DNA of 64,000 bases from Jonquetella anthropi DSM 22815 (GTDB lineage: Bacteria; Synergistota; Synergistia; Synergistales; Dethiosulfovibrionaceae), in NCBI RefSeq assembly GCF_000237805.1, contig NZ_CM001376.1, positions 1,044,349 to 1,108,348 on the forward strand, in the 5' to 3' direction. This document shows, one piece after another, positions 1 through 64,000 of this stretch. The notes under the pieces were generated by a model that was not told where the DNA came from, made no database searches, and saw only the letters and a list, made by a program, of their open reading frames with translations. Every line of letters starts with the position of its first letter. Positions within the stretch are counted from its first letter, which is position 1. The translations under genes were made by a program, and so were the position numbers.

Positions 1-624
1 AGCGACACGTTCAACTGGGAGACGTTCAACGCCGCCCGCGCCGACTACCACATTCAGGGTCTGGCCGTTCACCCGGGCTCTTCCAAGAACAAGATGGTCA
101 ACGCCAACCTGCTGGCCGCTGAGCTCATCGACGCGTTCCCGCCCGCGGAAACGCCGTCCCACACCGAGGACCGCGAGGGGTTCTACCACCTGTGCGAGAT
201 GACCGGCGGCGTGGAAGAAGCCGAGCTTCACTACATCATCCGCGACCACGACCGGCAGAAGTTCGAGAGCCGCAAGGCCTTCGCCGAGCTGGTCGCCCGC
301 CAGATGAATGAGCGGTTTGGGCGCGAGGTCGTCACAGTCTCCGTGTCCGACCAGTACGCCAACATGGCCGACGTCCTGCGAGAAAAGCCCGAAATCGTCG
401 ACACGGCCCTGCAGGCCATGAAAGACTGCGGGATCACGCCTCAAGTGATCCCGGTCCGCGGCGGCACCGACGGCAGCCAGCTGTCGCTCCGCGGCCTGCC
501 CACGCCCAACCTGTTCACCGGCGGCTACAACGCCCACGGCAAATACGAGTACGCGGTCATTCAGTCGATGGAAGGGGCCGTGAAGGTCCTGTGCCGCATC
601 GTCGAGCTGTTTGGGAAACGTTAA
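1..624 (+). CDS. pepT: Peptidase T (tripeptide aminopeptidase), C-terminal part
   Basis: The frame is open from base 1, so the 5' part lies outside the window; 207 residues are visible. PepT (M20B) is a cytosolic di-zinc aminopeptidase that removes the N-terminal residue from tripeptides. Seen here: the dimerisation-domain segment beginning YHIQGLAVHPGSSKNKMVNA, the RGGTDGSQLS motif, and the C-terminal NAHGKYEY segment whose His is a metal ligand in the family. The gene ends at a bidirectional hairpin facing a convergent peptide-binding-protein gene. Its position beside a peptide importer fits intracellular digestion of imported tripeptides. Nothing unusual is seen in the visible part. Confidence 0.93.
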   Translation, partial: SDTFNWETFNAARADYHIQGLAVHPGSSKNKMVNANLLAAELIDAFPPAETPSHTEDREGFYHLCEMTGGVEEAELHYIIRDHDRQKFESRKAFAELVARQMNERFGREVVTVSVSDQYANMADVLREKPEIVDTALQAMKDCGITPQVIPVRGGTDGSQLSLRGLPTPNLFTGGYNAHGKYEYAVIQSMEGAVKVLCRIVELFGKR

Positions 625-645
625 TTCAGCCCATCAAAAAGAAAA

Positions 646-681
646 AAGCCCGAAACTTCCGCATAAGGAAGTTTCGGGCTT
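646..681. terminator. Bidirectional terminator between pepT and binding protein 1
   Basis: A perfect 15-bp stem (646-660 with 667-681) closes a 6-nt loop. A run of A lies on the left and T-rich sequence on the right, so it can end pepT on plus and the peptide-transport operon on minus. Confidence 0.9.
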
Positions 682-706
682 TTCGTTTTCATCGCCTGTC
701 CAGCCG

Positions 707-2218
707 CTACTTCAGCGTCAGATTGCCGAGGTAGTTAATCTGGCCGTCGCACAGGTCTTCCATGCCGACCAGATCTTTGCGGCCGGCATACAGTTCGTCA
801 GAGACGGAGAGGGCGATCATCGGTTTGAGCTCCAGAAGCCGTTCCCAGATTTTCTGGAAGATCTCGAACCGTTTTTCCTGATCGAGCGTCGCATAGCTGG
901 CGTCGATCATCTCGTCGATTTCCTTGTCGGAGAACCGACAGTTGTTCGACGAGCCGATAGCCTTGGAGTTAAAGAGGCCGTTCCAGAACTTGCCGGCGTC
1001 CCGGTTAGTCTGCATGCCCCAAGACGCGAGGAACAGTTCGTGGTCGTTTCTCTTGATTCGGTCGTAGAACACGCCGCCTTCAAAGACTTGAATCTCCACC
1101 CTGATGCCAACCTGCGCCAGCATGGACTGAATGACCGTGGCGCCGTTGACCCGCGCTTCGCTGTTGGTAGTCCACAGCGACAGGGTCAAGTTCTTGACGC
1201 CCGCTTCGGCCAGCAGCTGCTTGGCCTTCTCAGGATCAAACGGCGCCGGAGCGCTGTTCTTTGGCGTAAAGGTGCTGGCAGGAATCAGCGGCCCGGCGGG
1301 CGTAACCGCCATGCCTTGGAAGACTACCTGCTGATAGGCGTCCTTGTTGATGGCCAGATCGATGGCCTGCCGCACCCGCGGATCCGACAGCTTGGGCGAG
1401 TCGTTGTTCATGCCGAGGTACGTCAAGCTCAGTCCAGGGGCCTGTACGACCTTCGCCTTGCCGGTCTCGTTGAGCCGGTCGACCTCGTTGTTGGGGATCT
1501 GATAGATCATGTCAACCTTGCCGGTCTCAAGGGCGATCACGCGGGTTGACGCGTCCGGCAGGGTGATGATGGAGAACTTCTCGAACGCCGGCTTTTGGCC
1601 CCAGTAGTCCTTGAAGGCTTCCATTTCAATACGCTCGCCTTTGGTCCAGCTGACGAACTTGAACGGGCCTGTCCCTACCGGGTGACGGAAGTACTCCTTG
1701 CCGCCCTCTTTGACGGCCCGCTCGCTCATGATCGCCATGGCCGGCAACTTCATGTTCTCCAAGAAGCCGCCAACCGGGCCTTTGGTGCGGACGATCACGG
1801 TGTAGTCGTCCGGCGCCTCAAAACCCTCAGGATCAATAAACTTCCCCACCGACGAGGCGAACACGGACTCGGTGGCGAACCGCTTCAGCGAGAAGACCAC
1901 ATCGCTGGCTTTCATCTCGTCGCCGTTGTGGAACTTGACGCCGTGTCTCAGGTAGAACTTGTAGGTGTGGTCATCGGGCATTTCCCATTTCTCGGCCAGC
2001 ACGGGATAAATCTTTTTCGTGTGGCCGTCCACGTTGACTAGCGGCTCGAAAATCTGCCGCGCGGCGCCGAACGAATAGGTGTCCGTCGCCTGAGTCGGGT
2101 CAAGCGTGAACGCCTCGCTTAAAACGCCCAAACGGAAGTGCTTCATCTCCGCCGCGTTCCCCGATGCCGCCAAGGCGGCTGCCAAGGCCAGAGCCACCAT
2201 TACCTTTTTCACCCGCAT
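707..2218 (-). CDS. Peptide ABC transporter substrate-binding protein 1 (family 5)
   Basis: 503 residues, last gene of the minus-strand peptide-transport operon. Family-5 solute-binding proteins (DppA/OppA type) bind di- or oligopeptides, or other ligands such as nickel or heme, and deliver them to a DppBC permease. The start is ATG at 2218 because GGAGGAGG lies immediately upstream; an in-frame codon further upstream would ignore this site. Residues 1-23 form a Sec signal peptide (basic start, Ala/Leu-rich core, GNAAE cleavage region). Family hallmarks seen: KFYLRHGVKFHNGDEM, ASDVVFSLKRF, HPVGTGPFKFVSW and SDPRVRQAIDLAINKDAY. The exact ligand cannot be read from sequence. It is one of five paralogues in the window. 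Confidence 0.92.
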   Translation of the reverse strand: MRVKKVMVALALAAALAASGNAAEMKHFRLGVLSEAFTLDPTQATDTYSFGAARQIFEPLVNVDGHTKKIYPVLAEKWEMPDDHTYKFYLRHGVKFHNGDEMKASDVVFSLKRFATESVFASSVGKFIDPEGFEAPDDYTVIVRTKGPVGGFLENMKLPAMAIMSERAVKEGGKEYFRHPVGTGPFKFVSWTKGERIEMEAFKDYWGQKPAFEKFSIITLPDASTRVIALETGKVDMIYQIPNNEVDRLNETGKAKVVQAPGLSLTYLGMNNDSPKLSDPRVRQAIDLAINKDAYQQVVFQGMAVTPAGPLIPASTFTPKNSAPAPFDPEKAKQLLAEAGVKNLTLSLWTTNSEARVNGATVIQSMLAQVGIRVEIQVFEGGVFYDRIKRNDHELFLASWGMQTNRDAGKFWNGLFNSKAIGSSNNCRFSDKEIDEMIDASYATLDQEKRFEIFQKIWERLLELKPMIALSVSDELYAGRKDLVGMEDLCDGQINYLGNLTLK

Positions 2219-2294
2219 CTCCTCCTCCGCGTTAACGATTTTGGGCTTTTCGGCCCGTTGCGCAAGTTCGCCGCATGTCTTGCCCAGATACGGC

Positions 2295-2336
2295 AAGGGC
2301 CCCTTCCGCGGCCGCAAGCCGACTGAAGGTGCCCTT
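2295..2336 (-). other. Strong stem-loop between binding-protein genes
   Basis: In the 126-bp gap after binding protein 2, bases 2295-2306 pair with 2325-2336 (two helices, 6 and 5 bp, with one mismatch) around an 18-nt loop. No T-run follows on minus, so it is more likely an RNA-stabilising or partial-readthrough hairpin than a full terminator. Confidence 0.5.
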
Positions 2337-2344
2337 GACGAATT

Positions 2345-3859
2345 TTAGTCTGCCAGAGTGAGACGGCCCAAGTAGTTCAGACGACCGTCGCAGAAGTTCT
2401 CCATGCCCACGAGGTCAACCCGTCCGCCGTACAGCTCGTTGGCCACGGCCAGCGGAACTATGGACTGATAATCGTTCAGCTTCACCCACAGCTCTTCAAA
2501 CATGGCGTTGCGGGCGTCAGCGTCGATGGTGTGAATGCTCTCGTTGATCAGCTTGTCGATTTCAGGATTGTTCGTCCTCGTGTCGTTCGTGTTGCCGATC
2601 GCGTCGCTGTTAAAGAGCCCGTTCCAGTATTTGCCGGAGTCCCGGTTGGTCTGCATTCCCCAGCGGGAAATAAACAGCTCCTGCTTGCCGCTCTTCAGGT
2701 TGTCGTAGAACACGCTGGACTCAAAAACCTGAATGTCAAGCTGGATGCCAATCTGAGCCAGCATGGACTGGATGACCGTCGCGCCGTCGATGCGCTCCTG
2801 CATGTTGGAGACCCACAGGGTCAGCTTCTTGGGAGCCGCGTCGCCGACTTCGGCCATGAGCTTTTTGGCCTTCTCCAAGTTGAACGACCAGTCAACCGCC
2901 GTCTTGGGCGTGAAGGTGCTCGCCGGGACAAGCGGACCGGCGGGGACAGCCGCATGGCCCTGATAAACCACAGCGTTGTAGACGTTCTTGTCGATGGCGT
3001 ATTCGATGGCCTGACGGACCCGCGGGTCGGACAGCTTGGGGCTCTGGGTGTTCATGCCCATGTAGGTCAGGTTCAGGCCGGGCGCTTCGACAACTTTCGC
3101 CTTGCCGTCGGCGTTAATCCGGTCCATGTCGCTGGCCGGAACCATGTAAATCATGTCCACCTTGCCGGTCTCTAAGGCGATGACTCGGCTGCTGTCGTCA
3201 GGAAGGACGGCGATGGAGAGTTTTTTGAACGCCGGCTTTTCGCCCCAGTAGTCGTCGAACGCCTCAAGTTCCAGCTTGTCGCCTTTGCTCCAGCTGACGA
3301 ACTTGAACGGGCCGGTGCCTACCGGGTTGCGGAAGTACTCTTTGCCCAGCTCATTGACGGCCTTTTCGCTGCAGATGGTGAAGGCGGGCAACTTCATGTT
3401 CTCCAAGAATCCGCCCACCGGGCCCTTCGTCCGAATCAGCACGGTGTAATCGTCGACTATTTCGCAGCCGTCCGGGTCGATGAACTTTCCCGTTGAGCCC
3501 TTGAATATCGACTCCTGTGCGAACCGCTTGACCGAGAAGATCACGTCGCTGGCCTTCATCTCTTCGCCGTTGTGGAACTTGACGCCGTGTCTCAGGTAGA
3601 ACTTGTACGTGTGGTCGTCGAGCATTTCCCATTTTTCGGCCAGGACCGGCACGAGCTGCTTGGTGCGGCCGTCGACGTTCACCAGCGGTTCAAACATATG
3701 TAGCGCCACCGAGAATGACATGGTGTCGGAGGCCATCATAGGATCGAGGGTCTTCACATCGTCCGCTACGCCCAAACTAAAGTGCTCCATGTTCTTTGCC
3801 GCCAGGGGACTCGCCATCAGACAGCCCGCAAGAGCAGCGCACAGCAAAAACTTTCTCAC
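2345..3859 (-). CDS. Peptide ABC transporter substrate-binding protein 2 (family 5)
   Basis: 504 residues; GTG start at 3859 with GAGGAGG about 9 bases upstream. The N-terminus is a signal peptide (MRKFLLCAALAGC then LMASPLAA). LAGC at residues 10-13 resembles a lipobox, but the hydrophobic stretch before it is short, so cleavage at SPLAA by signal peptidase I is an equal possibility. The mature protein is colinear with binding protein 1 and carries HGVKFHNGEEMKASDV, NPVGTGPFKFVSW and LSDPRVRQAIEYAIDKN. It is preceded by a 78-bp gap after the small membrane protein and followed by a stem-loop and binding protein 1. The ligand is unknown, presumably peptides. Confidence 0.92.
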   Translation of the reverse strand: MRKFLLCAALAGCLMASPLAAKNMEHFSLGVADDVKTLDPMMASDTMSFSVALHMFEPLVNVDGRTKQLVPVLAEKWEMLDDHTYKFYLRHGVKFHNGEEMKASDVIFSVKRFAQESIFKGSTGKFIDPDGCEIVDDYTVLIRTKGPVGGFLENMKLPAFTICSEKAVNELGKEYFRNPVGTGPFKFVSWSKGDKLELEAFDDYWGEKPAFKKLSIAVLPDDSSRVIALETGKVDMIYMVPASDMDRINADGKAKVVEAPGLNLTYMGMNTQSPKLSDPRVRQAIEYAIDKNVYNAVVYQGHAAVPAGPLVPASTFTPKTAVDWSFNLEKAKKLMAEVGDAAPKKLTLWVSNMQERIDGATVIQSMLAQIGIQLDIQVFESSVFYDNLKSGKQELFISRWGMQTNRDSGKYWNGLFNSDAIGNTNDTRTNNPEIDKLINESIHTIDADARNAMFEELWVKLNDYQSIVPLAVANELYGGRVDLVGMENFCDGRLNYLGRLTLAD

Positions 3860-3937
3860 GATCGAATTCCTCCTCTCAACTCATAAGACCGCCTGCTTCC
3901 CTGAAAAGCGTTCGGCGGCGCGGCCGGGAAGATCCTC

Positions 3938-4489
3938 CTATGCTTCCGTTTTGGTCCGAGAACCGATGACCTTGGCAGCAGCCTGGGCTGTCTCCCTGTC
4001 AGGACAATACAGCTTCGTCAAAATGCCTCGGCTTCCCAGCAGAAGAACCACGTTTCTGTTCTCGAGAAGACGGCACCCGGCGATTTTCTCCCATCCGATC
4101 ACTCGGACGGAACTTTTGTGGGTTTGGCCAACCAAGCGAACCGGGTAGCCGATGCCGCTGCCAGTTCCTGTCCGCTCCAAAGTCCCACGGAACTGCTCAA
4201 CGTACAGGCCGTCCTCGTCCAGCTTGTAGAGAGCGCCGAACTTTCCGATAAAAGCGATCCCGATCAGGACGAAAAGCCCGACGATCATGACGGCCAGATA
4301 CGAGGCGTAAATGGCGGCTCCGAGAAAATGTTCAGGCCGAACGGAGCCGCCGAAAAACCACTGAAAAGCGACGATAGCAGCAACAGTGCCCGCCCATGCG
4401 AGAGCGGTCAGAACAAGGACGTCCCGGAGAATCAGCGGGTTGGTCAGCACAGGGATGCCGACGAACCAGCGCATCCGCTCCTTTTCCAT
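3938..4489 (-). CDS. Small membrane protein with a PH-like cytoplasmic tail
   Basis: 183 residues; start chosen at ATG 4489 with AAGGACGAG upstream, 11 bases after the dppF stop, so it belongs to the transporter operon. Two hydrophobic segments (about residues 22-46 and 58-84) form a hairpin, followed by a roughly 95-residue soluble tail. The tail has the rhythm of bacterial PH-like (YcxB/bPH-type) domains: a DEDGLYVE strand, then WEKIAGCRLLENRNVVLLL and a C-terminal helix starting near CPDRETAQAA. That assignment is an inference from pattern. No enzyme motif is seen. Inserted between permease and binding-protein genes, it could be a regulator or stabiliser of the transporter, but no function is established. 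Confidence 0.72.
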   Translation of the reverse strand: MEKERMRWFVGIPVLTNPLILRDVLVLTALAWAGTVAAIVAFQWFFGGSVRPEHFLGAAIYASYLAVMIVGLFVLIGIAFIGKFGALYKLDEDGLYVEQFRGTLERTGTGSGIGYPVRLVGQTHKSSVRVIGWEKIAGCRLLENRNVVLLLGSRGILTKLYCPDRETAQAAAKVIGSRTKTEA

Positions 4490-4500
4490 CTCGTCCTTAC

Positions 4501-5496
4501 CTAGTTAGCCTGATGGCCCAGCAGTTCCCTGGACCGCAGGCAGGCGACCAAATGCCCCGGACGGATCTCTTCAAGCTGCGGCGTCTCGGTCAGACACCGA
4601 TCCTGACGGTACCGGCAGCGGCCGGCAAACCGGCAGCCAGCCGGCGGGTTGATCGGGCTGGGCACATCTCCTTCAAGCAGAATCCGATGACGCTTCGCGC
4701 CCAAACGAGCAATCGGCACGGCGGACAGAAGCGCCTGGGTGTACGGGTGAATCGGCTCGCCGAACAGCACGGTGTTGTCAGCCTGCTCAACCACGACGCC
4801 CAGATACATCACCGCCACCGAGTCGGACACGTAACGGACGACGCTCAGGTTGTGGGAAATGAACAGATAGGTGTAGCCCCGCTCCTTTTTCAGGTCGCCC
4901 AGCAGGTTGAGCACCTGGGCTTGGATACACACGTCGAGAGCCGAAACCGGCTCGTCCAGCACGATGAACTTGGGATCCAGCGCCAAGGCCCGGGCGATGC
5001 CGATTCTCTGGCGGCGGCCGCCGTCAAGCTCGTGAGGGAACGACGTAGTCAGCCGTTCGGCCAACCCGACCGTGTCCATCAGCTCCTTGACCTTGGCGTC
5101 CATTTCCTTGCGGGAATGGCACGTCTTGTTGATGATCAGCGGTTCAGAAATCAGCTGCGAGACTGACATGCGGGGGTTCAGCGAAGAAAACGGATCCTGA
5201 AAGACGATCTGAGCCTCCTGGCGGAACTGACTCCGCCGGTCGCCCTTAAATTCCAAGCTGTTCTTGCCCTCGAAGATCACCTCGCCGCCGCTCGCTGGAA
5301 TCAGGCCGATGACGACCCGGCCGAACGTCGACTTGCCGCAGCCCGACTCGCCGACGAGCCCCAGCGTCCGGCCGCGGGGAATCTTGACCGACACGTCATC
5401 AACGGCGTGAAGTTGTCCGCCGCCCACTTGGAAGTACTTTTTCAGGTGCTTGATATCGAGCAGGATATCGTTGTTCTGCACGGCGTTCTCGGTCAT
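4501..5496 (-). CDS. dppF: Dipeptide/oligopeptide ABC transporter ATPase DppF/OppF type
   Basis: 331 residues, cytosolic nucleotide-binding subunit pairing with DppD. Walker A GESGCGKST (49-57), Q-loop Gln99, Walker B FIVLDEP (176-182) with the catalytic Glu, and H-loop His214 are all present. The C-terminal region has the Cys-bearing oligopeptide/dipeptide extension (PAGCRFAGRCRYRQDRC). Odd feature: the ABC signature, normally LSGGQ, reads LDGGR at 156-160. The Ser that contacts the ATP gamma-phosphate in the opposite subunit is replaced by Asp, so one of the two composite ATP sites of the DppD/DppF dimer is probably weak or dead. ATG at 5496 overlaps the dppD stop by 4 bases (ATGA), indicating translational coupling. 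Confidence 0.95.
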   Translation of the reverse strand: MTENAVQNNDILLDIKHLKKYFQVGGGQLHAVDDVSVKIPRGRTLGLVGESGCGKSTFGRVVIGLIPASGGEVIFEGKNSLEFKGDRRSQFRQEAQIVFQDPFSSLNPRMSVSQLISEPLIINKTCHSRKEMDAKVKELMDTVGLAERLTTSFPHELDGGRRQRIGIARALALDPKFIVLDEPVSALDVCIQAQVLNLLGDLKKERGYTYLFISHNLSVVRYVSDSVAVMYLGVVVEQADNTVLFGEPIHPYTQALLSAVPIARLGAKRHRILLEGDVPSPINPPAGCRFAGRCRYRQDRCLTETPQLEEIRPGHLVACLRSRELLGHQAN

Positions 5497-6488
5497 GCCC
5501 GGCTCCTCCCCCCAGCGTTCAGGCCAAGCGGCGTGTAGCAGTTTACAAAATGTCCCGGTTCAATTTCTCTGATGCCGCAGGCCGCTTTATGGCACTGGTC
5601 AGTGGCATAGGGACACCGCGGCGAGAAGCTGCAGCCGGTCGGCAGGTTCGTCGGATCCGGCGGCATCCCGGGGATCACGGCCAGTTTTCCGCCGAGCGGG
5701 CTTTCCAGATCCGGGACGGCGTCGAACAGCCCCTGAGTGTACGGGTGAAGCGGGTGTCCGTACAGCGCCTGAATCGGGCCGTACTCCACCACCGCGCCGG
5801 CGTACATGATCGCCACGTCATCGCAGGTCTCCGCCACGATCCCAAGGTCGTGGGTTATCAGCAGCAGGGACGTCTGCACCTTCTTTTGAAGCTCGTTGAT
5901 AAGATCCAACACCTGAGCCTGAATCGTCACGTCAAGAGCCGTCGTCGGCTCGTCGGCGATGAGCAGGCTGGGCCGGCAGGCCAAGGCGATAGCGATGCCA
6001 ACGCGCTGGCGCATGCCGCCGGAGAACTGGTGAGGGAAGTCCTTGCCGCGCTCGGGCCGAATGCCCACCATCTCCAGCATCTCGTGAGCCCGCTCCAGCG
6101 CCTTGGCGCCCTTCAGATCCGAGTGAAGGACGACCATCTCCATGATCTGCTGCTCCACCGTCATGATCGGGTTGAGCGAGGTCATTGGGTCTTGGAAGAT
6201 CATGGCGATTTCGCCGCCGCGCATGTGACGCTTTTCCGCTTCTGTCATCTTCCGAACGTCGCTGCCGCGGAAGAGAATCTCGCCTTCGGTTATTTTTCCG
6301 GGAGGCGTCTGAATGAGCTGCAATATCGACAGGGCCGTCGTCGTCTTGCCGGCTCCGGTCTCGCCGACGAAGCCGAGCGCTTTTCCGCGCTCAAGCCGAA
6401 GGTTCAGTCCGTTGACAGCGTGCACGACCCCCGAGTCGGTGTTGAACTGCACCGACAGATTCTTGATATCAAGAAGAATATCGCTCAT
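5493..6488 (-). CDS. dppD: Dipeptide/oligopeptide ABC transporter ATPase DppD/OppD type
   Basis: 331 residues from ATG 6488, 7 bases after the dppC stop; a longer in-frame start at 6518 would overlap dppC and add residues not expected of the family. Walker [10 protein letters not shown] (42-50), signature FSGGM (155-159), Walker B LLIADEP (175-181) and the H-loop in [11 protein letters not shown] are intact, so unlike its partner DppF this subunit has a canonical ABC core. The C-terminus carries the oligopeptide-transporter extension [17 protein letters not shown]. It supplies ATP hydrolysis for peptide import through DppBC. The ribosome-binding site is weak, consistent with coupling to dppC. 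Confidence 0.94.
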
Positions 6489-6495
6489 GGCCGGC

Positions 6496-7347
6496 CTACC
6501 GCTTCTGCTTGGGATCAAGCGCGTCTCTCAGGCCGTCGCCAAGGAAGTTGAGCGCCAGAATCGTTATCATGATAGCCAGCCCGGGGAAAACGCTCAGGTA
6601 AGCGCTGTTCCTTAGGTACGGCCGAGCGGCCGAAAGCATGCCGCCCCACTCGGGGAACGGCGGCTGAATGCCTAAGCCCAAGAAGCTCAGGGTGGCCGCG
6701 AAAAGAATCGCGTTCGCCACGCTCAGCGTGGACTGAACGATGAGAGGGGCCGCACAGTTGGGCAGAATATAAACGAGGATAATCCGCGCGTGGCTCGCGC
6801 CCATCGCCTTCGCGGCTTCGATGAACTCCATGTCCTTCACCGACAAGACCGACGCCCGCATCAGACGGGCGAACCGAGGAATCGACGTGATGCCGACGGC
6901 CACCATCAAGTTCATCAATCCTGGCCCTAGAACGGCCGATATGACGATGGCCAAAAGTATGGTTGGTATGGCCAGCTGGACGTCCATGAAACGCATGAGC
7001 AAGTTGTCCAACGCGCCGCCAAAGTATCCGGCGACCGCGCCGATTGTGCCGCCGGCGATCAGGGAAATCGAAACGGCGATCAGCCCCACCTGAAGGGAAA
7101 CTCTGGAACCGTACACTAGGCGACTCAGCACGTCGCGCCCGAACTCGTCAGTCCCCAGCAGGTGCGTCGCAGAAGGCGGCTTGCGGATCATCATGTAATC
7201 CTGCTCGTCGTACCGGTACGGCGCCACTTGGTCGGCGAACACGGCCGTCAGGATAAGCAGCACGACGATGAACAGCCCCACCAGCGCCAAGTAGTTCCGC
7301 CGGAGCCGGATGAGAGTGTATTTGAGCATTGAGTTGTTCTTTGACAT
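6496..7347 (-). CDS. dppC: Dipeptide/oligopeptide ABC permease DppC/OppC type
   Basis: 283 residues, inner-membrane permease subunit. The family architecture is present: a cytosolic N-terminus, first membrane segment at about 18-39, a periplasmic loop with the conserved HLLGTDEFGRDVLSR motif, then about five more membrane segments. The cytoplasmic EAA loop (EAAKAMGASHARIILVYILP) that docks on the ATPases is clear. The C-terminal NFLGDGLRDALDPK is typical. ATG 7347 follows dppB by 15 bases. A second in-frame Met at residue 7 is an alternative start. With DppB it forms the channel used by the binding proteins of this island. Confidence 0.95.
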   Translation of the reverse strand: MSKNNSMLKYTLIRLRRNYLALVGLFIVVLLILTAVFADQVAPYRYDEQDYMMIRKPPSATHLLGTDEFGRDVLSRLVYGSRVSLQVGLIAVSISLIAGGTIGAVAGYFGGALDNLLMRFMDVQLAIPTILLAIVISAVLGPGLMNLMVAVGITSIPRFARLMRASVLSVKDMEFIEAAKAMGASHARIILVYILPNCAAPLIVQSTLSVANAILFAATLSFLGLGIQPPFPEWGGMLSAARPYLRNSAYLSVFPGLAIMITILALNFLGDGLRDALDPKQKR

Positions 7348-7362
7348 TACGCGGAGCCCCCT

Positions 7363-8286
7363 CTATTTCACGTGGATTCTGGGATCCACGAACGCGTACA
7401 TCACGTCGACGAACAGGTTGATAAGACAGAAAGCAATGGAGATAAACAGGACGCCGCCCTGAATAATCGGGTAATCCCGCATCTTGATCGCCTCGATCAT
7501 CAACCGCCCGATTCCAGAAATGGAGAACACCGCTTCGGTAACGATCGACCCGCCCAAAAGGGTTCCGAACTGCATGCTGACGATCGTCATGATCGGGATC
7601 AGCGCGTTGGGCAGGGCGTGCCGGTAAATGACCTTCCGCTCCGTCTGGCCTTTGGCCCGCGCGGTGCGCACGTAGTCGGACCGAATGACTTCCAGCATGC
7701 TGGAACGGGTCATTCGGGCGATAAGCGCCAAGGAGGAACCGGACAAAGTGAACACCGGAAGAACCATGGCGCTCACCGAGTCGAATCCCATGGACGGGAA
7801 CCACCCCAGATGGACCGAGAAGGCCAAAATCATCAACAGCCCGGTCCAGAACGTGGGCATCGAAACGCCTAACAGCGTAATCAGCGTCGTGATGCTGTCC
7901 AGAATCGAGTACTGCCGGATAGCGCAGATAATCCCCAGCGGAATGCCCACCACGGTGCTGAACACGACGGCCCAGAACGCCAGCTTCATCGTCACCGGAA
8001 CGCGATGGCCGATTTCCATGGAAACAGGGCTCTGCATGGCGTAGGAGTACCCCAGATCGCCTTTGAACACGGCCCGGTAAACGTAGTTGCCAAACTGGAC
8101 GAAAAACGGCTTATCCAGACCATGCTCCGCTCGGAAGGCAGCGATGGCGTCTGGGGTGACTTCTTCGCCCAGCGCAATCCGCGCCGGATCGCCCGGCGTA
8201 AAGTACAGAATGGTGAACAGGATAAACATGACACTCAAAACGATAGGTATCAACAGCAAAATACGACGAACAATGTATTTGACCAT
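7363..8286 (-). CDS. dppB: Dipeptide/oligopeptide ABC permease DppB/OppB type
   Basis: 307 residues; ATG 8286 with GGAGGGGAG eight bases upstream. The N-terminal membrane helix (about 9-30) leads to a large periplasmic region with the FTPGDPA motif, then five membrane segments. The EAA loop reads RTARAKGQTERKVIYRHALP, the DppC-interacting and ATPase-docking segment. The end (FVDVMYAFVDPRIHVK) matches the family. It follows binding protein 3 by 67 bp, so order on the transcript is binding protein 3, dppB, dppC, dppD, dppF, membrane protein, binding protein 2, binding protein 1. Confidence 0.95.
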   Translation of the reverse strand: MVKYIVRRILLLIPIVLSVMFILFTILYFTPGDPARIALGEEVTPDAIAAFRAEHGLDKPFFVQFGNYVYRAVFKGDLGYSYAMQSPVSMEIGHRVPVTMKLAFWAVVFSTVVGIPLGIICAIRQYSILDSITTLITLLGVSMPTFWTGLLMILAFSVHLGWFPSMGFDSVSAMVLPVFTLSGSSLALIARMTRSSMLEVIRSDYVRTARAKGQTERKVIYRHALPNALIPIMTIVSMQFGTLLGGSIVTEAVFSISGIGRLMIEAIKMRDYPIIQGGVLFISIAFCLINLFVDVMYAFVDPRIHVK

Positions 8287-8353
8287 CTTACTGCTCCCCT
8301 CCGGCAGTTCTTTATAGACGTGCCGTGCTGCGTTGGAAAAACTTTTGACGCCG

Positions 8354-9895
8354 TTACTTCAGCCGCTCCTGCTCGGGATAGTGGACGTTGCCCAAGTAGT
8401 TGACCTTTCCGTCGTACAGGTCTTCGAGCCCGATGATGTCCTTCTGGCCGCCGTTCAGCTCGTCAGCGTGAGACAGATACACGAACGGATGCAGCTCGTT
8501 CAGCCGATCCCAGATCTTCTGGAACAGCTCGGAACGCTTGTCTTCGTTCGCCGTCTGAGTGGCTTCCTTGATGTACCCGTCAACCAGTTCGTCCTTCAGG
8601 AACGTCTTGTTGGTCGAACCAATGGCCGGAATCGTGAACAGCGACTGCCAGTAGATGCCCGCGTCCCGGTTCGTCTGCATGCCCCACGTGCCCAGATACA
8701 TGTCGTGCTTGCCTTCCTTGAGCTTGTCGTCGAACACGGCGTTCTCGAACACCTGAACGTTCACGTTGATGCCAACCTGAGCCAGCATGGACTGGATAAC
8801 CGTCGCCCCGTCAATACGGTCCTGAGCGTTGATAACCCACAGATTCAGCTCCAAAGGCAGCTTGACCCCAGCCTCGGCCAGCAGCTTTTTCGCTTTTTCC
8901 GGATCGAAGGGCCACGGCTTAGCGTCTTCAGGGAACCACGAGCAGGCGGTCGGAAGCGGCCCCTTCGGTGTCACCGCGTTGCCGTTATAGACCACTTGGT
9001 TATAGGCGTCCTTGTTGATGGCGTACTCAATCGCCAAGCGCACCCGCGGGTCAGACAGCTTGGGGTTCTGCGTGTTCATGCCCAGGTGAAGGAGAACCAG
9101 ACCAGGCGCCTTGACGACCTTGACGTCGCTGCTTTCGCTCAGCCGATTGAAGTCGCCCGACGGCACTGCGTAAATCATGTCAACCTTGTTGGTCTCCAGC
9201 GCGATGACCCGGCTGCTGTCATCCGGCAGCACAACGAACGTCATCTTCTCCGCGTAGGGCTTCTCTCCCCAGTAGTCCTTAAAGGCCTCAAGCTCTACTT
9301 TTTCGCCCTTCGTCCAGCTGACGAACTTATACGGGCCGGTGCCAACTGGATGACGGAAATATTCCTTGCCGGCCTCTTCGACGGCCTTGCGGTTCATTAT
9401 GGAGGCGTAGGGGTGCTTCATCGAGCCGAGGAACCCGCCGACCACGCCGTTGGTTCGCACAATGACCGTGTACTTGTCGATGATCTCGAATCCGTTCGGG
9501 TCGATGTAAATCCCCTTCGACTTGGCAAACACCGACTGAGCCGGATCGGTCACCCGCTTGAGGGAGAACACCACGTCGTCGGCGGTGAGCTCTTCGCCGT
9601 TGTGGAACTTAACGCCTTTGCGAAGGTGGAACTTGTAGGTCACGTCGTCGAGCATTTCCCAGCTTTCAGCCAGCACTGGAACCAGCTTGCGGGTCTTGCC
9701 GTCAACCGTGACTAATGGCTCATAAATCTGTTTCTGCATGGAGAAGGAAAACGTGTCGACCGAGTTCTGAGGGTCAAAGTTCTTCGCGTCGATCGCCACG
9801 CCAACGCGAAGCGTCTCTCCCCGTCCGCCGGCAAAAGCGACGGACGACAGTCCTAATAGGGCTCCGACAGCCAAGATAGCCAGTTTTCTGTTCAT
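8354..9895 (-). CDS. Peptide ABC transporter substrate-binding protein 3 (family 5)
   Basis: 513 residues, promoter-proximal gene of the dpp operon, so probably the most expressed and the cognate binding protein of DppBCDF. ATG 9895 with GGGGAGAG about 12 bases upstream. A signal peptide is seen (MNRKLAILAVGALLGLSSVA then FAGG). Family motifs: RKGVKFHNGEELTADDVVF, HPVGTGPYKFVSWTKGE and LSDPRVRLAIEYAINKD. Its middle region is closer to binding proteins 4 and 5 across the divergent spacer (shared MLAQVGINVNVQVFENAVF) than to 1 and 2, which suggests duplication and dispersal within the island. Ligand inferred as peptides; not provable here. Confidence 0.93.
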   Translation of the reverse strand: MNRKLAILAVGALLGLSSVAFAGGRGETLRVGVAIDAKNFDPQNSVDTFSFSMQKQIYEPLVTVDGKTRKLVPVLAESWEMLDDVTYKFHLRKGVKFHNGEELTADDVVFSLKRVTDPAQSVFAKSKGIYIDPNGFEIIDKYTVIVRTNGVVGGFLGSMKHPYASIMNRKAVEEAGKEYFRHPVGTGPYKFVSWTKGEKVELEAFKDYWGEKPYAEKMTFVVLPDDSSRVIALETNKVDMIYAVPSGDFNRLSESSDVKVVKAPGLVLLHLGMNTQNPKLSDPRVRLAIEYAINKDAYNQVVYNGNAVTPKGPLPTACSWFPEDAKPWPFDPEKAKKLLAEAGVKLPLELNLWVINAQDRIDGATVIQSMLAQVGINVNVQVFENAVFDDKLKEGKHDMYLGTWGMQTNRDAGIYWQSLFTIPAIGSTNKTFLKDELVDGYIKEATQTANEDKRSELFQKIWDRLNELHPFVYLSHADELNGGQKDIIGLEDLYDGKVNYLGNVHYPEQERLK

Positions 9896-10002
9896 CGTAA
9901 ATTTCTCTCCCCTCGAGTATTAGCGCGGCCCTGTGAAAAACTGCGCTTTAAGCTGCCACAACTCACGTATCACAGGTTAAGTCGTTTTTGCCGCTTGAAC
10001 AC

Positions 10003-10030
10003 AGTATAACAGACTTTATACAATTTTCAA
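10003..10030 (-). promoter_or_regulatory. Promoter of the dpp operon
   Basis: On minus: -35 TTGAAA (10025-10030), 16-bp spacer, -10 TATACT (10003-10008), about 108 bp before binding protein 3. The spacer contains one of the three ATTGTATAAA copies, so a repressor bound there would block RNA polymerase. Confidence 0.6.
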
Positions 10031-10546
10031 TGCTCACATGACATGGTAAAGCGACAAAAATTAATCCTTGTTTTAGGGTGTTTTTCCCGCCTCTACAGAA
10101 ATTATTTCAGCAAACACTACAAGTCCAGCGAACTTCTCAAGCCTAGAATAAATTTCAAATAATAAATAACATATATTCTTTTTATAAATCGACGAGTGGC
10201 CAGGCCGTTTCATCCTGTTTTTTCGTCGTCATATTTTTTGTTCGTCTTTATTTGAGGTTAATTGTATAAAACAAGAGAAAATTTTCCGCCTCAGCTCTTT
10301 ATTTATTAAATGCTTTTTCTGACTTTTTAGCTGTCTGAAAAAAAAAGAACCACCACATATTCTTTCGACGAATAAAATTTTCACCAGTTTTCCCTCCGCC
10401 GTCGGTCCACCGCTGACCGATACGGCGAAAAAACTGCTTTTGGAGAGACCGTCTCATTTTCTGCGCCAAGCTACGCCGGCCGGCCCCTGCTGTTTGGCTG
10501 GTGACAGATCTTCTTTTAAAGTCCAACGCCCCTTCAACAGGAGAAA

Positions 10547-10630
10547 CGCCTTTCGCCTTTCGCCTTTCGCCTTTCGCCTTTCGCCTTTCGCCTTTCGCCT
10601 TTCGCCTTTCGCCTTTCGCCTTTCGCCTTT
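10547..10630. repeat. Tandem array, 12 exact copies of CGCCTTT
   Basis: Twelve perfect, uninterrupted 7-bp units (84 bp). A unit of seven is not a multiple of three, so copy-number change would shift any reading frame or alter spacer length. It ends three bases before a second heptamer array. Confidence 0.97.
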
Positions 10631-10633
10631 AGT

Positions 10634-10668
10634 GGTCTTTGGTCTTTGGTCTTTGGTCTTTGGTCTTT
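10634..10668. repeat. Tandem array, 5 exact copies of GGTCTTT
   Basis: Five perfect 7-bp units (35 bp) directly after the CGCCTTT array. The two units share the CTTT end and differ in the first three bases, as if one array had been seeded from the other by mutation and re-expansion. Confidence 0.96.
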
Positions 10669-10988
10669 CTCAGCTTGTCCTTCGACTTTTTCCACCCTAT
10701 CAAGCCGAAGTCCATGGACGAGCGCCCCTGCTTTCAAGAACTTTCATAAATTGGCCACAAAAGACGTCAAATTTTATACATATTTGCCGCCCTGTTTTCG
10801 CCTATCCGAATGGTTCACTCGCGCGCACCTTGACATCGAGGCTCAAGGTCTGCCATAAGATTCTCGATTCGCTCGAATGCAGCTGCATTTTATCGTCTTA
10901 CCCAACAAGGCGGCGCCTTCTCGAACTCAACAACCCAGAATTGATCGGCAACCATTTGCTTCGTCTCTTGCCTTTTCTCGCTTGATTG

Positions 10989-10994
10989 TATAAA
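10989..10994 (+). promoter_or_regulatory. Candidate -10 box for the GntR operon
   Basis: TATAAA (within ATTGTATAAA) lies 28 bases before the GntR ATG. No good -35 is seen. Transcription from here would give a leader of about 16 nt that begins just before the AGGAGGG site. The overlap with the repeated 10-mer suggests autoregulation. Confidence 0.4.
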
Positions 10995-11016
10995 ATCAGC
11001 TCAGGAGGGCGATCAC

Positions 11017-11814
11017 ATGAGCGCACCAACTCAAACAATGCAGAAATCTCTGCCGAATCCTTCGACAGATGAATGCGGGCCCAAAACAACCCCCCACGAG
11101 TCAGATAGCGAACGGCAGACCATGAGGCTGACGGCTACTGAACGGGTCTACGTCGAGATAAAAGACGCCATTCTCAAGGGGGAGTACAAGCCGGGCCAGC
11201 AGCTCCGACAGGACGCTCTGGCGTCGAATTTCGGCGTGAGCCGAATCCCGATCCGAGAGGCGCTGATGCAGCTTTCCCGGGAAAACCTCGTTGTTTTTTC
11301 GCCGTTCAAGGGCGCCGAGGTGGCATCCTTGTCCATTCAGGAACTTCGGGAAACATTCGAGGTCTGCTTTATTCTCGAGGCGGCGGCCATGCGGTACTCC
11401 ATCGACGTTATCACCGACGAGCAGATCAACAAGATCGAGCGGGCAATTCGGGGATCTGACACGGCTGAGCCGTCGCTTCTTGCCGTCGATGGGTCGACGA
11501 AGTGGGATTTTCATCAGGCCCTTTACGCCGTTTCAGGGCGGTCCAAGCTCGTCGCCCTGATCGACGCCCAGCACGTGGCCGCAGAGCGGTACACCCGGCT
11601 GTACCTGCACCTGATGCACGATAAGGGAGATTCTACTAAGGACCACTTGGCCATACTGCAGTGCTGCCGGCTGCGCAACTCCGCAGAGGCGATCCTGATT
11701 CTCCACGAGCACCTGCGCAAGGCCTGCCAGAGGCTTTGCGAGTACATTTATCCTCAGTACACGGCGGCGGACACCGACGGCTCGTATCGAGCGCCGCTGT
11801 TTCCGCCCATGTAG
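11017..11814 (+). CDS. GntR-family (FCD-type) transcriptional regulator
   Basis: 265 residues; ATG 11017 with AGGAGGG upstream. After a polar N-terminal extension of about 40 residues comes a winged-helix GntR domain (about 44-112; YVEIKDAILKGEYKPGQQLR then VSRIPIREALMQL), then an all-helical FCD ligand domain. The FCD metal/ligand residues are visible in WDFHQALY, in the segment around DHLAILQC, and in LHEHLRKA. FCD regulators usually sense small carboxylates or amino-acid derivatives and lose DNA binding on ligand binding. Placed first in the plus-strand gene set and divergent from the dpp operon, it probably controls both. Candidate half-sites ATTGTATAAA occur in the spacer. Confidence 0.92.
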   Translation: MSAPTQTMQKSLPNPSTDECGPKTTPHESDSERQTMRLTATERVYVEIKDAILKGEYKPGQQLRQDALASNFGVSRIPIREALMQLSRENLVVFSPFKGAEVASLSIQELRETFEVCFILEAAAMRYSIDVITDEQINKIERAIRGSDTAEPSLLAVDGSTKWDFHQALYAVSGRSKLVALIDAQHVAAERYTRLYLHLMHDKGDSTKDHLAILQCCRLRNSAEAILILHEHLRKACQRLCEYIYPQYTAADTDGSYRAPLFPPM

Positions 11815-11860
11815 TTTTTCTGCTTGACAGCATCTCAACTTAAAGGAGGAAACGATCATC

Positions 11861-12871
11861 ATGTCTCTCACTCACAAGCAACGCGTTGAACGGGCTTTGG
11901 CCCACCAAGAAACCGATCGGATTGCATACAGCATGTGGATGCACTTCCCCAACAGGGACCGGCATCCCCGCCGCCTGGCCGAGCTGAGCTTGGCCAATCA
12001 GGTGAAGTACGATCTGGACTTCATCAAGTTCATGCCGTTCGGCATGTACTCGACGATTGACTTCGGCGTCGACCTGGATGTCTTCCCCGGCTACACCGAA
12101 GCGCCGGTTCTGCACGCCCCGATCATTAAAGACGTTAAGGACTGGGACAAGATTCACTTCGTCCCCGGCACCGCCGGCGAGTACGCTGTCGTGCTCGAGG
12201 CTCAGCAGCTGCTGTTCGAGATGATGGACGAGCGGATCCCGTTCCTGCAGACCGTGTTCAGCCCGATGACGACGCTGGCCAAGATGTGCAGCCCGAAGGT
12301 CCTTGTGGAACACCTGCGCCAAGATCCGGCTCGGATTCACCGGGCGCTGGAGATCGTCACCGCTACGACGCTCGAGTTCATGAAAGCGTCGGTTGAGCTT
12401 GGCGCCGACGGGTTCTTCTTCGCTTCTCAGCTTTCCGGCGAGGACGCGATGACGTCTGAGGAACATACGGCGTTCGTCAAGTACTACGACAAGGAGCTGC
12501 TGAAAGCTACCGCGTCCCAGACGTGGTTTAACGTTCTGCACCTGCACGGCCCCAAGGTTCGCCTGAAGGAAGTTCAGGATTACCCGGTTCAGGGGCTGAG
12601 CTGGCACGACCGGGATGACGGCCCGTCGATGGACGAGGTGCGGTCCTACAGCGACAAGACGTTCGTCGGCGGCCTGAGCTGGGGCAGCAACTGGCTGGGC
12701 AAGACCGATGAAGAGGTCACCGCGGAAGTTCGAGAGGTAGCGTCCCGGCATGACGGCAAGGGAATCATTCTTGGCCCTGGCTGCGTCATTGCGCCGCAGA
12801 CACCTGAAAGCCGACTGCAGCTCGTGCACTCGACCGTTGTTGAGTGTACCCGCTCCTGTTGTCGCTGTTGA
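11861..12871 (+). CDS. Uroporphyrinogen-decarboxylase-superfamily protein (methyltransferase-like)
   Basis: 336 residues; ATG 11861 with AAAGGAGG upstream, 46 bp after the regulator. The fold family (URO-D) includes HemE and zinc-dependent methyltransferases such as MtaA and CmuA. The start (MSLTHKQRVERALAHQETDR) and the (beta-alpha)8 pattern fit the methyltransferase-like branch; HemE substrate residues are not evident. The usual zinc motif HxCG near residue 227 reads HLHG here, while a Cys remains in GPGCVI near the C-terminus. The last residues form a Cys cluster (ECTRSCCRC) not usual for the family. The context, an amino-acid catabolic set, argues against heme synthesis. The substrate is unknown; demethylation of a methylated amine or thioether is an inference. 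Confidence 0.75.
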   Translation: MSLTHKQRVERALAHQETDRIAYSMWMHFPNRDRHPRRLAELSLANQVKYDLDFIKFMPFGMYSTIDFGVDLDVFPGYTEAPVLHAPIIKDVKDWDKIHFVPGTAGEYAVVLEAQQLLFEMMDERIPFLQTVFSPMTTLAKMCSPKVLVEHLRQDPARIHRALEIVTATTLEFMKASVELGADGFFFASQLSGEDAMTSEEHTAFVKYYDKELLKATASQTWFNVLHLHGPKVRLKEVQDYPVQGLSWHDRDDGPSMDEVRSYSDKTFVGGLSWGSNWLGKTDEEVTAEVREVASRHDGKGIILGPGCVIAPQTPESRLQLVHSTVVECTRSCCRC

Positions 12872-12910
12872 GCTGCCGGTACGGTACCGGTACTTTTGGA
12901 GGGGTTGAAC

Positions 12911-14188
12911 TTGTTCACCATCACAGAATTTCTGCAGCAGGAAGTTAAACCGGCCCTTGGATGCACCGAACCGGGAGCAGTCGCCTTGGCAGTCGCCAAA
13001 GCGTGCGAGCAGCTGCCCGGTACGGCTGAGAAGCTGGATGTGGTCGTCAGCGACAGCATCTATAAAAACGGCATCGCGGTCGGGGTTCCCGGTACGAACG
13101 GGCTCCGGGGCAACGAGATCGCCGCGGCGCTGGCCGTGTTCTGCGGCAAGAGCGCCTATGGCTTGGAAGTCCTGAAGGACGCCTCTCCGGAGGACCTGAA
13201 AGCCGCCAAGGACTTTATGGCCGCCGGCCACCTGTCGCTCAAGGCCAACGGCAAGCCGGGCGTGTTCGTCCAGGCCGTCGCGACCCGCGGGGCCGATACC
13301 GGTGAGGCGATTATCGAGGGCAGCCACGGCAATATCGTTAAGGCGCTACAGAACGGAAAAGTCACGTTTGAAGCCGCCGCAGCTACCGGCGCCGGAGCTT
13401 CCGTCCCAGTGGCCGCGCAGGTTTCGACCATGAACTTTGACGACGTGATGGCACTGGCCGATCAGCTGTCCCCTGCTGACGAGGACTACGTGATGAACGG
13501 CGTGGAGATGAACCTGAAGATCTCCAACTACGGCTTTGAGAACCAAGTCGGCCTCGGGCTGGGACGGGCTGTGAAGAACGCCGCAGGAGCCAGATACGAC
13601 GAGGATCTGGCCGCGCAGGTCAAGGCTATTTCGGCCGCCGCGTCCGACGCCCGCATGGCCGGGGTTTCGCTCCCCGTCATGAGCAGCGCGGGCAGCGGCA
13701 ACCACGGCATCACGGCCATTCTGCCGGTCTACGTGGTGGGCAAGTACTACGGAAAAAGCCGATCCGAAATCGCCCGGGCCATTGCCTACAGCCATCTGGC
13801 TACCAGCTTCATCAAGAGCCGGATGGGACGGCTGAGTCCGGTGTGCGGCTGCGCAGTCGCTGCCGGCGCTGGAGCGGCAGCCGGTATCGTCAACATCATG
13901 GGCGGAACGAACCAGCAGGCCCAAAAGGCGATGGAACTCCTGCTGGGGAACATCATCGGCATGGTCTGCGACGGCGCCAAGGAGTCCTGCGCCCTCAAGG
14001 TGGGGACCGGAGCGACCGAGGCGTTTTACGCGGCTCAAATCGCCCTCAGCGGCGGCGGCATGGCCGTCTCCCAAGGCGTCGTGGACATTTCCGACTTCCG
14101 CAAGACAGCGGACAACGCCGCCCGGCTGAACCGTGAGGGCATGAAGGACGCCGATCACACCCTGATTGACATTATCTCCCACAGATAA
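12911..14188 (+). CDS. L-cysteine desulfidase / YhaM (UPF0597) family protein
   Basis: 425 residues from TTG 12911, chosen because GGAGGGG ends six bases before it; the upstream in-frame TTG at 12896 overlaps that site. The family contains oxygen-sensitive [4Fe-4S] enzymes that cleave L-cysteine to sulfide, ammonia and pyruvate, and is related to the alpha chain of L-serine dehydratase. The conserved Cys positions are visible: Cys18 in LGCTEPG, the PVCGCAV motif, and KESCALKVGTG. The Gly-rich segments SSAGSGNHGI and INIMGGTNQQ also fit. It sits between a URO-D-like gene and an OCD-family gene, consistent with catabolism of a sulfur or hydroxy amino acid. The exact substrate is not proven. Confidence 0.88.
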   Translation: MFTITEFLQQEVKPALGCTEPGAVALAVAKACEQLPGTAEKLDVVVSDSIYKNGIAVGVPGTNGLRGNEIAAALAVFCGKSAYGLEVLKDASPEDLKAAKDFMAAGHLSLKANGKPGVFVQAVATRGADTGEAIIEGSHGNIVKALQNGKVTFEAAAATGAGASVPVAAQVSTMNFDDVMALADQLSPADEDYVMNGVEMNLKISNYGFENQVGLGLGRAVKNAAGARYDEDLAAQVKAISAAASDARMAGVSLPVMSSAGSGNHGITAILPVYVVGKYYGKSRSEIARAIAYSHLATSFIKSRMGRLSPVCGCAVAAGAGAAAGIVNIMGGTNQQAQKAMELLLGNIIGMVCDGAKESCALKVGTGATEAFYAAQIALSGGGMAVSQGVVDISDFRKTADNAARLNREGMKDADHTLIDIISHR

Positions 14189-14205
14189 CAATAGAAACCT
14201 AAAGA

Positions 14206-14235
14206 CCCGGGGCATATATAGCCCCGGGGTTATTG
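14206..14235 (+). terminator. Hairpin after the desulfidase-family gene
   Basis: An 8-bp GC-only stem (14206-14213 with 14221-14228) around a 7-nt loop, followed by a short interrupted T stretch. The next gene starts only 20 bases later, so it is probably a partial terminator or attenuator inside the operon. Confidence 0.5.
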
Positions 14236-14254
14236 TAAATGGAGGTGCTCAGGA

Positions 14255-15271
14255 GTGAAGTCTGTCCGCATTCGTTTTCTGTCCCAAGAGGACATCCTGT
14301 CACTAAATCTCACGTCAACGCAAATCGTTTCGGCCCTTGAACGAATGCTCGTTTCTCACGGCAAAAAGTTGGTGCAGATGCCGCCGAAACCGGCGATCTT
14401 CCCCCGTGAGGGGCGCAAGTACGACTACATGCACGCCATGCCGGCCTACGCGTCCGACCTGGACGTATGCGGCCTCAAGTGGCTTTCTCGCTCGTCAGAG
14501 AACGAGCGGGATCGGGATCTGCCCCAGTTCACCGGCCTGCAGGTGATGAACGATCCGGACAGCGGCGTGCCGCTTGCCGTCATGGACTGCCGCTGGATCA
14601 CCGTGGCAAGGACGACAGCCGTTTCCGTTCTCACCGCCCGACTCTGCTCGCCCCGCGCGCCGAAGGTGATGGGCCTTTTGGGGACCGGCCTTCAGGGCAG
14701 GTTCCACGCCCTCATGCTGGCTCAAGAGCTGCCGACCGTGAAGGAAATCCGCGTCTACAACCGCACCGAGTCGAAACGGGACGAGTTTATCCGTCAGATC
14801 GCGCCCAAGCTGCCCGGCGTAAAGCTGGTTCCGGCCACGATGGAAGAGGCCGTCAGGGACTGCGACGTGGTGGCAGCAGTCGGCCCCGGCGGGCACGGAA
14901 TCCACTTGGACTGGATCGCCCCCGGATCGCTTTTCATTTCCATCAACTTGGCGCAGCCGCTGGCTCCCGACGCCGTCGCCGGCGTTGAGCGAATTTTCAC
15001 CGACGACGCCAAACAGTTCTTGAACCGTTTTGAGACCGAGCCGGACGCGTTCGGCGGCAAGCCGGAAGTGGACGGCGAGCTGAGCGAGCTGGTACTCGGG
15101 AAAAAACAGCCGCGGATCGCGCCTTCAGATCGAGTGCTGTCGCTTAACTTGGGTATGGCGATCAGCGACTTGGCCTTAGGGGACCTCATTTACCGCGAGG
15201 CCGAGGCCAGAAACGTGGGAACCGTGCTTCCCCTGATGGAACAGGAAGACCTCTGGCCGGTTATCGGCTAG
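14255..15271 (+). CDS. Ornithine cyclodeaminase / mu-crystallin family protein
   Basis: 338 residues; GTG 14255 with GGAGGTG seven bases upstream. The family includes NAD-dependent ornithine cyclodeaminase, alanine dehydrogenase and N-alkyl-amino-acid or ketimine reductases. Seen: an N-terminal substrate domain with KYDYMHAMPAY and CGLKWLS (the Lys is a conserved active-site residue), the VARTTAVSVL segment, and the dinucleotide-binding GLLGTGLQGRFHA followed by an acidic/Arg-containing second strand (RVYNRTESKRDEF). The activity within the family cannot be chosen by eye. Clustered with peptide-binding proteins and a desulfidase homologue, it is likely a catabolic dehydrogenase or cyclodeaminase. 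Confidence 0.88.
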   Translation: MKSVRIRFLSQEDILSLNLTSTQIVSALERMLVSHGKKLVQMPPKPAIFPREGRKYDYMHAMPAYASDLDVCGLKWLSRSSENERDRDLPQFTGLQVMNDPDSGVPLAVMDCRWITVARTTAVSVLTARLCSPRAPKVMGLLGTGLQGRFHALMLAQELPTVKEIRVYNRTESKRDEFIRQIAPKLPGVKLVPATMEEAVRDCDVVAAVGPGGHGIHLDWIAPGSLFISINLAQPLAPDAVAGVERIFTDDAKQFLNRFETEPDAFGGKPEVDGELSELVLGKKQPRIAPSDRVLSLNLGMAISDLALGDLIYREAEARNVGTVLPLMEQEDLWPVIG

Positions 15272-15304
15272 AACATAAAAACTGATTTAAAAGGTGGGGA
15301 TGTT

Positions 15305-16834
15305 ATGAAACGGAAGCTGTTGTTCTGTACTTTGGCTGCGCTGGCAGCCCTTGCGGTTGGCGCGTCTCTCCCGGTCTTCGGACAGGAAAAGGACACGCTG
15401 GTGGTAGGAGTGAACGTGGACGCTAAGAACCTCGACCCGCAGAACTCGGTCGACACGGCGTCGTTCTCCCTGATTAAGCAGGTGTTCGAGCCTCTTGTCA
15501 CAGTCGACGGCAAGACCCGTGAGCTCGTCCCCGTGCTGGCCGAGAAGTGGGAACGGCTCGACGACGCCACCTACAAGTTCTACCTCCGCAAGGGCGTCAA
15601 GTTCCACAACGGCGAAGAGCTCACCGCCGACGACGTGGTGTTCTCCCTCAAGCGGGCCACCGACCCGACCCAGTCGGTCTACGCCGGATCCAGCGGCCGC
15701 TTTATCGACCCGAACGGGTTTGAGATCATCGACAAGTACACGGTCATCGTTCGGACGAAGGGCCCGGTCGGCGGGTTCCTGTTCAACATGAAGCACCCCT
15801 ACGCCTCCATTTTCTGCCGCAAGGCGGTAGAAGAAGCGGGCAGCGACGTGTCCCGCCGCCCGATTGGCACCGGCCCGTTCAAGTTCGTCAGCTGGAACAA
15901 GGGCGAAAAGCTCACCTTGGCCCGATTTGACGACTACTGGGGCAAGAAGGCCAACTTCAAGAACCTCGAGTTCCTCATTCTTCCCGACGAGAGCAGCCGG
16001 GTCATCGCGCTAGAAACCGGCAAGGCCGACTTCATCTACGCCGTGCCCAGTAGCGACGCGGAGCGAATCGACCAGAGCGACAAGGTTCACGTCACCAAGG
16101 GGCCCAGCATGGTGCTGATGCACCTCGGGCTGAACACCAAGAGTCCGAAGCTGTCCGATCCTCGGGTCCGTCAGGCCATCGACTACGCGCTGGACAAGAA
16201 CGTGCTGAACCAAGTGGTCTATCAGGGCAACTCGGAAGTTCCAGCCGGCCCACTGCTTCCCGTCAGCATGTGGTATCCCAAGGACGCCAAGCCTTGGCCG
16301 TTTGACCAACAGAAAGCCAAAGAGCTGCTAGCCGAAGCAGGCGTCAAGCTGCCGTTGGAGCTGAACCTGTGGGTAGTCAACGCTCAGGAACGAATCGACT
16401 TGGCGACGGTTATCCAGTCCATGCTGGCTCAGGTTGGCATCAACGTGAACGTGCAGGTGTTTGAAAACGCCGTGTTCGAGGAGAAGATCAAGTCCGGCCA
16501 GCACGACATGTACATCATTACTTGGGGTATGCAGACGTCCCGCGACCCAGCGATGTACTGGCAGACCATGCTCTACTCCACGGCCGCCGGCACAACCAAC
16601 AAGTCGTTCACGTCCGACCCCAAGCTCGACGAGCTGATTGACGCGGCGTTGGCCTGTCTTGACATGGACAAGAGAAACGAGCTGCTTCAGCAGCTGTGGA
16701 ACCGAATTCTCGAGTACCACCCCATCATCCCGCTGGCACTGCCCAATGAGCTGTACGGCTCTGACAGAAACCTTCAGGGCGTCGACGACCTGTACGACGG
16801 GAAAATCAACTACCTCGGCAACCTGCACTATTAG
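15305..16834 (+). CDS. Peptide ABC transporter substrate-binding protein 4 (family 5)
   Basis: 509 residues; ATG 15305 after a GGTGGGG site. The signal peptide (MKRKLLFCTLAALAALAVGA, then LPVFGQ) is followed by a family-5 domain with RKGVKFHNGEELTADDVVF, RRPIGTGPFKFVSWNKGE and LSDPRVRQAIDYALDKN. From about residue 30 to 400 it is almost identical, also at DNA level, to the next gene, which marks a recent tandem duplication; the signal peptide and the last 100 residues differ. No permease gene accompanies it, so it presumably uses the DppBCDF channel encoded divergently. Confidence 0.93.
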   Translation: MKRKLLFCTLAALAALAVGASLPVFGQEKDTLVVGVNVDAKNLDPQNSVDTASFSLIKQVFEPLVTVDGKTRELVPVLAEKWERLDDATYKFYLRKGVKFHNGEELTADDVVFSLKRATDPTQSVYAGSSGRFIDPNGFEIIDKYTVIVRTKGPVGGFLFNMKHPYASIFCRKAVEEAGSDVSRRPIGTGPFKFVSWNKGEKLTLARFDDYWGKKANFKNLEFLILPDESSRVIALETGKADFIYAVPSSDAERIDQSDKVHVTKGPSMVLMHLGLNTKSPKLSDPRVRQAIDYALDKNVLNQVVYQGNSEVPAGPLLPVSMWYPKDAKPWPFDQQKAKELLAEAGVKLPLELNLWVVNAQERIDLATVIQSMLAQVGINVNVQVFENAVFEEKIKSGQHDMYIITWGMQTSRDPAMYWQTMLYSTAAGTTNKSFTSDPKLDELIDAALACLDMDKRNELLQQLWNRILEYHPIIPLALPNELYGSDRNLQGVDDLYDGKINYLGNLHY

Positions 16835-16879
16835 CCCTGCGAGACCTATTCCACTCGCCTCACAAAAGGAGTGACTCCT

Positions 16880-18400
16880 GTGAAAAAGAGTTTTCTCGTT
16901 CTCGCTCTGACGGCCGCTCTGTGCGCCTGCGCGCTGCCCGCCGCCGCTGATCCCAAGGACACATTGGTCGTGGGGGTGAACGTGGACGCCAAGAACCTCG
17001 ACCCGCAGAACTCGGTCGACACGGCGTCGTTCTCCCTGATAAAGCAGGTGTTCGAGCCTCTTGTCACAGTCGACGGCAAGACCCGCGAGCTCGTTCCCGT
17101 GCTGGCCGAAAAGTGGGAACGGCTCGACGACATCACCTACAAGTTCTATCTCCGAAAGGGCGTCAAGTTCCACAACGGTGAAGAGCTCACCGCCGACGAC
17201 GTGGTGTTCTCCCTCAAGCGGGCCACCGACCCGACCCAGTCAGTCTACGCCGGCTCCAGCGGCAAGTTCATCAACCCGAACGGGTTTGAGATCATCGACA
17301 AGTACACGGTCATCGTTCGCACCAATGGCCCTGTGGGAAGCTTTTTAGCCCACATGAAACACCCCTACGCCTCCATTTTCTGCCGCAAGGCGGTGGAAGA
17401 AGCCGGCAGCGACGTGTCCCGCCGGCCGATCGGCACCGGCCCGTTCAAGTTCGTCAGCTGGAACAAGGGCGAAAAGCTCACCTTGACCCGATTTGACGAC
17501 TACTGGGGCAAGAAGGCCAACTTCAAGAACCTCGAATTCCTCATTCTTCCCGACGAGAGCAGCCGTGTCATCGCGCTGGAGACCGGCAAGGCCGACTTCA
17601 TTTACGCCGTGCCCAGCAGCGACGCGGAGCGAATCGACCAGAGCGACAAGGTTCACGTCATCAAGGGCCCCAGCATGGTGCTGATGCACCTCGGGCTGAA
17701 CACCCAGAGCCCCAAGCTGTCCGATCCTCGGGTCCGTCAGGCCATCGACTACGCGCTGGACAAGAGAGTGCTGAACCAGGTGGTCTATCAGGGCAACTCG
17801 GAAGTTCCAGCCGGTCCGCTGCTTCCCGCTCATATGTGGTACCCGAAGGACGCCCAGCCATGGCCGTTCGACCAACAGAAAGCCAAAGAGCTGCTGGCCG
17901 AATCGGGAGTCAAACTGCCGTTGGAGCTGAACCTGTGGGTGATCAACGCTCAGGAGCGAATCGACCTGGCAACGGTTATCCAGTCCATGCTGGCTCAGGT
18001 TGGCATCAACGTGAATGTGCAGGTGTTTGAAAACGCCGTGTTCGAGGAGAAGATCAAGTCCGGCCAGCACGACATGTACATCATTACCTGGGGCGCTCAG
18101 ACGACCAGAGACCCGTCGTTCTATTGGCAGACCATGCTCTACTCCAAAGCTGCCGGCACCACCAACAAGTCGTTCACGAAGAACCCGGAAATCGACAAGT
18201 TCATCGACGAATCAATCTCCACTCTGGAGCAGGAAAAACGCTTTGAAGTGTTTGCCAAACTCTGGGACGTCATTCAGGCGTATCACCCCATCGTCGCGTT
18301 GGCCCTGCCTAATGAGCTTTACGGGGCCCGTCGGGACCTGAAAGGGACCGAGGACCTGTGCGACGGAAAAATTAACTACCTAGGCAACCTGCACTACTAG
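16880..18400 (+). CDS. Peptide ABC transporter substrate-binding protein 5 (family 5)
   Basis: 506 residues from GTG 16880, nine bases after AAAAGGA; an upstream in-frame GTG at 16871 abuts that site and is unlikely. The signal peptide is MKKSFLVLALTAALCACALP then AAAD. The body is nearly identical to binding protein 4 (same motifs, same MLAQVGINVNVQVFENAVF and ITWG segments) but the C-terminal 100 residues diverge (for example a TLEQEKRFEVFAKLWDVI segment instead of CLDMDKRNELLQQLWNRI). That pattern suggests duplication with continued gene conversion over the middle, and selection for difference in one lobe edge. A strong terminator follows. Confidence 0.93.
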   Translation: MKKSFLVLALTAALCACALPAAADPKDTLVVGVNVDAKNLDPQNSVDTASFSLIKQVFEPLVTVDGKTRELVPVLAEKWERLDDITYKFYLRKGVKFHNGEELTADDVVFSLKRATDPTQSVYAGSSGKFINPNGFEIIDKYTVIVRTNGPVGSFLAHMKHPYASIFCRKAVEEAGSDVSRRPIGTGPFKFVSWNKGEKLTLTRFDDYWGKKANFKNLEFLILPDESSRVIALETGKADFIYAVPSSDAERIDQSDKVHVIKGPSMVLMHLGLNTQSPKLSDPRVRQAIDYALDKRVLNQVVYQGNSEVPAGPLLPAHMWYPKDAQPWPFDQQKAKELLAESGVKLPLELNLWVINAQERIDLATVIQSMLAQVGINVNVQVFENAVFEEKIKSGQHDMYIITWGAQTTRDPSFYWQTMLYSKAAGTTNKSFTKNPEIDKFIDESISTLEQEKRFEVFAKLWDVIQAYHPIVALALPNELYGARRDLKGTEDLCDGKINYLGNLHY

Positions 18401-18407
18401 CAGTGAC

Positions 18408-18443
18408 GCCGCCGAGGCCGACCTTGGTCCCGGCGGCTTTTTT
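18408..18443 (+). terminator. Terminator after binding protein 5
   Basis: GC-rich stem 18408-18414 with 18431-18437, inner pairing GG/CC, followed by six T. It separates the binding-protein genes from the M20 gene, which has its own strong ribosome-binding site. Confidence 0.8.
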
Positions 18444-18494
18444 GCGCTTTTTTGCCTGACGGCTATCCGCGTCAATCGCTAAGGAGGGGTTTTG

Positions 18495-19697
18495 TTGACA
18501 TCACCAATTCTTTCAGCGGCGCTTTCGATTAAGGATGAAATCATCGCCGACAAACGGCGCCTTCACTCCTACCCGGAGCTGGGCATGAAGGAACGCCTGA
18601 CAACCGAATTTGTCCTTCACCGCCTCGGTGAGCTGGGCATTCCAACTCAGCCGTTAGATCTTGAAGTGGGAGCCGTCGGACTCATTCGCGGGAACGGCAA
18701 TGGCCCTGAGAGGGACAATTGCCCTTCGAGCCGACATGGACGCCCTTCCCATTCAGGAGACCGCCGACGTGCCGGACAAGTCGACTATCAGCGGCGTCAT
18801 GCACGCCTGCGGCCACGACTGCCATACTGCGATGCTGCTCGGCGCGGCGAAGCTACTGATGGGCCGGAAGGACAGTTTTCAGGCACAGTGAAGCTGCTGT
18901 TCCAGCCCGCCGAGGAAACCCTTCAGGGCTCCAGGTACCTTATCGACCACGGGGCTCTGGAGAACCCTCACGTGGACACGATCATCGGGCTTCACGGCAC
19001 GTCGGACTTCCACACCGGCGAGATGGCGTTCCTCGAGGGCCCGGCGATGGCGTCGTCTGACTCGTTCATCGTGACAGTCACAGGAGAAGCCAGTCACGGC
19101 GCGTATCCTCACGTTTCCGGCCGAGATCCGCTTCTGGCGGCGGCCAACTGTATCGTCGCGCTTCAAGGGCTGGTGACCCGCCAGTTCAACGCCATCGATT
19201 CCTTGGTTCTTTCGGTCTGCGAAATTCACGGCGGCAAGGCGCCGAACGCAATTCCTCAGGCCGTCTCTTTCAGCGGCACCGTCCGAACGCAGTGCGAAGC
19301 CGTCCGGCGTCAAGTCGAAGGCCGAATGAACACCATGCTGGCCGACATCTGCGCCGGGTATGGCTGCACCCACACGACAGAGTACCGGTACGGCGTTCCG
19401 CCGCTGGTCAACGATCCGGAGATGGTCGCGTCAGCCCGTCGGGCCGCTTGTAATCTGTTGGGTGCTGATAAGGTCAAGACTCTACCCTACCCGTCCATGG
19501 GCTCCGAGGATTTCGCCTTTTACGGCGAGAGGGTACCCAAGTCGGTCTTCGCCCGGCTGGGAGTCTGGACTGCCCAAAAGCCACAGCCAAAGTACCATAA
19601 CGGCGAGTTCGTCTTCGACGAAGACGCTTTGCCGCTGGGGACGGCGTTTTTCGTCCAAATCGTTCAGGAACTGTTAGGACCTTCTGCGGGCCACTGA
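18495..19697 (+). CDS. M20 amidohydrolase (HipO/AbgB type) disrupted by two compensating frameshifts
   Basis: Start TTG 18495, seven bases after AAGGAGG (TTG 18492 is an alternative). Reading straight through gives 400 residues, but bases about 18712-18883 are out of frame. In the +1 frame they encode the family's metal site: [14 protein letters not shown] and [20 protein letters not shown]. Removing one G from the run at 18712-18714 and adding one G at 18882-18883 restores a seamless M20 protein (GNGPERTIALRAD, then [14 protein letters not shown]). As written, the metal ligands are lost and about 57 residues are nonsense. Either two homopolymer sequencing errors or a recently inactivated gene. 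The family cleaves N-acyl amino acids or related amides. The remainder (dimerisation domain, [27 protein letters not shown]) is intact. Confidence 0.85.
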
Positions 19698-19704
19698 GTA
19701 CAGC

Positions 19705-19748
19705 AAGACGAGGGCCCGACGCTCAAATGAGCGTCGGGCCCTCGTCTT
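19705..19748. terminator. Bidirectional terminator between M20 gene and S10 peptidase
   Basis: About 20 bp of perfect stem (19705-19725 with 19728-19748) between convergent genes, with AA and TT at the two flanks. Confidence 0.9.
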
Positions 19749-19757
19749 ATCTGTCAG

Positions 19758-21254
19758 TTACCGGGCAAGTGTCCGGCTGTAAAACTCTTTCAGGTCGCGC
19801 CGCAGCTCCAGCCGGGCGTCCATGTTGGTATAGAGCATGTGGCCGCCCCAGTAGCGGCGAAGCGTTATCTGGCCCATCAGCTCGCGTGGGATCGGCAGGT
19901 GGTTCAGACAGTACTGGGTCGTGTCGATGCTACAGTGAATGTCAAAGTACCCGCACCCGACGAAAAGCCCCATGTCGGGGAAGCGCTTCATCGCCAAAGC
20001 GATCTGTTCCAGCGAGCTGATGAAGCCGCCGGCTCGGGTCGGAATGCCTTCCAGTTTCGTCTCGTACCCGCTGAAGAAGTTCCACGCCGGCGCGACGTAC
20101 GCGTCGTTGAACAGGTAGTACTCCCGCTCCGGACCGGCGGGCAGCCGATCCCCGAAGTAATCGTGAAGAGCAGCCAGCGCCGGGTACGACACCCTAAACG
20201 AGCTCGGCTCGGTATCGCCCTTGTAGCCGTGCTCCGGCACGGTGAGCCGGGAGTCGAACAGGCTGACGGCCTTCCCTTCGTCGGCCAAGAGCAGGCCGGC
20301 GAATCGGCTGTGGAGCACCTTCAGGTTCATGTCCTCCACCTGAGCAACCGTCAACCCGGTGTATTCGGCCAGCTTGGCGGCGCAATCAGCCCGCTCTTTC
20401 TCTGTCAAGCAGTTGACGCCCTTCCACAGGAGCGGAACGTACTCGCTTTTCGCCCAGTTGCCCACTTCTTCCCGCAGCTGATCGACCGTCAGGGCCTGAA
20501 GACGGCTGCTGAGCTTTTTGTGGTACCACGCGCAGACAGCCATTGCCGGCAGCGTATGCACTAAATGACGCTCCAGCAGGGCGGTAGTGTTCAGCTCGGC
20601 GTATGAGAACGCCGGCGACAGGGCCACAAACGCCTCGGGCATGATGCCTCGGTCCTGCAGCTTCGTCAGCAGCCGGCCGCCTCTGACGCCGCCGTAACTC
20701 TCGCCAAAGACCACGACCGGATCGGCCCAGCGGCGCTGTTTTGTCAGCCAGACGCGGATAAACTCAGAAAAGGCTTCCGCGTCCTCGTCAACGCCGCAGT
20801 ACCGCTTGAGCAGGTCTTTATCCCAGCCAGCCCCGCGGCTGAAACCGGTACCCAGCGGGTCGATGAACACGAGGTCGGTGAAGTCAAGGATCGTGCCCGG
20901 GTTGTCTTCCAGCCGAAACGGCGGGCGGGGCACGTCAAGCCCGTGATCCGACTGGCAGAGCGCCTTGGGAGCCAAGCCGCCAACGTGAAGGTAAATCGAC
21001 GACGTGCCGGGACAGCCGTTAAACGCGAATGTCACTGGCCGACACGCCCGCTCCAACTCGCTCAAGTTCTTTTTCGTATAGGCAGCGTAGAACCACTCGC
21101 ACCGCTGATCATCCTGATCGCCGTACAGCGGCAGCTGGCCGACCGTGCAGGTGTAATCCAGCCGTTCTCCGTCCAGCTCGATAGAGTCGTCAAAACTGCT
21201 CTCAGGCTGGCGGGCCTGAAATGCCCCTTCTTCGCCGACGCGAATATCTTCCAT
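19758..21254 (-). CDS. Peptidase S10 family serine carboxypeptidase-like protein
   Basis: 498 residues; ATG 21254 with AAGGGGA upstream. An alpha/beta-hydrolase of the S10 (carboxypeptidase Y) family: the oxyanion-hole region FNGCPGTSS, the nucleophile elbow GESYGG, the acid residue in CGYFDIHCSID and the terminal GGHMLYTN His are in the expected order. No signal peptide is present, so unlike eukaryotic vacuolar S10 enzymes it should be cytosolic and could finish digestion of imported peptides from their C-termini. It is monocistronic and convergent with the M20 gene. A -10-like TATAAA lies near 21314-21319 on minus. Confidence 0.88.
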   Translation of the reverse strand: MEDIRVGEEGAFQARQPESSFDDSIELDGERLDYTCTVGQLPLYGDQDDQRCEWFYAAYTKKNLSELERACRPVTFAFNGCPGTSSIYLHVGGLAPKALCQSDHGLDVPRPPFRLEDNPGTILDFTDLVFIDPLGTGFSRGAGWDKDLLKRYCGVDEDAEAFSEFIRVWLTKQRRWADPVVVFGESYGGVRGGRLLTKLQDRGIMPEAFVALSPAFSYAELNTTALLERHLVHTLPAMAVCAWYHKKLSSRLQALTVDQLREEVGNWAKSEYVPLLWKGVNCLTEKERADCAAKLAEYTGLTVAQVEDMNLKVLHSRFAGLLLADEGKAVSLFDSRLTVPEHGYKGDTEPSSFRVSYPALAALHDYFGDRLPAGPEREYYLFNDAYVAPAWNFFSGYETKLEGIPTRAGGFISSLEQIALAMKRFPDMGLFVGCGYFDIHCSIDTTQYCLNHLPIPRELMGQITLRRYWGGHMLYTNMDARLELRRDLKEFYSRTLAR

Positions 21255-21419
21255 GTCTGCATCCCCTTTTGGAAGGTTCTCAGCAGCCCGGTCTCAATCT
21301 GAGCTGTTAGGATTTTATACTATCACTTTTGCCCCGACCTCTCATCGTCAGCCCGGCTGAAAAAACCATTCAAGCGAGGCCGCTACAATATTTAGAATAA
21401 AGTCAGACCTTGCGGACAC

Positions 21420-21447
21420 TTGACTGACCGGGGCCAGCTGGTATAAT
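21420..21447 (+). promoter_or_regulatory. Promoter of tRNA-Pro
   Basis: -35 TTGACT (21420-21425), 16-bp spacer, -10 TATAAT (21442-21447), 12 bases before the tRNA 5' end. Confidence 0.85.
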
Positions 21448-21458
21448 CTTCACTGTTG

Positions 21459-21535
21459 CGGGACGTAGCGCAGTCTGGTAGCGTACCTGAATGGGGTTCA
21501 GGTGGTCGGAGGTTCGAATCCTCTCGTCCCGACCA
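21459..21535 (+). tRNA. tRNA-Pro (GGG anticodon)
   Basis: 77 nt cloverleaf: acceptor CGGGACG pairs with CGTCCCG, the discriminator is A and CCA is encoded. The anticodon stem CCTGA/TCAGG encloses the loop ATGGGGT, giving anticodon GGG (reads CCC and CCU). The T-arm GGTTCGAATC is standard. It is followed by its own terminator, then ksgA. Confidence 0.97.
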
Positions 21536-21547
21536 TGTCAAATGTTC

Positions 21548-21579
21548 GAGCGGCCGCCCAAGGCGGCCGCTCGTTTTTT
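21548..21579 (+). terminator. Terminator of tRNA-Pro
   Basis: Perfect 11-bp GC-rich stem 21548-21558 with 21562-21572, loop CAA, then six T. It lies between the tRNA and the ksgA ribosome-binding site. Confidence 0.9.
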
Positions 21580-21592
21580 AGGCGGTGATCCT

Positions 21593-22378
21593 ATGGAACG
21601 ATTCGTCCATCGCACCCAGCTGGGTCAAAATTTTCTCGCCAACGGCGCGGTCATCGACCGGGCCGTCGCCCGCGCGGAGCTTCGCGAGGACGAAACCGTC
21701 CTCGAAATAGGCGCCGGTCAGGGCGTCCTGACGTCCGCGCTTCTGGCCTCGCCAGCTCGGTTCGTCCACTCGTTCGAAATCGACCGACGGCTCGAGCAGT
21801 GGCTGGCTCCGCTTGAGTGCTCACGGCTTGCCCTGCACTGGGGCGACGTGATGAGCTTTCCTCTGGCCGAGCTCGACCCACTGCCCACCGCCGTCGTGGC
21901 AAACATTCCCTATCACATCACCACGCCGCTGATCTGGAAGGTTCTCGAAGAGCTCGCCCCGCGCGGCTTGACGCGGCTCGTTCTGCTGGTGCAGAAGGAA
22001 GCGGCCGAGCGGCTGTGCGCCCCGCCGAGGACAAAAGCCCGGTACCCGCTTGGCGTGACGATTGAGGCGATGGGCAACGCCGAGACGTTCATGAAGGTGT
22101 CCCCCGGCTCGTTCGTCCCACCGCCGAAGGTCTGGTCGGCTCTGGTCCATATCCAGCTCGTCCGGCGGCATGAACTGGCGCTGAACGCCCTCTGGCGCCG
22201 GCTTCTGCGCGACGCGTTCGCCCAGCGGCGCAAAAAGGCCCTGAACTCGCTTGAAGCCGCGGGACGAAACAAAGAGGAGACGGCTCGAGCCTTTCAGGAC
22301 TGCTCCATCAGCCCAAACGCCCGGGCTGAGGAACTGACAACCGACCAATGGCTGGCGCTGTTGGAAAAAACCTCATAA
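21593..22378 (+). CDS. ksgA: 16S rRNA adenine dimethyltransferase KsgA/RsmA
   Basis: 261 residues from ATG 21593 (site AGGCGGTGA upstream); the open frame runs back into the tRNA gene but nothing before 21593 can be coding. It dimethylates two adjacent adenines in the 16S 3' hairpin (A1518/A1519 in E. coli) using SAM, a late small-subunit assembly checkpoint. Motifs: LGQNFL at the N-terminus, SAM motif I VLEIGAGQGVLT, and the NIPYHI catalytic motif IV; the C-terminal RNA-binding helical domain includes AQRRKKALNSL. Length is typical. Only a bidirectional hairpin separates it from convergent der. Confidence 0.95.
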   Translation: MERFVHRTQLGQNFLANGAVIDRAVARAELREDETVLEIGAGQGVLTSALLASPARFVHSFEIDRRLEQWLAPLECSRLALHWGDVMSFPLAELDPLPTAVVANIPYHITTPLIWKVLEELAPRGLTRLVLLVQKEAAERLCAPPRTKARYPLGVTIEAMGNAETFMKVSPGSFVPPPKVWSALVHIQLVRRHELALNALWRRLLRDAFAQRRKKALNSLEAAGRNKEETARAFQDCSISPNARAEELTTDQWLALLEKTS

Positions 22379-22380
22379 AA

Positions 22381-22428
22381 GAGAGACCTTCCGTCCCGTT
22401 GAGCCGGGCCGGAAGGTCTCTCTTTTTT
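22381..22428. terminator. Bidirectional terminator between ksgA and der
   Basis: 12-bp stem 22381-22392 with 22411-22422, flanked by A run on the left and six T on the right. Confidence 0.9.
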
Positions 22429-22432
22429 GCGC

Positions 22433-23755
22433 TTACGCTGGGTTCTCTTTCTTTCTGCCACGCCAGAACAGGCGAAGCGGCACGCCGGAGAAGTCCTCCA
22501 GCTCGCGGATCTTTTTCCTCATATGGTTCTCAAACGCCTGCGTGACCAGCTTGGGATCGTTGACGAAGAACACGAACGTCGGCGGCACGTCGGAGCTTTG
22601 AGTGCAGTAGAAGATGCGCAGGAGCCGGCCTTTTCCGTCGCTGGGAAGCCGCTCAAACGCGAGCATGTCCCTGACGATCCGGTTGAGAAGCGCCGAGCTG
22701 AACCGAGCCCGCCGCCGGTCGTACACGCCGGCAGCCAAGTCGAGCAACTTATGCAGGCCTCTGCCCGAGAGGGCGGACGTGAAGAGCCTCGGCGCGTCCG
22801 CGGCGAACCGAAATTCCTCGTCCAGCTTTTTTGTCATCTCGTCGCCCGGCCGCTCGCCGGTGATGAGGTCCCACTTGTTGACCACTAGGACGAGCCCTTT
22901 GCCCCGGTCGAGGATTTCGGCCACAAGGCGCTGATCCTGTTCTGTCGCCGGCTCGGACGCGTCCATGATGAAGACGGCCACGTCGCACTCGTCCACGGCC
23001 TGCATGGTCCGCACCGACGAATAGAACTCGACGTTCCCTTTCTGACGGCTTTTGCGCCGCAGCCCGGCGGTGTCCACGATTCTGAACGTCCGGCTGTTTT
23101 GAGCCGTCTCCCAGTCGATGGCGTCCCGGGTCGTTCCTGCCACGTCGCTCACCAGAGAGCGGTCCTCGCCGGCCAGCCTGTTGAGTATGCTCGATTTGCC
23201 GCAGTTGGGCCGCCCGACGAGGGCGATTTTTATGACTTCTTCGGCCTCCGGCGGGAGCTGGCGGTCTGGGAGGACCGCGCAGACGGCCTCTTTCAGCTCG
23301 TCAATGCCCCGGTCGTGAAGCGCGCTGACGCCGATGACCTTGTCAAAGCCCAGCGAGTACGCTTCCATGGCCAGATCGTCGTGCTTCCAGTCGTCCAGCT
23401 TGTTGATGACCACGATGACGCGGGACGAGGCTTTGCGGAGCACGTCGGCCACGTCCTGATCCATCCACGTGACGCCTGACGGGCCGTCAACCACGAACAG
23501 AACCGCGTCGCTTTCTTCGATGGCCTGCTGTATCTGGCCTCTCATGGACCGCATGATCGGGTCGTCGTCGCGAAGCAGTAGGCCGCCGGTGTCAACAAGG
23601 TAAAACGAGCGGTCTCCCCACTCGACGCGGCCGAAGAGCCGATCCCGGGTGACGCCCGGTTGGTCGTCCACGATGGCCCGGCGGCTGCCGACCAGACGGT
23701 TGAAAAGCGATGACTTGCCCACGTTCGGGCGGCCGACGATAGAAACTATTGCCAT
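22433..23755 (-). CDS. der: Ribosome-assembly GTPase Der (EngA)
   Basis: 440 residues from ATG 23755 with AAAGGAG upstream; the frame extends further 5' but without family similarity. Der has two tandem G domains and a C-terminal KH-like domain and acts in 50S subunit maturation. Both P-loops are seen (GRPNVGKSS near residue 9 and GRPNCGKSS near 187), with DxxG and NKxD motifs (DTGGLL, NKLD; DTAGL, NKWD). The C-terminal domain ends with FSGVPLRLFWRGRKK. It is the last gene of the 14-gene minus-strand operon, 19 bp after priA. Confidence 0.96.
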   Translation of the reverse strand: MAIVSIVGRPNVGKSSLFNRLVGSRRAIVDDQPGVTRDRLFGRVEWGDRSFYLVDTGGLLLRDDDPIMRSMRGQIQQAIEESDAVLFVVDGPSGVTWMDQDVADVLRKASSRVIVVINKLDDWKHDDLAMEAYSLGFDKVIGVSALHDRGIDELKEAVCAVLPDRQLPPEAEEVIKIALVGRPNCGKSSILNRLAGEDRSLVSDVAGTTRDAIDWETAQNSRTFRIVDTAGLRRKSRQKGNVEFYSSVRTMQAVDECDVAVFIMDASEPATEQDQRLVAEILDRGKGLVLVVNKWDLITGERPGDEMTKKLDEEFRFAADAPRLFTSALSGRGLHKLLDLAAGVYDRRRARFSSALLNRIVRDMLAFERLPSDGKGRLLRIFYCTQSSDVPPTFVFFVNDPKLVTQAFENHMRKKIRELEDFSGVPLRLFWRGRKKENPA

Positions 23756-23774
23756 AACAAACTCCTTTGCGCCG

Positions 23775-25547
23775 TCAGTCCAGGCGCAGGCTAATTTTCG
23801 GGAATCCCTTCCGGGACTGGCCGATGGAAAAAAGCGGAGCAAGGCACTGGTGCAGAGGCGCCAGACGCTCCGCGAGGAGGCTTATTTTTTCGTCCGATTC
23901 CATGTACGAGAACCCGCCGTCGTCCAGCGCCTGGCGCACTTCGTCGCTCCGGCCCGCCGGGTCGATGGTGACGAAGTACGAGTACGGAGGAAATCCGAGC
24001 TCCCGCCGCTCTTTGAGTTCGCCGATCCAAAACGCTTTCCAGCCAGATTTCAGCGTGATCTGCCAGCCTTTCTGTGGCGACCGGGTCTGAAGGACCACGT
24101 CCCGGCCCTTGGGCCTGCCTCGGGTCATTGACTCGAGAATCATCGAGTACGCTTCGGCGCGGGAGGCGTAGTCCGGCTGGCGGGCTTCCGCGTCGGCGTC
24201 GAGCCAGCAGACTAACGGCACGTCGAGCTTTGACAGCAGGGACAGGGCGCGCCGGGACCCCAACACGAGCCCGCCGGTCTCGGCCAAGGCAGCTACCTTT
24301 TCCCGAGCCTCCCGCACTCCAGACGGGTCGTTTTGGTGCCATAAAACGACCGGCTGTGAGCCCGCCAAGGCCTGAGCTATCGGCAGGAGTGCTTCAAGCC
24401 CGGGGCGGCGGCTTTGAAGGAGCCGGCCGCCGCAGTGAGGACAGGCGTCGGGCAGTTCGGCCGACCAGCGGCAGACGGGACAGACGAGCCGTCCGCCCCA
24501 AAGAGTTACCCCGGCGCCGCACCGGCCGCAGACTACCGGTTGGTCACACTCCAAGCACCGTATTTCGCCGGCCTCGCCGCGCCGGTCAAGGAGCCACAGG
24601 ACAGTTTTTCCGGCTCGAAGGACTTTTTTCGTGTCGCTCAGCACCGACTCGCCGATGGAAAAGGGAAACCGAAACCCCGTCAGCTCATGACGCGCCGCGT
24701 CAAACAGGCTGACAAAACGAAGTCCCGCTTTGTCGTCCGGCGACGATTCGGCCTCGCGAGGCGCGCAGGCGCAAAAGACGCGGGACGAGGGCATGCGGCC
24801 TAAAAGGAGGACCTTGCCTCCGGCGTGAAACCGCCGGGCGGCGAGGCTTCGGACCGACAGGCCGACGCCGCTTTGGAGCACGTACGCTGCCAAACTTTCG
24901 CCTTCGATGGCGCACAGCTCCGGCCGGCGCAGTGGAGCCATGACGCAGGCCGAACTGCCGATGACTATCGGATCGTCGCTTCCAAGGCACTTCTTCCACG
25001 CGGCGGCAATCGCCTTGGCCCCTTTGGGCCAGAGAATGAGCCGTTTTTTTAGTCCGGCGCCGCTCAGGCGGCGGGCCCATTCTTTAGCCGTCTCCAGCTC
25101 CGGGGTCATGACGATGGCCCCGCCCGAACAGCCGGTCAAGGTGGAGACGACTTTCTGGAACCGTGCCTCGTCGCTGGGATCGTAAAACGTCTCCGAGCTG
25201 GACGGAACAGTCCCTTCTTGCGTCCATTCGGGAAACGGCTCGCCCTTCCAGAACGAACCGGGCAGGAGCTGGCGAATGACGTCGCCGGGTGAGCAGAAAA
25301 ACGAGCCAGCCGCCCATTCGACGACGGGAATCATCGCCTGAGCCACCGTCGGGGCTGGGTCGATGACCCGAAGTATTTTTTTTACCGTCTGGTCGGCTGG
25401 CCCGTCTTCCGGTCCGGCGACGAGGCCGATTCGGACGCTTCGGCCAACCGGGACGGCGACCCGACAGCCCGAGGGAACCGGGCCGTCGCTCTCGTACGTC
25501 AGGCTGTGCCACCAAGGGCCGGCCAGCCACACGCGAACCAGTGTCAT
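23775..25547 (-). CDS. priA: PriA-like primosomal protein with degenerate helicase core
   Basis: 590 residues, against roughly 730 for typical PriA. ATG 25547 overlaps the coaBC stop (ATGA). PriA restarts stalled replication forks as a 3'-5' helicase. The N-terminal 3'BD-like domain (VRVWLAGPWWHSLTYE) and the eight-Cys zinc region (residues 331-372: CLEC, CGRC, CPVC, CPHC) are intact, as is the C-terminal KERRELGFPPYSYF segment. The ATPase core is not: no GxGKT Walker A where expected near 138-143 (TGCSGGAIVMTPE), the DEEH box reads IEGES at 214-218, and the motif VI Arg region reads ESMTRGRP. It is colinear with PriA, so this is loss of motifs rather than truncation. It probably binds DNA and partners without unwinding. 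Confidence 0.88.
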   Translation of the reverse strand: MTLVRVWLAGPWWHSLTYESDGPVPSGCRVAVPVGRSVRIGLVAGPEDGPADQTVKKILRVIDPAPTVAQAMIPVVEWAAGSFFCSPGDVIRQLLPGSFWKGEPFPEWTQEGTVPSSSETFYDPSDEARFQKVVSTLTGCSGGAIVMTPELETAKEWARRLSGAGLKKRLILWPKGAKAIAAAWKKCLGSDDPIVIGSSACVMAPLRRPELCAIEGESLAAYVLQSGVGLSVRSLAARRFHAGGKVLLLGRMPSSRVFCACAPREAESSPDDKAGLRFVSLFDAARHELTGFRFPFSIGESVLSDTKKVLRAGKTVLWLLDRRGEAGEIRCLECDQPVVCGRCGAGVTLWGGRLVCPVCRWSAELPDACPHCGGRLLQSRRPGLEALLPIAQALAGSQPVVLWHQNDPSGVREAREKVAALAETGGLVLGSRRALSLLSKLDVPLVCWLDADAEARQPDYASRAEAYSMILESMTRGRPKGRDVVLQTRSPQKGWQITLKSGWKAFWIGELKERRELGFPPYSYFVTIDPAGRSDEVRQALDDGGFSYMESDEKISLLAERLAPLHQCLAPLFSIGQSRKGFPKISLRLD

Positions 25548-26761
25548 GCCAATGTCGGGCTCAGGACGTTCCACATCTCCCAAGCGACGGCTTCTTTGGA
25601 GCCTTTCAGCTCGATTCGGCCGCCCGAGCGGTCCAGCAGGGTCACCGTGTTGGTGTCGGCCCCGAATCCGCTGCCCGCTGACGTCAGGTCGTTGGCGGCG
25701 ATGAAGTCCAGCTTTTTGCGCTCCAATTTGCCTTGGGCGTGGACCAGCACGTCGTCCGTTTCGGCGGCAAATCCGACCAGAATCTGGCCGGGACGCTTGT
25801 TTGCCCCGGCCCAAGCGATGATGTCCGGGTTCTGGACGAACGCCCGCTCCACCCGTTCCACCGACTCGCGCTTAATTTTTCTGGGGCTCGACGACTCGGG
25901 GCGGTAATCACTCACCGCCGCGGAGGCCACGATAAAGTCGGCGCTCGCCGCTCGGTCCTTGACGGCTTGGAACATTTCAAGCGCCGAGACGACCCGCGTC
26001 ACGCTCGCCTCCTTGGGGAACTGAACCGACGTCGGCCCTGCGACGACCTCAACCGACGCGCCGCGGAGCACGGCGGTCCAAGCAAGCGCCGCGCCCATTT
26101 TGCCCGTGCTGGGGTTGGAGATGAAACGCACCGGGTCCAAGTACTCGCGGGTCGGTCCAGCCGTGATGAGCACTCGCCGGCCTGCCAAGTCAGATGCTGG
26201 GGAGAGGACGCGCCACAGCTGCCGGACGATTTCTTCCGGCTCGGGCATTCGGCCCGGCCCCTCTTCGCCGCAGGCGAGGGGGCCGTTTTCAGCTCCGGCG
26301 ACGAACGCGCCGCGGCGGGCCAACGTCCGAATGTTTTCCTCTGTGGCCGGGTGAGCCAGCATCTGGCTGTTCATCGCCGGAAAGAACAGAACCGGCGCTT
26401 TTGTGGCTAACAGCGTCGCGGCCACCAGCGAGTCGCCCAGCCCAACGGCGGCGGCGGCCAAGTGGTGAGCCGTGCAGGGCGCTACGATCACGGCTTCGGC
26501 CCACTGGGCCAGCTGGATGTGGGGAATTTGGGAGCCGCCCGAAACCGACAGAAAATCCGACTGACGCCAGACCCGATTTCCCGACAGGGTCTCCAGCACC
26601 ATGGGGCTGACAAACGACTCGGCGGCTTGGGTCATGACGACTCGGACCTGACAGCCGTACGACGCCAACAGGCGAACGAGCCCCGGCGTCTTGTAGGCGG
26701 CGATGCCGCCTGTGACGGCGAGGACTATTCGCCGGTTACTCTGCCATTGAAGAGGGACCAT
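25544..26761 (-). CDS. coaBC: Bifunctional phosphopantothenoylcysteine decarboxylase/synthetase CoaBC
   Basis: 405 residues, making 4'-phosphopantetheine from phosphopantothenate and cysteine. CoaC half (about 1-190): flavin-binding VTGGIAAYK, the catalytic His in [17 protein letters not shown], and the active-site Cys in [11 protein letters not shown]. CoaB half: [24 protein letters not shown], and the lysine-containing KIKRE and [10 protein letters not shown] segments. ATG 26761 lies inside the end of rpoZ (26-base overlap); no good start follows the rpoZ stop, so translation is probably coupled. This gmk-rpoZ-coaBC-priA order is common in bacteria. Confidence 0.95.
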
Positions 26762-26996
26762 TTGTTTCGCCGGGCAGCGGCTGGGGGTTGACCGTGTTGA
26801 ACGAGACGGACAACCGCCCGCTTTCCATCTCCTGAAGGGCCTGAGAAATGTACTTTTCGTCTTCCTCCTCGCCCTCCGCGGGAGCGACCCGCATTTCGCT
26901 CAGCTGGCGCGCCCTCTGGGCGATGACCAGCGTGAGCATGTACTTGTTCTGTATCCCCGCATTTTCGGCGATTTTGTCCATGTTGTAAAAGATCAT
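26736..26996 (-). CDS. rpoZ: RNA polymerase omega subunit
   Basis: 86 residues; ATG 26996 overlaps the gmk stop (ATGA), with AGGAG a few bases upstream. Omega assists folding and assembly of the beta' subunit and contributes to ppGpp response in many bacteria. The recognisable core is QNKYMLTLVIAQRARQL, followed by an acidic stretch (EGEEEDEKY) and a short C-terminal tail. The position directly after gmk is the classical location, which supports the call in spite of the small size. Confidence 0.92.
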   Translation of the reverse strand: MIFYNMDKIAENAGIQNKYMLTLVIAQRARQLSEMRVAPAEGEEEDEKYISQALQEMESGRLSVSFNTVNPQPLPGETNGPSSMAE

Positions 26997-27595
26997 TTGA
27001 TCTCTGCTCCTTTCCCACGACGCGACGTGATGAACTCGCGCAACTTATTGGCCGCCTGCTCAACCGTGTCGTTGACCACGACGAGATCGTAACTGTCTTC
27101 CATTGCCAGCTCGTCCGACGCGGCGGCCAGCCGCCGGCGGATAGCCTCTTCCGTTTCGGTGCCCCGGCCTCTCAGGCGGCGTTCCAGGTCCTCCAGCGTG
27201 GGCGGCGCGATGAAGATCGTCACCGCCTCCGGCATGACCTTTTTTACCTGACAGGCGCCTTGGACGTCGATTTCCAAAAAGACGTCCACCCCTTGGCTCA
27301 GCAGGTCCTCCACGTCGCTCCGAAGGGTTCCGTACCTGTGTCCGTGCACGTTCGCCCACTCGAGAAACTCGCCGTTTTCGACTCGACGAAGGAAGTCCGC
27401 CTCGGAGATGAACCGGTAGTCTACCCCGTCCCGCTCGCCCGGACGGGGCGTCCGGGTGGTGCAGGAGATGGAATATGAGTAGCGGCTCGTGAGCTGGCTG
27501 AAGAGTTTGGCCCGAATAGTCCCCTTGCCGACGCCGCTGGGACCCGACAGAACGTACAGCGTCCCAGCCGTCTTGGGCTGCGGCTCGCCGGTCAT
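26993..27595 (-). CDS. gmk: Guanylate kinase
   Basis: 200 residues from ATG 27595, which overlaps the yicC stop by 4 bases; the open frame further 5' is out-of-frame shadow of yicC. It phosphorylates GMP to GDP with ATP in the cytosol. Seen: P-loop GPSGVGKGT, the GMP-binding segment SCTTRTPRPGE with DYRFIS, EWANVHGHRYGT, and the lid region RLRGRGTETEEAI. Length is typical. It heads the gmk-rpoZ-coaBC-priA block. Confidence 0.97.
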   Translation of the reverse strand: MTGEPQPKTAGTLYVLSGPSGVGKGTIRAKLFSQLTSRYSYSISCTTRTPRPGERDGVDYRFISEADFLRRVENGEFLEWANVHGHRYGTLRSDVEDLLSQGVDVFLEIDVQGACQVKKVMPEAVTIFIAPPTLEDLERRLRGRGTETEEAIRRRLAAASDELAMEDSYDLVVVNDTVEQAANKLREFITSRRGKGAEIK

Positions 27596-28467
27596 TCGAC
27601 GTTCTGCACCTGCTCGCGGATTCGTTCGAGCAGGGTTTTTCCGTCCACGACCAGCCAGCGCAGTTCGGTGCTGGCGGCCTTGGAACCGACCGTGTTGATT
27701 TCCCGGTTCATCTCCTGAAGGAGAAAGTCCATCTTCCGGCCGATCGGCCCTTCCCCCTTCAGCAGGTTTCTGAACTGGTCGATGTGGCTTCTCGACCGGC
27801 TCAGCTCCTCCGAGATGTCCCACTTGTCAGCCAGTATAACCAGCTCTTGGACCAGCCGATTCTCGTCAACTGGCGCGTCCCAGCGCTCCAGCGTCTCTTT
27901 GATTTTCTGCCGGTAGCCATCGAACGCCTGACCGGAGATCTCGTTCCACCGGCTGCTCAGCTGTTCGACCAGGCCGGCCCACTCTTCCAAGTTGGCACTG
28001 ATGTCGCTGACCAGCGCCCGGCCTTCGGTCAGCCTCATGGCCGCCATGTCGTCGCAGGCGAGGGCCAACGTCTCTTCGACCAGCGACTGCAGGTCCGGCT
28101 CGTCGTCGGAAGTCTGCAGGTCGGCAGTGACCGGCAGGCGGAGGACGTCACCCAGCGACGGCGGCTGAATTCCCAGCTCGTCCGCCAGAGACGCCAGTTT
28201 CTGGTAGCAGTTTCTGACGGCGTTGACGTCGAGCCGCTCTTCTACCGTCTCCGACGCGGTGTGAAGCTCGGCGCGAACCACGATCTTGCCCCGGGCAAAC
28301 CGGCTCCGAACGTAGTTCGTCACGTAGGGTTCTAGGCTTGCAAGGTTGCGGTTGCTCTTGTACTGCACTTCCAAATATCTGGAGTTCACGCTGGAAAGCT
28401 CTACCGACAGCCTTCCCCAGCCGCGTTCCCCGCTTCGCCTGCTGAATCCTGTCATGCTCGAAGCCAT
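27592..28467 (-). CDS. yicC: YicC-family endoribonuclease
   Basis: 291 residues; ATG 28467 with GGGGAG upstream, four bases after hflX. YicC/YloC proteins are endoribonucleases linked to RNA turnover and stationary-phase growth. The N-terminal MASSMTGFSRR and the NSRYLEVQYK segment, and the C-terminal block GRKMDFLLQEMNREINT with GSKAAS are signature sequences of the family. Its acidic residues and the position upstream of gmk match the usual bacterial arrangement. No unusual features. Confidence 0.94.
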   Translation of the reverse strand: MASSMTGFSRRSGERGWGRLSVELSSVNSRYLEVQYKSNRNLASLEPYVTNYVRSRFARGKIVVRAELHTASETVEERLDVNAVRNCYQKLASLADELGIQPPSLGDVLRLPVTADLQTSDDEPDLQSLVEETLALACDDMAAMRLTEGRALVSDISANLEEWAGLVEQLSSRWNEISGQAFDGYRQKIKETLERWDAPVDENRLVQELVILADKWDISEELSRSRSHIDQFRNLLKGEGPIGRKMDFLLQEMNREINTVGSKAASTELRWLVVDGKTLLERIREQVQNVE

Positions 28468-28471
28468 GCTG

Positions 28472-29503
28472 TCACTCTCCCCTTCGTTCCGTCAGTCCAT
28501 CAAGGGCGGTCAGAAGCTCGTCCAGTCCCCTGCCGGTTAAAGCGCTGGTACAACAGACCGGGAAGCCGTGTTTCGACAGGGCAAGAACCGCTTTCGCCGC
28601 GTCCCCCTCAGGCACTCGGTCAATTTTATTCAGCACGAGCACGCCAATTCGATCTGACGCGCCGAGATCAGCCAATATCTTGCAGATGACGCCGAACGTG
28701 TCTTCCGGATGCGGGTCGCAGACGTCCATGACGACGGCCAGAACTCCTGCCTCGGCCACCTCTTCCAGCGTGGCGCGGAACGACGCGACGAGCTCGGGCG
28801 GCAGACGGCGAATGAATCCGACCGTGTCGCCGGCTAGGATCAACCGGCCCGACGGCAGCCTGACCCGGCGTATCGCTGTGTCCAGCGTGGCGAACAGCTT
28901 GTCCTCGCCATGAAGGGCACGGTCGCCGCTGAGAGAAGCGACGAGGGTCGTTTTCCCGCAGTTGGTGTAGCCGACGAACGCGACGGTCGTCATGCCGCTT
29001 CGCGCCCGCCGCTTGCGCTGTCCGCCTCTGGCGGCCTGAACGCGCCCGAGCTGGCGGGACAGGTCCCGCTCCCGACGTTCCAGCTTGCGCCGGTGCCGCT
29101 CGAACTCAGTTTCTCCCGGCCCGCGGGTTCCGATGCCGCCGCCGGTCCGGGACATCTGCTCTCCGAGCCCCCGCAGGTGCGGCAGCTCATACCGACACCG
29201 AGCGAGGTCGATCTGCAGCTTGGCTTCCGCGCTGGAAGCCCGGCCCTGAAATATTTTGGTGATGACCAGCGGTCTGTCCCACACGTCGCAACCCCACAGC
29301 GCCCGCAGCTCGTGCATCTGCCGGGGCGACAGCGGCTCGTTGCTCACCGCTAGGTCAGCCTCCAAGCCGGCGATGGCGCCTCTCAGCTCTGCGGCGCGAC
29401 CTGACCCCAAGCAGGTGGCCGGGTCGGGCTGAAGCCGCTTCTGCACGACCGTCTGAACCGCCTCGACGCCGAGGTTTGCGAGCAGCAATCGAAGTTCTTC
29501 CAA
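28472..29503 (-). CDS. hflX: GTPase HflX (start codon uncertain, N-terminus probably longer)
   Basis: 343 residues if TTG 29503 is used. HflX is a ribosome-splitting GTPase for stalled ribosomes. The N-terminal domain contains QKRLQPDPATCLGSGRAAEL, the linker has GGGIGTRGPGETEFERHRRK, and the G domain shows P-loop GYTNCGKTT (178-186), DTVGFIRRLP and NKID. The frame stays open upstream to about 29640 and encodes RRRALVFGLELPGSDQLTLE, which matches the family's N-terminal strand, so translation should begin earlier. No ATG, GTG or TTG exists in that stretch; CTG 29593 is the only near-standard candidate. TTG 29503 has no good ribosome-binding site. Overlap with plsC suggests coupling. Confidence 0.9.
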   Translation of the reverse strand: MEELRLLLANLGVEAVQTVVQKRLQPDPATCLGSGRAAELRGAIAGLEADLAVSNEPLSPRQMHELRALWGCDVWDRPLVITKIFQGRASSAEAKLQIDLARCRYELPHLRGLGEQMSRTGGGIGTRGPGETEFERHRRKLERRERDLSRQLGRVQAARGGQRKRRARSGMTTVAFVGYTNCGKTTLVASLSGDRALHGEDKLFATLDTAIRRVRLPSGRLILAGDTVGFIRRLPPELVASFRATLEEVAEAGVLAVVMDVCDPHPEDTFGVICKILADLGASDRIGVLVLNKIDRVPEGDAAKAVLALSKHGFPVCCTSALTGRGLDELLTALDGLTERRGE

Positions 29504-29598
29504 CTCTAGCGTCAGCTGGTCGCTTCCCGGAAGTTCGAGGCCAAAGACGAGGGCGCGTCGCCTCTGAGGGGAGTCTTTAAAGTCCGGCGGCAGGTCGG

Positions 29599-30234
29599 CT
29601 AACCAATAGCCAGTTCCTGAAGCCGCTCGAGTTCCTTCTGCAGGGCGAGCCGTACCCGCTCACGCTCCTCTCGTCCCTTGCCGCCGGGCCAGATCATATG
29701 GCCTACGTACACTGTGATCGGGTGGCGTCCGATCGTCTCGGCGCCCACCGGCATGGCCTCGAACGTGCCGGCCACGTAAAGCGGGACGATCGGCACGCCC
29801 CGGCTGACCGACACGAGCGCCGCGCCGCCTTCGATCTCCATCAGCCGGCCGTCCAGCGACCGGGCGCCTTCGGGGAAGATCATCAGTTCCTCGCCCTCGT
29901 CCAGCAGGCCCATGAAGTGCCGCAGCGCCTTGCTGGACGCGGCGTCGGTCTGTCGGCTCAGCGGCAGGGCGCCAAGCTTATCGAGAAGCCACGTGAAGGC
30001 CGGGTGAATCTGAAACAGCTCTTCTTTAGCCAGCGGCCTCAATCGCCGGGGAAACGCCAGAGCCACCACGACCGGGTCGAGATTGCTCGTGTGGTTGGCC
30101 GCGACGATGACCGGATAGTTGGAGGGAAGGTTTTCCTTTCCGACCACCCGAAAGCGGTTGTGAAGTTTCAGGTACGTCCAGCAAAGCCGCCGAACGACTC
30201 GATAAAGCACCCTTCGGCCGAAGCTACCCGGCAT
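29599..30234 (-). CDS. plsC: 1-acyl-sn-glycerol-3-phosphate acyltransferase (PlsC family)
   Basis: 211 residues; ATG 30234 overlaps the cmk stop by 11 bases. Membrane-associated acyltransferase converting lysophosphatidic acid to phosphatidic acid. The HX4D catalytic motif (NHTSNLD, about residue 47) and the substrate motif FPEGARS (about 119) are clear, along with VPIVPLYVAGT. A short hydrophobic and basic N-terminus fits peripheral membrane binding. The cmk-plsC pairing is common and supports the call. No abnormality seen. Confidence 0.94.
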   Translation of the reverse strand: MPGSFGRRVLYRVVRRLCWTYLKLHNRFRVVGKENLPSNYPVIVAANHTSNLDPVVVALAFPRRLRPLAKEELFQIHPAFTWLLDKLGALPLSRQTDAASSKALRHFMGLLDEGEELMIFPEGARSLDGRLMEIEGGAALVSVSRGVPIVPLYVAGTFEAMPVGAETIGRHPITVYVGHMIWPGGKGREERERVRLALQKELERLQELAIG

Positions 30235-30892
30235 ATTCGTCTCCTAAAAGCCGCCGCAGCACGGCTTCGACGACCTGCTCGACGGTCATATTCGAGCTGT
30301 CAAGCTCCCACGCTTCAGGGGCCGGGCGCAGGGGCGAAAGCTCCCGGTGCTCGTCCTGGTCGTCCCGACGGGCCAATGAGGCTTTCATCTCCTCAAGAGA
30401 AGGGGCGTCTCCCCGCTCCTTGAGCTCTTTCCATCGGCGGTTGGCCCTCTCGTCGCAGGAAGCGGTGAGGAATATCTTCAGCGGCGCCAGCGGGAACACG
30501 ACCGTTCCCATGTCCCGGCCGTCGGCGACTAACGGGCCGGCCAGAGCCTGTTCGCGCTGAAGGGCCAAGAGCCTCTCGCGGACCGACGGTAGAGCCGAGT
30601 ACGACGACGCCAGATCGGAAACCCGAGGCGTGCGGATTTTGTCCGTCACGTCCGCGTCGTTCACCTCAACGCGCCCGTTTTCAAGACGGACCGTCACGTC
30701 GTTCAGGGCCTTGCGCAGGGCCGGCGACTCGCAGGGCGGAACGCCCCGGCCGTCCAGCCACAGGGCGACAGCCCGGTAGATGGCCCCGGTGTCCAAGTAC
30801 CGAATGCCAAGCCGTCGGGCCAGCTCTCGGGCCACTGTGCTTTTGCCGGCTCCCGCCGGACCGTCGATGGCAATCACGCCGATTCGCTTCAT
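30224..30892 (-). CDS. cmk: Cytidylate kinase
   Basis: 222 residues from ATG 30892, about nine bases after AAGGAGC; an upstream in-frame TTG at 30913 would place that site inside the gene and was rejected. Converts CMP/dCMP to the diphosphates. P-loop GPAGAGKST near the N-terminus, YLDTGAIYRA, the CMP-binding segment RTPRVSDLASSYS, and VADGRDMGTVVFPLA are all characteristic. The C-terminal RRDDQDEHRELSPL is the usual lid. It lies in a block with rluB and plsC. Confidence 0.96.
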   Translation of the reverse strand: MKRIGVIAIDGPAGAGKSTVARELARRLGIRYLDTGAIYRAVALWLDGRGVPPCESPALRKALNDVTVRLENGRVEVNDADVTDKIRTPRVSDLASSYSALPSVRERLLALQREQALAGPLVADGRDMGTVVFPLAPLKIFLTASCDERANRRWKELKERGDAPSLEEMKASLARRDDQDEHRELSPLRPAPEAWELDSSNMTVEQVVEAVLRRLLGDEYAG

Positions 30893-30919
30893 CTCTTTTC
30901 GCTCCTTGACCAAGAGACC

Positions 30920-31645
30920 TTAGACCCGGCCGCCCTGGCGTATCATTTTCCAAAGATCTTTGAGCGTTACCTCAACAAATTCCCCGCTTTTGAGGGTTCG
31001 CAGCTCCATGCGGCCTATCGCCCGGCGGAACAGCACCTCAACGGTCATGCCGCAGCCTTCGGCCATCAGGCGGATTTCCCGCTTCACCCCTTCGCCAAGG
31101 ACAAACGTCGCCCACTGGCCTTCCGGTCGGCGGTCGGGCAAAAGGTCCACCGACAGAGGAACGAGACGGCGCCCCTCAAAAACCGTCCCACCCCGGAGGT
31201 TTTCCAAGTCGGCGGCGGTCAGAACCCGGTTCATTCGTACCTCGTAGGTCTTCGTCACGCCGTTTGACGGGTGAATCAGGTCGTTGGCGAAGTCCCCGTC
31301 GTTGGTGAGAATGAGGATTCCCTCGCTCTGCAGGTCCAGCCGGCCGACAGGAAAGAGCCGCAACCGGTCGTAGCTTCGGGGAAGCAGGTCAAGCACCACC
31401 GGGTAATCGGGGTTTGTGACGGCGCAGATGTAGCCGCGAGGTTTTCTGATGACAATGTACGTCTTGGCCTCAACGTGAACTTCCACGTCGTCCACCGCCA
31501 CGGCGTCCCCGTCCTCTACCTGATGGCCTAGGTCGGAGACCAAATACCCGTTCACCGTCACCCGGCCGGCGGTGATGAGCTGTTCCACCTTGCGCCGGGA
31601 GCCGACGCCGCAGGAAGCGAGATATTTATTCAGCCGAACCGTCAT
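30920..31645 (-). CDS. rluB: RluB/RsuA-family pseudouridine synthase
   Basis: 241 residues; ATG 31645, overlapping scpB by 20 bases. An S4 RNA-binding domain (1-60, RLNKYLASCGVGSRRKVEQL) precedes the catalytic domain, whose GRLDLQSEGILILTNDG motif contains the nucleophilic Asp. RluB modifies U2605 of 23S rRNA in E. coli; RsuA modifies 16S, and the two cannot be told apart with certainty here. The scpA-scpB-rluB order, common in many bacteria, favours RluB. Confidence 0.9.
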   Translation of the reverse strand: MTVRLNKYLASCGVGSRRKVEQLITAGRVTVNGYLVSDLGHQVEDGDAVAVDDVEVHVEAKTYIVIRKPRGYICAVTNPDYPVVLDLLPRSYDRLRLFPVGRLDLQSEGILILTNDGDFANDLIHPSNGVTKTYEVRMNRVLTAADLENLRGGTVFEGRRLVPLSVDLLPDRRPEGQWATFVLGEGVKREIRLMAEGCGMTVEVLFRRAIGRMELRTLKSGEFVEVTLKDLWKMIRQGGRV

Positions 31646-32228
31646 GCTCCTGCTCCTCCTCGCCGCTGGCGGTTATTCCCCGCTTGATCGCTTCAATTTC
31701 TGCCACGGTGGGCAGGTCGGACACGGCGGACAGGCCGAAGACCTTTAAAAATTGGTCAGACGTCCGATACAAGAGCGGTGAACCCGGGGCCTTGCGCCGT
31801 CCGGCAATCCGCACGAGCCCATGACCTAGCAGGGTTTCAAGCGCCCGATCGCTTCGAACGCCCCGAATTTCCTCCACGTCGCCGCGGGTCACCGGCTGAC
31901 CGTACGCCACGACGGCCAGCGTCTCAAGGGCCGCCTTGGACAGCCGAATCTGGCTGGACGCGTCGCCGGTCCTGTAGCGATCGATCACGTCGCCCAGATC
32001 GGGCGGCGCGGCCATGTACCACCGGCCTGCCAGCTCAACCACTTCGACGCCTCGGCCCTGCGTGTCGGCCAGCGTCTCAAGGGCCGCCTTGACGGCCGAC
32101 GGCGGCCGGTCAGCCGCGGCGGCCAGCTCGGAGACGGTACAGCCTTTGTCGCCGGCGACGAAAAGGACCGCTTCAACCCGCCTCAGCGTTTCCGGCTCAG
32201 GCGGCGCGGAGGGAGATTTGTACGTCAC
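31626..32228 (-). CDS. scpB: Segregation and condensation protein ScpB
   Basis: 200 residues; GTG 32228 preceded by AGGAGGTGA, a strong site that decides the start. ScpB is the paired winged-helix kite subunit of the SMC-ScpAB condensin complex. Seen: LRRVEAVLFVAGDKGCTVSEL, LSKAALETLAVVAYGQPVTR and IRGVRSDRALETLLGHGLV, in the expected order. It overlaps scpA by 32 bases, so the two are translated together, as usual for the complex partners. Confidence 0.95.
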   Translation of the reverse strand: MTYKSPSAPPEPETLRRVEAVLFVAGDKGCTVSELAAAADRPPSAVKAALETLADTQGRGVEVVELAGRWYMAAPPDLGDVIDRYRTGDASSQIRLSKAALETLAVVAYGQPVTRGDVEEIRGVRSDRALETLLGHGLVRIAGRRKAPGSPLLYRTSDQFLKVFGLSAVSDLPTVAEIEAIKRGITASGEEEQEHDGSAE

Positions 32229-32940
32229 CGAACGTCACCTCCTGCGCCAGAGTGATCATGTTCCGCCGGGACAGTTCCAAAAGAGCCAATAAGGTCACCA
32301 CCAGCGGCCCCCGCCCCGGATCGTCCGACAGCAGGGCCCGCAGGGACGTGGGCCCGACGACAGCAAGCCGCTCCATGACGCCGTCCATTCTCTGCTGAAC
32401 CTGCTGTTCGTCGGGGATAGCCAGCGGGACGCCGCCGATTTCGTCTTCCCAGTGCTCGGGTTCCCAAGCGGCCTCGGCCGCCGCCCGACGCCGCTCGTAG
32501 AGGGAAAGCCAAGTGAGGGAAAGCCCCATCAGGTCGCCCAAGTCGAACGACGCGGGAAGCGGCGAAGCGTCTTTAAACGCGCGGCCGGCCGCCTTTTCGT
32601 ACAGCTCTGCCAGCAGGCCGGCGGCCTTGCGGTACGGCCTGTACCCTTGGAGAAACTCCTCCAAGTTCATCTCCCCGTCGTCGTCCGGCTCGTCGCTTGC
32701 CGGCTCTTCCGGTCGAGGAAGCAGTTCTTTCGTCTTCTGGAGCACCAAGCGGGCCGCGCCGGCGATGAAACTGGCCAGCTCGTCCAAGTCCACCTTTCCG
32801 CACTCGGCAAGCCAGGCGCCGTACAGCGAGACCACCTGTGAAACCTTCACGTCGGCGGCCCGGATTTCCTGACTTTCAACCATATGGCACAGCAGGTCGA
32901 GCGGGCCGGAAAAGCCTTCGATTTCCAGCCGAAAGGTCAC
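32197..32940 (-). CDS. scpA: Segregation and condensation protein ScpA
   Basis: 247 residues from GTG 32940, which overlaps the trpS stop (GTGA); a longer frame to 32994 lies entirely within trpS. ScpA is the kleisin that bridges the SMC heads. The N-terminal segment FRLEIEGFSGPLDLLCHMVE and the EEFLQGYRPYRKAA region are typical, with an acidic linker (PASDEPDDDGEMN) and a C-terminal winged helix near LLALLELSRRNMITL. Operon context with scpB confirms the role in chromosome compaction. Confidence 0.94.
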   Translation of the reverse strand: MTFRLEIEGFSGPLDLLCHMVESQEIRAADVKVSQVVSLYGAWLAECGKVDLDELASFIAGAARLVLQKTKELLPRPEEPASDEPDDDGEMNLEEFLQGYRPYRKAAGLLAELYEKAAGRAFKDASPLPASFDLGDLMGLSLTWLSLYERRRAAAEAAWEPEHWEDEIGGVPLAIPDEQQVQQRMDGVMERLAVVGPTSLRALLSDDPGRGPLVVTLLALLELSRRNMITLAQEVTFGDVQISLRAA

Positions 32941-33941
32941 TTCCGGTACGGGTGAATGAAGCCGATCGCCTCGCGGGCTTCGGCCATCGTGCACTCAGCC
33001 ACGGCGCTGGCCCGCGCGGCGCCGTCAGCCAGAATATCTTCCATCAGCCCCGGCTGGCTGGAGAAGCGGTCGCGCCGATCCCAAATCGGCGTCATCATCT
33101 CGTTCAGCCGATCCGACAGAACGCGCTTGCACTGAATGCAGCCGATCGCGCCAGCCCGGCAGTCAGCCGCCACCTGGCATTTGCTCGCCTCGTCGCCATT
33201 GAAGACCTTGTGCAGGTCCCAGACCGGGCACTTGTTCGGATCGCCCGGGTCGGTCTTGCGGATTCGCGCCGGGTCGGTGACCATGGTGCGAATTTTCTCC
33301 CACAGCGCGTCGGCCCGATCGGAGATCATCAGGCTGTTGCCGTACGACTTGCTCATCTTCCGCCCGTCCGTGCCCGGAACCTTCGGCGTCGCCGTCAGCA
33401 TGATCTGCGGCTCCGGGAACACGGGCCGGTAAAAGTTGTTAAACCGGTTCGCGATCGCCCGCGCCAGCTCCAGATGAGCCGTCTGGTCCTCGCCGACCGG
33501 CACGTCGGTCGCCTTGTAGATGAGAATGTCAGCGGCCATCAGCACCGGATATCCTAAAAAGCCATACGTGCCTAAGTCTTTATTCGACAGGTTGAGAATT
33601 TGTTCCTTGTAGGTCGGGCAGCGTTCCAGCCAACCCAGCGGCGTCAGCATGCCCAGCGCCAACGCCAGCTCCACGTGCTGGTGCACGTGCGACTGGAGAA
33701 AAATCGGCGACTTTTCAGGGTCAAGCCCCACAGCCAGCCAGTCGAGCAGGACTTCCTCGCAGTTGACCTTCAGGCTCGTCATGTCCGCGTAGTTGGACGT
33801 CATGGCGTGCCAGTCGACGATCCCGAAGAAGCACTCCACGTTCGGGTCGCGCTGCAATTTCAGCCAGTTGGTCAGCGCCCCCGCCATATGTCCAAGGTGC
33901 AGTTTGCCCGTCGGTCTCATTCCGCTGAAAATCCGTTTCAT
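32937..33941 (-). CDS. trpS: Tryptophanyl-tRNA synthetase
   Basis: 334 residues from ATG 33941 (GAGGGAA upstream); the longer frame 5' overlaps nif3 and was rejected. Class Ic synthetase charging tRNA-Trp. Seen: FSGMRPTGKLHLGHMAGAL with the HLGH variant of the HIGH motif, VGEDQTAHLELARAIANRFN, and GRKMSKSYGN (KMSKS). Four Cys (CPVW, CQVAADC, CIQC) lie in the region where some TrpRS proteins carry a metal site or Fe-S cluster, seen in a subset such as Thermotoga; that role here is an inference. 28 bp separate it from nif3. Confidence 0.95.
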   Translation of the reverse strand: MKRIFSGMRPTGKLHLGHMAGALTNWLKLQRDPNVECFFGIVDWHAMTSNYADMTSLKVNCEEVLLDWLAVGLDPEKSPIFLQSHVHQHVELALALGMLTPLGWLERCPTYKEQILNLSNKDLGTYGFLGYPVLMAADILIYKATDVPVGEDQTAHLELARAIANRFNNFYRPVFPEPQIMLTATPKVPGTDGRKMSKSYGNSLMISDRADALWEKIRTMVTDPARIRKTDPGDPNKCPVWDLHKVFNGDEASKCQVAADCRAGAIGCIQCKRVLSDRLNEMMTPIWDRRDRFSSQPGLMEDILADGAARASAVAECTMAEAREAIGFIHPYRK

Positions 33942-33969
33942 TTCATTTCCCTCTTTCTTCTCGTCGTGC

Positions 33970-34770
33970 TCAGTCTTTATGTCTTCCCGAGCCCCTCGCC
34001 GCCCACTGGTAGTGGGACGGCGTCTCGGGCAGGACGCGCACGTCAAAACCGAGCCCTTCAACTCGGCGAGCTAAATCGCTCATTGACGGCGCTTCCATTT
34101 CTCCGTGGTCACAAAGCATGAGGGCCAAACCAGAGGCCAGAGCCTCGACGATCTGATGGTGCTTCATCTCGCTCGTGGCGTACAGGTCAGCGCCTCCTTC
34201 AAGGGCGTCCTGCCACAGATCCCCGCCTGAACCGCCGCACAGCGCGACCCGCCGAACCTCTTTCGTTGGGTCGCCTGCCAGCCGGTATCCAGACAAGTCC
34301 CACGCGCCTGCCAACGCAGCGGCAGACGCGCAAGCCGGGCAGGACTCAGGCCATTCGCCCATGCCGCCCATGCCGAACCCACCCGGCATAGGCCTCAGCC
34401 CTCGAGCCGACAGAAGGCCGGCTCGGGCCAGCAGTCCCTCGTTTACCCCGCCTCGCGCCGAGTCCCACGGCGTGTGCCAGCCGACGACGGCGACGCCGAG
34501 GCGGAACGCCTCGCCGGCCGTCTGAGCGACGAATCGGCTCGTGTCCAAGTCCGCGAGGGGTAAAAAGCAGAGCGGATGATGAGCCACGAGGACGTCACAG
34601 CCCTCGCGGCTTGCCACTTGAACGCTCTCGACCGTCGCATCGAGACAAAATCCGACGCGGCTACAGCGCCACGACGCGCCGCCCAACTGAAGGCCGGAGT
34701 GATCCCACGGCTCGCTCAGCGCCAGCGGAGCGATGCTGTCCAGCGCTTGAAGCAGGTCAGAAATTTTCAC
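33970..34770 (-). CDS. NIF3-like dinuclear metal protein
   Basis: 266 residues from GTG 34770, eight bases after GGAGG; GTG 34779 overlaps that site. NIF3/YqfO proteins form rings with a di-metal centre; some are annotated GTP cyclohydrolase 1 type 2, but a physiological reaction is not settled. Metal-ligand motifs: LVAHHPL (His-His), VVGWHTPWDS (His..Asp), and the C-terminal LCDHGEMEA (His..Glu). The N-terminus ISDLLQALDSIAPLALSEPWDHSGLQLG is characteristic. First gene of the long housekeeping operon, downstream of a leader hairpin. Confidence 0.9.
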   Translation of the reverse strand: MKISDLLQALDSIAPLALSEPWDHSGLQLGGASWRCSRVGFCLDATVESVQVASREGCDVLVAHHPLCFLPLADLDTSRFVAQTAGEAFRLGVAVVGWHTPWDSARGGVNEGLLARAGLLSARGLRPMPGGFGMGGMGEWPESCPACASAAALAGAWDLSGYRLAGDPTKEVRRVALCGGSGGDLWQDALEGGADLYATSEMKHHQIVEALASGLALMLCDHGEMEAPSMSDLARRVEGLGFDVRVLPETPSHYQWAARGSGRHKD

Positions 34771-34811
34771 GGCGTTCACCTCCAGTCGACCCGGCGCAGT
34801 CCGGAGACGAC

Positions 34812-34860
34812 AAAAACGCCTGCCGCGACGACGCCGCGAGTCAGGGCTCGTCTGGCAGGC
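34812..34860 (-). terminator. Leader hairpin with T-run (candidate attenuator)
   Basis: On minus, GCCTGCC (34854-34860) pairs with GGCAGGC (34818-34824), with a further GACGA/TCGTC helix inside, followed by a five-T run (34812-34816). It sits between the promoter and the first gene, about 42 bases before the nif3 start, so it could stop most transcripts before the operon. Confidence 0.7.
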
Positions 34861-34875
34861 CTCCTATGTTGCCTA

Positions 34876-34904
34876 TTATAGACAATTTCAGCTTGTCTGC
34901 CAAC
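34876..34904 (-). promoter_or_regulatory. Promoter of the nif3-trpS-...-der operon
   Basis: On minus: -35 TTGGCA (34899-34904), 17-bp spacer, -10 TATAAT (34876-34881). It is the only strong promoter seen upstream of the 14 genes. Confidence 0.8.
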
Positions 34905-34998
34905 TAAGAGCCGCCCTTTCTCCGCTCTTCTTTATCAGCCCAACTGAAGATAGGCCCAACCAATTTGCTATTGGCCAAACGCGGCCAGCCGAGTGACC

Positions 34999-35023
34999 TA
35001 AAGTAAAACTTTAGTTTACTTTA
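34999..35023. promoter_or_regulatory. Palindromic operator candidate
   Basis: Perfect 9-bp inverted repeat TAAAGTAAA / TTTACTTTA with a 7-bp spacer, 20 bp upstream of the -35 of the amino-acid ABC promoter. AT-rich symmetry in a GC-rich genome points to a protein-binding site for a dimeric regulator; which one is unknown. Confidence 0.6.
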
Positions 35024-35042
35024 TGTTTTTTTATCTACCCTC

Positions 35043-35071
35043 TTTCAATTTCATGTTCCGTACCGTATAAT
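35043..35071 (+). promoter_or_regulatory. Promoter of the amino-acid ABC genes
   Basis: -10 TATAAT (35066-35071) with a weaker -35 TTTCAA (35043-35048) at 17 bp. About 25 bases before the TTG start. Confidence 0.6.
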
Positions 35072-35095
35072 GGCAGCTCGGTGGAGGTGAGGCCT

Positions 35096-35866
35096 TTGGC
35101 TCATGCAATAGTCGTCCAGGATCTGCACAAGTCTTTCGGCTCGTTGAACGTGCTGAGGGGCGTTTCCCTGTCGGTTGAAGAGGGGCAGGTCGTCACGGTG
35201 ATCGGCCCGTCAGGATCGGGCAAAAGCACGTTGGCCCGATGCATTGCCCGGCTTGAGAAAGTTGACAGCGGTTCTATTGAGGTGTGCGGCAAGCGCCTGA
35301 ACGAGTCGATGACCAACGCCCAGCAGTCCGAGCTGATGGGCATGATTTTTCAGCAGTTCAACCTGTTTCCTCACCTGACGGTGATGGAGAACTTGGTGCT
35401 GACCCAGTGCAAGGTGCGCCGCAAGAGCGCGCGGGACGCCAGAGAACTGGCCCTTCGTCTGCTGAGCAAGGTCGGCCTGGCCGACAAGGCGGACTGGCGG
35501 CCAGGCCAGCTGTCCGGCGGCCAACAGCAGCGCGTGGCGATCGCCCGGGCGCTGTGCATGGAACCTAAAGTAATGCTGTTTGACGAGCCGACGAGCGCTC
35601 TCGACCCCGAGCTGGTCGGCGACGTGCTGGACGTGATCGCGTCCCTTGCGGACTCGGGAATGACCATGCTGGTCATCACCCACGAGATGGCGTTCGCCCG
35701 GGAGGTCTCCGACCGGGTGGTCTTCATGGCGGACGGTCTGGTGGTCGAAGAAGGGGCGCCTGAACAGATCATGGCACACCCGACCAAGGAGCGGACTCGG
35801 CTGTTCTTGCAGCGAATGCTGTCCCATCACGGCGAAGTCACGGAGGAAACCCATCATGACGCTTGA
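35096..35866 (+). CDS. Polar amino-acid ABC transporter ATPase (GlnQ/HisP type)
   Basis: 256 residues from TTG 35096, six bases after GGAGGTG; the longer in-frame GTG 35081 starts before that site. Walker [11 protein letters not shown]-loop FQQFNLFPH, signature LSGGQQQR, Walker [15 protein letters not shown] and H-loop VITHEMAFA are all intact. It energises import of polar amino acids with the permease whose gene overlaps its 3' end by 11 bases. The usual third gene, for a periplasmic binding protein, is absent. Confidence 0.94.
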
Positions 35867-36509
35867 TTTCTCTGTCCTTCTGCCCTACTGGCACCTTTTC
35901 CTGAACGGCGCGCTGGTGACCGTGAAGGCGTCCCTGTTCGGCGTGCTGATCGGCACGGCCGGCGGCCTGTTCGTCGGGGCGTTCCGCGTTCTGCCATTCG
36001 CCCCACTTCGCTGGCTCGCTTGGCTGTACATCTCGGTCCTGCGGGGCACGCCGCTGATGGTTCAGCTCTTTTTAATCTACTTCGGCCTGCCTGAGCTGGG
36101 CGTCAACTTGGACGCCTTTTTGGCCGGCGTCTTGGGTATCGGCATCAACTCGTCGGCTTACGTGGGCGAGATCGTCCGGGGCGGCATCGAGTCGATTCCC
36201 CGAGGCCAGTGGGAAGCCGCCAAGGTTTTGGGACTGTCGTACTGGCAGAGCCTGTGGACCATCATCATGCCCCAAGCGGTCCGCAGCATGCTGCCGGCAA
36301 TCGGCAACGAGTTCGTCGCGCTGATCAAGGAGTCGTCGCTGCTGTCGGTCCTCGCCATCAGCGACCTGACCCAAGCGGGACAGCAGGTGCGCAGCGTCAC
36401 CTACGCGTCGTTTGAGAGCTTCATCGTCGTCGGGCTGGTCTACCTGTTCCTGACGAGCGCCGCCACCGGAGCGCTCTCGCTGCTGGAAAAGAAGTGGCAC
36501 ACCAACTAA
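35856..36509 (+). CDS. Polar amino-acid ABC transporter permease (HisM/GlnP type)
   Basis: 217 residues, inner-membrane subunit; ATG 35856 inside the end of the ATPase gene. About five membrane segments; the family stretch [20 protein letters not shown], the [20 protein letters not shown] segment and the EAA loop [20 protein letters not shown] are clear, followed by [17 protein letters not shown]. One permease gene would form a homodimer. The transcript ends at a bidirectional terminator, so no binding protein is co-transcribed. Confidence 0.95.
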
Positions 36510-36511
36510 CG

Positions 36512-36548
36512 AAAAGCGCGTCCCCTCGCCGTGAGGGGACGCGCTTTT
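36512..36548. terminator. Bidirectional terminator between the ABC permease and dnaJ
   Basis: Perfect 16-bp stem 36512-36527 with 36533-36548, loop GCCGT, with A4 and T5 flanks. Confidence 0.93.
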
Positions 36549-36551
36549 TCG

Positions 36552-37727
36552 TCACTTTTTCTTGCTTCGGCGTTTCTTGCTCCCGCCGAAAATTTTTCCT
36601 AACAGGCTTTCGCCGTCGCCCTTGTCCTTCGCCGACGGTTCTGCCTTCTCGTCCTGCTCCGAGGGCCCGTCAGGGGAAATTGCCTGCCGAAACGCCTTCA
36701 GCGCCTCCTGAGCTTGGGCCGACAGTTCCCTGCCAGCGGGGACTTCCAGTTCCACGTGAACGTACAGGTCGCCGCGGCCGAACGAGCGAAGACGGGGCAT
36801 GCCCAGCCCCTTGAGGCGGACGACGCTCCCCGGCCCAGTGCCGGCTGGAATTTTCACGTCCGCCAAACCGTCGATCAGAGTTTCCACTTTCAGCGTCGTG
36901 CCGAACACCGCGTCCGGGTAGGAAACCCGCGCGGCGCAGTGAAGCTCGTCGCCGTCCCGGGTAAACCGCGGGTCGTCAGCCACGTCCATCAGGATAAAGA
37001 GGTCTCCGGGCGGCGCGCCGCGTTCTCCCAGCTCGCCGGCACCGGCGACGCGAAGCCGTACGCCCCGGTCGACGCCGGGCTGAATCTTGATCTCCTGCTC
37101 TCTGGTCTTGCGGACTTTGCCGGTTCCGCCGCAGGAGCGGCACTTGTGGGCGATCAGCTTTCCCGTGCCGCCGCACCGCGGGCAGGTGAAGACCGACCAG
37201 CTCTGACCGAACAGGGTGTTGACCCGCGACCTGACTTGCCCTGTCCCGCCGCATTCCGGACACGGCTGGGGTGCCGTGCCCGCCTCCGCTCCCGTGCCGT
37301 CGCAGTCGCTGCAGGGCTCGAATCGTGGGATACGAACCGTTCGGGTCGTTCCCTTGGCCGCCTCTTCGAGGGTGATTCGCAGGGACATCTGAAGGTTCGC
37401 GCCCTGTCGGGGGCCGCTCTGCTGGGCTTCGCCAAACCCGCCAAACAGGTCAAACAGGTCGCCAAACAGGCCGCCGCCGGATCCGAAGCCGCCCGCGCCG
37501 GGCTCGGGAGTACCCCACTGGTCGTAGTTGGACCGCTTTTCCGGGTTGTTAAGGACCGAGTACGCCTCGTTGATTTCCTTGAATCGCCGTTCAGCGTCCG
37601 CGTCTCCCGGGTTAGCGTCAGGATGACAGGAGCGGACCTTCTCCCGGAAGGCCCGCTTGATGTCCGCCTGTGTTGCCGTCCTTTCAACGCCGAGGACGGC
37701 GTAATAGTCTATCTGAACCGCCGCCAT
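36552..37727 (-). CDS. dnaJ: Chaperone DnaJ
   Basis: 391 residues; last gene of hrcA-grpE-dnaK-dnaJ. J domain at 1-70 with the HPD tripeptide (35-37, CHPDANPGD), a Gly/Phe-rich linker, and a zinc domain with four CxxCxGxG repeats (CSDCDGTG, CPECGGTG, CPRCGGTG, CRSCGGTG), then the two beta-barrel substrate domains. It delivers unfolded clients to DnaK and stimulates its ATPase. The tail is longer and strongly charged (EKAEPSAKDKGDGE, then KKRRSKKK), a lineage-specific extension. 15 bp after dnaK. Confidence 0.96.
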   Translation of the reverse strand: MAAVQIDYYAVLGVERTATQADIKRAFREKVRSCHPDANPGDADAERRFKEINEAYSVLNNPEKRSNYDQWGTPEPGAGGFGSGGGLFGDLFDLFGGFGEAQQSGPRQGANLQMSLRITLEEAAKGTTRTVRIPRFEPCSDCDGTGAEAGTAPQPCPECGGTGQVRSRVNTLFGQSWSVFTCPRCGGTGKLIAHKCRSCGGTGKVRKTREQEIKIQPGVDRGVRLRVAGAGELGERGAPPGDLFILMDVADDPRFTRDGDELHCAARVSYPDAVFGTTLKVETLIDGLADVKIPAGTGPGSVVRLKGLGMPRLRSFGRGDLYVHVELEVPAGRELSAQAQEALKAFRQAISPDGPSEQDEKAEPSAKDKGDGESLLGKIFGGSKKRRSKKK

Positions 37728-37742
37728 AGCCGACCGGCGCGA

Positions 37743-39581
37743 TTAGTCGCTGAACTCCGCGTCGACTGTGGTGTCTCCGTTTTTGCCGCCCTGATTGGAA
37801 CCAGCCTGACCGCCCGCGGCACCGCCGGCGCCGGGCTGGCCGTTTGTGCCGTTCTGCTGGTACAGCCGGACGGACAGTTTCTGAACTTCCGCGTTCAGCG
37901 CCTCGCTGGCCTTCTTGATGGCGTCCAAGTCCTCGCCGCCGAGAACGCCCTTGAGGGCCTGGATCTTCGCGTCGACGGTGCCCCGCTCTTCTGCCGTGAC
38001 CTTGTCGCCCAAGTCCTTGAGCAGCTTTTCGCTCTGGTAAACCTGGCTGTCCGCCAAGTTCCGAGCCTCGATGAGGTCCCGGCGCTTAGAGTCCTCGGCC
38101 TCGTGGGCTTCCGCTTCGGACTTCATCTTCTCGATGTCGGCCTTGGAGAGGTTGGACGATTGAATGGTGATCTTCTGGGCCTTGCCGGTGCCCTTGTCGG
38201 TGGCGCTCACGTTCAGAATGCCGTTGGCGTCGATGTCAAACGTCACTTCGATCTGAGGGATGCCCCGCGGCGCGGGCGGCAGGTCGGTCAGGCTGAACGT
38301 GCCGAGCAGCACGTTGTCGGCCGCCATGGACCGCTCGCCCTGAAGGACCTTGATTTCAACCGACGGCTGATTGTCCGCCGCGGTGGTGAAAATCTGGCTC
38401 TTGGACACCGGGATCGCCGTGTTGCGCTCGACGATGCGGGTGCAGACGCCGCCCAGCGTCTCGATTCCCAGTGACAGCGGCGCCACGTCGACGAGGACGA
38501 TATTCTTGTCCGTCTGGCCGCCCAGAATAGCGCCCTGAATGGCCGCGCCGGCAGCGACGCACTCGTCCGGGTTGATGCTCTTGGTAGGCTCTTTCTGGAG
38601 CAGCTCTTTGATCTCCCGCTGAACGGCGGGCATACGGGTCGAACCGCCGACCAAGAGGACTTTTCCGATGTCGGCCGGGGACAGTTTGGCGTCCGCGAGG
38701 GCCTTTTTCACCGGCTCAACAACCCGGGCCAGCAGGTCGCTGGTGAGCTCCTCAAACTTAGCGCGGGTCAGCTTCATCTCCAAGTGTTTGGGGCCGTTGG
38801 CGTCAGCCGAGATGAACGGCAGGGAAATCGTGGTTTCCGGCAGGGACGACAGCTCGATCTTGGCCTTTTCCGCCGCCTCGCGGAGCCGCTGCATGGCCAT
38901 CCGATCGGCCGACAGGTCAACGCCCTGGTCTTTTTTGAACTCGGCGGCCATCCAGTTGACGATTCTCATATCCCAGTCATCGCCGCCCAGCTTGTTGTCG
39001 CCGTGGGTAGCCAAAACCTCAAACACCCCGTCGCCCACGTCCAGCACCGACACGTCGAAGGTGCCGCCGCCAAGGTCAAACACCAGAATCTTGTGCTCGC
39101 CCGACTTGTTCTCGCCGTAAGCCAGAGCGGCAGCGGTCGGCTCGTTGATGATCCGCAGGACTTCAAGGCCGGCAATCGCGCCGGCGTCCTTAGTGGCCTG
39201 ACGCTGGGCGTCGGTGAAGTACGCCGGAACGGTGATGACCGCCTGTTTTACTTCCGTTCCCAAGTACTCCTCGGCGTCGTGTTTCAGCTTTTGGAGAATC
39301 ATCGCGGAAATCTCCTGCGGCGTGTACTTGCGGCCATCGACCGTCACGGTGTAGTCCGTGCCCATATGCCGCTTGATCGACATGATCGTCTTATCCGCGT
39401 TGACAATCGCCTGCCGCTTGGCCAGCTGACCGACGAGACGCTCTCCGTCCTTTGCAAAGGCCACAACCGACGGAGTAGTCCGAGCCCCTTCGGGGTTGGG
39501 GATAATCGTGACGTTCTCGCCTTCCATCACCGCAACGCAGCTGTTCGTCGTTCCCAAATCGATACCAACAACTTTAGCCAT
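37743..39581 (-). CDS. dnaK: Chaperone DnaK (Hsp70)
   Basis: 612 residues from ATG 39581 with AGAGGTGAT upstream; the longer frame lacks Hsp70 similarity. The nucleotide-binding domain begins [20 protein letters not shown] and contains [22 protein letters not shown] and [11 protein letters not shown]; the linker and substrate-binding domain carry [11 protein letters not shown] and [15 protein letters not shown]. The C-terminal Gly/Gln/Asn-rich tail ends with VDAEFSD rather than the EExxK motif, as in many bacteria. Co-transcribed with grpE and dnaJ, under HrcA control. Confidence 0.97.
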
Positions 39582-39641
39582 ATCAATCACCTCTTGGATA
39601 AATATCGCGGCTGCCCGTTTCGGCGCCGCCGTCAAGTCGTT

Positions 39642-40259
39642 TTATTCCTGCGCGCCGGCTTCAGGAGCCGGCGCGGTGGGCTCTTTGAGCCGGCCAACCC
39701 GCACCTGCGCGGGCCGAATTGCCGTGCCGTTCATGCTGTACCCCTTGCGGAACACGTCGATGACCTGTCCATCCTGAGCCGGGTCATCGGTCTCCACCAG
39801 AGCGACCGCGTGATGAAGGAGCGGGGAAAACTCCTGTCCAGTCGGGTCGATGACCGTCACGCCCAAAGTTTCCAAGGCGCTCAGGAACTGATCCCGCACC
39901 ATCCTCACGCCTTGGCAGATCCCCTGCCCGTCGCCGCCGGCCTCAAGCGCCCGCTCCAAGTTGTCCAGAACCGGCAAGAGGGCCGTGACAGCCCGCTCAG
40001 AACCTTGAGCCTTCAGACGCTTGAATTCCTTTTCGGCCCAGTTGCGGTAGTTAATCCCGTCGGCCTGAGCCCGAGCCGCCAGCTCGCGGAACTGATCCCG
40101 CTCCGCCTGCAGACGCGTCAGCTCCTCAGAAAAATCAGGAGCCTTCGGCTCCTCCCCCCCAGCTTGAGCGGACGCTTCCTGCGCGTCCGTCCCGCCGGCG
40201 CCTTCCTGAGAGGCCTCTTCCTGCGGCGTTCCGCCGGCCTGCTTCTTCTCTTCGTCCAT
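39642..40259 (-). CDS. grpE: Nucleotide exchange factor GrpE
   Basis: 205 residues. A disordered acidic/Gln/Gly N-terminal 45 residues precede a long coiled-coil (about 46-95, with the NYRNWAEKEFKRLK segment) and the beta-domain (GQEFSPLLHHAVALVETDD, then VRKGY-like VFRKGYSMNG). It releases ADP from DnaK. Located between hrcA (6 bp upstream) and dnaK (60 bp downstream), the canonical HrcA-regulated order. Confidence 0.95.
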   Translation of the reverse strand: MDEEKKQAGGTPQEEASQEGAGGTDAQEASAQAGGEEPKAPDFSEELTRLQAERDQFRELAARAQADGINYRNWAEKEFKRLKAQGSERAVTALLPVLDNLERALEAGGDGQGICQGVRMVRDQFLSALETLGVTVIDPTGQEFSPLLHHAVALVETDDPAQDGQVIDVFRKGYSMNGTAIRPAQVRVGRLKEPTAPAPEAGAQE

Positions 40260-40264
40260 CCCTT

Positions 40265-41287
40265 TTACCTCCCGTCGTCGCCCGCCGGGTTCAGAGCCGA
40301 CAAAACGGCGTCAAGAATCGCGATCGAGCGCTGATAGTTCATGCGAAGCGGGCCAATCAGCCCGAGAACGGCCTGCCGCCCCCGAGACGATGACGACGCC
40401 ATGACGACCGAACAGTCCTTCATCGCGTCGGCCCGGTTTTCCGGCCCAATCGTCACCCGTATGCCCTCAGGAGCCGCGTAATCGGTGATCAGGCTTTCTA
40501 CCGCGTCACCTTCTTCAAGAAGGCGCAACAAGCCTTGCGGCTGTTCGAGCCGGCCGTCCTCCGCCGCCTGCAGCACCTGAACGGCGCCGCCGGCCGACAC
40601 GGTCAGCCGCTCTCGGTCCATAATCTCCTCCAGCCGGTCCAGCGTGTCGTCCATCGCCGTCCGCTCGGGAACTGACCAGTGAGTCAAAAACTCGCCCAAC
40701 GTCCGACGGGCCTCACGCCACGTCCGGCCGCGAAGCTGATGGTTTAGCGCTCCAGCCAGATCGTCCAGAGCCTCGTCGGTCAGCTCTGCCGGCATCGGCA
40801 GGCGAGCATGCCGTACTCGACCGCCGTCAAAAACGAGAATCACCAGCGTGGAAACGCTGGAAACCCGGACGAAATCAACCTTATGCACCCGCAGATCGTC
40901 CAAAACGCGAACCGCCGCCACGCTCAGGCACCGGGTCAGACGGCTCAGAAACCGCGACACCTCGCCGAGCCGCTCGTCCAGCCCCTTGAGCTGCAGGTCA
41001 AGTCCTGAAACCAGCTCGCCCATATCGCTCATTTGCGGAGCCGGCCGATGCAGGATCGCGTCCACGTACAGCCGGTACGCCCTCGACGTGGGCAGCCGTC
41101 CGGCCGAAGAGTGAGGCTTGCTGAAGTACCCAAGCTCCTCCAAGTCGGACATCTCGTTGCGAACCGTCGCCGGACTGTGGTCTGTCAGGTACTTTTTAGA
41201 AAGAGTCCTTGACCCTACCGGCTCGCCGGTCTGAATGTACTCGTAGACTAACGCCAGAATGATCTCCAGCTGACGCTCGGTGAGCAA
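40265..41287 (-). CDS. hrcA: Heat-inducible transcription repressor HrcA
   Basis: 340 residues; TTG 41287, seven bases after AAGGAGG. Represses the operon by binding CIRCE and is released when the chaperone system is titrated. The winged-helix N-terminus is clear: LTERQLEIILALVYEYIQTG, GSRTLSKKYLTDHSPATVRN, EELGYFSKPHSSAGRLPTS. The C-terminal GAF-like domain has IGPENRADAMKDCSVV and ends with a segment around PLRMNYQRSIAILDAV. A CIRCE element lies 16 bases upstream of its start, so the repressor autoregulates. Confidence 0.96.
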   Translation of the reverse strand: MLTERQLEIILALVYEYIQTGEPVGSRTLSKKYLTDHSPATVRNEMSDLEELGYFSKPHSSAGRLPTSRAYRLYVDAILHRPAPQMSDMGELVSGLDLQLKGLDERLGEVSRFLSRLTRCLSVAAVRVLDDLRVHKVDFVRVSSVSTLVILVFDGGRVRHARLPMPAELTDEALDDLAGALNHQLRGRTWREARRTLGEFLTHWSVPERTAMDDTLDRLEEIMDRERLTVSAGGAVQVLQAAEDGRLEQPQGLLRLLEEGDAVESLITDYAAPEGIRVTIGPENRADAMKDCSVVMASSSSRGRQAVLGLIGPLRMNYQRSIAILDAVLSALNPAGDDGR

Positions 41288-41302
41288 GCCATCACCTCCT
41301 TA

Positions 41303-41329
41303 TTAGCACTTGAGTATTATGAGTGCTAA
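41303..41329. promoter_or_regulatory. CIRCE operator (HrcA binding site)
   Basis: TTAGCACTT, 9-bp spacer, GAGTGCTAA: one mismatch from the consensus TTAGCACTC-N9-GAGTGCTAA. It lies about 10 bases after the expected transcription start of the hrcA operon. Confidence 0.95.
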
Positions 41330-41345
41330 CGCTCGAAACACGCTA

Positions 41346-41374
41346 AGAATAGCAAGGTTCGACCATATTGTCAA
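41346..41374 (-). promoter_or_regulatory. Promoter of the hrcA-grpE-dnaK-dnaJ operon
   Basis: On minus: -35 TTGACA (41369-41374), exactly 17-bp spacer, -10 TATTCT (41346-41351), a vegetative-type promoter just upstream of CIRCE. Confidence 0.85.
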
Positions 41375-41492
41375 TACTGGTCAAACTCGTTTGACCGATC
41401 CGGCGGTCAGGAAAAAAGCTGGTTTCACGCCGCGTTTCGACAGATCGGGTACAATGGGACGGACACGATTTGACGCAGAAAGGACGACTCTC

Positions 41493-42137
41493 ATGACTGA
41501 TCAGACGAGAACCCTTATCTTCCTAATTCGGCACGGACAAAGCGACGGCAACCGAGAAGGCCGGTTCCGCGGACGGCACGACTTCCCGCTCGACGAGACA
41601 GGACTCCGGCAGGCGGAGGAGGCGGCGGCCGCCCTCAAAAACGCCCCCATTCAAGCGGTCTACTCCAGCCCGCTGGTCCGGGCCGTGAGCACGGCCGAGC
41701 CGATCGCCCGCGCCCTTGGGCTTGGCGTCGAGCTCGTCCCCGGACTGACAAATATCTCCCTCGGCAGCTGGGAGGGCGTCAAAAAAGACGAAATCGCCCG
41801 ACGGTTCCCCGAACTGTGGCATTTATGGCTCACCGATCCGGAGTCACTGGCCGAGCCGGGAATGGAGACGCTTCAGCAGGCGGGGCGCCGGGCGAAAAAG
41901 GCCCTAGATGAACTGGTTCGGCGGCACGCCGAGGGAGCGTTTGCGGTCGTCTCTCACCGGTCGGTTATCAAGCCCATGCTGGCCGAATGCCTTGGCATCG
42001 GCCGGCCGTCCTTCTGGCGGCTGGCGGTGGACGCCGCGTCCATATCCCTCTTGGCCCATGAGCCGGACAGAGGCTACATGCTACTGTTCCTCAACCGAAC
42101 GAATCACCTGACCAAAACGGAAATCGACTGGAACTGA
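41493..42137 (+). CDS. Histidine phosphatase family protein (phosphoglycerate-mutase-like)
   Basis: 214 residues from ATG 41493 with AAGGACGA upstream; the longer open frame crosses the hrcA promoter and is not coding. The phosphohistidine motif RHGQSDGNREGRFRG, the ERxxxT-like YSSPLVRAVSTAE and the second catalytic His in FAVVSHRSVIK define the family. Members include cofactor-dependent phosphoglycerate mutase, alpha-ribazole phosphatase (CobC) and broad phosphatases; sequence alone does not choose, and no cobalamin genes are nearby. Divergent from the heat-shock operon. A -10-like TACAAT lies at 41450-41455. Confidence 0.88.
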   Translation: MTDQTRTLIFLIRHGQSDGNREGRFRGRHDFPLDETGLRQAEEAAAALKNAPIQAVYSSPLVRAVSTAEPIARALGLGVELVPGLTNISLGSWEGVKKDEIARRFPELWHLWLTDPESLAEPGMETLQQAGRRAKKALDELVRRHAEGAFAVVSHRSVIKPMLAECLGIGRPSFWRLAVDAASISLLAHEPDRGYMLLFLNRTNHLTKTEIDWN

Positions 42138-42153
42138 TGGAAAGAGGGCATAC

Positions 42154-42187
42154 AAAAAAGCCTGGTGCATATGCACCAGGCCTTTTT
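42154..42187. terminator. Bidirectional terminator between the phosphatase gene and cstA
   Basis: 10-bp perfect stem 42161-42170 with 42171-42180, extended by A-run on the left and T-run on the right. Because the stem meets at the centre the actual loop will be about four bases. Confidence 0.85.
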
Positions 42188-42210
42188 GCGTGCAGGAAAG
42201 GGATGATATC

Positions 42211-43956
42211 TTATTTTTTCTCGGCCGGCATGTAATTGGCATTCTTGAAGCTGGTGATCAGTAGAGCCACAGCGAGAATAACCAGAATGGTCGGCATGAT
42301 GCCCAACAGGTAGTTGGGCTTGGCCGCGTCGATCAGGTTCGACTTGATCATCAGAACCAGCGCGCAGAACGTGGTGACGAACATGAACCAGAACGGGATC
42401 GTCAGGAACTTGTTGTCCTTCTTCAAGCCCTTGCGGACCCAAACAGAGATGCCCAGCAGCGACAGGGCGGCGACCAGCTGGTTGGCAGAACCGAACACGG
42501 GCCAAATAGCCTTCCACGCCGGGATAACGTTGCCCTTGACGTCGTGAGCCTGGACAACCACCAGAAGCAGAGCGGCAACCACGGCGAAGATCGTCGCCGC
42601 GTACTTGTTGATCTTCATGTTGGAGATTTCCTGAATCTCGTACCGGGTCAGACGGGTCGCGGTGTCAAGCGAGGTAAGCAGGAAGCTGTTGATGGCGATT
42701 GCGCCCAACCGCACACCCAGCTCGTAGTTGCAGCCGATCAGCTCAGCAAAGCGGCCGAACCCCTGAGAGAAAATGATGACCGGGTTCAGACCGACGGCCT
42801 TCTCCTTGCCGACGACCATCAGCGTGCCCAGAGCGATGACGGCGACAAGACCTTCGATTAACATGGCACCGTAGCCGACCAGCACGGAATCCTTTTCCTT
42901 AGCCAGCTGCTTCGCCGTCGTGCCGGAGCCGACCAGCGAGTGGAAGCCGGAAATAGCGCCGCAGGCCACGGTGATGAACAGCATCGGCCACATGCCCACG
43001 TTGGACAGGCCCATGAGAGGCTTCGACGCGTCGTAACTCATAATCGTGTTGCTGTTCAGGTGCGACCCGAAGAGCATGCCGATGGCGCCGACGATAACCG
43101 CGAAATACAGGAAGTAAGACGCCAGGTAATCGCGGGGCTGAAGCAGAAGCCACACAGGCAGAATGGAAGCCAACAGGATATAAATGGACAGCACCCAGTA
43201 CCAAACAAGCGTGGACTTGGCCGCGTTGGCCTTGATAGCAGCCGTCAGAGCGTCCCCTTCAAGTCCAGTGGTGGGAAGATAGGAGACAAACGAGCTGAAC
43301 GGATGCTTGAACGCCTCGGTCAGAGCCGGCGTGTTCTCGGGAGAGACGTGCACGCAGGCGTAGCCGATGATGGCCAGCATGACCACCGTGGTGACCCACA
43401 GCGGCAGCTTGGTCCGGTACATCATAAGGCCGGCGACGACCGCCAGACCGATGTACAAGCAGGAGACGAAGGCCACTGCCGCGTCGTTGACGAACGTGCC
43501 GACCGACAGGGCAAGAAACACGGCGACGACGAGGATCAGCGTCAGAATGGTGAAGCAAAGGAACAGGACCTTGCCGGTCCGCCCCATCCAGTGCTCAATA
43601 ACCTCACCGATCGATTTGCCGTCGTGGCGCAGCGACGCGACCAGAGAGCCCATATCGTGCGGGCCGCCCAAGAACGTCGAACCAACCATGCACCAAATCA
43701 GCGTGGGGAACCAGCCCCAGACCATGGCAGCAGCGATAGGCCCAGTGATCGGGCCGGCGCCTGCGATGGACGAGAAGTGGTGTCCCAGAAGGACTGCCGG
43801 GTGCGCCGGACAGTAGTCAATCCCGTCATACAGCCTAACCGCCGGAGTTTCACAATCGTTTGAAAGGCCGTACGTCTCGGACATGAAGCGCCCGTAGAAC
43901 TTAAAGCCAACGAGGAACACAGCGGCTGCACAGATGAACATCAACGCGAACGTCAA
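42211..43956 (-). CDS. cstA: CstA-family peptide/pyruvate transporter (carbon starvation protein)
   Basis: 581 residues from TTG 43956, set by GGAGGTGGG four bases upstream; the frame runs further 5' without membrane character. About 15 membrane segments. Family motifs: HHFSSIAGAGPITGPIAA, FLGGPHDMGSLVASLRH and CGAISGFHSLVGSGTTAKQL. CstA proteins were described as peptide transporters induced by carbon starvation; E. coli CstA and BtsT also move pyruvate. In this organism it may serve peptide or pyruvate uptake. It stands alone between two terminators or gaps, so it is probably transcribed by itself. Confidence 0.93.
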   Translation of the reverse strand: MTFALMFICAAAVFLVGFKFYGRFMSETYGLSNDCETPAVRLYDGIDYCPAHPAVLLGHHFSSIAGAGPITGPIAAAMVWGWFPTLIWCMVGSTFLGGPHDMGSLVASLRHDGKSIGEVIEHWMGRTGKVLFLCFTILTLILVVAVFLALSVGTFVNDAAVAFVSCLYIGLAVVAGLMMYRTKLPLWVTTVVMLAIIGYACVHVSPENTPALTEAFKHPFSSFVSYLPTTGLEGDALTAAIKANAAKSTLVWYWVLSIYILLASILPVWLLLQPRDYLASYFLYFAVIVGAIGMLFGSHLNSNTIMSYDASKPLMGLSNVGMWPMLFITVACGAISGFHSLVGSGTTAKQLAKEKDSVLVGYGAMLIEGLVAVIALGTLMVVGKEKAVGLNPVIIFSQGFGRFAELIGCNYELGVRLGAIAINSFLLTSLDTATRLTRYEIQEISNMKINKYAATIFAVVAALLLVVVQAHDVKGNVIPAWKAIWPVFGSANQLVAALSLLGISVWVRKGLKKDNKFLTIPFWFMFVTTFCALVLMIKSNLIDAAKPNYLLGIMPTILVILAVALLITSFKNANYMPAEKK

Positions 43957-44130
43957 TTCTCCCACCTCCAAGTAAGTCTTCAGACTTTCGTCTTCTGCCC
44001 TCCGCCCCTGCACAGACCGCCATCTCGGAGGGATTACGTATATTTTACCGCGTTATTGCCGTTCAGGGAAGTCCTCATCAAAGGAAAATTGAACTAACTT
44101 ATAGCGCATATTTTCTAATTCGAATAGCTC

Positions 44131-44619
44131 TCACTCGCCAGTTCCGAGGCCCCTCTTCACGACTTCTGCGGCAACGCTTTCGATCTCCGCCTCAAGTTCT
44201 CCCGCAATTCCGTCAACTATTTTCACAGCTTGATCGGCCAGATACGCCAGGTCCATGGCTCCTTTTGCCGGAGATCCGCTCCCCAGCGCATACCCGTACG
44301 CCTCGACAAAACCGCCGCACCCCAGCCAGATGGACCGCTTCCTTTCAAAGTTCGGCCCGCCTGATGAGACGAACAAGTATCGATGCGTCATCACTTCCGC
44401 CTTGTGTCCTGTTTTCCGAAAAAGGCGCTCCACGTCGCCGTCCTCGTACCGCCAGACGATGAAGTCGTTCACGTAGTACCGTCCGACTTCGCCCAAGATC
44501 CCCGCCTTGATAAACGTCACCTTCCGATATAATCCCTCGGCCGTGCCACTCTGCCACGGCTCAAACCGCCAATGGTCCCACAGCACCTTCGCTGCCCCGA
44601 GACGGCTTTGGTCAACCAT
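44131..44619 (-). CDS. Conserved-looking hypothetical cytosolic protein
   Basis: 162 residues from ATG 44619, placed by AAAAGGAGG eight bases upstream. No signal peptide or membrane segment. The sequence is mixed alpha/beta: an aromatic-rich first half (LWDHWRFEPW, RYYVNDFIVWRYED), a Gly-rich central piece (LFVSSGGPNF, IWLGCGGFVEAYGY) and a C-terminal amphipathic helix (AVKIVDGIAGELEAEIESVA). I do not recognise the family. Its base composition matches the GC-rich neighbours, and a strong ribosome-binding site and -10 TATAAT (44717-44722, minus) support a real gene. No function is proposed. Confidence 0.65.
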   Translation of the reverse strand: MVDQSRLGAAKVLWDHWRFEPWQSGTAEGLYRKVTFIKAGILGEVGRYYVNDFIVWRYEDGDVERLFRKTGHKAEVMTHRYLFVSSGGPNFERKRSIWLGCGGFVEAYGYALGSGSPAKGAMDLAYLADQAVKIVDGIAGELEAEIESVAAEVVKRGLGTGE

Positions 44620-44737
44620 GCCTGCGCCTCCTTTTCCCCGCTTCATCCTCAGCCGTTGAGAGCCGACACCGCCCCAACGACAAATCGGATCCCAGCAACT
44701 CGCCTTCGTCTCTTGTATTATACGAGTTACTCAAGCG

Positions 44738-45102
44738 TCAAGGAAAGGCCGTCTGATACCTCGGCAATCGGCTGGTTCGTCCATGAGTCTCCCGAGCGTT
44801 GTGGAAAAGCCAGTCCTTCCCGCCGCTCCGTTTGTCCAGTCCGTTTGTTCTGGCTGTGCAACCGCCGAAGCTGTTGAACCATAAAACAGCTGCCCTTGCC
44901 GCCGCGAGCCCCGCCGTCCAGCGGGCACAACCGCTGTTAAATTTGCTGAAGCGAATAAAAACTGCATATTTATCCTGACCCGCCAATTCGTGGTACTTTC
45001 GATGAAAAGGATAGCTTCCAGCTGTAGGATTCGTATGTCTTTTACAGGTTGCGCCGCAACAGCCTGCAAAAGCGCAGCGCAGCAAGACAGCTTCATCACG
45101 CG
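44738..45102 (-). pseudogene. Possible relic of a secreted-protein gene
   Basis: ATG at 45102 follows AAAGGAGGGC by a proper spacing and begins MKLSCCAALLQAVAAQPVKD, which looks like a signal peptide of a periplasmic binding protein. The frame then runs about 120 codons without any recognisable domain, and the other frame across the same bases is also open. It could be the 5' remnant of a binding-protein gene that has lost its body. Low confidence. Confidence 0.25.
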
Positions 45103-45116
45103 CCCTCCTTTGTGAA

Positions 45117-45154
45117 CGCCGCTTCCGCCCAACCGGAAGCGGCGCTTCTTTTTT
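45117..45154 (+). terminator. Orphan hairpin with T-run
   Basis: 11-bp stem 45117-45127 with 45134-45144, loop CCCAAC, then a T-rich tail to 45154 on plus. No plus-strand gene precedes it, so it may belong to a lost gene or an unannotated transcript. Confidence 0.65.
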
Positions 45155-45796
45155 AATGATCTAATGATACAAGCTCTGTTAAGCTGATGCCGTAGACATG
45201 TCAAATCTCTACTCTTCTTTGAGGCTATATTCACCGAAATTTGATACCTCTTATCTCCGGGAAAACGTGGTGCCATTTGTTGTTATCAATTAAACAATTT
45301 CTGATCTTGCATTTTTTTGAAACTTGCTGTGACTGGGGGCAAATGGGAAGACATACTACCGACTGCAAGCATATTCGCTCAAAAACATCAGTATCTTCAT
45401 AATTATTTCTTTTTCCGAATGAGCGTTCTCACTCTTCATCGCGGAAGGACATCTCAAGTTATTTGTTATTTGCTGTACACGGAAGAAACGCTTTAATCTC
45501 TGAATTGTTTATAAAAATATCCACTCGAAAATAATTCTGCAACGCCTCCGTTAAGATGATAAAGCCATGGCTTTGTCTTATTAATCCCGTTTTTAATTAC
45601 TGAGTATAAAAGCGACCTTTTAGAAATCGACGAAGTAAGTTTTATATTATGAACTCGCGGTTTGGCTCATCAGCTGTGCTTGATGAAATCGTCAGGGGAA
45701 GAAGCGAAAAATGCCTCAGCAATGAATTGGAAAATTTTTCTCTCAATCAAGTCGGATCAATTATTCGTGTTATCCTCAAAGCCATGTATCGGCAAC

Positions 45797-45835
45797 AAAA
45801 AACGAGAGATTCAGCACAAACGCTAAACCTCTCGT
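45797..45835 (-). terminator. Terminator of the amidohydrolase gene
   Basis: On minus, a 7-bp outer stem (45829-45835 with 45802-45808), imperfect inner pairing, then a T-run corresponding to the A tract at 45797-45802. It lies 48 bases after the stop codon. Confidence 0.7.
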
Positions 45836-45882
45836 AGCTTAGGACCATATCCAGTGAGGACTATAATCTTTACGGATATATT

Positions 45883-47502
45883 CTAAGACTCAAAAACTAT
45901 CCGACCGTTAGAGACTGTGAGACAAGGTTTCGTTTCAAGTATCTGCCATGGATCGTCAAGGGAGAATAGGTTTTTATCTAGGACGACGATATCAGCGTAT
46001 TTGCCGCACTCTAATGTCCCCAACTTGTCTTCCATAAAAGCGCCATAGGCTGAACCATAGGTATAGGCTTTGAGCGTCTCACTCAGCCCTATTTTTTCGC
46101 TGGGATTCCAGCCTCCACTAGGCTTACCATCATTATAAAGCCGTGTGGTAGCGCGGAATACAGCTAGCATTGGGTTGAGTTCGTAAATTGGGAAATCCGT
46201 CCCAAACTGAACATGTGCGCCGGTTTCCATTATTGAACGTATAGGCCAAGTACCTGCGGCTCGGTCTTTACCAAGCCTGTCAAAATACGGGTTATCATCA
46301 AAGCTGTCGCACAATGAAATGTGGTTCGGCTGCATAGAGGCCACAACTCCGAGCTGCACAAATCTCGGAATATCCTCTTTCTTAATGATCTCAATGTGTT
46401 CTATCGTGTGCCTAGAGTCGCGTTTCCCATTTTCAATTTGTGCTTTTTCGTAACAGTCCAAGGCACGTCTGACAGAACCGTCGCCGCAGGCGTGCATTCG
46501 AACGCGGAATCCCTCCTTGTCGGCAGCGACAACCCTTTTTTCAAGCTCTTCTTTAGTAATACGGCTTGAGCCAATACTGTCCGGTTTGTCTGAATAAGGA
46601 TCAACCATTAAAGCTGTCCAGCCCGTGGCTGTGCCGTCTACTATGTGTTTCAGCCCTGAGAACGAAAAAACATCCGAATGATACATCTCGCGCAGTTTCC
46701 GAGGACGCTTTAAGTCACCCGTCAGCCCCACAGCCACAAAGAAACGCGTCGTTAATTTTCCTTCGCGCTCAAACTCCCGAAGTATTTCCAGGTTGCCAAT
46801 GTCAATATCAGATCCCTGGTAGCACTGGATATTGCTTATGGCTGTGACTCCAAGTTTTTTTGCTTTGTCTAAAAATTCTTGGAGGATTTCGCCCTGCACG
46901 CACATGGGCATATCAAAAGCTAAAGCAGCCACTACGAGCATAGACTCTTCAGAAATATACCCCGTCAGCTCGCCGTTTTTGTCCCGCTCTAAAAGCTCCG
47001 GCTTAAGCTCCTTGTGGTTTGCTATGCCGCTCTCTTTGATGGCAGCAGAGTTTATCCATGCTGAATGGCCCTCGAGGTTGATTAGATATACTGGCTTATC
47101 GGGGAGCTTCGCATCAAGTGAATGCTTGCTTGGGTTGTTCTGCGTTCCCCATGTAAGATTTGACCAGTCAGTACCCACAATCCAGTGCAGCTCAGGATGG
47201 GCATCAGCAAAGAGTTTCACTGTGTCAACTGCCTCAGCTTCACTCCTGCATTTGGAGAGGTCAACTGCTCGGGCAAAGATTCCACCAAGGAACGCATGCA
47301 CATGCCCATCAAAAAAACCGGGCATGATCAACTGCTCTGGATACTCCTTCACAACTGTGGCAGCCCCCATATACTCACGGGCTTCTTCGGGCGAACACAC
47401 GCTAATAATTTTGTTGCCTCTTATACAAACAGCTTTCCGAACAGGATAATCTTCAAGACCGGTAAAAACATGGTCGCCGGTGATAATCAAGTCAGCTTCC
47501 AT
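45883..47502 (-). CDS. Amidohydrolase family 3 protein (YtcJ-like)
   Basis: 539 residues from ATG 47502 with AAAGGGG upstream, 32 bp after the antiporter gene. Metal-dependent amidohydrolase of the TIM-barrel superfamily: the MPGFFDGHVHAFLGG metal site (HxH), then MHACGDGSVRRALDCYE, HTIEHIEIIKKED and QFGTDFPIYELNP with the terminal Asp, and a beta-sandwich domain at both ends (KYADIVVLDKNLFS). Members hydrolyse N-substituted formamides, exoenzyme substrates or N-acyl compounds; substrate unknown. No signal peptide, so cytosolic. Codon use is visibly AT-richer than in most genes of the window, suggesting acquisition by transfer. Confidence 0.9.
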   Translation of the reverse strand: MEADLIITGDHVFTGLEDYPVRKAVCIRGNKIISVCSPEEAREYMGAATVVKEYPEQLIMPGFFDGHVHAFLGGIFARAVDLSKCRSEAEAVDTVKLFADAHPELHWIVGTDWSNLTWGTQNNPSKHSLDAKLPDKPVYLINLEGHSAWINSAAIKESGIANHKELKPELLERDKNGELTGYISEESMLVVAALAFDMPMCVQGEILQEFLDKAKKLGVTAISNIQCYQGSDIDIGNLEILREFEREGKLTTRFFVAVGLTGDLKRPRKLREMYHSDVFSFSGLKHIVDGTATGWTALMVDPYSDKPDSIGSSRITKEELEKRVVAADKEGFRVRMHACGDGSVRRALDCYEKAQIENGKRDSRHTIEHIEIIKKEDIPRFVQLGVVASMQPNHISLCDSFDDNPYFDRLGKDRAAGTWPIRSIMETGAHVQFGTDFPIYELNPMLAVFRATTRLYNDGKPSGGWNPSEKIGLSETLKAYTYGSAYGAFMEDKLGTLECGKYADIVVLDKNLFSLDDPWQILETKPCLTVSNGRIVFES

Positions 47503-47534
47503 AATACTGGCCCCTTTCAGAACGCTCGCCTGAT

Positions 47535-48851
47535 TTAAAGGACAAAACCGCCAACTGCGTACAGCACGCACGCGACGCCGGCGCCGATAAGTGCGTAAGG
47601 AAGCGTCGTCATACCGTGATCTGCAGTAGTGATGTTAAGCGCTCCACTGTTCATGATCAGCGCATCGGAAAACAGACAAGTCTGAGAGCCAAATGCTGCT
47701 GCTGAGAACACGGCACCGACAGTTAAGAATACGTTAACGCCCATACCCTGCGCAAGAGGAATAACTATTGGCAACATAACAGCCGCCATGCTCCAGAAGC
47801 AGCTGGTAACGTAAGCATAAATCATGCAGACGATGAAGGTAACCACGGGAAGTAATCCGCCCTTCATGATAGGACTGACGACGCTGATAATATAGTTTGC
47901 AAGCCCCAACGTGTCGTTTGCATCTTTCAGAGTAAAAGCGACGATGAGCAGCGTATCAATAAACACCATATTCTTCATGCCCTGCATGAGGGTTTTGAAG
48001 AACTCGTCGTACGTCATGGTCTTCGTTGCCATAAAGACCACGAGACAGACAACGATCGCTGCCAGAATTCCGTAAAGCATCTCGTTTTCGCATAGAAGAG
48101 TGACAAGAACGAGCGTGATGACAGGCAGCAGGAAGTTGAGCAACATCGGCTTGTCTTGCTCTTCTTCAGTCTCCTCGTTGACCAAGACAGGAGATATTTT
48201 CTTCATGGCGCCAATAGCAGGAATGATGCCCATGGCAAAGAACAGGGAGACTAGCATTCCTAACCAGCAGTAGAACAGATATGGAATGATAGCCAGATAC
48301 GCGTTATAGCCTGTTCCGTTAACAGTTAAACCGGAAGTTTCCAGAAGACCCGCAAAGAAAACGACCCATGAGGATATAGGAACTACACAGCAAAGGTTCG
48401 CTGCGTTGGCGTTAACAATATAGGCCAACTCCGTTCTCTTAATACCATGGGAGTCGGCAACCCCCATCATAGTCGGCCCGACGGTCAGGTTGTGAAGATA
48501 ATCGTCGAGGAAGAATACACAACCCAAAAGCCACGTGATGACCAAAGACCTTTTGCGAGTATTTGCATATTTCAGCGCCACTTTTGTAAAGCCACGCAAG
48601 CCTCCTGATTTTTCCAGCAAGGCAATCAGGGCACCAAATAAGGTCACCACGAGGATAAGCCATATCATATGGGATGAACCCATAACTTTATATAGGGTTG
48701 CTACCCAACGGGTGATAAAAGATCCCTTATACAAAATAACATGTCCGACCAATGCCGCGACAAGCAAAGGCTCGAGAGACTTCTTCGTAGCAAAAGCCAC
48801 AATAAACAGAACCGTTACCGGAACAACAGAAATCAATCCCCAGTTTTCCAA
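47535..48851 (-). CDS. NhaC-family Na+/H+ antiporter or amino-acid/H+ exchanger
   Basis: 438 residues; TTG 48851 with GAGGGGC upstream. About 11-12 membrane segments. The pattern fits the NhaC/YuiF branch of the Na+/H+ antiporter superfamily: WLLGCVFFLDDYLHNLTVGP, NANAANLCCVVPISSW, a cytosolic acidic loop (EETEEEQDKP), SCFWSMAAVMLPIVIPLAQ and AFGSQTCLFSDALIMNSGA. Some members exchange organic substrates (malate/lactate, amino acids) rather than ions. Directly upstream of the amidohydrolase and sharing its AT-rich composition, it may import that enzyme's substrate; this is an inference. Confidence 0.88.
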   Translation of the reverse strand: MENWGLISVVPVTVLFIVAFATKKSLEPLLVAALVGHVILYKGSFITRWVATLYKVMGSSHMIWLILVVTLFGALIALLEKSGGLRGFTKVALKYANTRKRSLVITWLLGCVFFLDDYLHNLTVGPTMMGVADSHGIKRTELAYIVNANAANLCCVVPISSWVVFFAGLLETSGLTVNGTGYNAYLAIIPYLFYCWLGMLVSLFFAMGIIPAIGAMKKISPVLVNEETEEEQDKPMLLNFLLPVITLVLVTLLCENEMLYGILAAIVVCLVVFMATKTMTYDEFFKTLMQGMKNMVFIDTLLIVAFTLKDANDTLGLANYIISVVSPIMKGGLLPVVTFIVCMIYAYVTSCFWSMAAVMLPIVIPLAQGMGVNVFLTVGAVFSAAAFGSQTCLFSDALIMNSGALNITTADHGMTTLPYALIGAGVACVLYAVGGFVL

Positions 48852-50078
48852 AATAGCCCCTCTATTCTTTTAATTTGCATACTTTGAGCGCCTGAAACAG
48901 TCCTCAAAAATTAATAACTAAATTGTCGGAAACACCCCTCCTTTTAGCGCAAATTTATTCATTTTTATTCCACTGCCAAAACATGACAAGAAAATACCGC
49001 CGAGAATGCGGCGTTAGCCTGAATCTCTATTGCACATGTTTCCGTCTCATGCATGAATTAGCCCATCTTCAACACTGACGCGAAGGTTTAACACAGTTAC
49101 CCCAAAAAATATCTTGTGAGATATTCCTTTTTGTGTAACGACCGTTGTTCAGAAGAATTCCACAAACCACTTGCAATATTTACCCTTAACGGCAAGAGCA
49201 TGAACACTGAGTGTAACCGTTCAGAGTTTTCTGAGCTTCAGTGCAACTCAGTTTCCCAGTAGATAAATACGCATGAAAGTACTCCGATACTTCATATTCA
49301 TGCTCTTTTTCGCTGCCCATAATGAGTCCAAGTCACAGACTACAAGCGAGACTGCCGAAATATTCGCCTAGTTATCTGCCAGCAAAAATGCCACTCATTC
49401 GTATTCTTTCCGCCGTCGCGTTTGCAAGATTCTCTAGATTCCTGCTCGCGAAAGACCCTCTCTGGGAGCGTTACAGCTAAGTTGTCTTCAACCTTTTAGA
49501 CGGCGTTTTCTGTTTCAGATATCGGAATTTTTCCGCTGTGGCTTTAGTCTCTTTCATCGTGCGACTCTTCCGCGCGGACTGAATTGAACGTTTCAGCCAA
49601 AGTCGATGCTGTCAGCAAAGCGTCTCACCTACAACAGTGGCCATGGCAAACGTCTCCATAGGTAGGACATAATATAATTTTGTAAAAATTACGCGTTGCC
49701 TTCTTGCTTTACTCAAATAAAGCTATAACCAGACCACTCAATGAATTAGCAATGAATAATCTTGTTAACTTATACCCCCCCCTCCGAAAAATGTCAAAGG
49801 GTAAGTTGAATTTTTTTATCAAAACCGTATTGAGATGCATAGCAGGCCCTTCGAGCCTTAGTCCAAAAATCGACCGTGGCTCGGCTCGAGTTAAGTGAGA
49901 AGTACTAAAGCTGCTGCGACAGTCATTACACCAGAAGCTTCATCATCACTTCCAGCAACAGCTTATGCGTTTCTAATCGAGAGACGGACTATTAAAATTC
50001 ACCATACGCTCTGGGACTCTTCATATCGCGATACCGCGTGCGTTAACAATTAAAATGCACCCGTTTTGAGCGCCAATA
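48852..50078. other. Gene-poor AT-rich stretch of 1.2 kb
   Basis: No supported gene. All open frames are short, lack ribosome-binding sites and show no family resemblance. The only structure seen is a hairpin at 49096-49139. It lies between the antiporter gene and the tRNA-Val terminator and may hold decayed sequence or an unannotated RNA. Confidence 0.6.
49096..49139. other. Long hairpin in the gene desert
   Basis: GTTAC (49096-49100) pairs with GTAAC (49135-49139), and inside them AATATCT (49108-49114) with AGATATT (49119-49125), with A-run/T-run pairing between. It could act as a weak terminator in either direction or be part of a small RNA. Confidence 0.4.
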
Positions 50079-50112
50079 AAAAAGCCCCGCCGGGAGCAAC
50101 CCGGCGGGGCTT
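50079..50112 (-). terminator. Terminator of tRNA-Val
   Basis: Perfect 13-bp GC-rich stem 50082-50094 with 50100-50112 on minus, loop of five, followed by a T-run (A tract at 50078-50083). It lies 10 bases after the tRNA 3' end. Confidence 0.9.
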
Positions 50113-50122
50113 CTATTTTTGA

Positions 50123-50197
50123 TGGTGGGCGATACAGGGTTCGAACCTGTGACCTCTTCCGTGTGAAGGAAGCGCTCTTCCACTGAGCTAATCGCCC
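50123..50197 (-). tRNA. tRNA-Val (CAC anticodon)
   Basis: 75 nt on minus: acceptor GGGCGAT pairs with ATCGCCC, the discriminator is A and CCA is encoded. The anticodon stem CTTCC/GGAAG encloses loop TTCACAC, giving CAC, which reads GUG. The T-arm GGTTCGAACC is standard. Its 3' end faces the gene-poor AT-rich block. Confidence 0.97.
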
Positions 50198-50208
50198 GAA
50201 CACAGGGC

Positions 50209-50237
50209 ATTATATCGGTTCAGCGGGAAATGTGCAA
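50209..50237 (-). promoter_or_regulatory. Promoter of tRNA-Val
   Basis: On minus: -35 TTGCAC (50232-50237), 17-bp spacer, -10 TATAAT (50209-50214), 11 bases before the tRNA 5' end and 21 bases after the purA stop. Confidence 0.8.
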
Positions 50238-50257
50238 GTTTTTATTTTAGGGATACG

Positions 50258-51550
50258 TTACTTCTTGACGGAGATGTACTGATCCCGCTCGCTGCCGACG
50301 CCGATCATGGTGACCGGAACGCCCGCTACTTTTTCAATGAGGGCCACGTAGTCCCGCGCCGCTTGGGGCAGGTCGTTTAGTGTCCGAGCCGCAGAGATGT
50401 CCGTTTTCCAGCCCGGAACCTGAGAGTAGACGGGCTGGACTCGAGACAGGCCCGCTTCTGACGCGGGGAACTGAACCGGCGCCTCTCCGTCGCCGGCTGT
50501 ATAGCCGTTGCAGTACCGGATTGTGTCAAAACTGCTCAACACGTCGAGCTTTGTCAGGGCCAGTTCGGTGATACCGTTAATACGGACGGCATACCGAAGG
50601 GCAACCAAGTCCAGCCATCCGCAACGGCGCGGTCGGCCGGTTGTCGCACCATACTCGCCGCCGCCGGCCCGAAGCGCGTCTCCGCCTTCGCCGGTGTCTT
50701 CTGTGGGGAACGGGCCGCTGCCCACTCGAGTGGCGTACGCTTTGACGACGCCGATGACCCGGCTCACGCTGGCCGGGCTGATCCCCAACGAGACGGGACC
50801 GAATCCTGCAACTGTGTGGGAGCTGGTGACCATCGGATAGGTGCCGTAGTCGACGTCAAGCAGAGTGCCCTGCGCTCCTTCCAGCAGGACGGTCTGTCCG
50901 TCGTTCAGGGCTTCGTTGACTTCATAGGACGCGTCGGCGACGTACGCTTTTAAGCGCCGCCCCCAGCTCAGGGCTTTTTCGTACAGCTCGTCAAACGGCA
51001 GCGGGTGCTGGTCATACACCCGGGTGAGAAGAAGGTTCTTCTCGTCCAGCGCCGATTCCAGCTTGGTCCGGAGCAGATCGGGATCCAGAAGGTCTTCTAC
51101 CCGAATGCCGGTGCGGGCGTACTTGTCCACGTAGCACGGGCCGATTCCCCGGCCAGTCGTGCCGATTTTGTGGCCGGTGGATTCGCGACGTTTTTCCTGA
51201 GCCTGGTCGAGCAGCTTGTGATACGGCATAACGACCTGGCAAGCCCGGCTGATGACAAGGCGCGCCCGATCCATGCCTTTTTTATTGAGAGCGGTGATTT
51301 CCTCTTCAAACGTGTCAGGGTCAAAGACGACGCCGCTGCCGATGACACAGGTTTTACCGGCGTAGAGCATGCCCGAGGGCAGCAGGTGAAAGACGTACTT
51401 TTCCTTGCCGACGATGACTGTGTGTCCAGCGTTGGCCCCGCCTTGGAAGCGAGCAAAGACGTCCACCCCCGCACCGAGAGAATCGACGATACGGCCCTTG
51501 CCTTCGTCGCCCCACTGGGCGCCGATTAACGCGATTACCGAACCTTTCAT
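50258..51550 (-). CDS. purA: Adenylosuccinate synthetase
   Basis: 430 residues; condenses IMP and aspartate with GTP in AMP synthesis. GTP-binding GAQWGDEGKGR at 10-20, GGANAGHTV with the active-site His, and the IMP loop segment STGHKIGTTGRGIGPCY are all present, as are ATTGRPRRCGWLD and LTKLDVL. Length typical. It is the last gene of the long envelope operon, five bp after the polysaccharide deacetylase gene; the placement of a purine gene there has no obvious functional logic. Confidence 0.97.
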   Translation of the reverse strand: MKGSVIALIGAQWGDEGKGRIVDSLGAGVDVFARFQGGANAGHTVIVGKEKYVFHLLPSGMLYAGKTCVIGSGVVFDPDTFEEEITALNKKGMDRARLVISRACQVVMPYHKLLDQAQEKRRESTGHKIGTTGRGIGPCYVDKYARTGIRVEDLLDPDLLRTKLESALDEKNLLLTRVYDQHPLPFDELYEKALSWGRRLKAYVADASYEVNEALNDGQTVLLEGAQGTLLDVDYGTYPMVTSSHTVAGFGPVSLGISPASVSRVIGVVKAYATRVGSGPFPTEDTGEGGDALRAGGGEYGATTGRPRRCGWLDLVALRYAVRINGITELALTKLDVLSSFDTIRYCNGYTAGDGEAPVQFPASEAGLSRVQPVYSQVPGWKTDISAARTLNDLPQAARDYVALIEKVAGVPVTMIGVGSERDQYISVKK

Positions 51551-51555
51551 TCTTC

Positions 51556-52482
51556 TTACCTCCTAGCCCCCTCTTCGGGGAACCACAGCTGGTGCAATGG
51601 GACAAACTGCACGCCGCCAAACTGCTGAGAACAGACCCACCGCAAAAACGGCAGCGTGCCGGTTCGGGCATGACAGATGGCGATTCCGACGCCACGGCTT
51701 CGAGCTATGCGAAGCGCTTTGGCGAATTGCCCTTTCATGTAGTCCAAGTCGCTGACCCCATCGATGAACGCCATATTTGCCAAGGCCGGGACGCCGTACT
51801 TGGCGACGGTGCTCCGGGCTACCGATTTGCCTGACGTCCGGCTGTCAAGGAACCCCCAGCCGGTCTGGTCGGCCATGGCGGCCCCGAAGGCTTCCATGGT
51901 GTTCTGGCTTGACGTGGCCTTGGATCCTCGGTGATTGTTCACCCCTAGAGCTCGGGGGAACAAACTGCGCATCCGTTCGACTTGACGCCGCACTTGCTCC
52001 GGTGAGCTGTCCGTCCCAATGAGGTAGTCCCGATGGCCGGCCGGATCAATGATCGCCTGCATGGGCAGGTGGACGATGTACGGCTGGCCGATTTTGTCAG
52101 CCAGATGGGCGCAGCTCAGGCTGGCCGAACAGTCCGGCATGATGGCCCATGTGAACGACCGGCTGGGACCGCCAAGGGAAGCAATTTGCTGCGCAATCGT
52201 CAGGCTGGTCCCAAAGTCGTCAATCACGAGAGCCATCAGGGCTTTGCCGCTCCGTTCTCCCGGTTCTCTGCCCGCCTCTGGCTCAACGATCGTGGGCTCA
52301 GGGCTGGGAAGGGTCCCCAAATTTTGCGGGGCTTCGCCTGAAGGAGCTTCTGCACCGCCTGAAATGACCAGCAAGGGCAGAGGCTGCTTTTGCGGCGCCG
52401 GCCGGGCCAGGGCCAAGGAAATGGAGACCAAGGCTATGACGGCAAGCAGGACAGCGCAGGCAATGAAGGTTGGGCGCCTCAT
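51556..52482 (-). CDS. Divergent polysaccharide deacetylase family protein
   Basis: 308 residues; ATG 52482 overlaps the ctpA stop (ATGA). An N-terminal signal anchor (about 7-27) is followed by a Pro/Glu-rich linker and a NodB-like deacetylase barrel of the divergent (YibQ) type: ALVIDDFGTS (metal Asp pair), IVHLPMQA and LGVNNHRGSKATSS. The family is found beside ctpA and envC in many diderms and is thought to act on envelope glycans or cell separation; the substrate is not established. The region facing the periplasm fits the neighbouring EnvC-like and CtpA proteins. Confidence 0.9.
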   Translation of the reverse strand: MRRPTFIACAVLLAVIALVSISLALARPAPQKQPLPLLVISGGAEAPSGEAPQNLGTLPSPEPTIVEPEAGREPGERSGKALMALVIDDFGTSLTIAQQIASLGGPSRSFTWAIMPDCSASLSCAHLADKIGQPYIVHLPMQAIIDPAGHRDYLIGTDSSPEQVRRQVERMRSLFPRALGVNNHRGSKATSSQNTMEAFGAAMADQTGWGFLDSRTSGKSVARSTVAKYGVPALANMAFIDGVSDLDYMKGQFAKALRIARSRGVGIAICHARTGTLPFLRWVCSQQFGGVQFVPLHQLWFPEEGARR

Positions 52483-53927
52483 TTCTTTAGGGGCGCCGGC
52501 TCCTTCGCGTCAGGCTTTTTGACCGGTTGATTTTCTGAAGTTTTCTCGGAGGACTTGGGCGCTTCCTTCCCGGCGTCAACCTGCTCGCCTGCAGCCGGCT
52601 GGACTGGCTTCGCTGGGACAATCTGTTCCCTAGTTTCGCCGGCGACAAGCCGATCGAGGATTTCTTCCGCCTTTTTAAGCTGCTGGTCCTCGCCGAGGGC
52701 TTTCAGCCACTTTCTGTCGCTTTCGGCCTTTTTCTCTTCCGGGGTCATTTCTTCCCACGCCGCCTGTTCGCGCTTACTCTCTTTCTGTTCGGCGTCCAAC
52801 TGAGAAGCGGTTTTCTCTTCCTCAGGCAGCTTATCCTCAATGTCCGGCGTCAGGCCCACGTGGTCGATCAGCTCGCCGCTTGGCGTGTAGTACCGGGCGA
52901 TGGTGACGTAGAGTCCGGCGCCGTCAGCCAAGTTGAACAGGGTCTGGACTGAGCCCTTTCCAAAGCTCTTCTCCCCCACAAGGATCGCCCGGCCGCGGTC
53001 CCGCAGGCAGCCGGAGACGATTTCCGAGGCGCTGGCGCTGCCCCCGTTGATCAGGATGACCAGCGGTTTGGACGTGAGAGTTCCGGGCGTCGCGCTGATG
53101 GAGTCGTTGGCTTTTTCAACCCGTCCTTTGGTGGAGACGATAGGGCCGTCGTCCAGGAAGAAGTCGCAGATGGCCGTCGCAGCGTCAAGCAGACCGCCGC
53201 CGTTGTTCCGCAGGTCCAGAACGTACCCTTTGACCTTTTTTCGCTCCAAGGCTTTGATGGCCTTTTTCAGGTCATCAGCCGACGTGGCGATAAACTGGCT
53301 GAGCCGCAGGTATCCCACGCGGTCGCCGACGACGGTGAATTTCACTGACGCCAGCTTGATGTTCTCGCGTATCATGCTCATTTCCAGCAGCTGGTCGACG
53401 CCTTTGCGGCGCACCCAAACTGTGACCTTTTTGCCCGCTTCACCGCGAAGCATTTTAACCACTTCGTCCAGTTTTTTGCCAACCACGTTCGTCTCGTCTA
53501 CTTTGACGATCTCGTCGTTGGTCTTGAAGCCGGCTCGGAACGCCGGCGTGTCGTCAATCGGGTTGATTGCGACGACCATGTTATCCTTTTGGGACACGAC
53601 GAGTCCGATGCCGCCGTACTCGCCTTTGATGTTCATCTCTTCCTCTTCCAGGTCCTTCGGCGTGACAAACCGGGTGTACGGGTCATTCCACGCCTGCACC
53701 ATGCCGCGGATTGCGCCGTAGACCGCGTCCTGGTCTTTGGCAGGCTTCTGGGCGCCGTCAACCTGATACGTTTCGATGATTGTGCGAACTTGTTTCATCA
53801 GCCATAGTTCCTCTGGGGTAAACGGAACTATCTGATCCCACGTGGCGCCCTGACAGGCCGCCGGGACGGCGGCCCCACAAAAGCACACAACACCCGTGAT
53901 AAAAGAACGAAGCCATTTTGAACTCAT
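52479..53927 (-). CDS. ctpA: Carboxy-terminal processing protease CtpA (S41)
   Basis: 482 residues, periplasmic. Signal peptide 1-28, then a PDZ domain (about 105-190, GGIGLVVSQKDNMVVAINPI) and the S41 catalytic domain with nucleophile Ser in GGSASASEIVSG and general-base Lys in GEKSFGKGSVQT. CtpA proteins trim envelope proteins, including peptidoglycan hydrolases and their activators. The roughly 110-residue C-terminal tail after the protease is Lys/Glu-rich and probably disordered or coiled (KRQ/E-type repeats, PVKKPDAKEPAPLKK). 11 bp after the EnvC-like gene, a conserved pairing. Confidence 0.94.
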   Translation of the reverse strand: MSSKWLRSFITGVVCFCGAAVPAACQGATWDQIVPFTPEELWLMKQVRTIIETYQVDGAQKPAKDQDAVYGAIRGMVQAWNDPYTRFVTPKDLEEEEMNIKGEYGGIGLVVSQKDNMVVAINPIDDTPAFRAGFKTNDEIVKVDETNVVGKKLDEVVKMLRGEAGKKVTVWVRRKGVDQLLEMSMIRENIKLASVKFTVVGDRVGYLRLSQFIATSADDLKKAIKALERKKVKGYVLDLRNNGGGLLDAATAICDFFLDDGPIVSTKGRVEKANDSISATPGTLTSKPLVILINGGSASASEIVSGCLRDRGRAILVGEKSFGKGSVQTLFNLADGAGLYVTIARYYTPSGELIDHVGLTPDIEDKLPEEEKTASQLDAEQKESKREQAAWEEMTPEEKKAESDRKWLKALGEDQQLKKAEEILDRLVAGETREQIVPAKPVQPAAGEQVDAGKEAPKSSEKTSENQPVKKPDAKEPAPLKK

Positions 53928-53938
53928 ATGTATCTCCT

Positions 53939-55117
53939 CTATTTAGGCAAATAGTCTACTGGATTTTTCGCCGTTCCGCCGATCCGAACTTCAAAGTGAA
54001 GGTGCGTCGCCGTGGCCACGCCGGAGCTTCCGACCCGGCCGACCGTGTTGCCGGCGCTCACTTTTGCGCCTTCCTGCACTGTGATGGCGCTCAGGTGGGC
54101 GTACACCGTCGACATTTGATTGCCGTGGTCAAGAATAACGATTTGGCCGTAGCCTCTGATCCAGCCGGCATAGAGCACAACTCCGTCGCCGGCGGCCTTA
54201 ACCGGGGTGCCTTTGGGCGCCGGCAGGTCGATGCCGGTGTGCATGCTCCGGGTTTTGAACTTGGGATGAATGCGCGGGCCAAATGGGCTGCTGATCCTGT
54301 GCGAGTCTAACGGCCAAGCCAGCTTCCCTTTGTGAACGACCGTCGGCATGGCAGGCCTGCCTTCGGTTTGACGCCGTCGGGCCTCTTCAGCCTTTTGTGC
54401 CAAAAGCCGGTCGATAGTCCTCTGCAGGGCCAGCTGGTTATTCTTGAGCTCTTCCAACGCGGCCTGATGGGCTTTCTCGTTCTGCTCCAGCTGCGCCATG
54501 ACGGACTGTTTTGCCTGGGCGTCTTTCCTCGCCTGGCTTTCTTCAGTCGCCAAGGCCTTTCTCCGTCCTTCCAGCTGCGCGCGGTTCGTTTCCAGCGCCG
54601 TTTTGTCTTCGGAGAGCTTTTTTCTTTCCGACGCCAGTTCGGTGATCATCGCTTGGTCGCTCTGGGCGATCCGTCCCAGCATGTAGGTTATCGAGCCGAG
54701 CTCAACAGCGCTGCTGGCAGAAAGCAGCAGGTTGTAGTCCGCCACTGTCCCGTACTTGTAGATTGCCACGAGCCTTTCGTTGAGCAGCTTCTGAAGCTCT
54801 TCGATCCGCCCGGTGCGTTGCACGATTTCTTGGGAAAGCCGTTTGGTCTCCTCGTCGTTTTTGCGAATCTGCAGTGAAAGAAGGTTGATTTTCTGCCGGG
54901 AGACGGCCATTTTCTGATCCAGCTGTTCGAGCTGGCCAGAATACGTTTTTTGTTGCTGTCTGACCGTTTGAATTTCGGTCTGGTGGAACTGGGTCATTCG
55001 GCTTACCCGATCCAATTCATCCTGCTGAGCTTTGATCTGACTGTCCAAGTCGGGCTCCGCCCACGCGCTCCCGGAAAGGATGAGCGCCGCAGCGGCAAAA
55101 AGCAGGCAGCGCCGCAT
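53939..55117 (-). CDS. envC: EnvC-like murein hydrolase activator (M23 domain)
   Basis: 392 residues from ATG 55117, two bases after ftsX; the longer frame covers ftsX. A signal peptide (MRRCLLFAAAALILSGSAWA) is followed by about 220 residues of coiled coil (KAQQDELDRVS to KNNQLALQRTIDRLLAQKAE) and a C-terminal LytM/M23 domain. The zinc motifs HTGIDLPAP (HxxxD) and THLHFEVRIG (HxH) are intact, so unlike E. coli EnvC, whose LytM site is degenerate, this protein may itself cleave peptidoglycan. FtsEX normally recruits and switches such proteins through the coiled coil; co-transcription with ftsEX supports that. Confidence 0.93.
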   Translation of the reverse strand: MRRCLLFAAAALILSGSAWAEPDLDSQIKAQQDELDRVSRMTQFHQTEIQTVRQQQKTYSGQLEQLDQKMAVSRQKINLLSLQIRKNDEETKRLSQEIVQRTGRIEELQKLLNERLVAIYKYGTVADYNLLLSASSAVELGSITYMLGRIAQSDQAMITELASERKKLSEDKTALETNRAQLEGRRKALATEESQARKDAQAKQSVMAQLEQNEKAHQAALEELKNNQLALQRTIDRLLAQKAEEARRRQTEGRPAMPTVVHKGKLAWPLDSHRISSPFGPRIHPKFKTRSMHTGIDLPAPKGTPVKAAGDGVVLYAGWIRGYGQIVILDHGNQMSTVYAHLSAITVQEGAKVSAGNTVGRVGSSGVATATHLHFEVRIGGTAKNPVDYLPK

Positions 55118-55119
55118 CG

Positions 55120-56004
55120 TCACAGCGGCTTCGCCGCCCGGCGGACGAACCGGTCGGCGACCAGCAGGCTGCAGAGCCAACCGAGCGCCAACCCGCCGCT
55201 CACGAGAAGGAGGACGACAGAACGAAGCCCGCTGTAATCGGGAACGAGCCCGAGAAACGGAAGGACTTCATTGATATCCGCCACAGCCGAACCGTACCCG
55301 GCAAAAAGCGCGCCGCTTGCCAGCAGACTCCCGCCGACGCCAAGCATCATGCCTTGAATGACAAAGGGAGCGACGGCGTAGGTTCGAGTCGCGCCGACAA
55401 GGAGCATGGCGGCAATTTCCCGCCGCCGTGAGTCAATAGCTATTCGGACCGTGTTGTAAAACACCAGCGCGCAGATCAGCGACGCCAACGCTACGATCGC
55501 GACGCCAACCCGAGTCGTCATGTACGACAGCCGACTGAGCCGGTCAGCTAGGCCGCCGGCGTAGATAAAGTCTGTTACTTCGCTCATCTGGGACAAACTA
55601 CGGACCACGTCAGGCACCAGACCAGCTCGGGCGACGCGCAGCTCAACGGCCCAGGGGAGCGGGTTCGCCCCGGCCATCGCTATGGCCTGAGACTGGGCGC
55701 CCAGCTTTTCTTTCAGGCGAGCCAGCCCTTCGTCAGGCGACACGACCTGCCGGGAGACGACGGCTGGCACTGAACTCATCCTCTCGCTGACCGCCGCGGC
55801 GTCCGCTTCGGAAGCGCAGAACGCCTGAACGACCAGATCGCTCTCCACTCGGCGCGCCAGAGACCGCACTGAAAGAGAGAACACAGCGCTGCAGCCGACC
55901 AGCAAGAAGAGAGCCGTCGCCGTCAGCAACGTGAGCAGACTCACGCCCCAATGGCGGCCGGTAATTCGGAAGGCGTCGCGGACGACGTATCTAAAAGTTC
56001 CCAT
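55120..56004 (-). CDS. ftsX: Cell division ABC permease FtsX
   Basis: 294 residues from ATG 56004 (GGGAGG upstream), overlapping ftsE by 14 bases. Architecture: cytosolic N-terminus, first membrane segment at about 20-40, a periplasmic domain of about 120 residues (SLARRVESDLVVQAF to TDFIYAGG), then three further membrane segments, as in FtsX. The periplasmic domain is the part that contacts EnvC-type coiled coils. The FtsX motif RIAIDSRRREIAAMLLVGAT is evident. With FtsE it relays ATP hydrolysis across the membrane to control septal peptidoglycan hydrolysis. Confidence 0.94.
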   Translation of the reverse strand: MGTFRYVVRDAFRITGRHWGVSLLTLLTATALFLLVGCSAVFSLSVRSLARRVESDLVVQAFCASEADAAAVSERMSSVPAVVSRQVVSPDEGLARLKEKLGAQSQAIAMAGANPLPWAVELRVARAGLVPDVVRSLSQMSEVTDFIYAGGLADRLSRLSYMTTRVGVAIVALASLICALVFYNTVRIAIDSRRREIAAMLLVGATRTYAVAPFVIQGMMLGVGGSLLASGALFAGYGSAVADINEVLPFLGLVPDYSGLRSVVLLLVSGGLALGWLCSLLVADRFVRRAAKPL

Positions 56005-56686
56005 CGCTGCTGTACCTCCCTTTCCGCTCGTCGCGCACCAAGCGCCCCTGGTGAAGCTCAATGACCCGGTGGCGGTACGTGTCCACCATGTCGTGGTCGT
56101 GAGTGGCCACGATCACGGTCGTGCCGGCGGCGTGTATCGACAGCATGAGCTTCATCACGTATTGGGCGGTATGCGGGTCAAGGTTGCCCGTCGGCTCGTC
56201 AGCTAAAAACAGCCGGGGACTGTTGACGATTGCCCGGGCAATGGCTACGCGCTGACGCTCGCCGCCGGAAAGCTGGTCGGGCCGCATGTCCCGCCGGTTC
56301 CACAGGCCGACCCGGTCCACGATCTCATCGGTCCTGTCCCGGATCTCTCTGAGAGGGGCGCCGCAGACTTCCAACGCGAAGGCGACGTTCTCCCACGCGG
56401 TCAGCTGGGGCAAAAGCCGGAAGTCCTGAAAGACGACTCCCACGTCGCGGCGAAAATACGGCAGATCTGAGCGGCGAATCCGCCGCAGATCCACGCCGCC
56501 GACGCAGATTCTGCCGGACGACGGCAGAACTTCCCGGGTCATCATCCGCATGAACGTCGTCTTCCCCGAACCGGTCTCACCAATGAGGTAGACGAACTCC
56601 CCTTCGTCTATTTGAACGTTCAGTTCGGAAAGAGCCCGAATATTCGGGTCAAATACCTTGCTGAGCCCAATCGCTTCGACCTGCAC
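55991..56686 (-). CDS. ftsE: Cell division ATPase FtsE
   Basis: 231 residues; GTG 56686 with GAGGAGGCGG upstream, one base after the transketolase-like C gene. Walker A GETGSGKTTF, Q-loop VVFQDFRLLP, signature LSGGERQR, Walker B LFLADEPTGNLDP and H-loop ATHDHDMVD are intact. FtsE binds FtsZ in E. coli and powers the FtsX-linked activation of cell-wall hydrolases. The operon order ftsE-ftsX-envC-ctpA-deacetylase is typical, while the upstream transketolase-like pair is not. Confidence 0.96.
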   Translation of the reverse strand: MQVEAIGLSKVFDPNIRALSELNVQIDEGEFVYLIGETGSGKTTFMRMMTREVLPSSGRICVGGVDLRRIRRSDLPYFRRDVGVVFQDFRLLPQLTAWENVAFALEVCGAPLREIRDRTDEIVDRVGLWNRRDMRPDQLSGGERQRVAIARAIVNSPRLFLADEPTGNLDPHTAQYVMKLMLSIHAAGTTVIVATHDHDMVDTYRHRVIELHQGRLVRDERKGRYSSDGNF

Positions 56687-56687
56687 T

Positions 56688-57632
56688 CTACCGCCTCCTC
56701 ATGGCCCATACTTGAACAGCCGCTGTGACGATATCCCGGCTCGATAGGCCATAGTACTCCAACAGCTCATCGCACAGGCCGGATTGTCCAGCCCGATCGC
56801 GAATCGACAGGTTCTTGGCAGGAACCGGGTAGGCGCTGCAAAGCAGCTGAGCAACCGCCTCTCCCATGCCGCCGGCCTGCCGGCCTTCTTCCACCGTAAC
56901 GACGCAGCCGGTCTTTCGGGCTGACGAAAGGATCGCGTCTTCCGGCAGGTGCGTCGGCGAGAAAACGTCCACCACGCTGGCGCCGATTCCCTGCCGCGCC
57001 AAAACTTGGGCAGCCTTCAGCGCTTCCCGGATCATCATACCACAAGCGCAAATCGTCACATCGCTCCCGTCGGTCAGGGCCATCCCGCGCCAGTTTTCCT
57101 CGTCCAACGGCAAGGGACGGGAAAGGTCCTGGGCCGGGAATGCCGACGGCAGGCGAATATATGAGGCGCCAGCGTCGCCGGACGCATGAGCCAGCAGGAA
57201 GCGGGCCGAGGGGCCGTCCGACGGCATCAGAACGGTCATGCCGGGAAGAGAGCGCATGAGCGGAATATCCTCAAGCATTTGAGACACCGCTCCTTCTGAC
57301 GAGCCAGAAAGGCCGGCGACAGTTGAGACAAGCCGGACCGACAGCCCGTTAAACGCGGAAAGAACCCGAAGGGCGCTGTACGCTTCAGCGACGAGCTCCA
57401 CCGACGGGCCGAGGCACCATACCTGCTTCCCCGCCCGGACAAGCCCAGCTGCCTGCGCGGCCAGAGCCTCAGAGGACGGAATCGCTTTCTCAGTATGAGC
57501 AGGAAGGTTCCGCTCCAGCTCGGCCGTCAGTTCCCGATCGAGGCCGCTGGAACAGAGGATCCTCATGTCCGGCGTCCGATTGGCCAGCTGAACCAGCGTC
57601 TGAGCGAGTCCCTGCCGAACTAAAACGTCCAT
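56688..57632 (-). CDS. Transketolase C-terminal subunit homologue, catalytically degenerate
   Basis: 314 residues, overlapping the N-subunit gene by 13 bases. Colinear with the C-subunit of split transketolases: a pyrimidine-binding domain (1-165) and a well conserved C-terminal domain (GSDVTICACGMMIREALKAA, KTGCVVTVEEGRQAGGMGEA). In the first domain key residues are gone: the IAEQ motif whose Glu activates thiamine diphosphate reads AIPSSEAL (50-57), the DADL position reads SSGL, and the conserved His in the THQ/SHQ motif reads VSQ (AVSQMLED, 115-122). This looks like a pseudoenzyme. An active partner role with another transketolase cannot be excluded but is unlikely. Confidence 0.88.
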   Translation of the reverse strand: MDVLVRQGLAQTLVQLANRTPDMRILCSSGLDRELTAELERNLPAHTEKAIPSSEALAAQAAGLVRAGKQVWCLGPSVELVAEAYSALRVLSAFNGLSVRLVSTVAGLSGSSEGAVSQMLEDIPLMRSLPGMTVLMPSDGPSARFLLAHASGDAGASYIRLPSAFPAQDLSRPLPLDEENWRGMALTDGSDVTICACGMMIREALKAAQVLARQGIGASVVDVFSPTHLPEDAILSSARKTGCVVTVEEGRQAGGMGEAVAQLLCSAYPVPAKNLSIRDRAGQSGLCDELLEYYGLSSRDIVTAAVQVWAMRRR

Positions 57633-58417
57633 GATATTTCCTCCTCCGGAGGCGAAGGCCGTTTTTCCAGTTCGCCGATCGCCTGCTCTCGGTCAAGCTG
57701 GGACATTGGCTTCTCAGAAAAACGGCCGGGCTGTTCGAGAAACGACACGCCTTTGCCTGAGCGGCAGCGGCAGAACAGGACTTCGGACTGAGCGGAAGAG
57801 CTGAACGCGCGCCCCATCGCCTCGAAGTCGTGGCCGTCGATTTCCCGCGTCGCCCAGCCAATCTGAGCCAGCTCGTCCGCCGTCCGGCGCGGTGCACTGT
57901 TTTCTGTGACAGTAAGGATTTTAGGCGTTTTTTCAGCGCCGCCTAAGGCCTGACACGTCTTCCAGAAGGTTTCAACCTGAAACTCTTCCGCTTTCACGAG
58001 ACAGAACACCTTCACAGGCCGGACGTTTCCGCGGAGCATGCCGTATGCCAGGGCCAAACTCAGGGAAGAGGCTCCTCCCGGCCCATCAATTCCCGGCGTG
58101 TGCCGATCGTCCGGCAGTCCTTGAAGCAGGCTGCCGAGCTTTCCCCATGACCACAGGTTCTGCCGGCCGAAAAAGCCTCGGCGAGCCAGAACAGCGTAAT
58201 AGGCCGGAACGAGCCGGTCATCGGCCATGATCAGCCGATCCCGGTCCAAAGCGCCTAAATGGACTGGATCGACGTTCAGCACTCCCCAGTACAGGGCGAC
58301 AAAAAGGTCAACCGCCGAAAGGGCTGACGCTATCCGCGCCGGCGGAAGTCCAGCGGTCATTCTCACCACGTCGCCGCGCACATCCGACGCAATTCGCTCC
58401 AGCTCAGAGGAAGTCAT
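57620..58417 (-). CDS. Transketolase N-terminal subunit homologue, catalytically degenerate
   Basis: 265 residues from ATG 58417 (AAGGAAGC upstream), overlapping csaB (ATGA). Colinear with the thiamine-diphosphate-binding subunit of split transketolases, and RLGSLLQG-type, DGHDFEAM (194-200) and SGKGVSFLEQPG segments are kept. Every cofactor or catalytic signature is lost: GHxGG reads ARIAS (27-31), SKGHA reads ADDRL (65-69), QGHP reads QGLP (99-102), STGSLGQG reads GPGGASSL, and the Mg/ThDP motif GDGE...N reads KAEE (142-145) with TEN at 171-173. So no cofactor binding is expected. Transcribed with csaB and ftsEX; role unknown. Confidence 0.88.
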   Translation of the reverse strand: MTSSELERIASDVRGDVVRMTAGLPPARIASALSAVDLFVALYWGVLNVDPVHLGALDRDRLIMADDRLVPAYYAVLARRGFFGRQNLWSWGKLGSLLQGLPDDRHTPGIDGPGGASSLSLALAYGMLRGNVRPVKVFCLVKAEEFQVETFWKTCQALGGAEKTPKILTVTENSAPRRTADELAQIGWATREIDGHDFEAMGRAFSSSAQSEVLFCRCRSGKGVSFLEQPGRFSEKPMSQLDREQAIGELEKRPSPPEEEISWTF

Positions 58418-59412
58418 CGTCCAGCTTCCTTTGTCAGCGCCTCCTGAAGGACCCGTCGCAGCGTCTCCGCCGCGCCGGCCAAAGCAGGCCGATTCTTCCA
58501 CGGAACGCACTTGGCGGGACCGCCGGACCAGACGGCCCCGCCCCACTGGCGGACAAAGCCGGCGACTTTCGGGTCGTACGAAACGGCCTGATAGTCCCGA
58601 CCGGTCAGCAGCGCCAGAGCGCCAAAGTGAAGCCTCATGCCGAAGGCCGCCTTCGCGCGGGCGAAAATCCCCGTTGGGTCGTCAACCGACGGCCGAACTA
58701 CTTCAGCTAATTGGACGTCGGCGACCAGACAGGCCTGCTCCAAGGCCCGCTTGTCTTCAGGCGCCATTGCCACGCCAATTAGGGGAAGTCCCGCTTGCTG
58801 AGCTGCCTGACCGGCCGCCGCGGCGGCACTTGCCGCCAGATCGTCGTGGCCGGGACGGACGTTTAAAAGCATCGCGCCGCCGCTGGGTTCGTCCGAGACG
58901 AGTCCAGTCAGAGCCAAGGAAAGGTCAGGGACAAGACGGCAGGCCAAGCCGAGCTGGTGACAGACTTCCACTGACTCGCTGTCCCGCACCGTCAGCAGAC
59001 TGCACCGTTTAAGCGCCCAGCGGGTCAGGGAACGGGCCAGCCCGCCTTCCAGAGGGCCGACCGACTGACCGATCGCCCAAACGCGGCAGCCGGCCAGCCG
59101 GGCCAGCGCCACAAGTCCAGCGTAGTAGAAAACCGACCGGAGACTCGTCCGATCCTGAAAAATGCCGCCGCCGGCAAAAACGAGACGCCGCGCTCCGCGC
59201 AGGGCCTTGAACAGCGACAGGACCTTCCAGCGATCAACCGTTCGAAGCCCGTACGTTTCCGCCGTTTTCTGAGGGGACGCGGACGCCGCAATCAGCTCGC
59301 TTCGACTCACGCCCGCCTGTTCAAACAGGCTGACGGTCCCAAGTAGCAGCAGCTCATCGCCTAAGTTGTCGAAGCCAAAGTACCCCGCCAGCACGGCTTC
59401 CGACTTCTTCAC
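58414..59412 (-). CDS. csaB: Polysaccharide pyruvyl transferase CsaB
   Basis: 332 residues; ATG 59412 overlaps the DUF5693-like gene by 4 bases. CsaB transfers pyruvate from phosphoenolpyruvate to a secondary cell-wall polymer, creating the ligand for SLH-domain proteins. The GT-B-like fold shows AGYFGFDNLGDELLLLGTVS at the N-terminus, FAGGGIFQDRTSLRSV, AIGQSVGPLEGG, VRDSESVEV and the C-terminal GMRLHFGALALLTG with the catalytic His region. No signal peptide. Presence in a diderm suggests that SLH proteins tether the outer membrane or S-layer to a pyruvylated polymer. Confidence 0.93.
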   Translation of the reverse strand: MKKSEAVLAGYFGFDNLGDELLLLGTVSLFEQAGVSRSELIAASASPQKTAETYGLRTVDRWKVLSLFKALRGARRLVFAGGGIFQDRTSLRSVFYYAGLVALARLAGCRVWAIGQSVGPLEGGLARSLTRWALKRCSLLTVRDSESVEVCHQLGLACRLVPDLSLALTGLVSDEPSGGAMLLNVRPGHDDLAASAAAAAGQAAQQAGLPLIGVAMAPEDKRALEQACLVADVQLAEVVRPSVDDPTGIFARAKAAFGMRLHFGALALLTGRDYQAVSYDPKVAGFVRQWGGAVWSGGPAKCVPWKNRPALAGAAETLRRVLQEALTKEAGR

Positions 59413-61325
59413 GCCCCACGCCCCCGTTCAAGTAGCCGGCGTCCCCATGTCACGCCCCAGAAAGCAGCGGCCAGCAAGACCGCTCCCAACAGGAGCCCAA
59501 GCCACCAGCCGTTGAGGTCCCGAAGGACTGTCATGAACAGCGGCGTGTGGAAGTGACAGAAGCTGTTGACCGCCGACGAAAAGGCAAGCGTGACGGCCAG
59601 CCGAAGGATCTCCCGATAGTGCCCCCACAGGCCGTTCCGCTTGAGGAAGTACCAGAACACCAGCGCCGGATACCCGACAAGGAGCTCTTTGCTCCGAGGA
59701 CGGGCCACTAAAACCGACTCAAGCCACTGACGAGCTGTCCGCTCAAAGCCGGGGACGAACGTCGTGTTGTCGCTCCTGACGACGACGACCGCCATGGCGG
59801 CCAAGACCACCACGCCCAAAAGGATCTCACCCCACAGCGGCGGACGGTTCAGGACTTCCTGCAGCGACTCGGGGTGCTCTCTGCTCTGCAGGTCAAGCAG
59901 GAGAACGAGAGCCAGCGGGAGCAGCAAGGTGAGCTTTACGCCGGAAAACGTCACCAGCCGGGAGGTGTAGGCCGACGTGGAAAAAAAGCTCGCCACAACG
60001 AGCCCGCCGACTAGGACCATGGCAAGCGCCACCAGCACGCCCCTCAGGGGAGCGCGCCACAACTCCATCGCCGTCAGGCTCGCCTCGGCGGCTAAAAGTC
60101 CTGTGACGAGACCTCCGGCCAGCCGGGCCGTTATCGGGACAAAGTAAAAGACTGCGCCCAAAAGAACCCCGGCCGCAGCCGTTTTGGCTAGGTTCAAAGG
60201 GGTTGGAACCCACTGGACGTCCACCCACCGCATGCCGTGACGCAGGACAAGGGCAACCGACAGGAGCCCCAGACCGAGCGCCGACCAGATCATCTTTCCA
60301 AAGAGCGGGAACCCCTCAGGCCATCCCCTGCCGATGCCGGCCCTCGTCAGCATCTGTCCAAGGCGCCTGATGTCTGCCGCATAGTCGTCAACTGACTGAT
60401 TCAGCCCTTTCAGCGGGTCGGGGCGCAGAACCAACAGGCGAACGGACCGCTCGACGGCAGCGCGGACCATGCGTTCGAGCATGGTCTGCCGGTCTATTCC
60501 TCTGGTAAGGACCTCTTCGTCGGTGACGCTGTGCAAACTCACCACGTTCGGCCACGCTGAGTTTACCCCAAGGGTCTCGCCTACTTGGGTTGAAAATTCA
60601 ATTTGGGCGACGAGGATCCCATACTGGCGGACAATCTTTCCCCAGTTTACGCTGGGGTAACCGGCGGCGACGTCGCCGGCTGGGGCGAGAACTCTAATGT
60701 TCTTGTATAAGCCTAAGAGAAACGACGTGCTTTCGACGAGCGACGAACTGCTCTCGCCGCCTTGAGCCGGGCGATAGATGACCGGCACGCCTTGATTGTT
60801 CAGCCAGTTCAGCATGGATAGGTCAGGAAGCACGCCAAGGGTCTGAACGGCGCTCGGCTGAAACGGCAGGACAAAATAGCTTTCCTGCCCCGCCACGACT
60901 CCCAGCCCGGAGGGAAAACGGCGTTTCAGGTAGTTCAGGCTTTCGGTCACGTCGCACGGGGCCTTCAGCCTGATGACCGTTCCGGAGTTGTGCGCCCAAG
61001 CGGCCGCGACGGGCTCCGGCGCGGACATCAGCGAAAGCAAAGAAACGCCTTCCACCGCACCCTGAGCCAGCGCCTCCCCTGTGGCCTCTGAGGCCATAAT
61101 CCCGGAAGCGCCGGCGCTCAGCAGATCGACGACCTTTTGAAACCGATCGGGCGTCCCGGCCAACCCATCCAGATGAGAGCCGTCAACGACAATAGCTGCA
61201 GATCTGACGCTTCGCTCCCAAGAGACGCGCCGCCACAGCGACGGAACGGAAAGAATTAAGGCCGCACAACAGATTACGCCGAACCAGCCAAATCTTTTCA
61301 ACAAATCTTTGACGTTAGTATTCAC
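59409..61325 (-). CDS. DUF5693-like multispanning membrane protein
   Basis: 638 residues from GTG 61325, placed by GGGAGG seven bases upstream and one base after maf. An N-terminal membrane anchor (about 9-29) precedes a 300-residue extracytoplasmic domain with a barrel-like pattern (VDGSHLDGLAG, SGTVIRLKAP, LGVVAGQESYF), then about eight membrane segments to the C-terminus. Proteins of this build, annotated DUF5693, occur next to csaB in several Firmicutes and Synergistota. No catalytic motif is recognised. Given its position it may flip, polymerise or anchor the polymer that CsaB pyruvylates; that is an inference. Confidence 0.8.
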   Translation of the reverse strand: MNTNVKDLLKRFGWFGVICCAALILSVPSLWRRVSWERSVRSAAIVVDGSHLDGLAGTPDRFQKVVDLLSAGASGIMASEATGEALAQGAVEGVSLLSLMSAPEPVAAAWAHNSGTVIRLKAPCDVTESLNYLKRRFPSGLGVVAGQESYFVLPFQPSAVQTLGVLPDLSMLNWLNNQGVPVIYRPAQGGESSSSLVESTSFLLGLYKNIRVLAPAGDVAAGYPSVNWGKIVRQYGILVAQIEFSTQVGETLGVNSAWPNVVSLHSVTDEEVLTRGIDRQTMLERMVRAAVERSVRLLVLRPDPLKGLNQSVDDYAADIRRLGQMLTRAGIGRGWPEGFPLFGKMIWSALGLGLLSVALVLRHGMRWVDVQWVPTPLNLAKTAAAGVLLGAVFYFVPITARLAGGLVTGLLAAEASLTAMELWRAPLRGVLVALAMVLVGGLVVASFFSTSAYTSRLVTFSGVKLTLLLPLALVLLLDLQSREHPESLQEVLNRPPLWGEILLGVVVLAAMAVVVVRSDNTTFVPGFERTARQWLESVLVARPRSKELLVGYPALVFWYFLKRNGLWGHYREILRLAVTLAFSSAVNSFCHFHTPLFMTVLRDLNGWWLGLLLGAVLLAAAFWGVTWGRRLLERGRGA

Positions 61326-61326
61326 T

Positions 61327-61917
61327 CTATACCTCCCACAGCTTGGACAGGCTGCCGCCCTGAAGGACGAAAAAATCAGCCAACAGAGCCATCGGCAGTC
61401 CGACAACTGTTGAGTAGTTTCCGTCTATCCTGTCAACCATCAGGGAGCCTCGGCCCTGAATGGCGTACCCGCCCGCTTTGCCTTTCGGCTCGCCGGAAGC
61501 CACGTACGCCGCGATGTCAGCCTCGGCCAGCGGCTTGACGTGGACTCTTGTTCGGTCAAGGCCGACCTGCGCCTCTCCGCGTGGGGAGATGAGCGCCAGG
61601 CCGGAGCAGACTTCGTGCCACCGGCCGGACAACCGGGAGAGCATCGCAGCGGCCTCGTCGTCGCTGTGGGGCTTTCCAAAAATTTCCCCGTCGCAGACGA
61701 CTACCGTATCGCTGCCAATAATCCAGCAGCCCGGCCAACAGGGCGCAACGCTTCGCGCCTTAGCCGCCGCCAGTCGCTGAACCAGCTGTTCAGGCGTCTC
61801 GCCTGGCAGCCGAGTCTCGTCGGCACTGGGCACGACGGCTTCGAAACTCCACCCTAACGCCCCCAGCAGTTCCCGGCGGCGCGGGCTGGACGACGCCAAT
61901 ACGACAGGCGTTTTCAC
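61327..61917 (-). CDS. maf: Maf-family nucleoside triphosphate pyrophosphatase
   Basis: 196 residues; three bases after uppP. Maf proteins are house-cleaning dTTP/UTP (or modified nucleotide) pyrophosphatases linked to septation. Signatures: LASSSPRRRELLGALGW at the N-terminus, DET in PSADETRLPGE, GSDTVVVCDGEIFGKP and the KGKAGGYAIQGRGSLMVDRI block. Length is typical. YhdE-type specificity for dTTP/UTP is likely from the canonical motif set but not proven. Confidence 0.95.
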   Translation of the reverse strand: MKTPVVLASSSPRRRELLGALGWSFEAVVPSADETRLPGETPEQLVQRLAAAKARSVAPCWPGCWIIGSDTVVVCDGEIFGKPHSDDEAAAMLSRLSGRWHEVCSGLALISPRGEAQVGLDRTRVHVKPLAEADIAAYVASGEPKGKAGGYAIQGRGSLMVDRIDGNYSTVVGLPMALLADFFVLQGGSLSKLWEV

Positions 61918-61920
61918 GGC

Positions 61921-62709
61921 TCACCACGGCCAGACGATTGCCGTAACCCCGATGATCAGACAGTACAGGGAAAAGCCGATCCACTTCTCGCTCGTGACAA
62001 GCCGTCGAACCACAGCTAAGGAGAACAGGCCGAACAGAAACGCCGCGGCAAACCCGAGAACCCAGCCCGAAGGCAGCAGAGAGAGAGAGACGTCGCGGAG
62101 CTCCAGCAGCGCCGCGCCGAGAATCGCGGGAAGAGAGAGCAGAAACGAGAAGCGAAATGCCTCGTCCTTCGCCAAACCGCAGAACAGGGCCACGACGATC
62201 GTGGCGCCTGACCGGGATATCCCCGGCAGGACGGCGATTCCCTGAGCGATGCCGACGATCAGGCCGATCTTCCAGTTCAATGAGTTCCGTCCGCTGGAAA
62301 GGACCATCGGCAGGGCTGTCAGCCCGGCCGTAATGAGGAGCATGACGCCGACCAGACGAGGCGAATCCCCGACAGCTTCGGCAACCGGCTTCAGCGGCAG
62401 TCCTATACAGGCCGTCACAATCGTCCCAATGACGACGGCCCAACCGAACCGCCAACCGTCGGAGCGGCGCCCGTTCTGGGAAATGAATCCCGAGGCGAAC
62501 TCTCCGGTCAGGCCGACGATATCCCGAGCGAAGAAACAAATCGTCGCCAACATTGTCGCCACATGAAGCACCAGATCGAACGCCAGCGCAGGCCCCTGAA
62601 AACCGAACGCGTGCTGAAAAAGGGCCAAGTGCCCGGAACTGCTGACCGGCAAGTACTCAGTCAGCCCTTGAAGCACCCCTTGACCCAGAGAAACTCCCCA
62701 ACTGCCCAT
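61921..62709 (-). CDS. uppP: Undecaprenyl-diphosphatase UppP (BacA)
   Basis: 262 residues, integral membrane protein with about eight segments. Recycles the lipid carrier by dephosphorylating undecaprenyl diphosphate on the outer face. The two catalytic motifs are intact: QGLTEYLPVSSSGHL (14-28) and LPGISRSGATI (about 160-170). 31 bp after the RNase J gene. Its presence at the head of the operon supplies carrier for peptidoglycan and for the cell-wall polymer modified by CsaB. Confidence 0.95.
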   Translation of the reverse strand: MGSWGVSLGQGVLQGLTEYLPVSSSGHLALFQHAFGFQGPALAFDLVLHVATMLATICFFARDIVGLTGEFASGFISQNGRRSDGWRFGWAVVIGTIVTACIGLPLKPVAEAVGDSPRLVGVMLLITAGLTALPMVLSSGRNSLNWKIGLIVGIAQGIAVLPGISRSGATIVVALFCGLAKDEAFRFSFLLSLPAILGAALLELRDVSLSLLPSGWVLGFAAAFLFGLFSLAVVRRLVTSEKWIGFSLYCLIIGVTAIVWPW

Positions 62710-62740
62710 GACCTAACAGCTCCCTTCGCGGACTGCCGCG

Positions 62741-64000
62741 CTACTTTTCGAGTCTGGATATTACAGGGATCACACAGGACGACGAGTGAATGTATTTGCG
62801 CAGCAGCTCCTTGCACCGGAGCACAACCTGCCGCCGTATCAAGCTTTCGTCGTTACCGCACCGTTTCACGGCCCGACGGACCGCGTCGACAAATTCCTGA
62901 CGGATAGCCGCCGCGTCGTCCAGATGGATCTGGCCGTAGCTTTCGAACTGAGGATCCCTGACAAGGCCGCCGGAAGCGTCCGTGACGATGGAGACGACCA
63001 TCACGCCGTTTTCGGCCAGGTCCTGCCGTTCGCCCACGAGAGAGCTTTCCTTTTCACCCAAAGCGAGTCCGTCAACCATCACGTCGCCAGCAGGAACCTG
63101 CTTGTCCGCCGACGCGCCGGACGACGTGACCGTCAGGACGTCGCCGTTGTGCAGCAAAAAGACGTTTCCCTCCGGGACCCCGGTCTCCTGAGCCAGCCTG
63201 CCGTGACGGACCAACATGCGGTATTCGCCGTGGACAGGAACGAAGTACTTCGGCCGGGTCAGGTTGAGCATGATCTTCAGCTCTTCCCGGGACGCGTGGC
63301 CCGACACGTGAAGCTGCTGCTCTTTCTCGTAAAGGACCTCGCAGCCCAGCTCAAACAGCCGGTTGATCGTCCGGCTCACAGTTCGCTCATTGCCCGGAAT
63401 CGGCGTGGCAAATAGGGCGACCACGTCGCCGGCGGTCAGCTTCACCTTGTGGTGCTGGCCAGTACTCATCAGGACAAGGCCAGAAAATGGCTCGCCCTGA
63501 CTGCCTGTCGTCATGACGACCAGCTCGGAAGGGTCATATCGGTCAATCTCCTGAAGAGGGACAACGACGCCCGGCTCGGACGTTAAGTACCCCAGCTTGG
63601 TCGCCATGTCGACGTTGTTGACCATGCTCCGGCCGGCGAAAGCCACGTGGCGACCGAATCGAGCCGCAGCGTCCAGCACCAGCTGCACCCGATTCAGGTT
63701 ACTTGCAAACGACGAAATAATGATACGCTGTTTGGGGTAATCCCGAAGCAGTCGATTCAGGGATGGGATGAGGGTTTGCTCCGATGGGGTAAAGCCTGGG
63801 CGCTCAACGTTCGTTGAGTCGGCCGCCAAGAGGAGCACGCCCTTTGCCCCCAACGACGCGAGGGTCGCGTAGTCAGTCCCCCGGCCGTCCACTGGCGTCG
63901 GATCCAGCTTGAAATCGCCGGTCAAAATGGCCGTTCCAAGCGGCGTGTCGACGGCGACGGCGACGGCGTCAGGAATGGAGTGACAGACGGCGATAAACCG
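62741..64000 (-). CDS. rnj: Ribonuclease J, partial (5' end outside window)
   Basis: 419 residues visible, running off the right edge in frame. RNase J is a metallo-beta-lactamase/beta-CASP 5'-3' exonuclease and endonuclease central to mRNA and rRNA processing. Seen: HSIPDAVAVAVDTPLGTAIL, TGDFKLDPTPVDG, ADSTNVERPGFTPSE, the beta-CASP block TGSQGEPFSGLVLMS, and LHVSGHASREELKIML with PKYFVPVHGEYRML, whose His residues bind metal or RNA. The C-terminal domain is present. The N-terminal HxHxDH site is outside. It is the first visible gene of the envelope operon. Confidence 0.95.
   Translation of the reverse strand, partial: RFIAVCHSIPDAVAVAVDTPLGTAILTGDFKLDPTPVDGRGTDYATLASLGAKGVLLLAADSTNVERPGFTPSEQTLIPSLNRLLRDYPKQRIIISSFASNLNRVQLVLDAAARFGRHVAFAGRSMVNNVDMATKLGYLTSEPGVVVPLQEIDRYDPSELVVMTTGSQGEPFSGLVLMSTGQHHKVKLTAGDVVALFATPIPGNERTVSRTINRLFELGCEVLYEKEQQLHVSGHASREELKIMLNLTRPKYFVPVHGEYRMLVRHGRLAQETGVPEGNVFLLHNGDVLTVTSSGASADKQVPAGDVMVDGLALGEKESSLVGERQDLAENGVMVVSIVTDASGGLVRDPQFESYGQIHLDDAAAIRQEFVDAVRRAVKRCGNDESLIRRQVVLRCKELLRKYIHSSSCVIPVISRLEK

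Follow-up and report, generated by a model that had tools for sequence, protein, structure and literature searches.

The tktN-tktC gene pair that lies between csaB and ftsE in Jonquetella anthropi DSM 22815 is best explained as a transketolase (TK)-derived pseudoenzyme, a non-catalytic complex in which a face of the TKC domain docks a partner from the cell envelope or division machinery. A probability of roughly 55% is assigned to this reading. It draws on the loss of active-site residues in the pair, the distribution of that loss among relatives and a shift of sequence constraint into the TKC domain.

Genomic Context of the Pair

The window analyzed here is a 64,000-nucleotide stretch of contig NZ_CM001376.1, and all coordinates refer to it. 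Both frames are on the minus strand: tktN (57620..58417, 265 amino acids, ATG start) encodes the N-subunit, equivalent to the PP domain of a split TK-like pair, and tktC (56688..57632, 314 amino acids) encodes the C-subunit, with Pyr and TKC domains. The tight packing between csaB and ftsEX described in the first-pass annotation was confirmed. The csaB stop and tktN start overlap by 4 nucleotides, tktN and tktC overlap by 13 nucleotides, and tktC is separated from ftsE by a single nucleotide. The upstream neighbor (58414..59412, minus strand) encodes a csaB-like polysaccharide pyruvyl transferase, assigned from conserved synteny and profile matches (PF04230, 100.8 bits; TIGR03609, 208.5 bits, slightly below the cut-off of 213.1). 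Downstream on the same strand are ftsE (55991..56686), named by inspection and synteny, and then ftsX (55120..56004), a coiled-coil/M23 (LytM-type) peptidase gene (53939..55180) and a gene for an S41-type C-terminal processing peptidase (52479..53927), all named by inspection, as was a gene for a DUF5693-type membrane protein upstream of csaB (59409..61406, minus strand). The complete minus-strand run reads RNase J-like, uppP, maf, DUF5693, csaB, tktN, tktC, ftsE, ftsX, M23, S41, polysaccharide deacetylase and purA; family searches within it covered csaB, tktN and tktC, the other names resting on inspection.

The genome is a single contig of 1,675,934 bases with an estimated completeness of 99.94%. 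It encodes a separate full-length TK at C1:612829, ∼490 kb from the pair, which scores 782 bits against an NCBIfam transketolase profile (cut-off 575), and a DXS-like gene is also present. The pair is therefore not the only TK candidate of the cell. This full-length TK had been missed in the first-pass annotation, as had the relatives, described below, that retain the GDG Asp and the catalytic Glu.

Predicted Fold and Active-site Residues

In Pfam searches, tktC scored above the cut-offs for Transketolase_C (91.3 bits) and Transket_pyr (36.2 bits), and tktN reached 19.7 bits for Transketolase_N, below the cut-off of 22. An NCBIfam transketolase profile covers residues 3–253 of tktN and 5–308 of tktC, with scores far under the family cut-off. 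AlphaFold models of the window proteins have pLDDT values of 89.6 (tktN) and 91.2 (tktC), and their best PDB matches are 6yak (TM 0.83) and 6yaj (TM 0.86–0.89 over four chains), respectively. Both entries belong to the Carboxydothermus hydrogenoformans split TK, whose two chains are also ranked first by family profiles (6yak, 289 bits; 6yaj, 360 bits). Like the window pair, the C. hydrogenoformans enzyme, as described in the accessible text of PMC7661550, consists of two subunits with the same domain split; the two systems align end to end, as the first-pass annotation had proposed for real split TKs, and share the same fold. A chance or bad-frame reading of the pair is ruled out by the shared synteny, the ordinary lengths of the frames and the confidence of the models. 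On the basis of these profiles and models, the two subunits, covering PP and Pyr plus TKC, are a full-length split TK in sequence and predicted fold. The TKC domain occupies approximately residues 164–314 of tktC (56691..57143, minus strand), the approximate border being taken from the accessible text of PMC7661550, and is where the family shows the strongest constraint within the pair.

To describe the active site, a reference set of 16 cofactor and substrate positions was aligned to 6yak/6yaj, and all residue calls rest on such alignments. Eleven of the positions were picked from general knowledge of TKs, and they include the WHG His, an active-site residue of TKs. The other five (the SKGH His, the GDG Asp, an Asn, the catalytic Glu and one Phe) are named as contacts of thiamine diphosphate (ThDP) or metal in the accessible text of PMC7661550.

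The window pair keeps three of the 16 sites, one Asn and two Arg, and the other 13 are changed. The earlier statement that every cofactor and catalytic residue had been lost is accordingly almost exact, and of the three exceptions the Asn sits in a poorly aligned stretch. Among 12 paralogous split TKs, ten sites are invariant (12/12) and six vary; two of the ten, the Asn and one Arg, are kept in the window. By alignment to 6yak, Ala-143 of the N-subunit (57989..57991, minus strand) stands at the Asp of the GDG motif, for which a metal-binding role is given in the accessible text of PMC7661550. Ser-234 of the same subunit (57716..57718, minus strand) replaces the WHG His, and Ser-54 of the C-subunit (57471..57473, minus strand) is found at the catalytic Glu of the IAEQ motif, in a locally ungapped alignment. 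From the four core ThDP and metal sites (SKGH His, GDG Asp, Asn and catalytic Glu), the Asn alone is retained. The C. hydrogenoformans enzyme binds ThDP and is active according to the accessible text of PMC7661550, whereas the window member is, as far as an alignment can indicate, without a plausible ThDP site. It is almost certain that the pair does not serve as a TK in this genome.

Distribution of the Family and Loss of Sites

A search of 149 relatives, with flanking DNA fetched, yielded 89 orthologues of the csaB/ftsE type including the window, and nine added later brought the family to 98; L141 was left out because the fetched locus is a paralogue. Alignment subsets A1 and A2 held 31 rows each, chosen for diversity, and A3 and A4 held 58 and 57 rows, made up of the window plus named contigs. 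With the window excluded, the full order csaB-tktN-tktC-ftsE was present in 86 of 97 loci; in our reading L146 also has this order, once overlapping frames are allowed for. At five loci (L096, L135, L143, L145 and L149), no csaB was found upstream in the stretch read, which in L096 begins at the pair and in L143 gives only 1.8 kb of upstream sequence. Four loci (L090, L104, L142 and L273) meet the contig edge after csaB-tktN or csaB-tktN-tktC, and L274 contains tktN only. The gene that follows tktC is ftsE in all 92 family loci where it lies on the contig. L135, L143, L145 and L149 retain tktN-tktC-ftsE and show at least two M23 matches after ftsX, perhaps partly from overlapping frames.

Seven genomes from four genera (L247–L249 and L254–L257) keep both csaB and ftsE with no pair between them. 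The pair is thus dispensable in these organisms, and the spread over four genera makes several deletions probable. Absence is clean in all seven; elsewhere, frames are of normal length except at contig ends. No description of this family was found in the literature searched, much of it accessible in part, which does not prove that none exists.

The WHG His is kept in none of the 98 family N-subunits and in all 36 comparison split-TK N-subunits, so site loss is not peculiar to the window genome. At the other positions the picture is graded. The 95 complete members keep between 2 and 15 of the 16 sites: all four core sites are present in 27 members and none of the four in 11, 12 members keep 14 or 15 sites, and the two pocket Arg are nearly invariant (93/95 and 94/95). 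In the nearest genus with the pair (L069, L070, L074, L077, L081 and L092), both the GDG Asp and the Glu are still in place. Judged by sequence, therefore, the whole family has lost the WHG His, and near-total loss is confined to the window lineage and some others. The first-pass annotation had held that close orthologues with GDG and IAEQ motifs would speak against its proposal, and half of that has been observed.

Members with up to 15 of 16 sites could still bind ThDP, to judge from the residues they retain. Such members, and the retention of all four core sites in 27 of the 95, would be expected if cofactor-keeping members performed some other ThDP chemistry without the WHG His and the window were a case of late loss. 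This explanation is nevertheless unlikely. The WHG His is gone throughout, the core sites changed repeatedly while the gene stayed, the shift of constraint to TKC described below is already apparent in cofactor-keeping clades (ratios of 1.03–1.21), and the window member seems to have no ThDP site left. Altered ThDP chemistry in the cofactor-keeping relatives could, in any case, be compatible with a pseudoenzyme in the window.

Ancestry and Other Transketolases

A tree was built by a quick method from 106 rows with the 16 site columns removed, omitting 27 near-duplicate or short rows as well as rows that lacked one subunit or consisted mostly of gaps. The family forms one clade (SH-aLRT 100) beside three loci from the same phylum but outside the order (L262–L264; SH-aLRT 90). 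State changes on the tree numbered at least 12 for the GDG Asp, at least 11 for the Asn and at least 8 for the Glu, compared with one for the WHG His and none or one for the two Arg; these are counts of changes and do not prove direction. The window is on a long branch (1.72), placed beside other long branches and away from its own taxonomic family.

L262–L264 share the window's gene order, csaB-tktN-tktC-ftsE-ftsX-M23, but retain all 16 residues. Their linked pair provides the sole Transketolase_N match in two of the genomes and the sole strong one in the third. The presence of an active-type pair in the same operon suggests that the pseudoenzyme arose from an active split TK without leaving its genetic position. 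Seven pairs outside the phylum, from Bacillota and Actinomycetota, also adjoin ftsE or ftsEX and/or csaB (L204, L212, L220, L227, L231, L238 and L240) and, unlike the window, all have 16/16 residues. Two Gastranaerophilales loci (L225 and L244) have a tktC with 8/8 sites adjoining ftsE, tktC alone being seen there. Intact split TK sequences linked to ftsEX and/or csaB are thereby represented in Bacillota, Actinomycetota and Gastranaerophilales, and this linkage in other phyla suggests an old association of TK with envelope genes.

Within the order, a full-length TK was found in 43 of 44 genomes surveyed, in three of them in pieces. The one genome without it (G079) has three further split TKs with the catalytic His, Asp, Asn and Glu. 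The WHG His, the GDG Asp and the Glu are present in all 20 full-length TKs that were read. Nineteen of these 20 (L287–L306) appear to carry Lys at the second Glu of GDGEIQEG, where split TKs have Glu; the site corresponds to human E160, which belongs to a proton relay. Further split TKs occur in several genomes of the order (L156–L166 and L277–L286), nearly all with the catalytic set and, in the stretches read, outside the csaB-ftsE slot. The comparison set termed intact is imperfect, with Asn at the GDG Asp in L278 and Thr at the QGHP His in L279.

Redistribution of Sequence Constraint

In intact split TKs, TKC is the least conserved domain, with a ratio of TKC identity to the mean of PP and Pyr of 0.80–0.90 in five groups that include L262–L264. 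Conservation of TKC lies below that of the catalytic domains in L262–L264 and also, when averaged, in six other linked TKs (L238 being the exception). In the family, by contrast, the ratio is 1.03–1.41 in seven clades; in the lowest, f9, TKC and Pyr are equally conserved. Of 1459 family pairs of matched divergence, 1456 had a TKC identity above the PP/Pyr mean, compared with 48 of 473 intact pairs, the pairs being non-independent. The window showed the same excess against 86 of 86 family members.

The best control is a comparison within the same 18 genomes. Here, identities of 0.422 (PP), 0.389 (Pyr) and 0.585 (TKC) were obtained for the pair (ratio 1.44), against 0.618, 0.761 and 0.455, respectively, for the full-length TK (ratio 0.66). 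In 153 comparisons, the TKC of the pair was the more identical in 149 and its PP in none; for the window alone, the corresponding values were 15/17 and 0/17. Among 11 operon products or domains in 56 genomes, TKC was the second slowest after FtsE. Constraint has moved to the TKC domain in the family, and it is highly probable that function was kept and moved with it.

Ratios of dN/dS were calculated by NG86 for 26 genome pairs, from which two near-identical pairs and four with saturation in one or more genes were excluded. Among the 20 usable pairs, tktC was below csaB in 20 and tktN at or below csaB in 17. In degenerate lineages, which keep 2–5 of the 16 sites (L097/L116, L111/L116, L140/L148, L150/L152 and L153/L154), values for tktC were 0.05–0.19. 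For tktN they were 0.10 in two pairs and 0.15–0.23, above csaB, in three. The two lower pairs were L140/L148 (tktN 0.10, tktC 0.084) and L153/L154 (tktN 0.10, tktC 0.087). The window genus is represented by one genome, so these values come from relatives. Homology to an active enzyme and catalytic loss are thus accompanied by purifying selection in relatives and, in the window lineage, indirectly by TKC conservation. The idea that the pair had been selected for a non-enzymatic role is well supported, on grounds that were not available to the first-pass annotation: no family member has the WHG His, dN/dS is low outside the window lineage, and constraint has shifted to TKC.

New residues have become nearly fixed in the family relative to L262–L264. 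In the N-subunit these are R19, R106, D111 and C139; in the C-subunit they are C195, C197, Q214, R240, C243, C244, W309, [ML]311 and R312–R314. C197 is also frequent in other split TKs (17/38), and the window retains most of the set but is without R106, R240 and C244. Five candidates (V40, R85 and W89 of the N-subunit, and E219 and P230 of the C-subunit) were rejected as gains, being common to L262–L264; C223 was found in one of the three. Five TKC cysteines (C195, C197, C223, C243 and C244) are each present in 82 to 91 of 95 members, and the window has three of them.

The C-subunit ends in the tail W309-A-M-R-R-R314 (56691..56708, minus strand). Among the 95 members, R312 and R313 are each found in 93, R314 in 91 and W309 in 87, and the subunit ends exactly in RRR in 87, compared with none of 38 comparison split TKs. 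The last helix, which spans residues 298–313 in the window tktC model, is more hydrophobic in the family than in intact TKs (+0.27 versus −0.06; 93 and 37 rows) and less amphipathic (0.33 versus 0.50; same rows), as though the outer side of the helix had become buried.

These observations bear on a simple alternative, the slow decay of an enzyme made redundant by the full-length TK, with the window copy near the end of its loss. Several features would fit such a course: the pair is missing in seven genomes, a full-length TK is nearly universal in the order, the active-site columns fall under average conservation in two degenerate clades, and in the window lineage tktN and tktC have diverged faster (1.43-fold and 1.23-fold) than eight operon neighbors (0.92–1.21-fold). 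Plain decay is unlikely, however, when set against the normal frame lengths, the low dN/dS of degenerate lineages such as L140/L148 and L153/L154, a TKC that outperforms that of the full-length TK in the same genomes (in the window as elsewhere) and a set of nearly fixed new residues.

Distances within the operon point to continued association of the two subunits. The partial correlation between PP and Pyr was +0.64, the highest of 55, consistent with N and C persisting as a TK-like body. For TKC, the values were +0.30 with M23, +0.29 with csaB, +0.18 with S41 and +0.14 with FtsE, and no single partner stands out.

There are enzyme families in which an inactive paralogue regulates an active one. 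As a regulator of this prozyme type, the pair could bind and tune the full-length TK or another ThDP enzyme, and the coexistence of full-length TK and pair in one genome, like the predicted fold and the PP-Pyr covariation, would be in keeping with this. Such a role is nonetheless distinctly improbable: PP and Pyr, between which the shared active site of TKs is formed, are the domains under least constraint and TKC the one under most, and the pair is linked to envelope genes while the full-length TK is encoded far away.

The metabolite sensor offered in the first-pass annotation, in which the old active site would bind a sugar phosphate or other ligand and signal to the envelope operon, is very improbable, for although the two pocket Arg persist and one clade has fixed a few replacements (Pro reaches 0.94 at the SGH site and Leu 0.81 at the QGHP site), the peak of conservation lies in TKC and the active-site columns of the two degenerate clades examined average 0.41–0.69 against 0.63–0.73 for all columns, subunit by subunit, so that a scaffold, the other role it had named, fits better.

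Discussion

The data are most readily accommodated by a TK-derived pseudoenzyme that acts through its TKC domain. The ancestor would have been an active split TK in a csaB-ftsEX operon, where a sister lineage outside the order retains it. In Synergistales, with a separate housekeeping TK available, the WHG His of the operon copy would have gone first, in the simplest case through a single event, and the residues for ThDP, metal and substrate would have followed lineage by lineage. A transfer of function to the TKC domain would account for the retention of the copy. The N- and C-subunits would still assemble as an α2β2 body, and a partner would dock on the face of TKC that carries the more apolar last helix and the W-x-[ML]-RRR tail. 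The fast evolution and long branch of the window copy make a late stage of loss possible in its lineage.

That this partner belongs to the envelope group of the operon has close to, but not quite, an even chance of being correct. Among the products of the same gene run, FtsE and the rest of the FtsEX/CsaB envelope group would be the likeliest candidates, with FtsE favored because its linkage is the most persistent. Gene order is what suggests a link between the pair and FtsEX or CsaB activity, and both neighbors are kept in the seven genomes that have no pair. The course of events may be specified further, though only tentatively, as the conversion of a TK in place to a cytosolic docking subunit, by one loss of the WHG His and then many independent losses of cofactor sites, with a slowed TKC whose apolar helix and W-x-[ML]-RRR end bind FtsE, another envelope partner or the inner face of the membrane.

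A TKC docking platform has a precedent in pyruvate dehydrogenase E1-β (PDB 1w85), which has the same Pyr-TKC domain order as tktC; in that system, the TKC-containing subunit docks the binding domain of E2. E1-β is an active enzyme in a known complex, whereas a partner of the window pair is proposed from its sequence and setting. Details of the E1-β contact are not given in the accessible text on pyruvate dehydrogenase/E2 docking (PMC9681731).

A second comparison is provided by human TKTL1, for which a model protein showed neither specific ThDP binding nor TK activity according to the accessible text of PMC3485151. TKTL1 is a single chain with a 38-residue deletion in its N-terminal domain, whereas the window family has substitutions in both subunits. 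No deletion of the TKTL1 type was found, as the family profile aligns to residues 4–276 of the 280 of 6yak and the window tktN model aligns with 6yak over 273 columns. Moreover, loss in the family occurred many times over, in a bacterial split TK inside an envelope operon. Relative to the C. hydrogenoformans enzyme, the family TKC has in addition acquired its new, nearly fixed residues and tail.

Annotation of the pair as a transketolase would mislead metabolic models. The pair instead points to an uncharacterized component in the cytosol, close to FtsEX and CsaB, in a phylum that has received little study. One lineage holds an intact enzyme in this genetic slot, and the next holds graded dead relatives and clean gene absences. 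If the conversion outlined above is correct, the family would display the stages of a change from enzyme to scaffold, since the one slot is occupied by active, half-dead or dead members, and such a graded series would make the order of events in the conversion testable.
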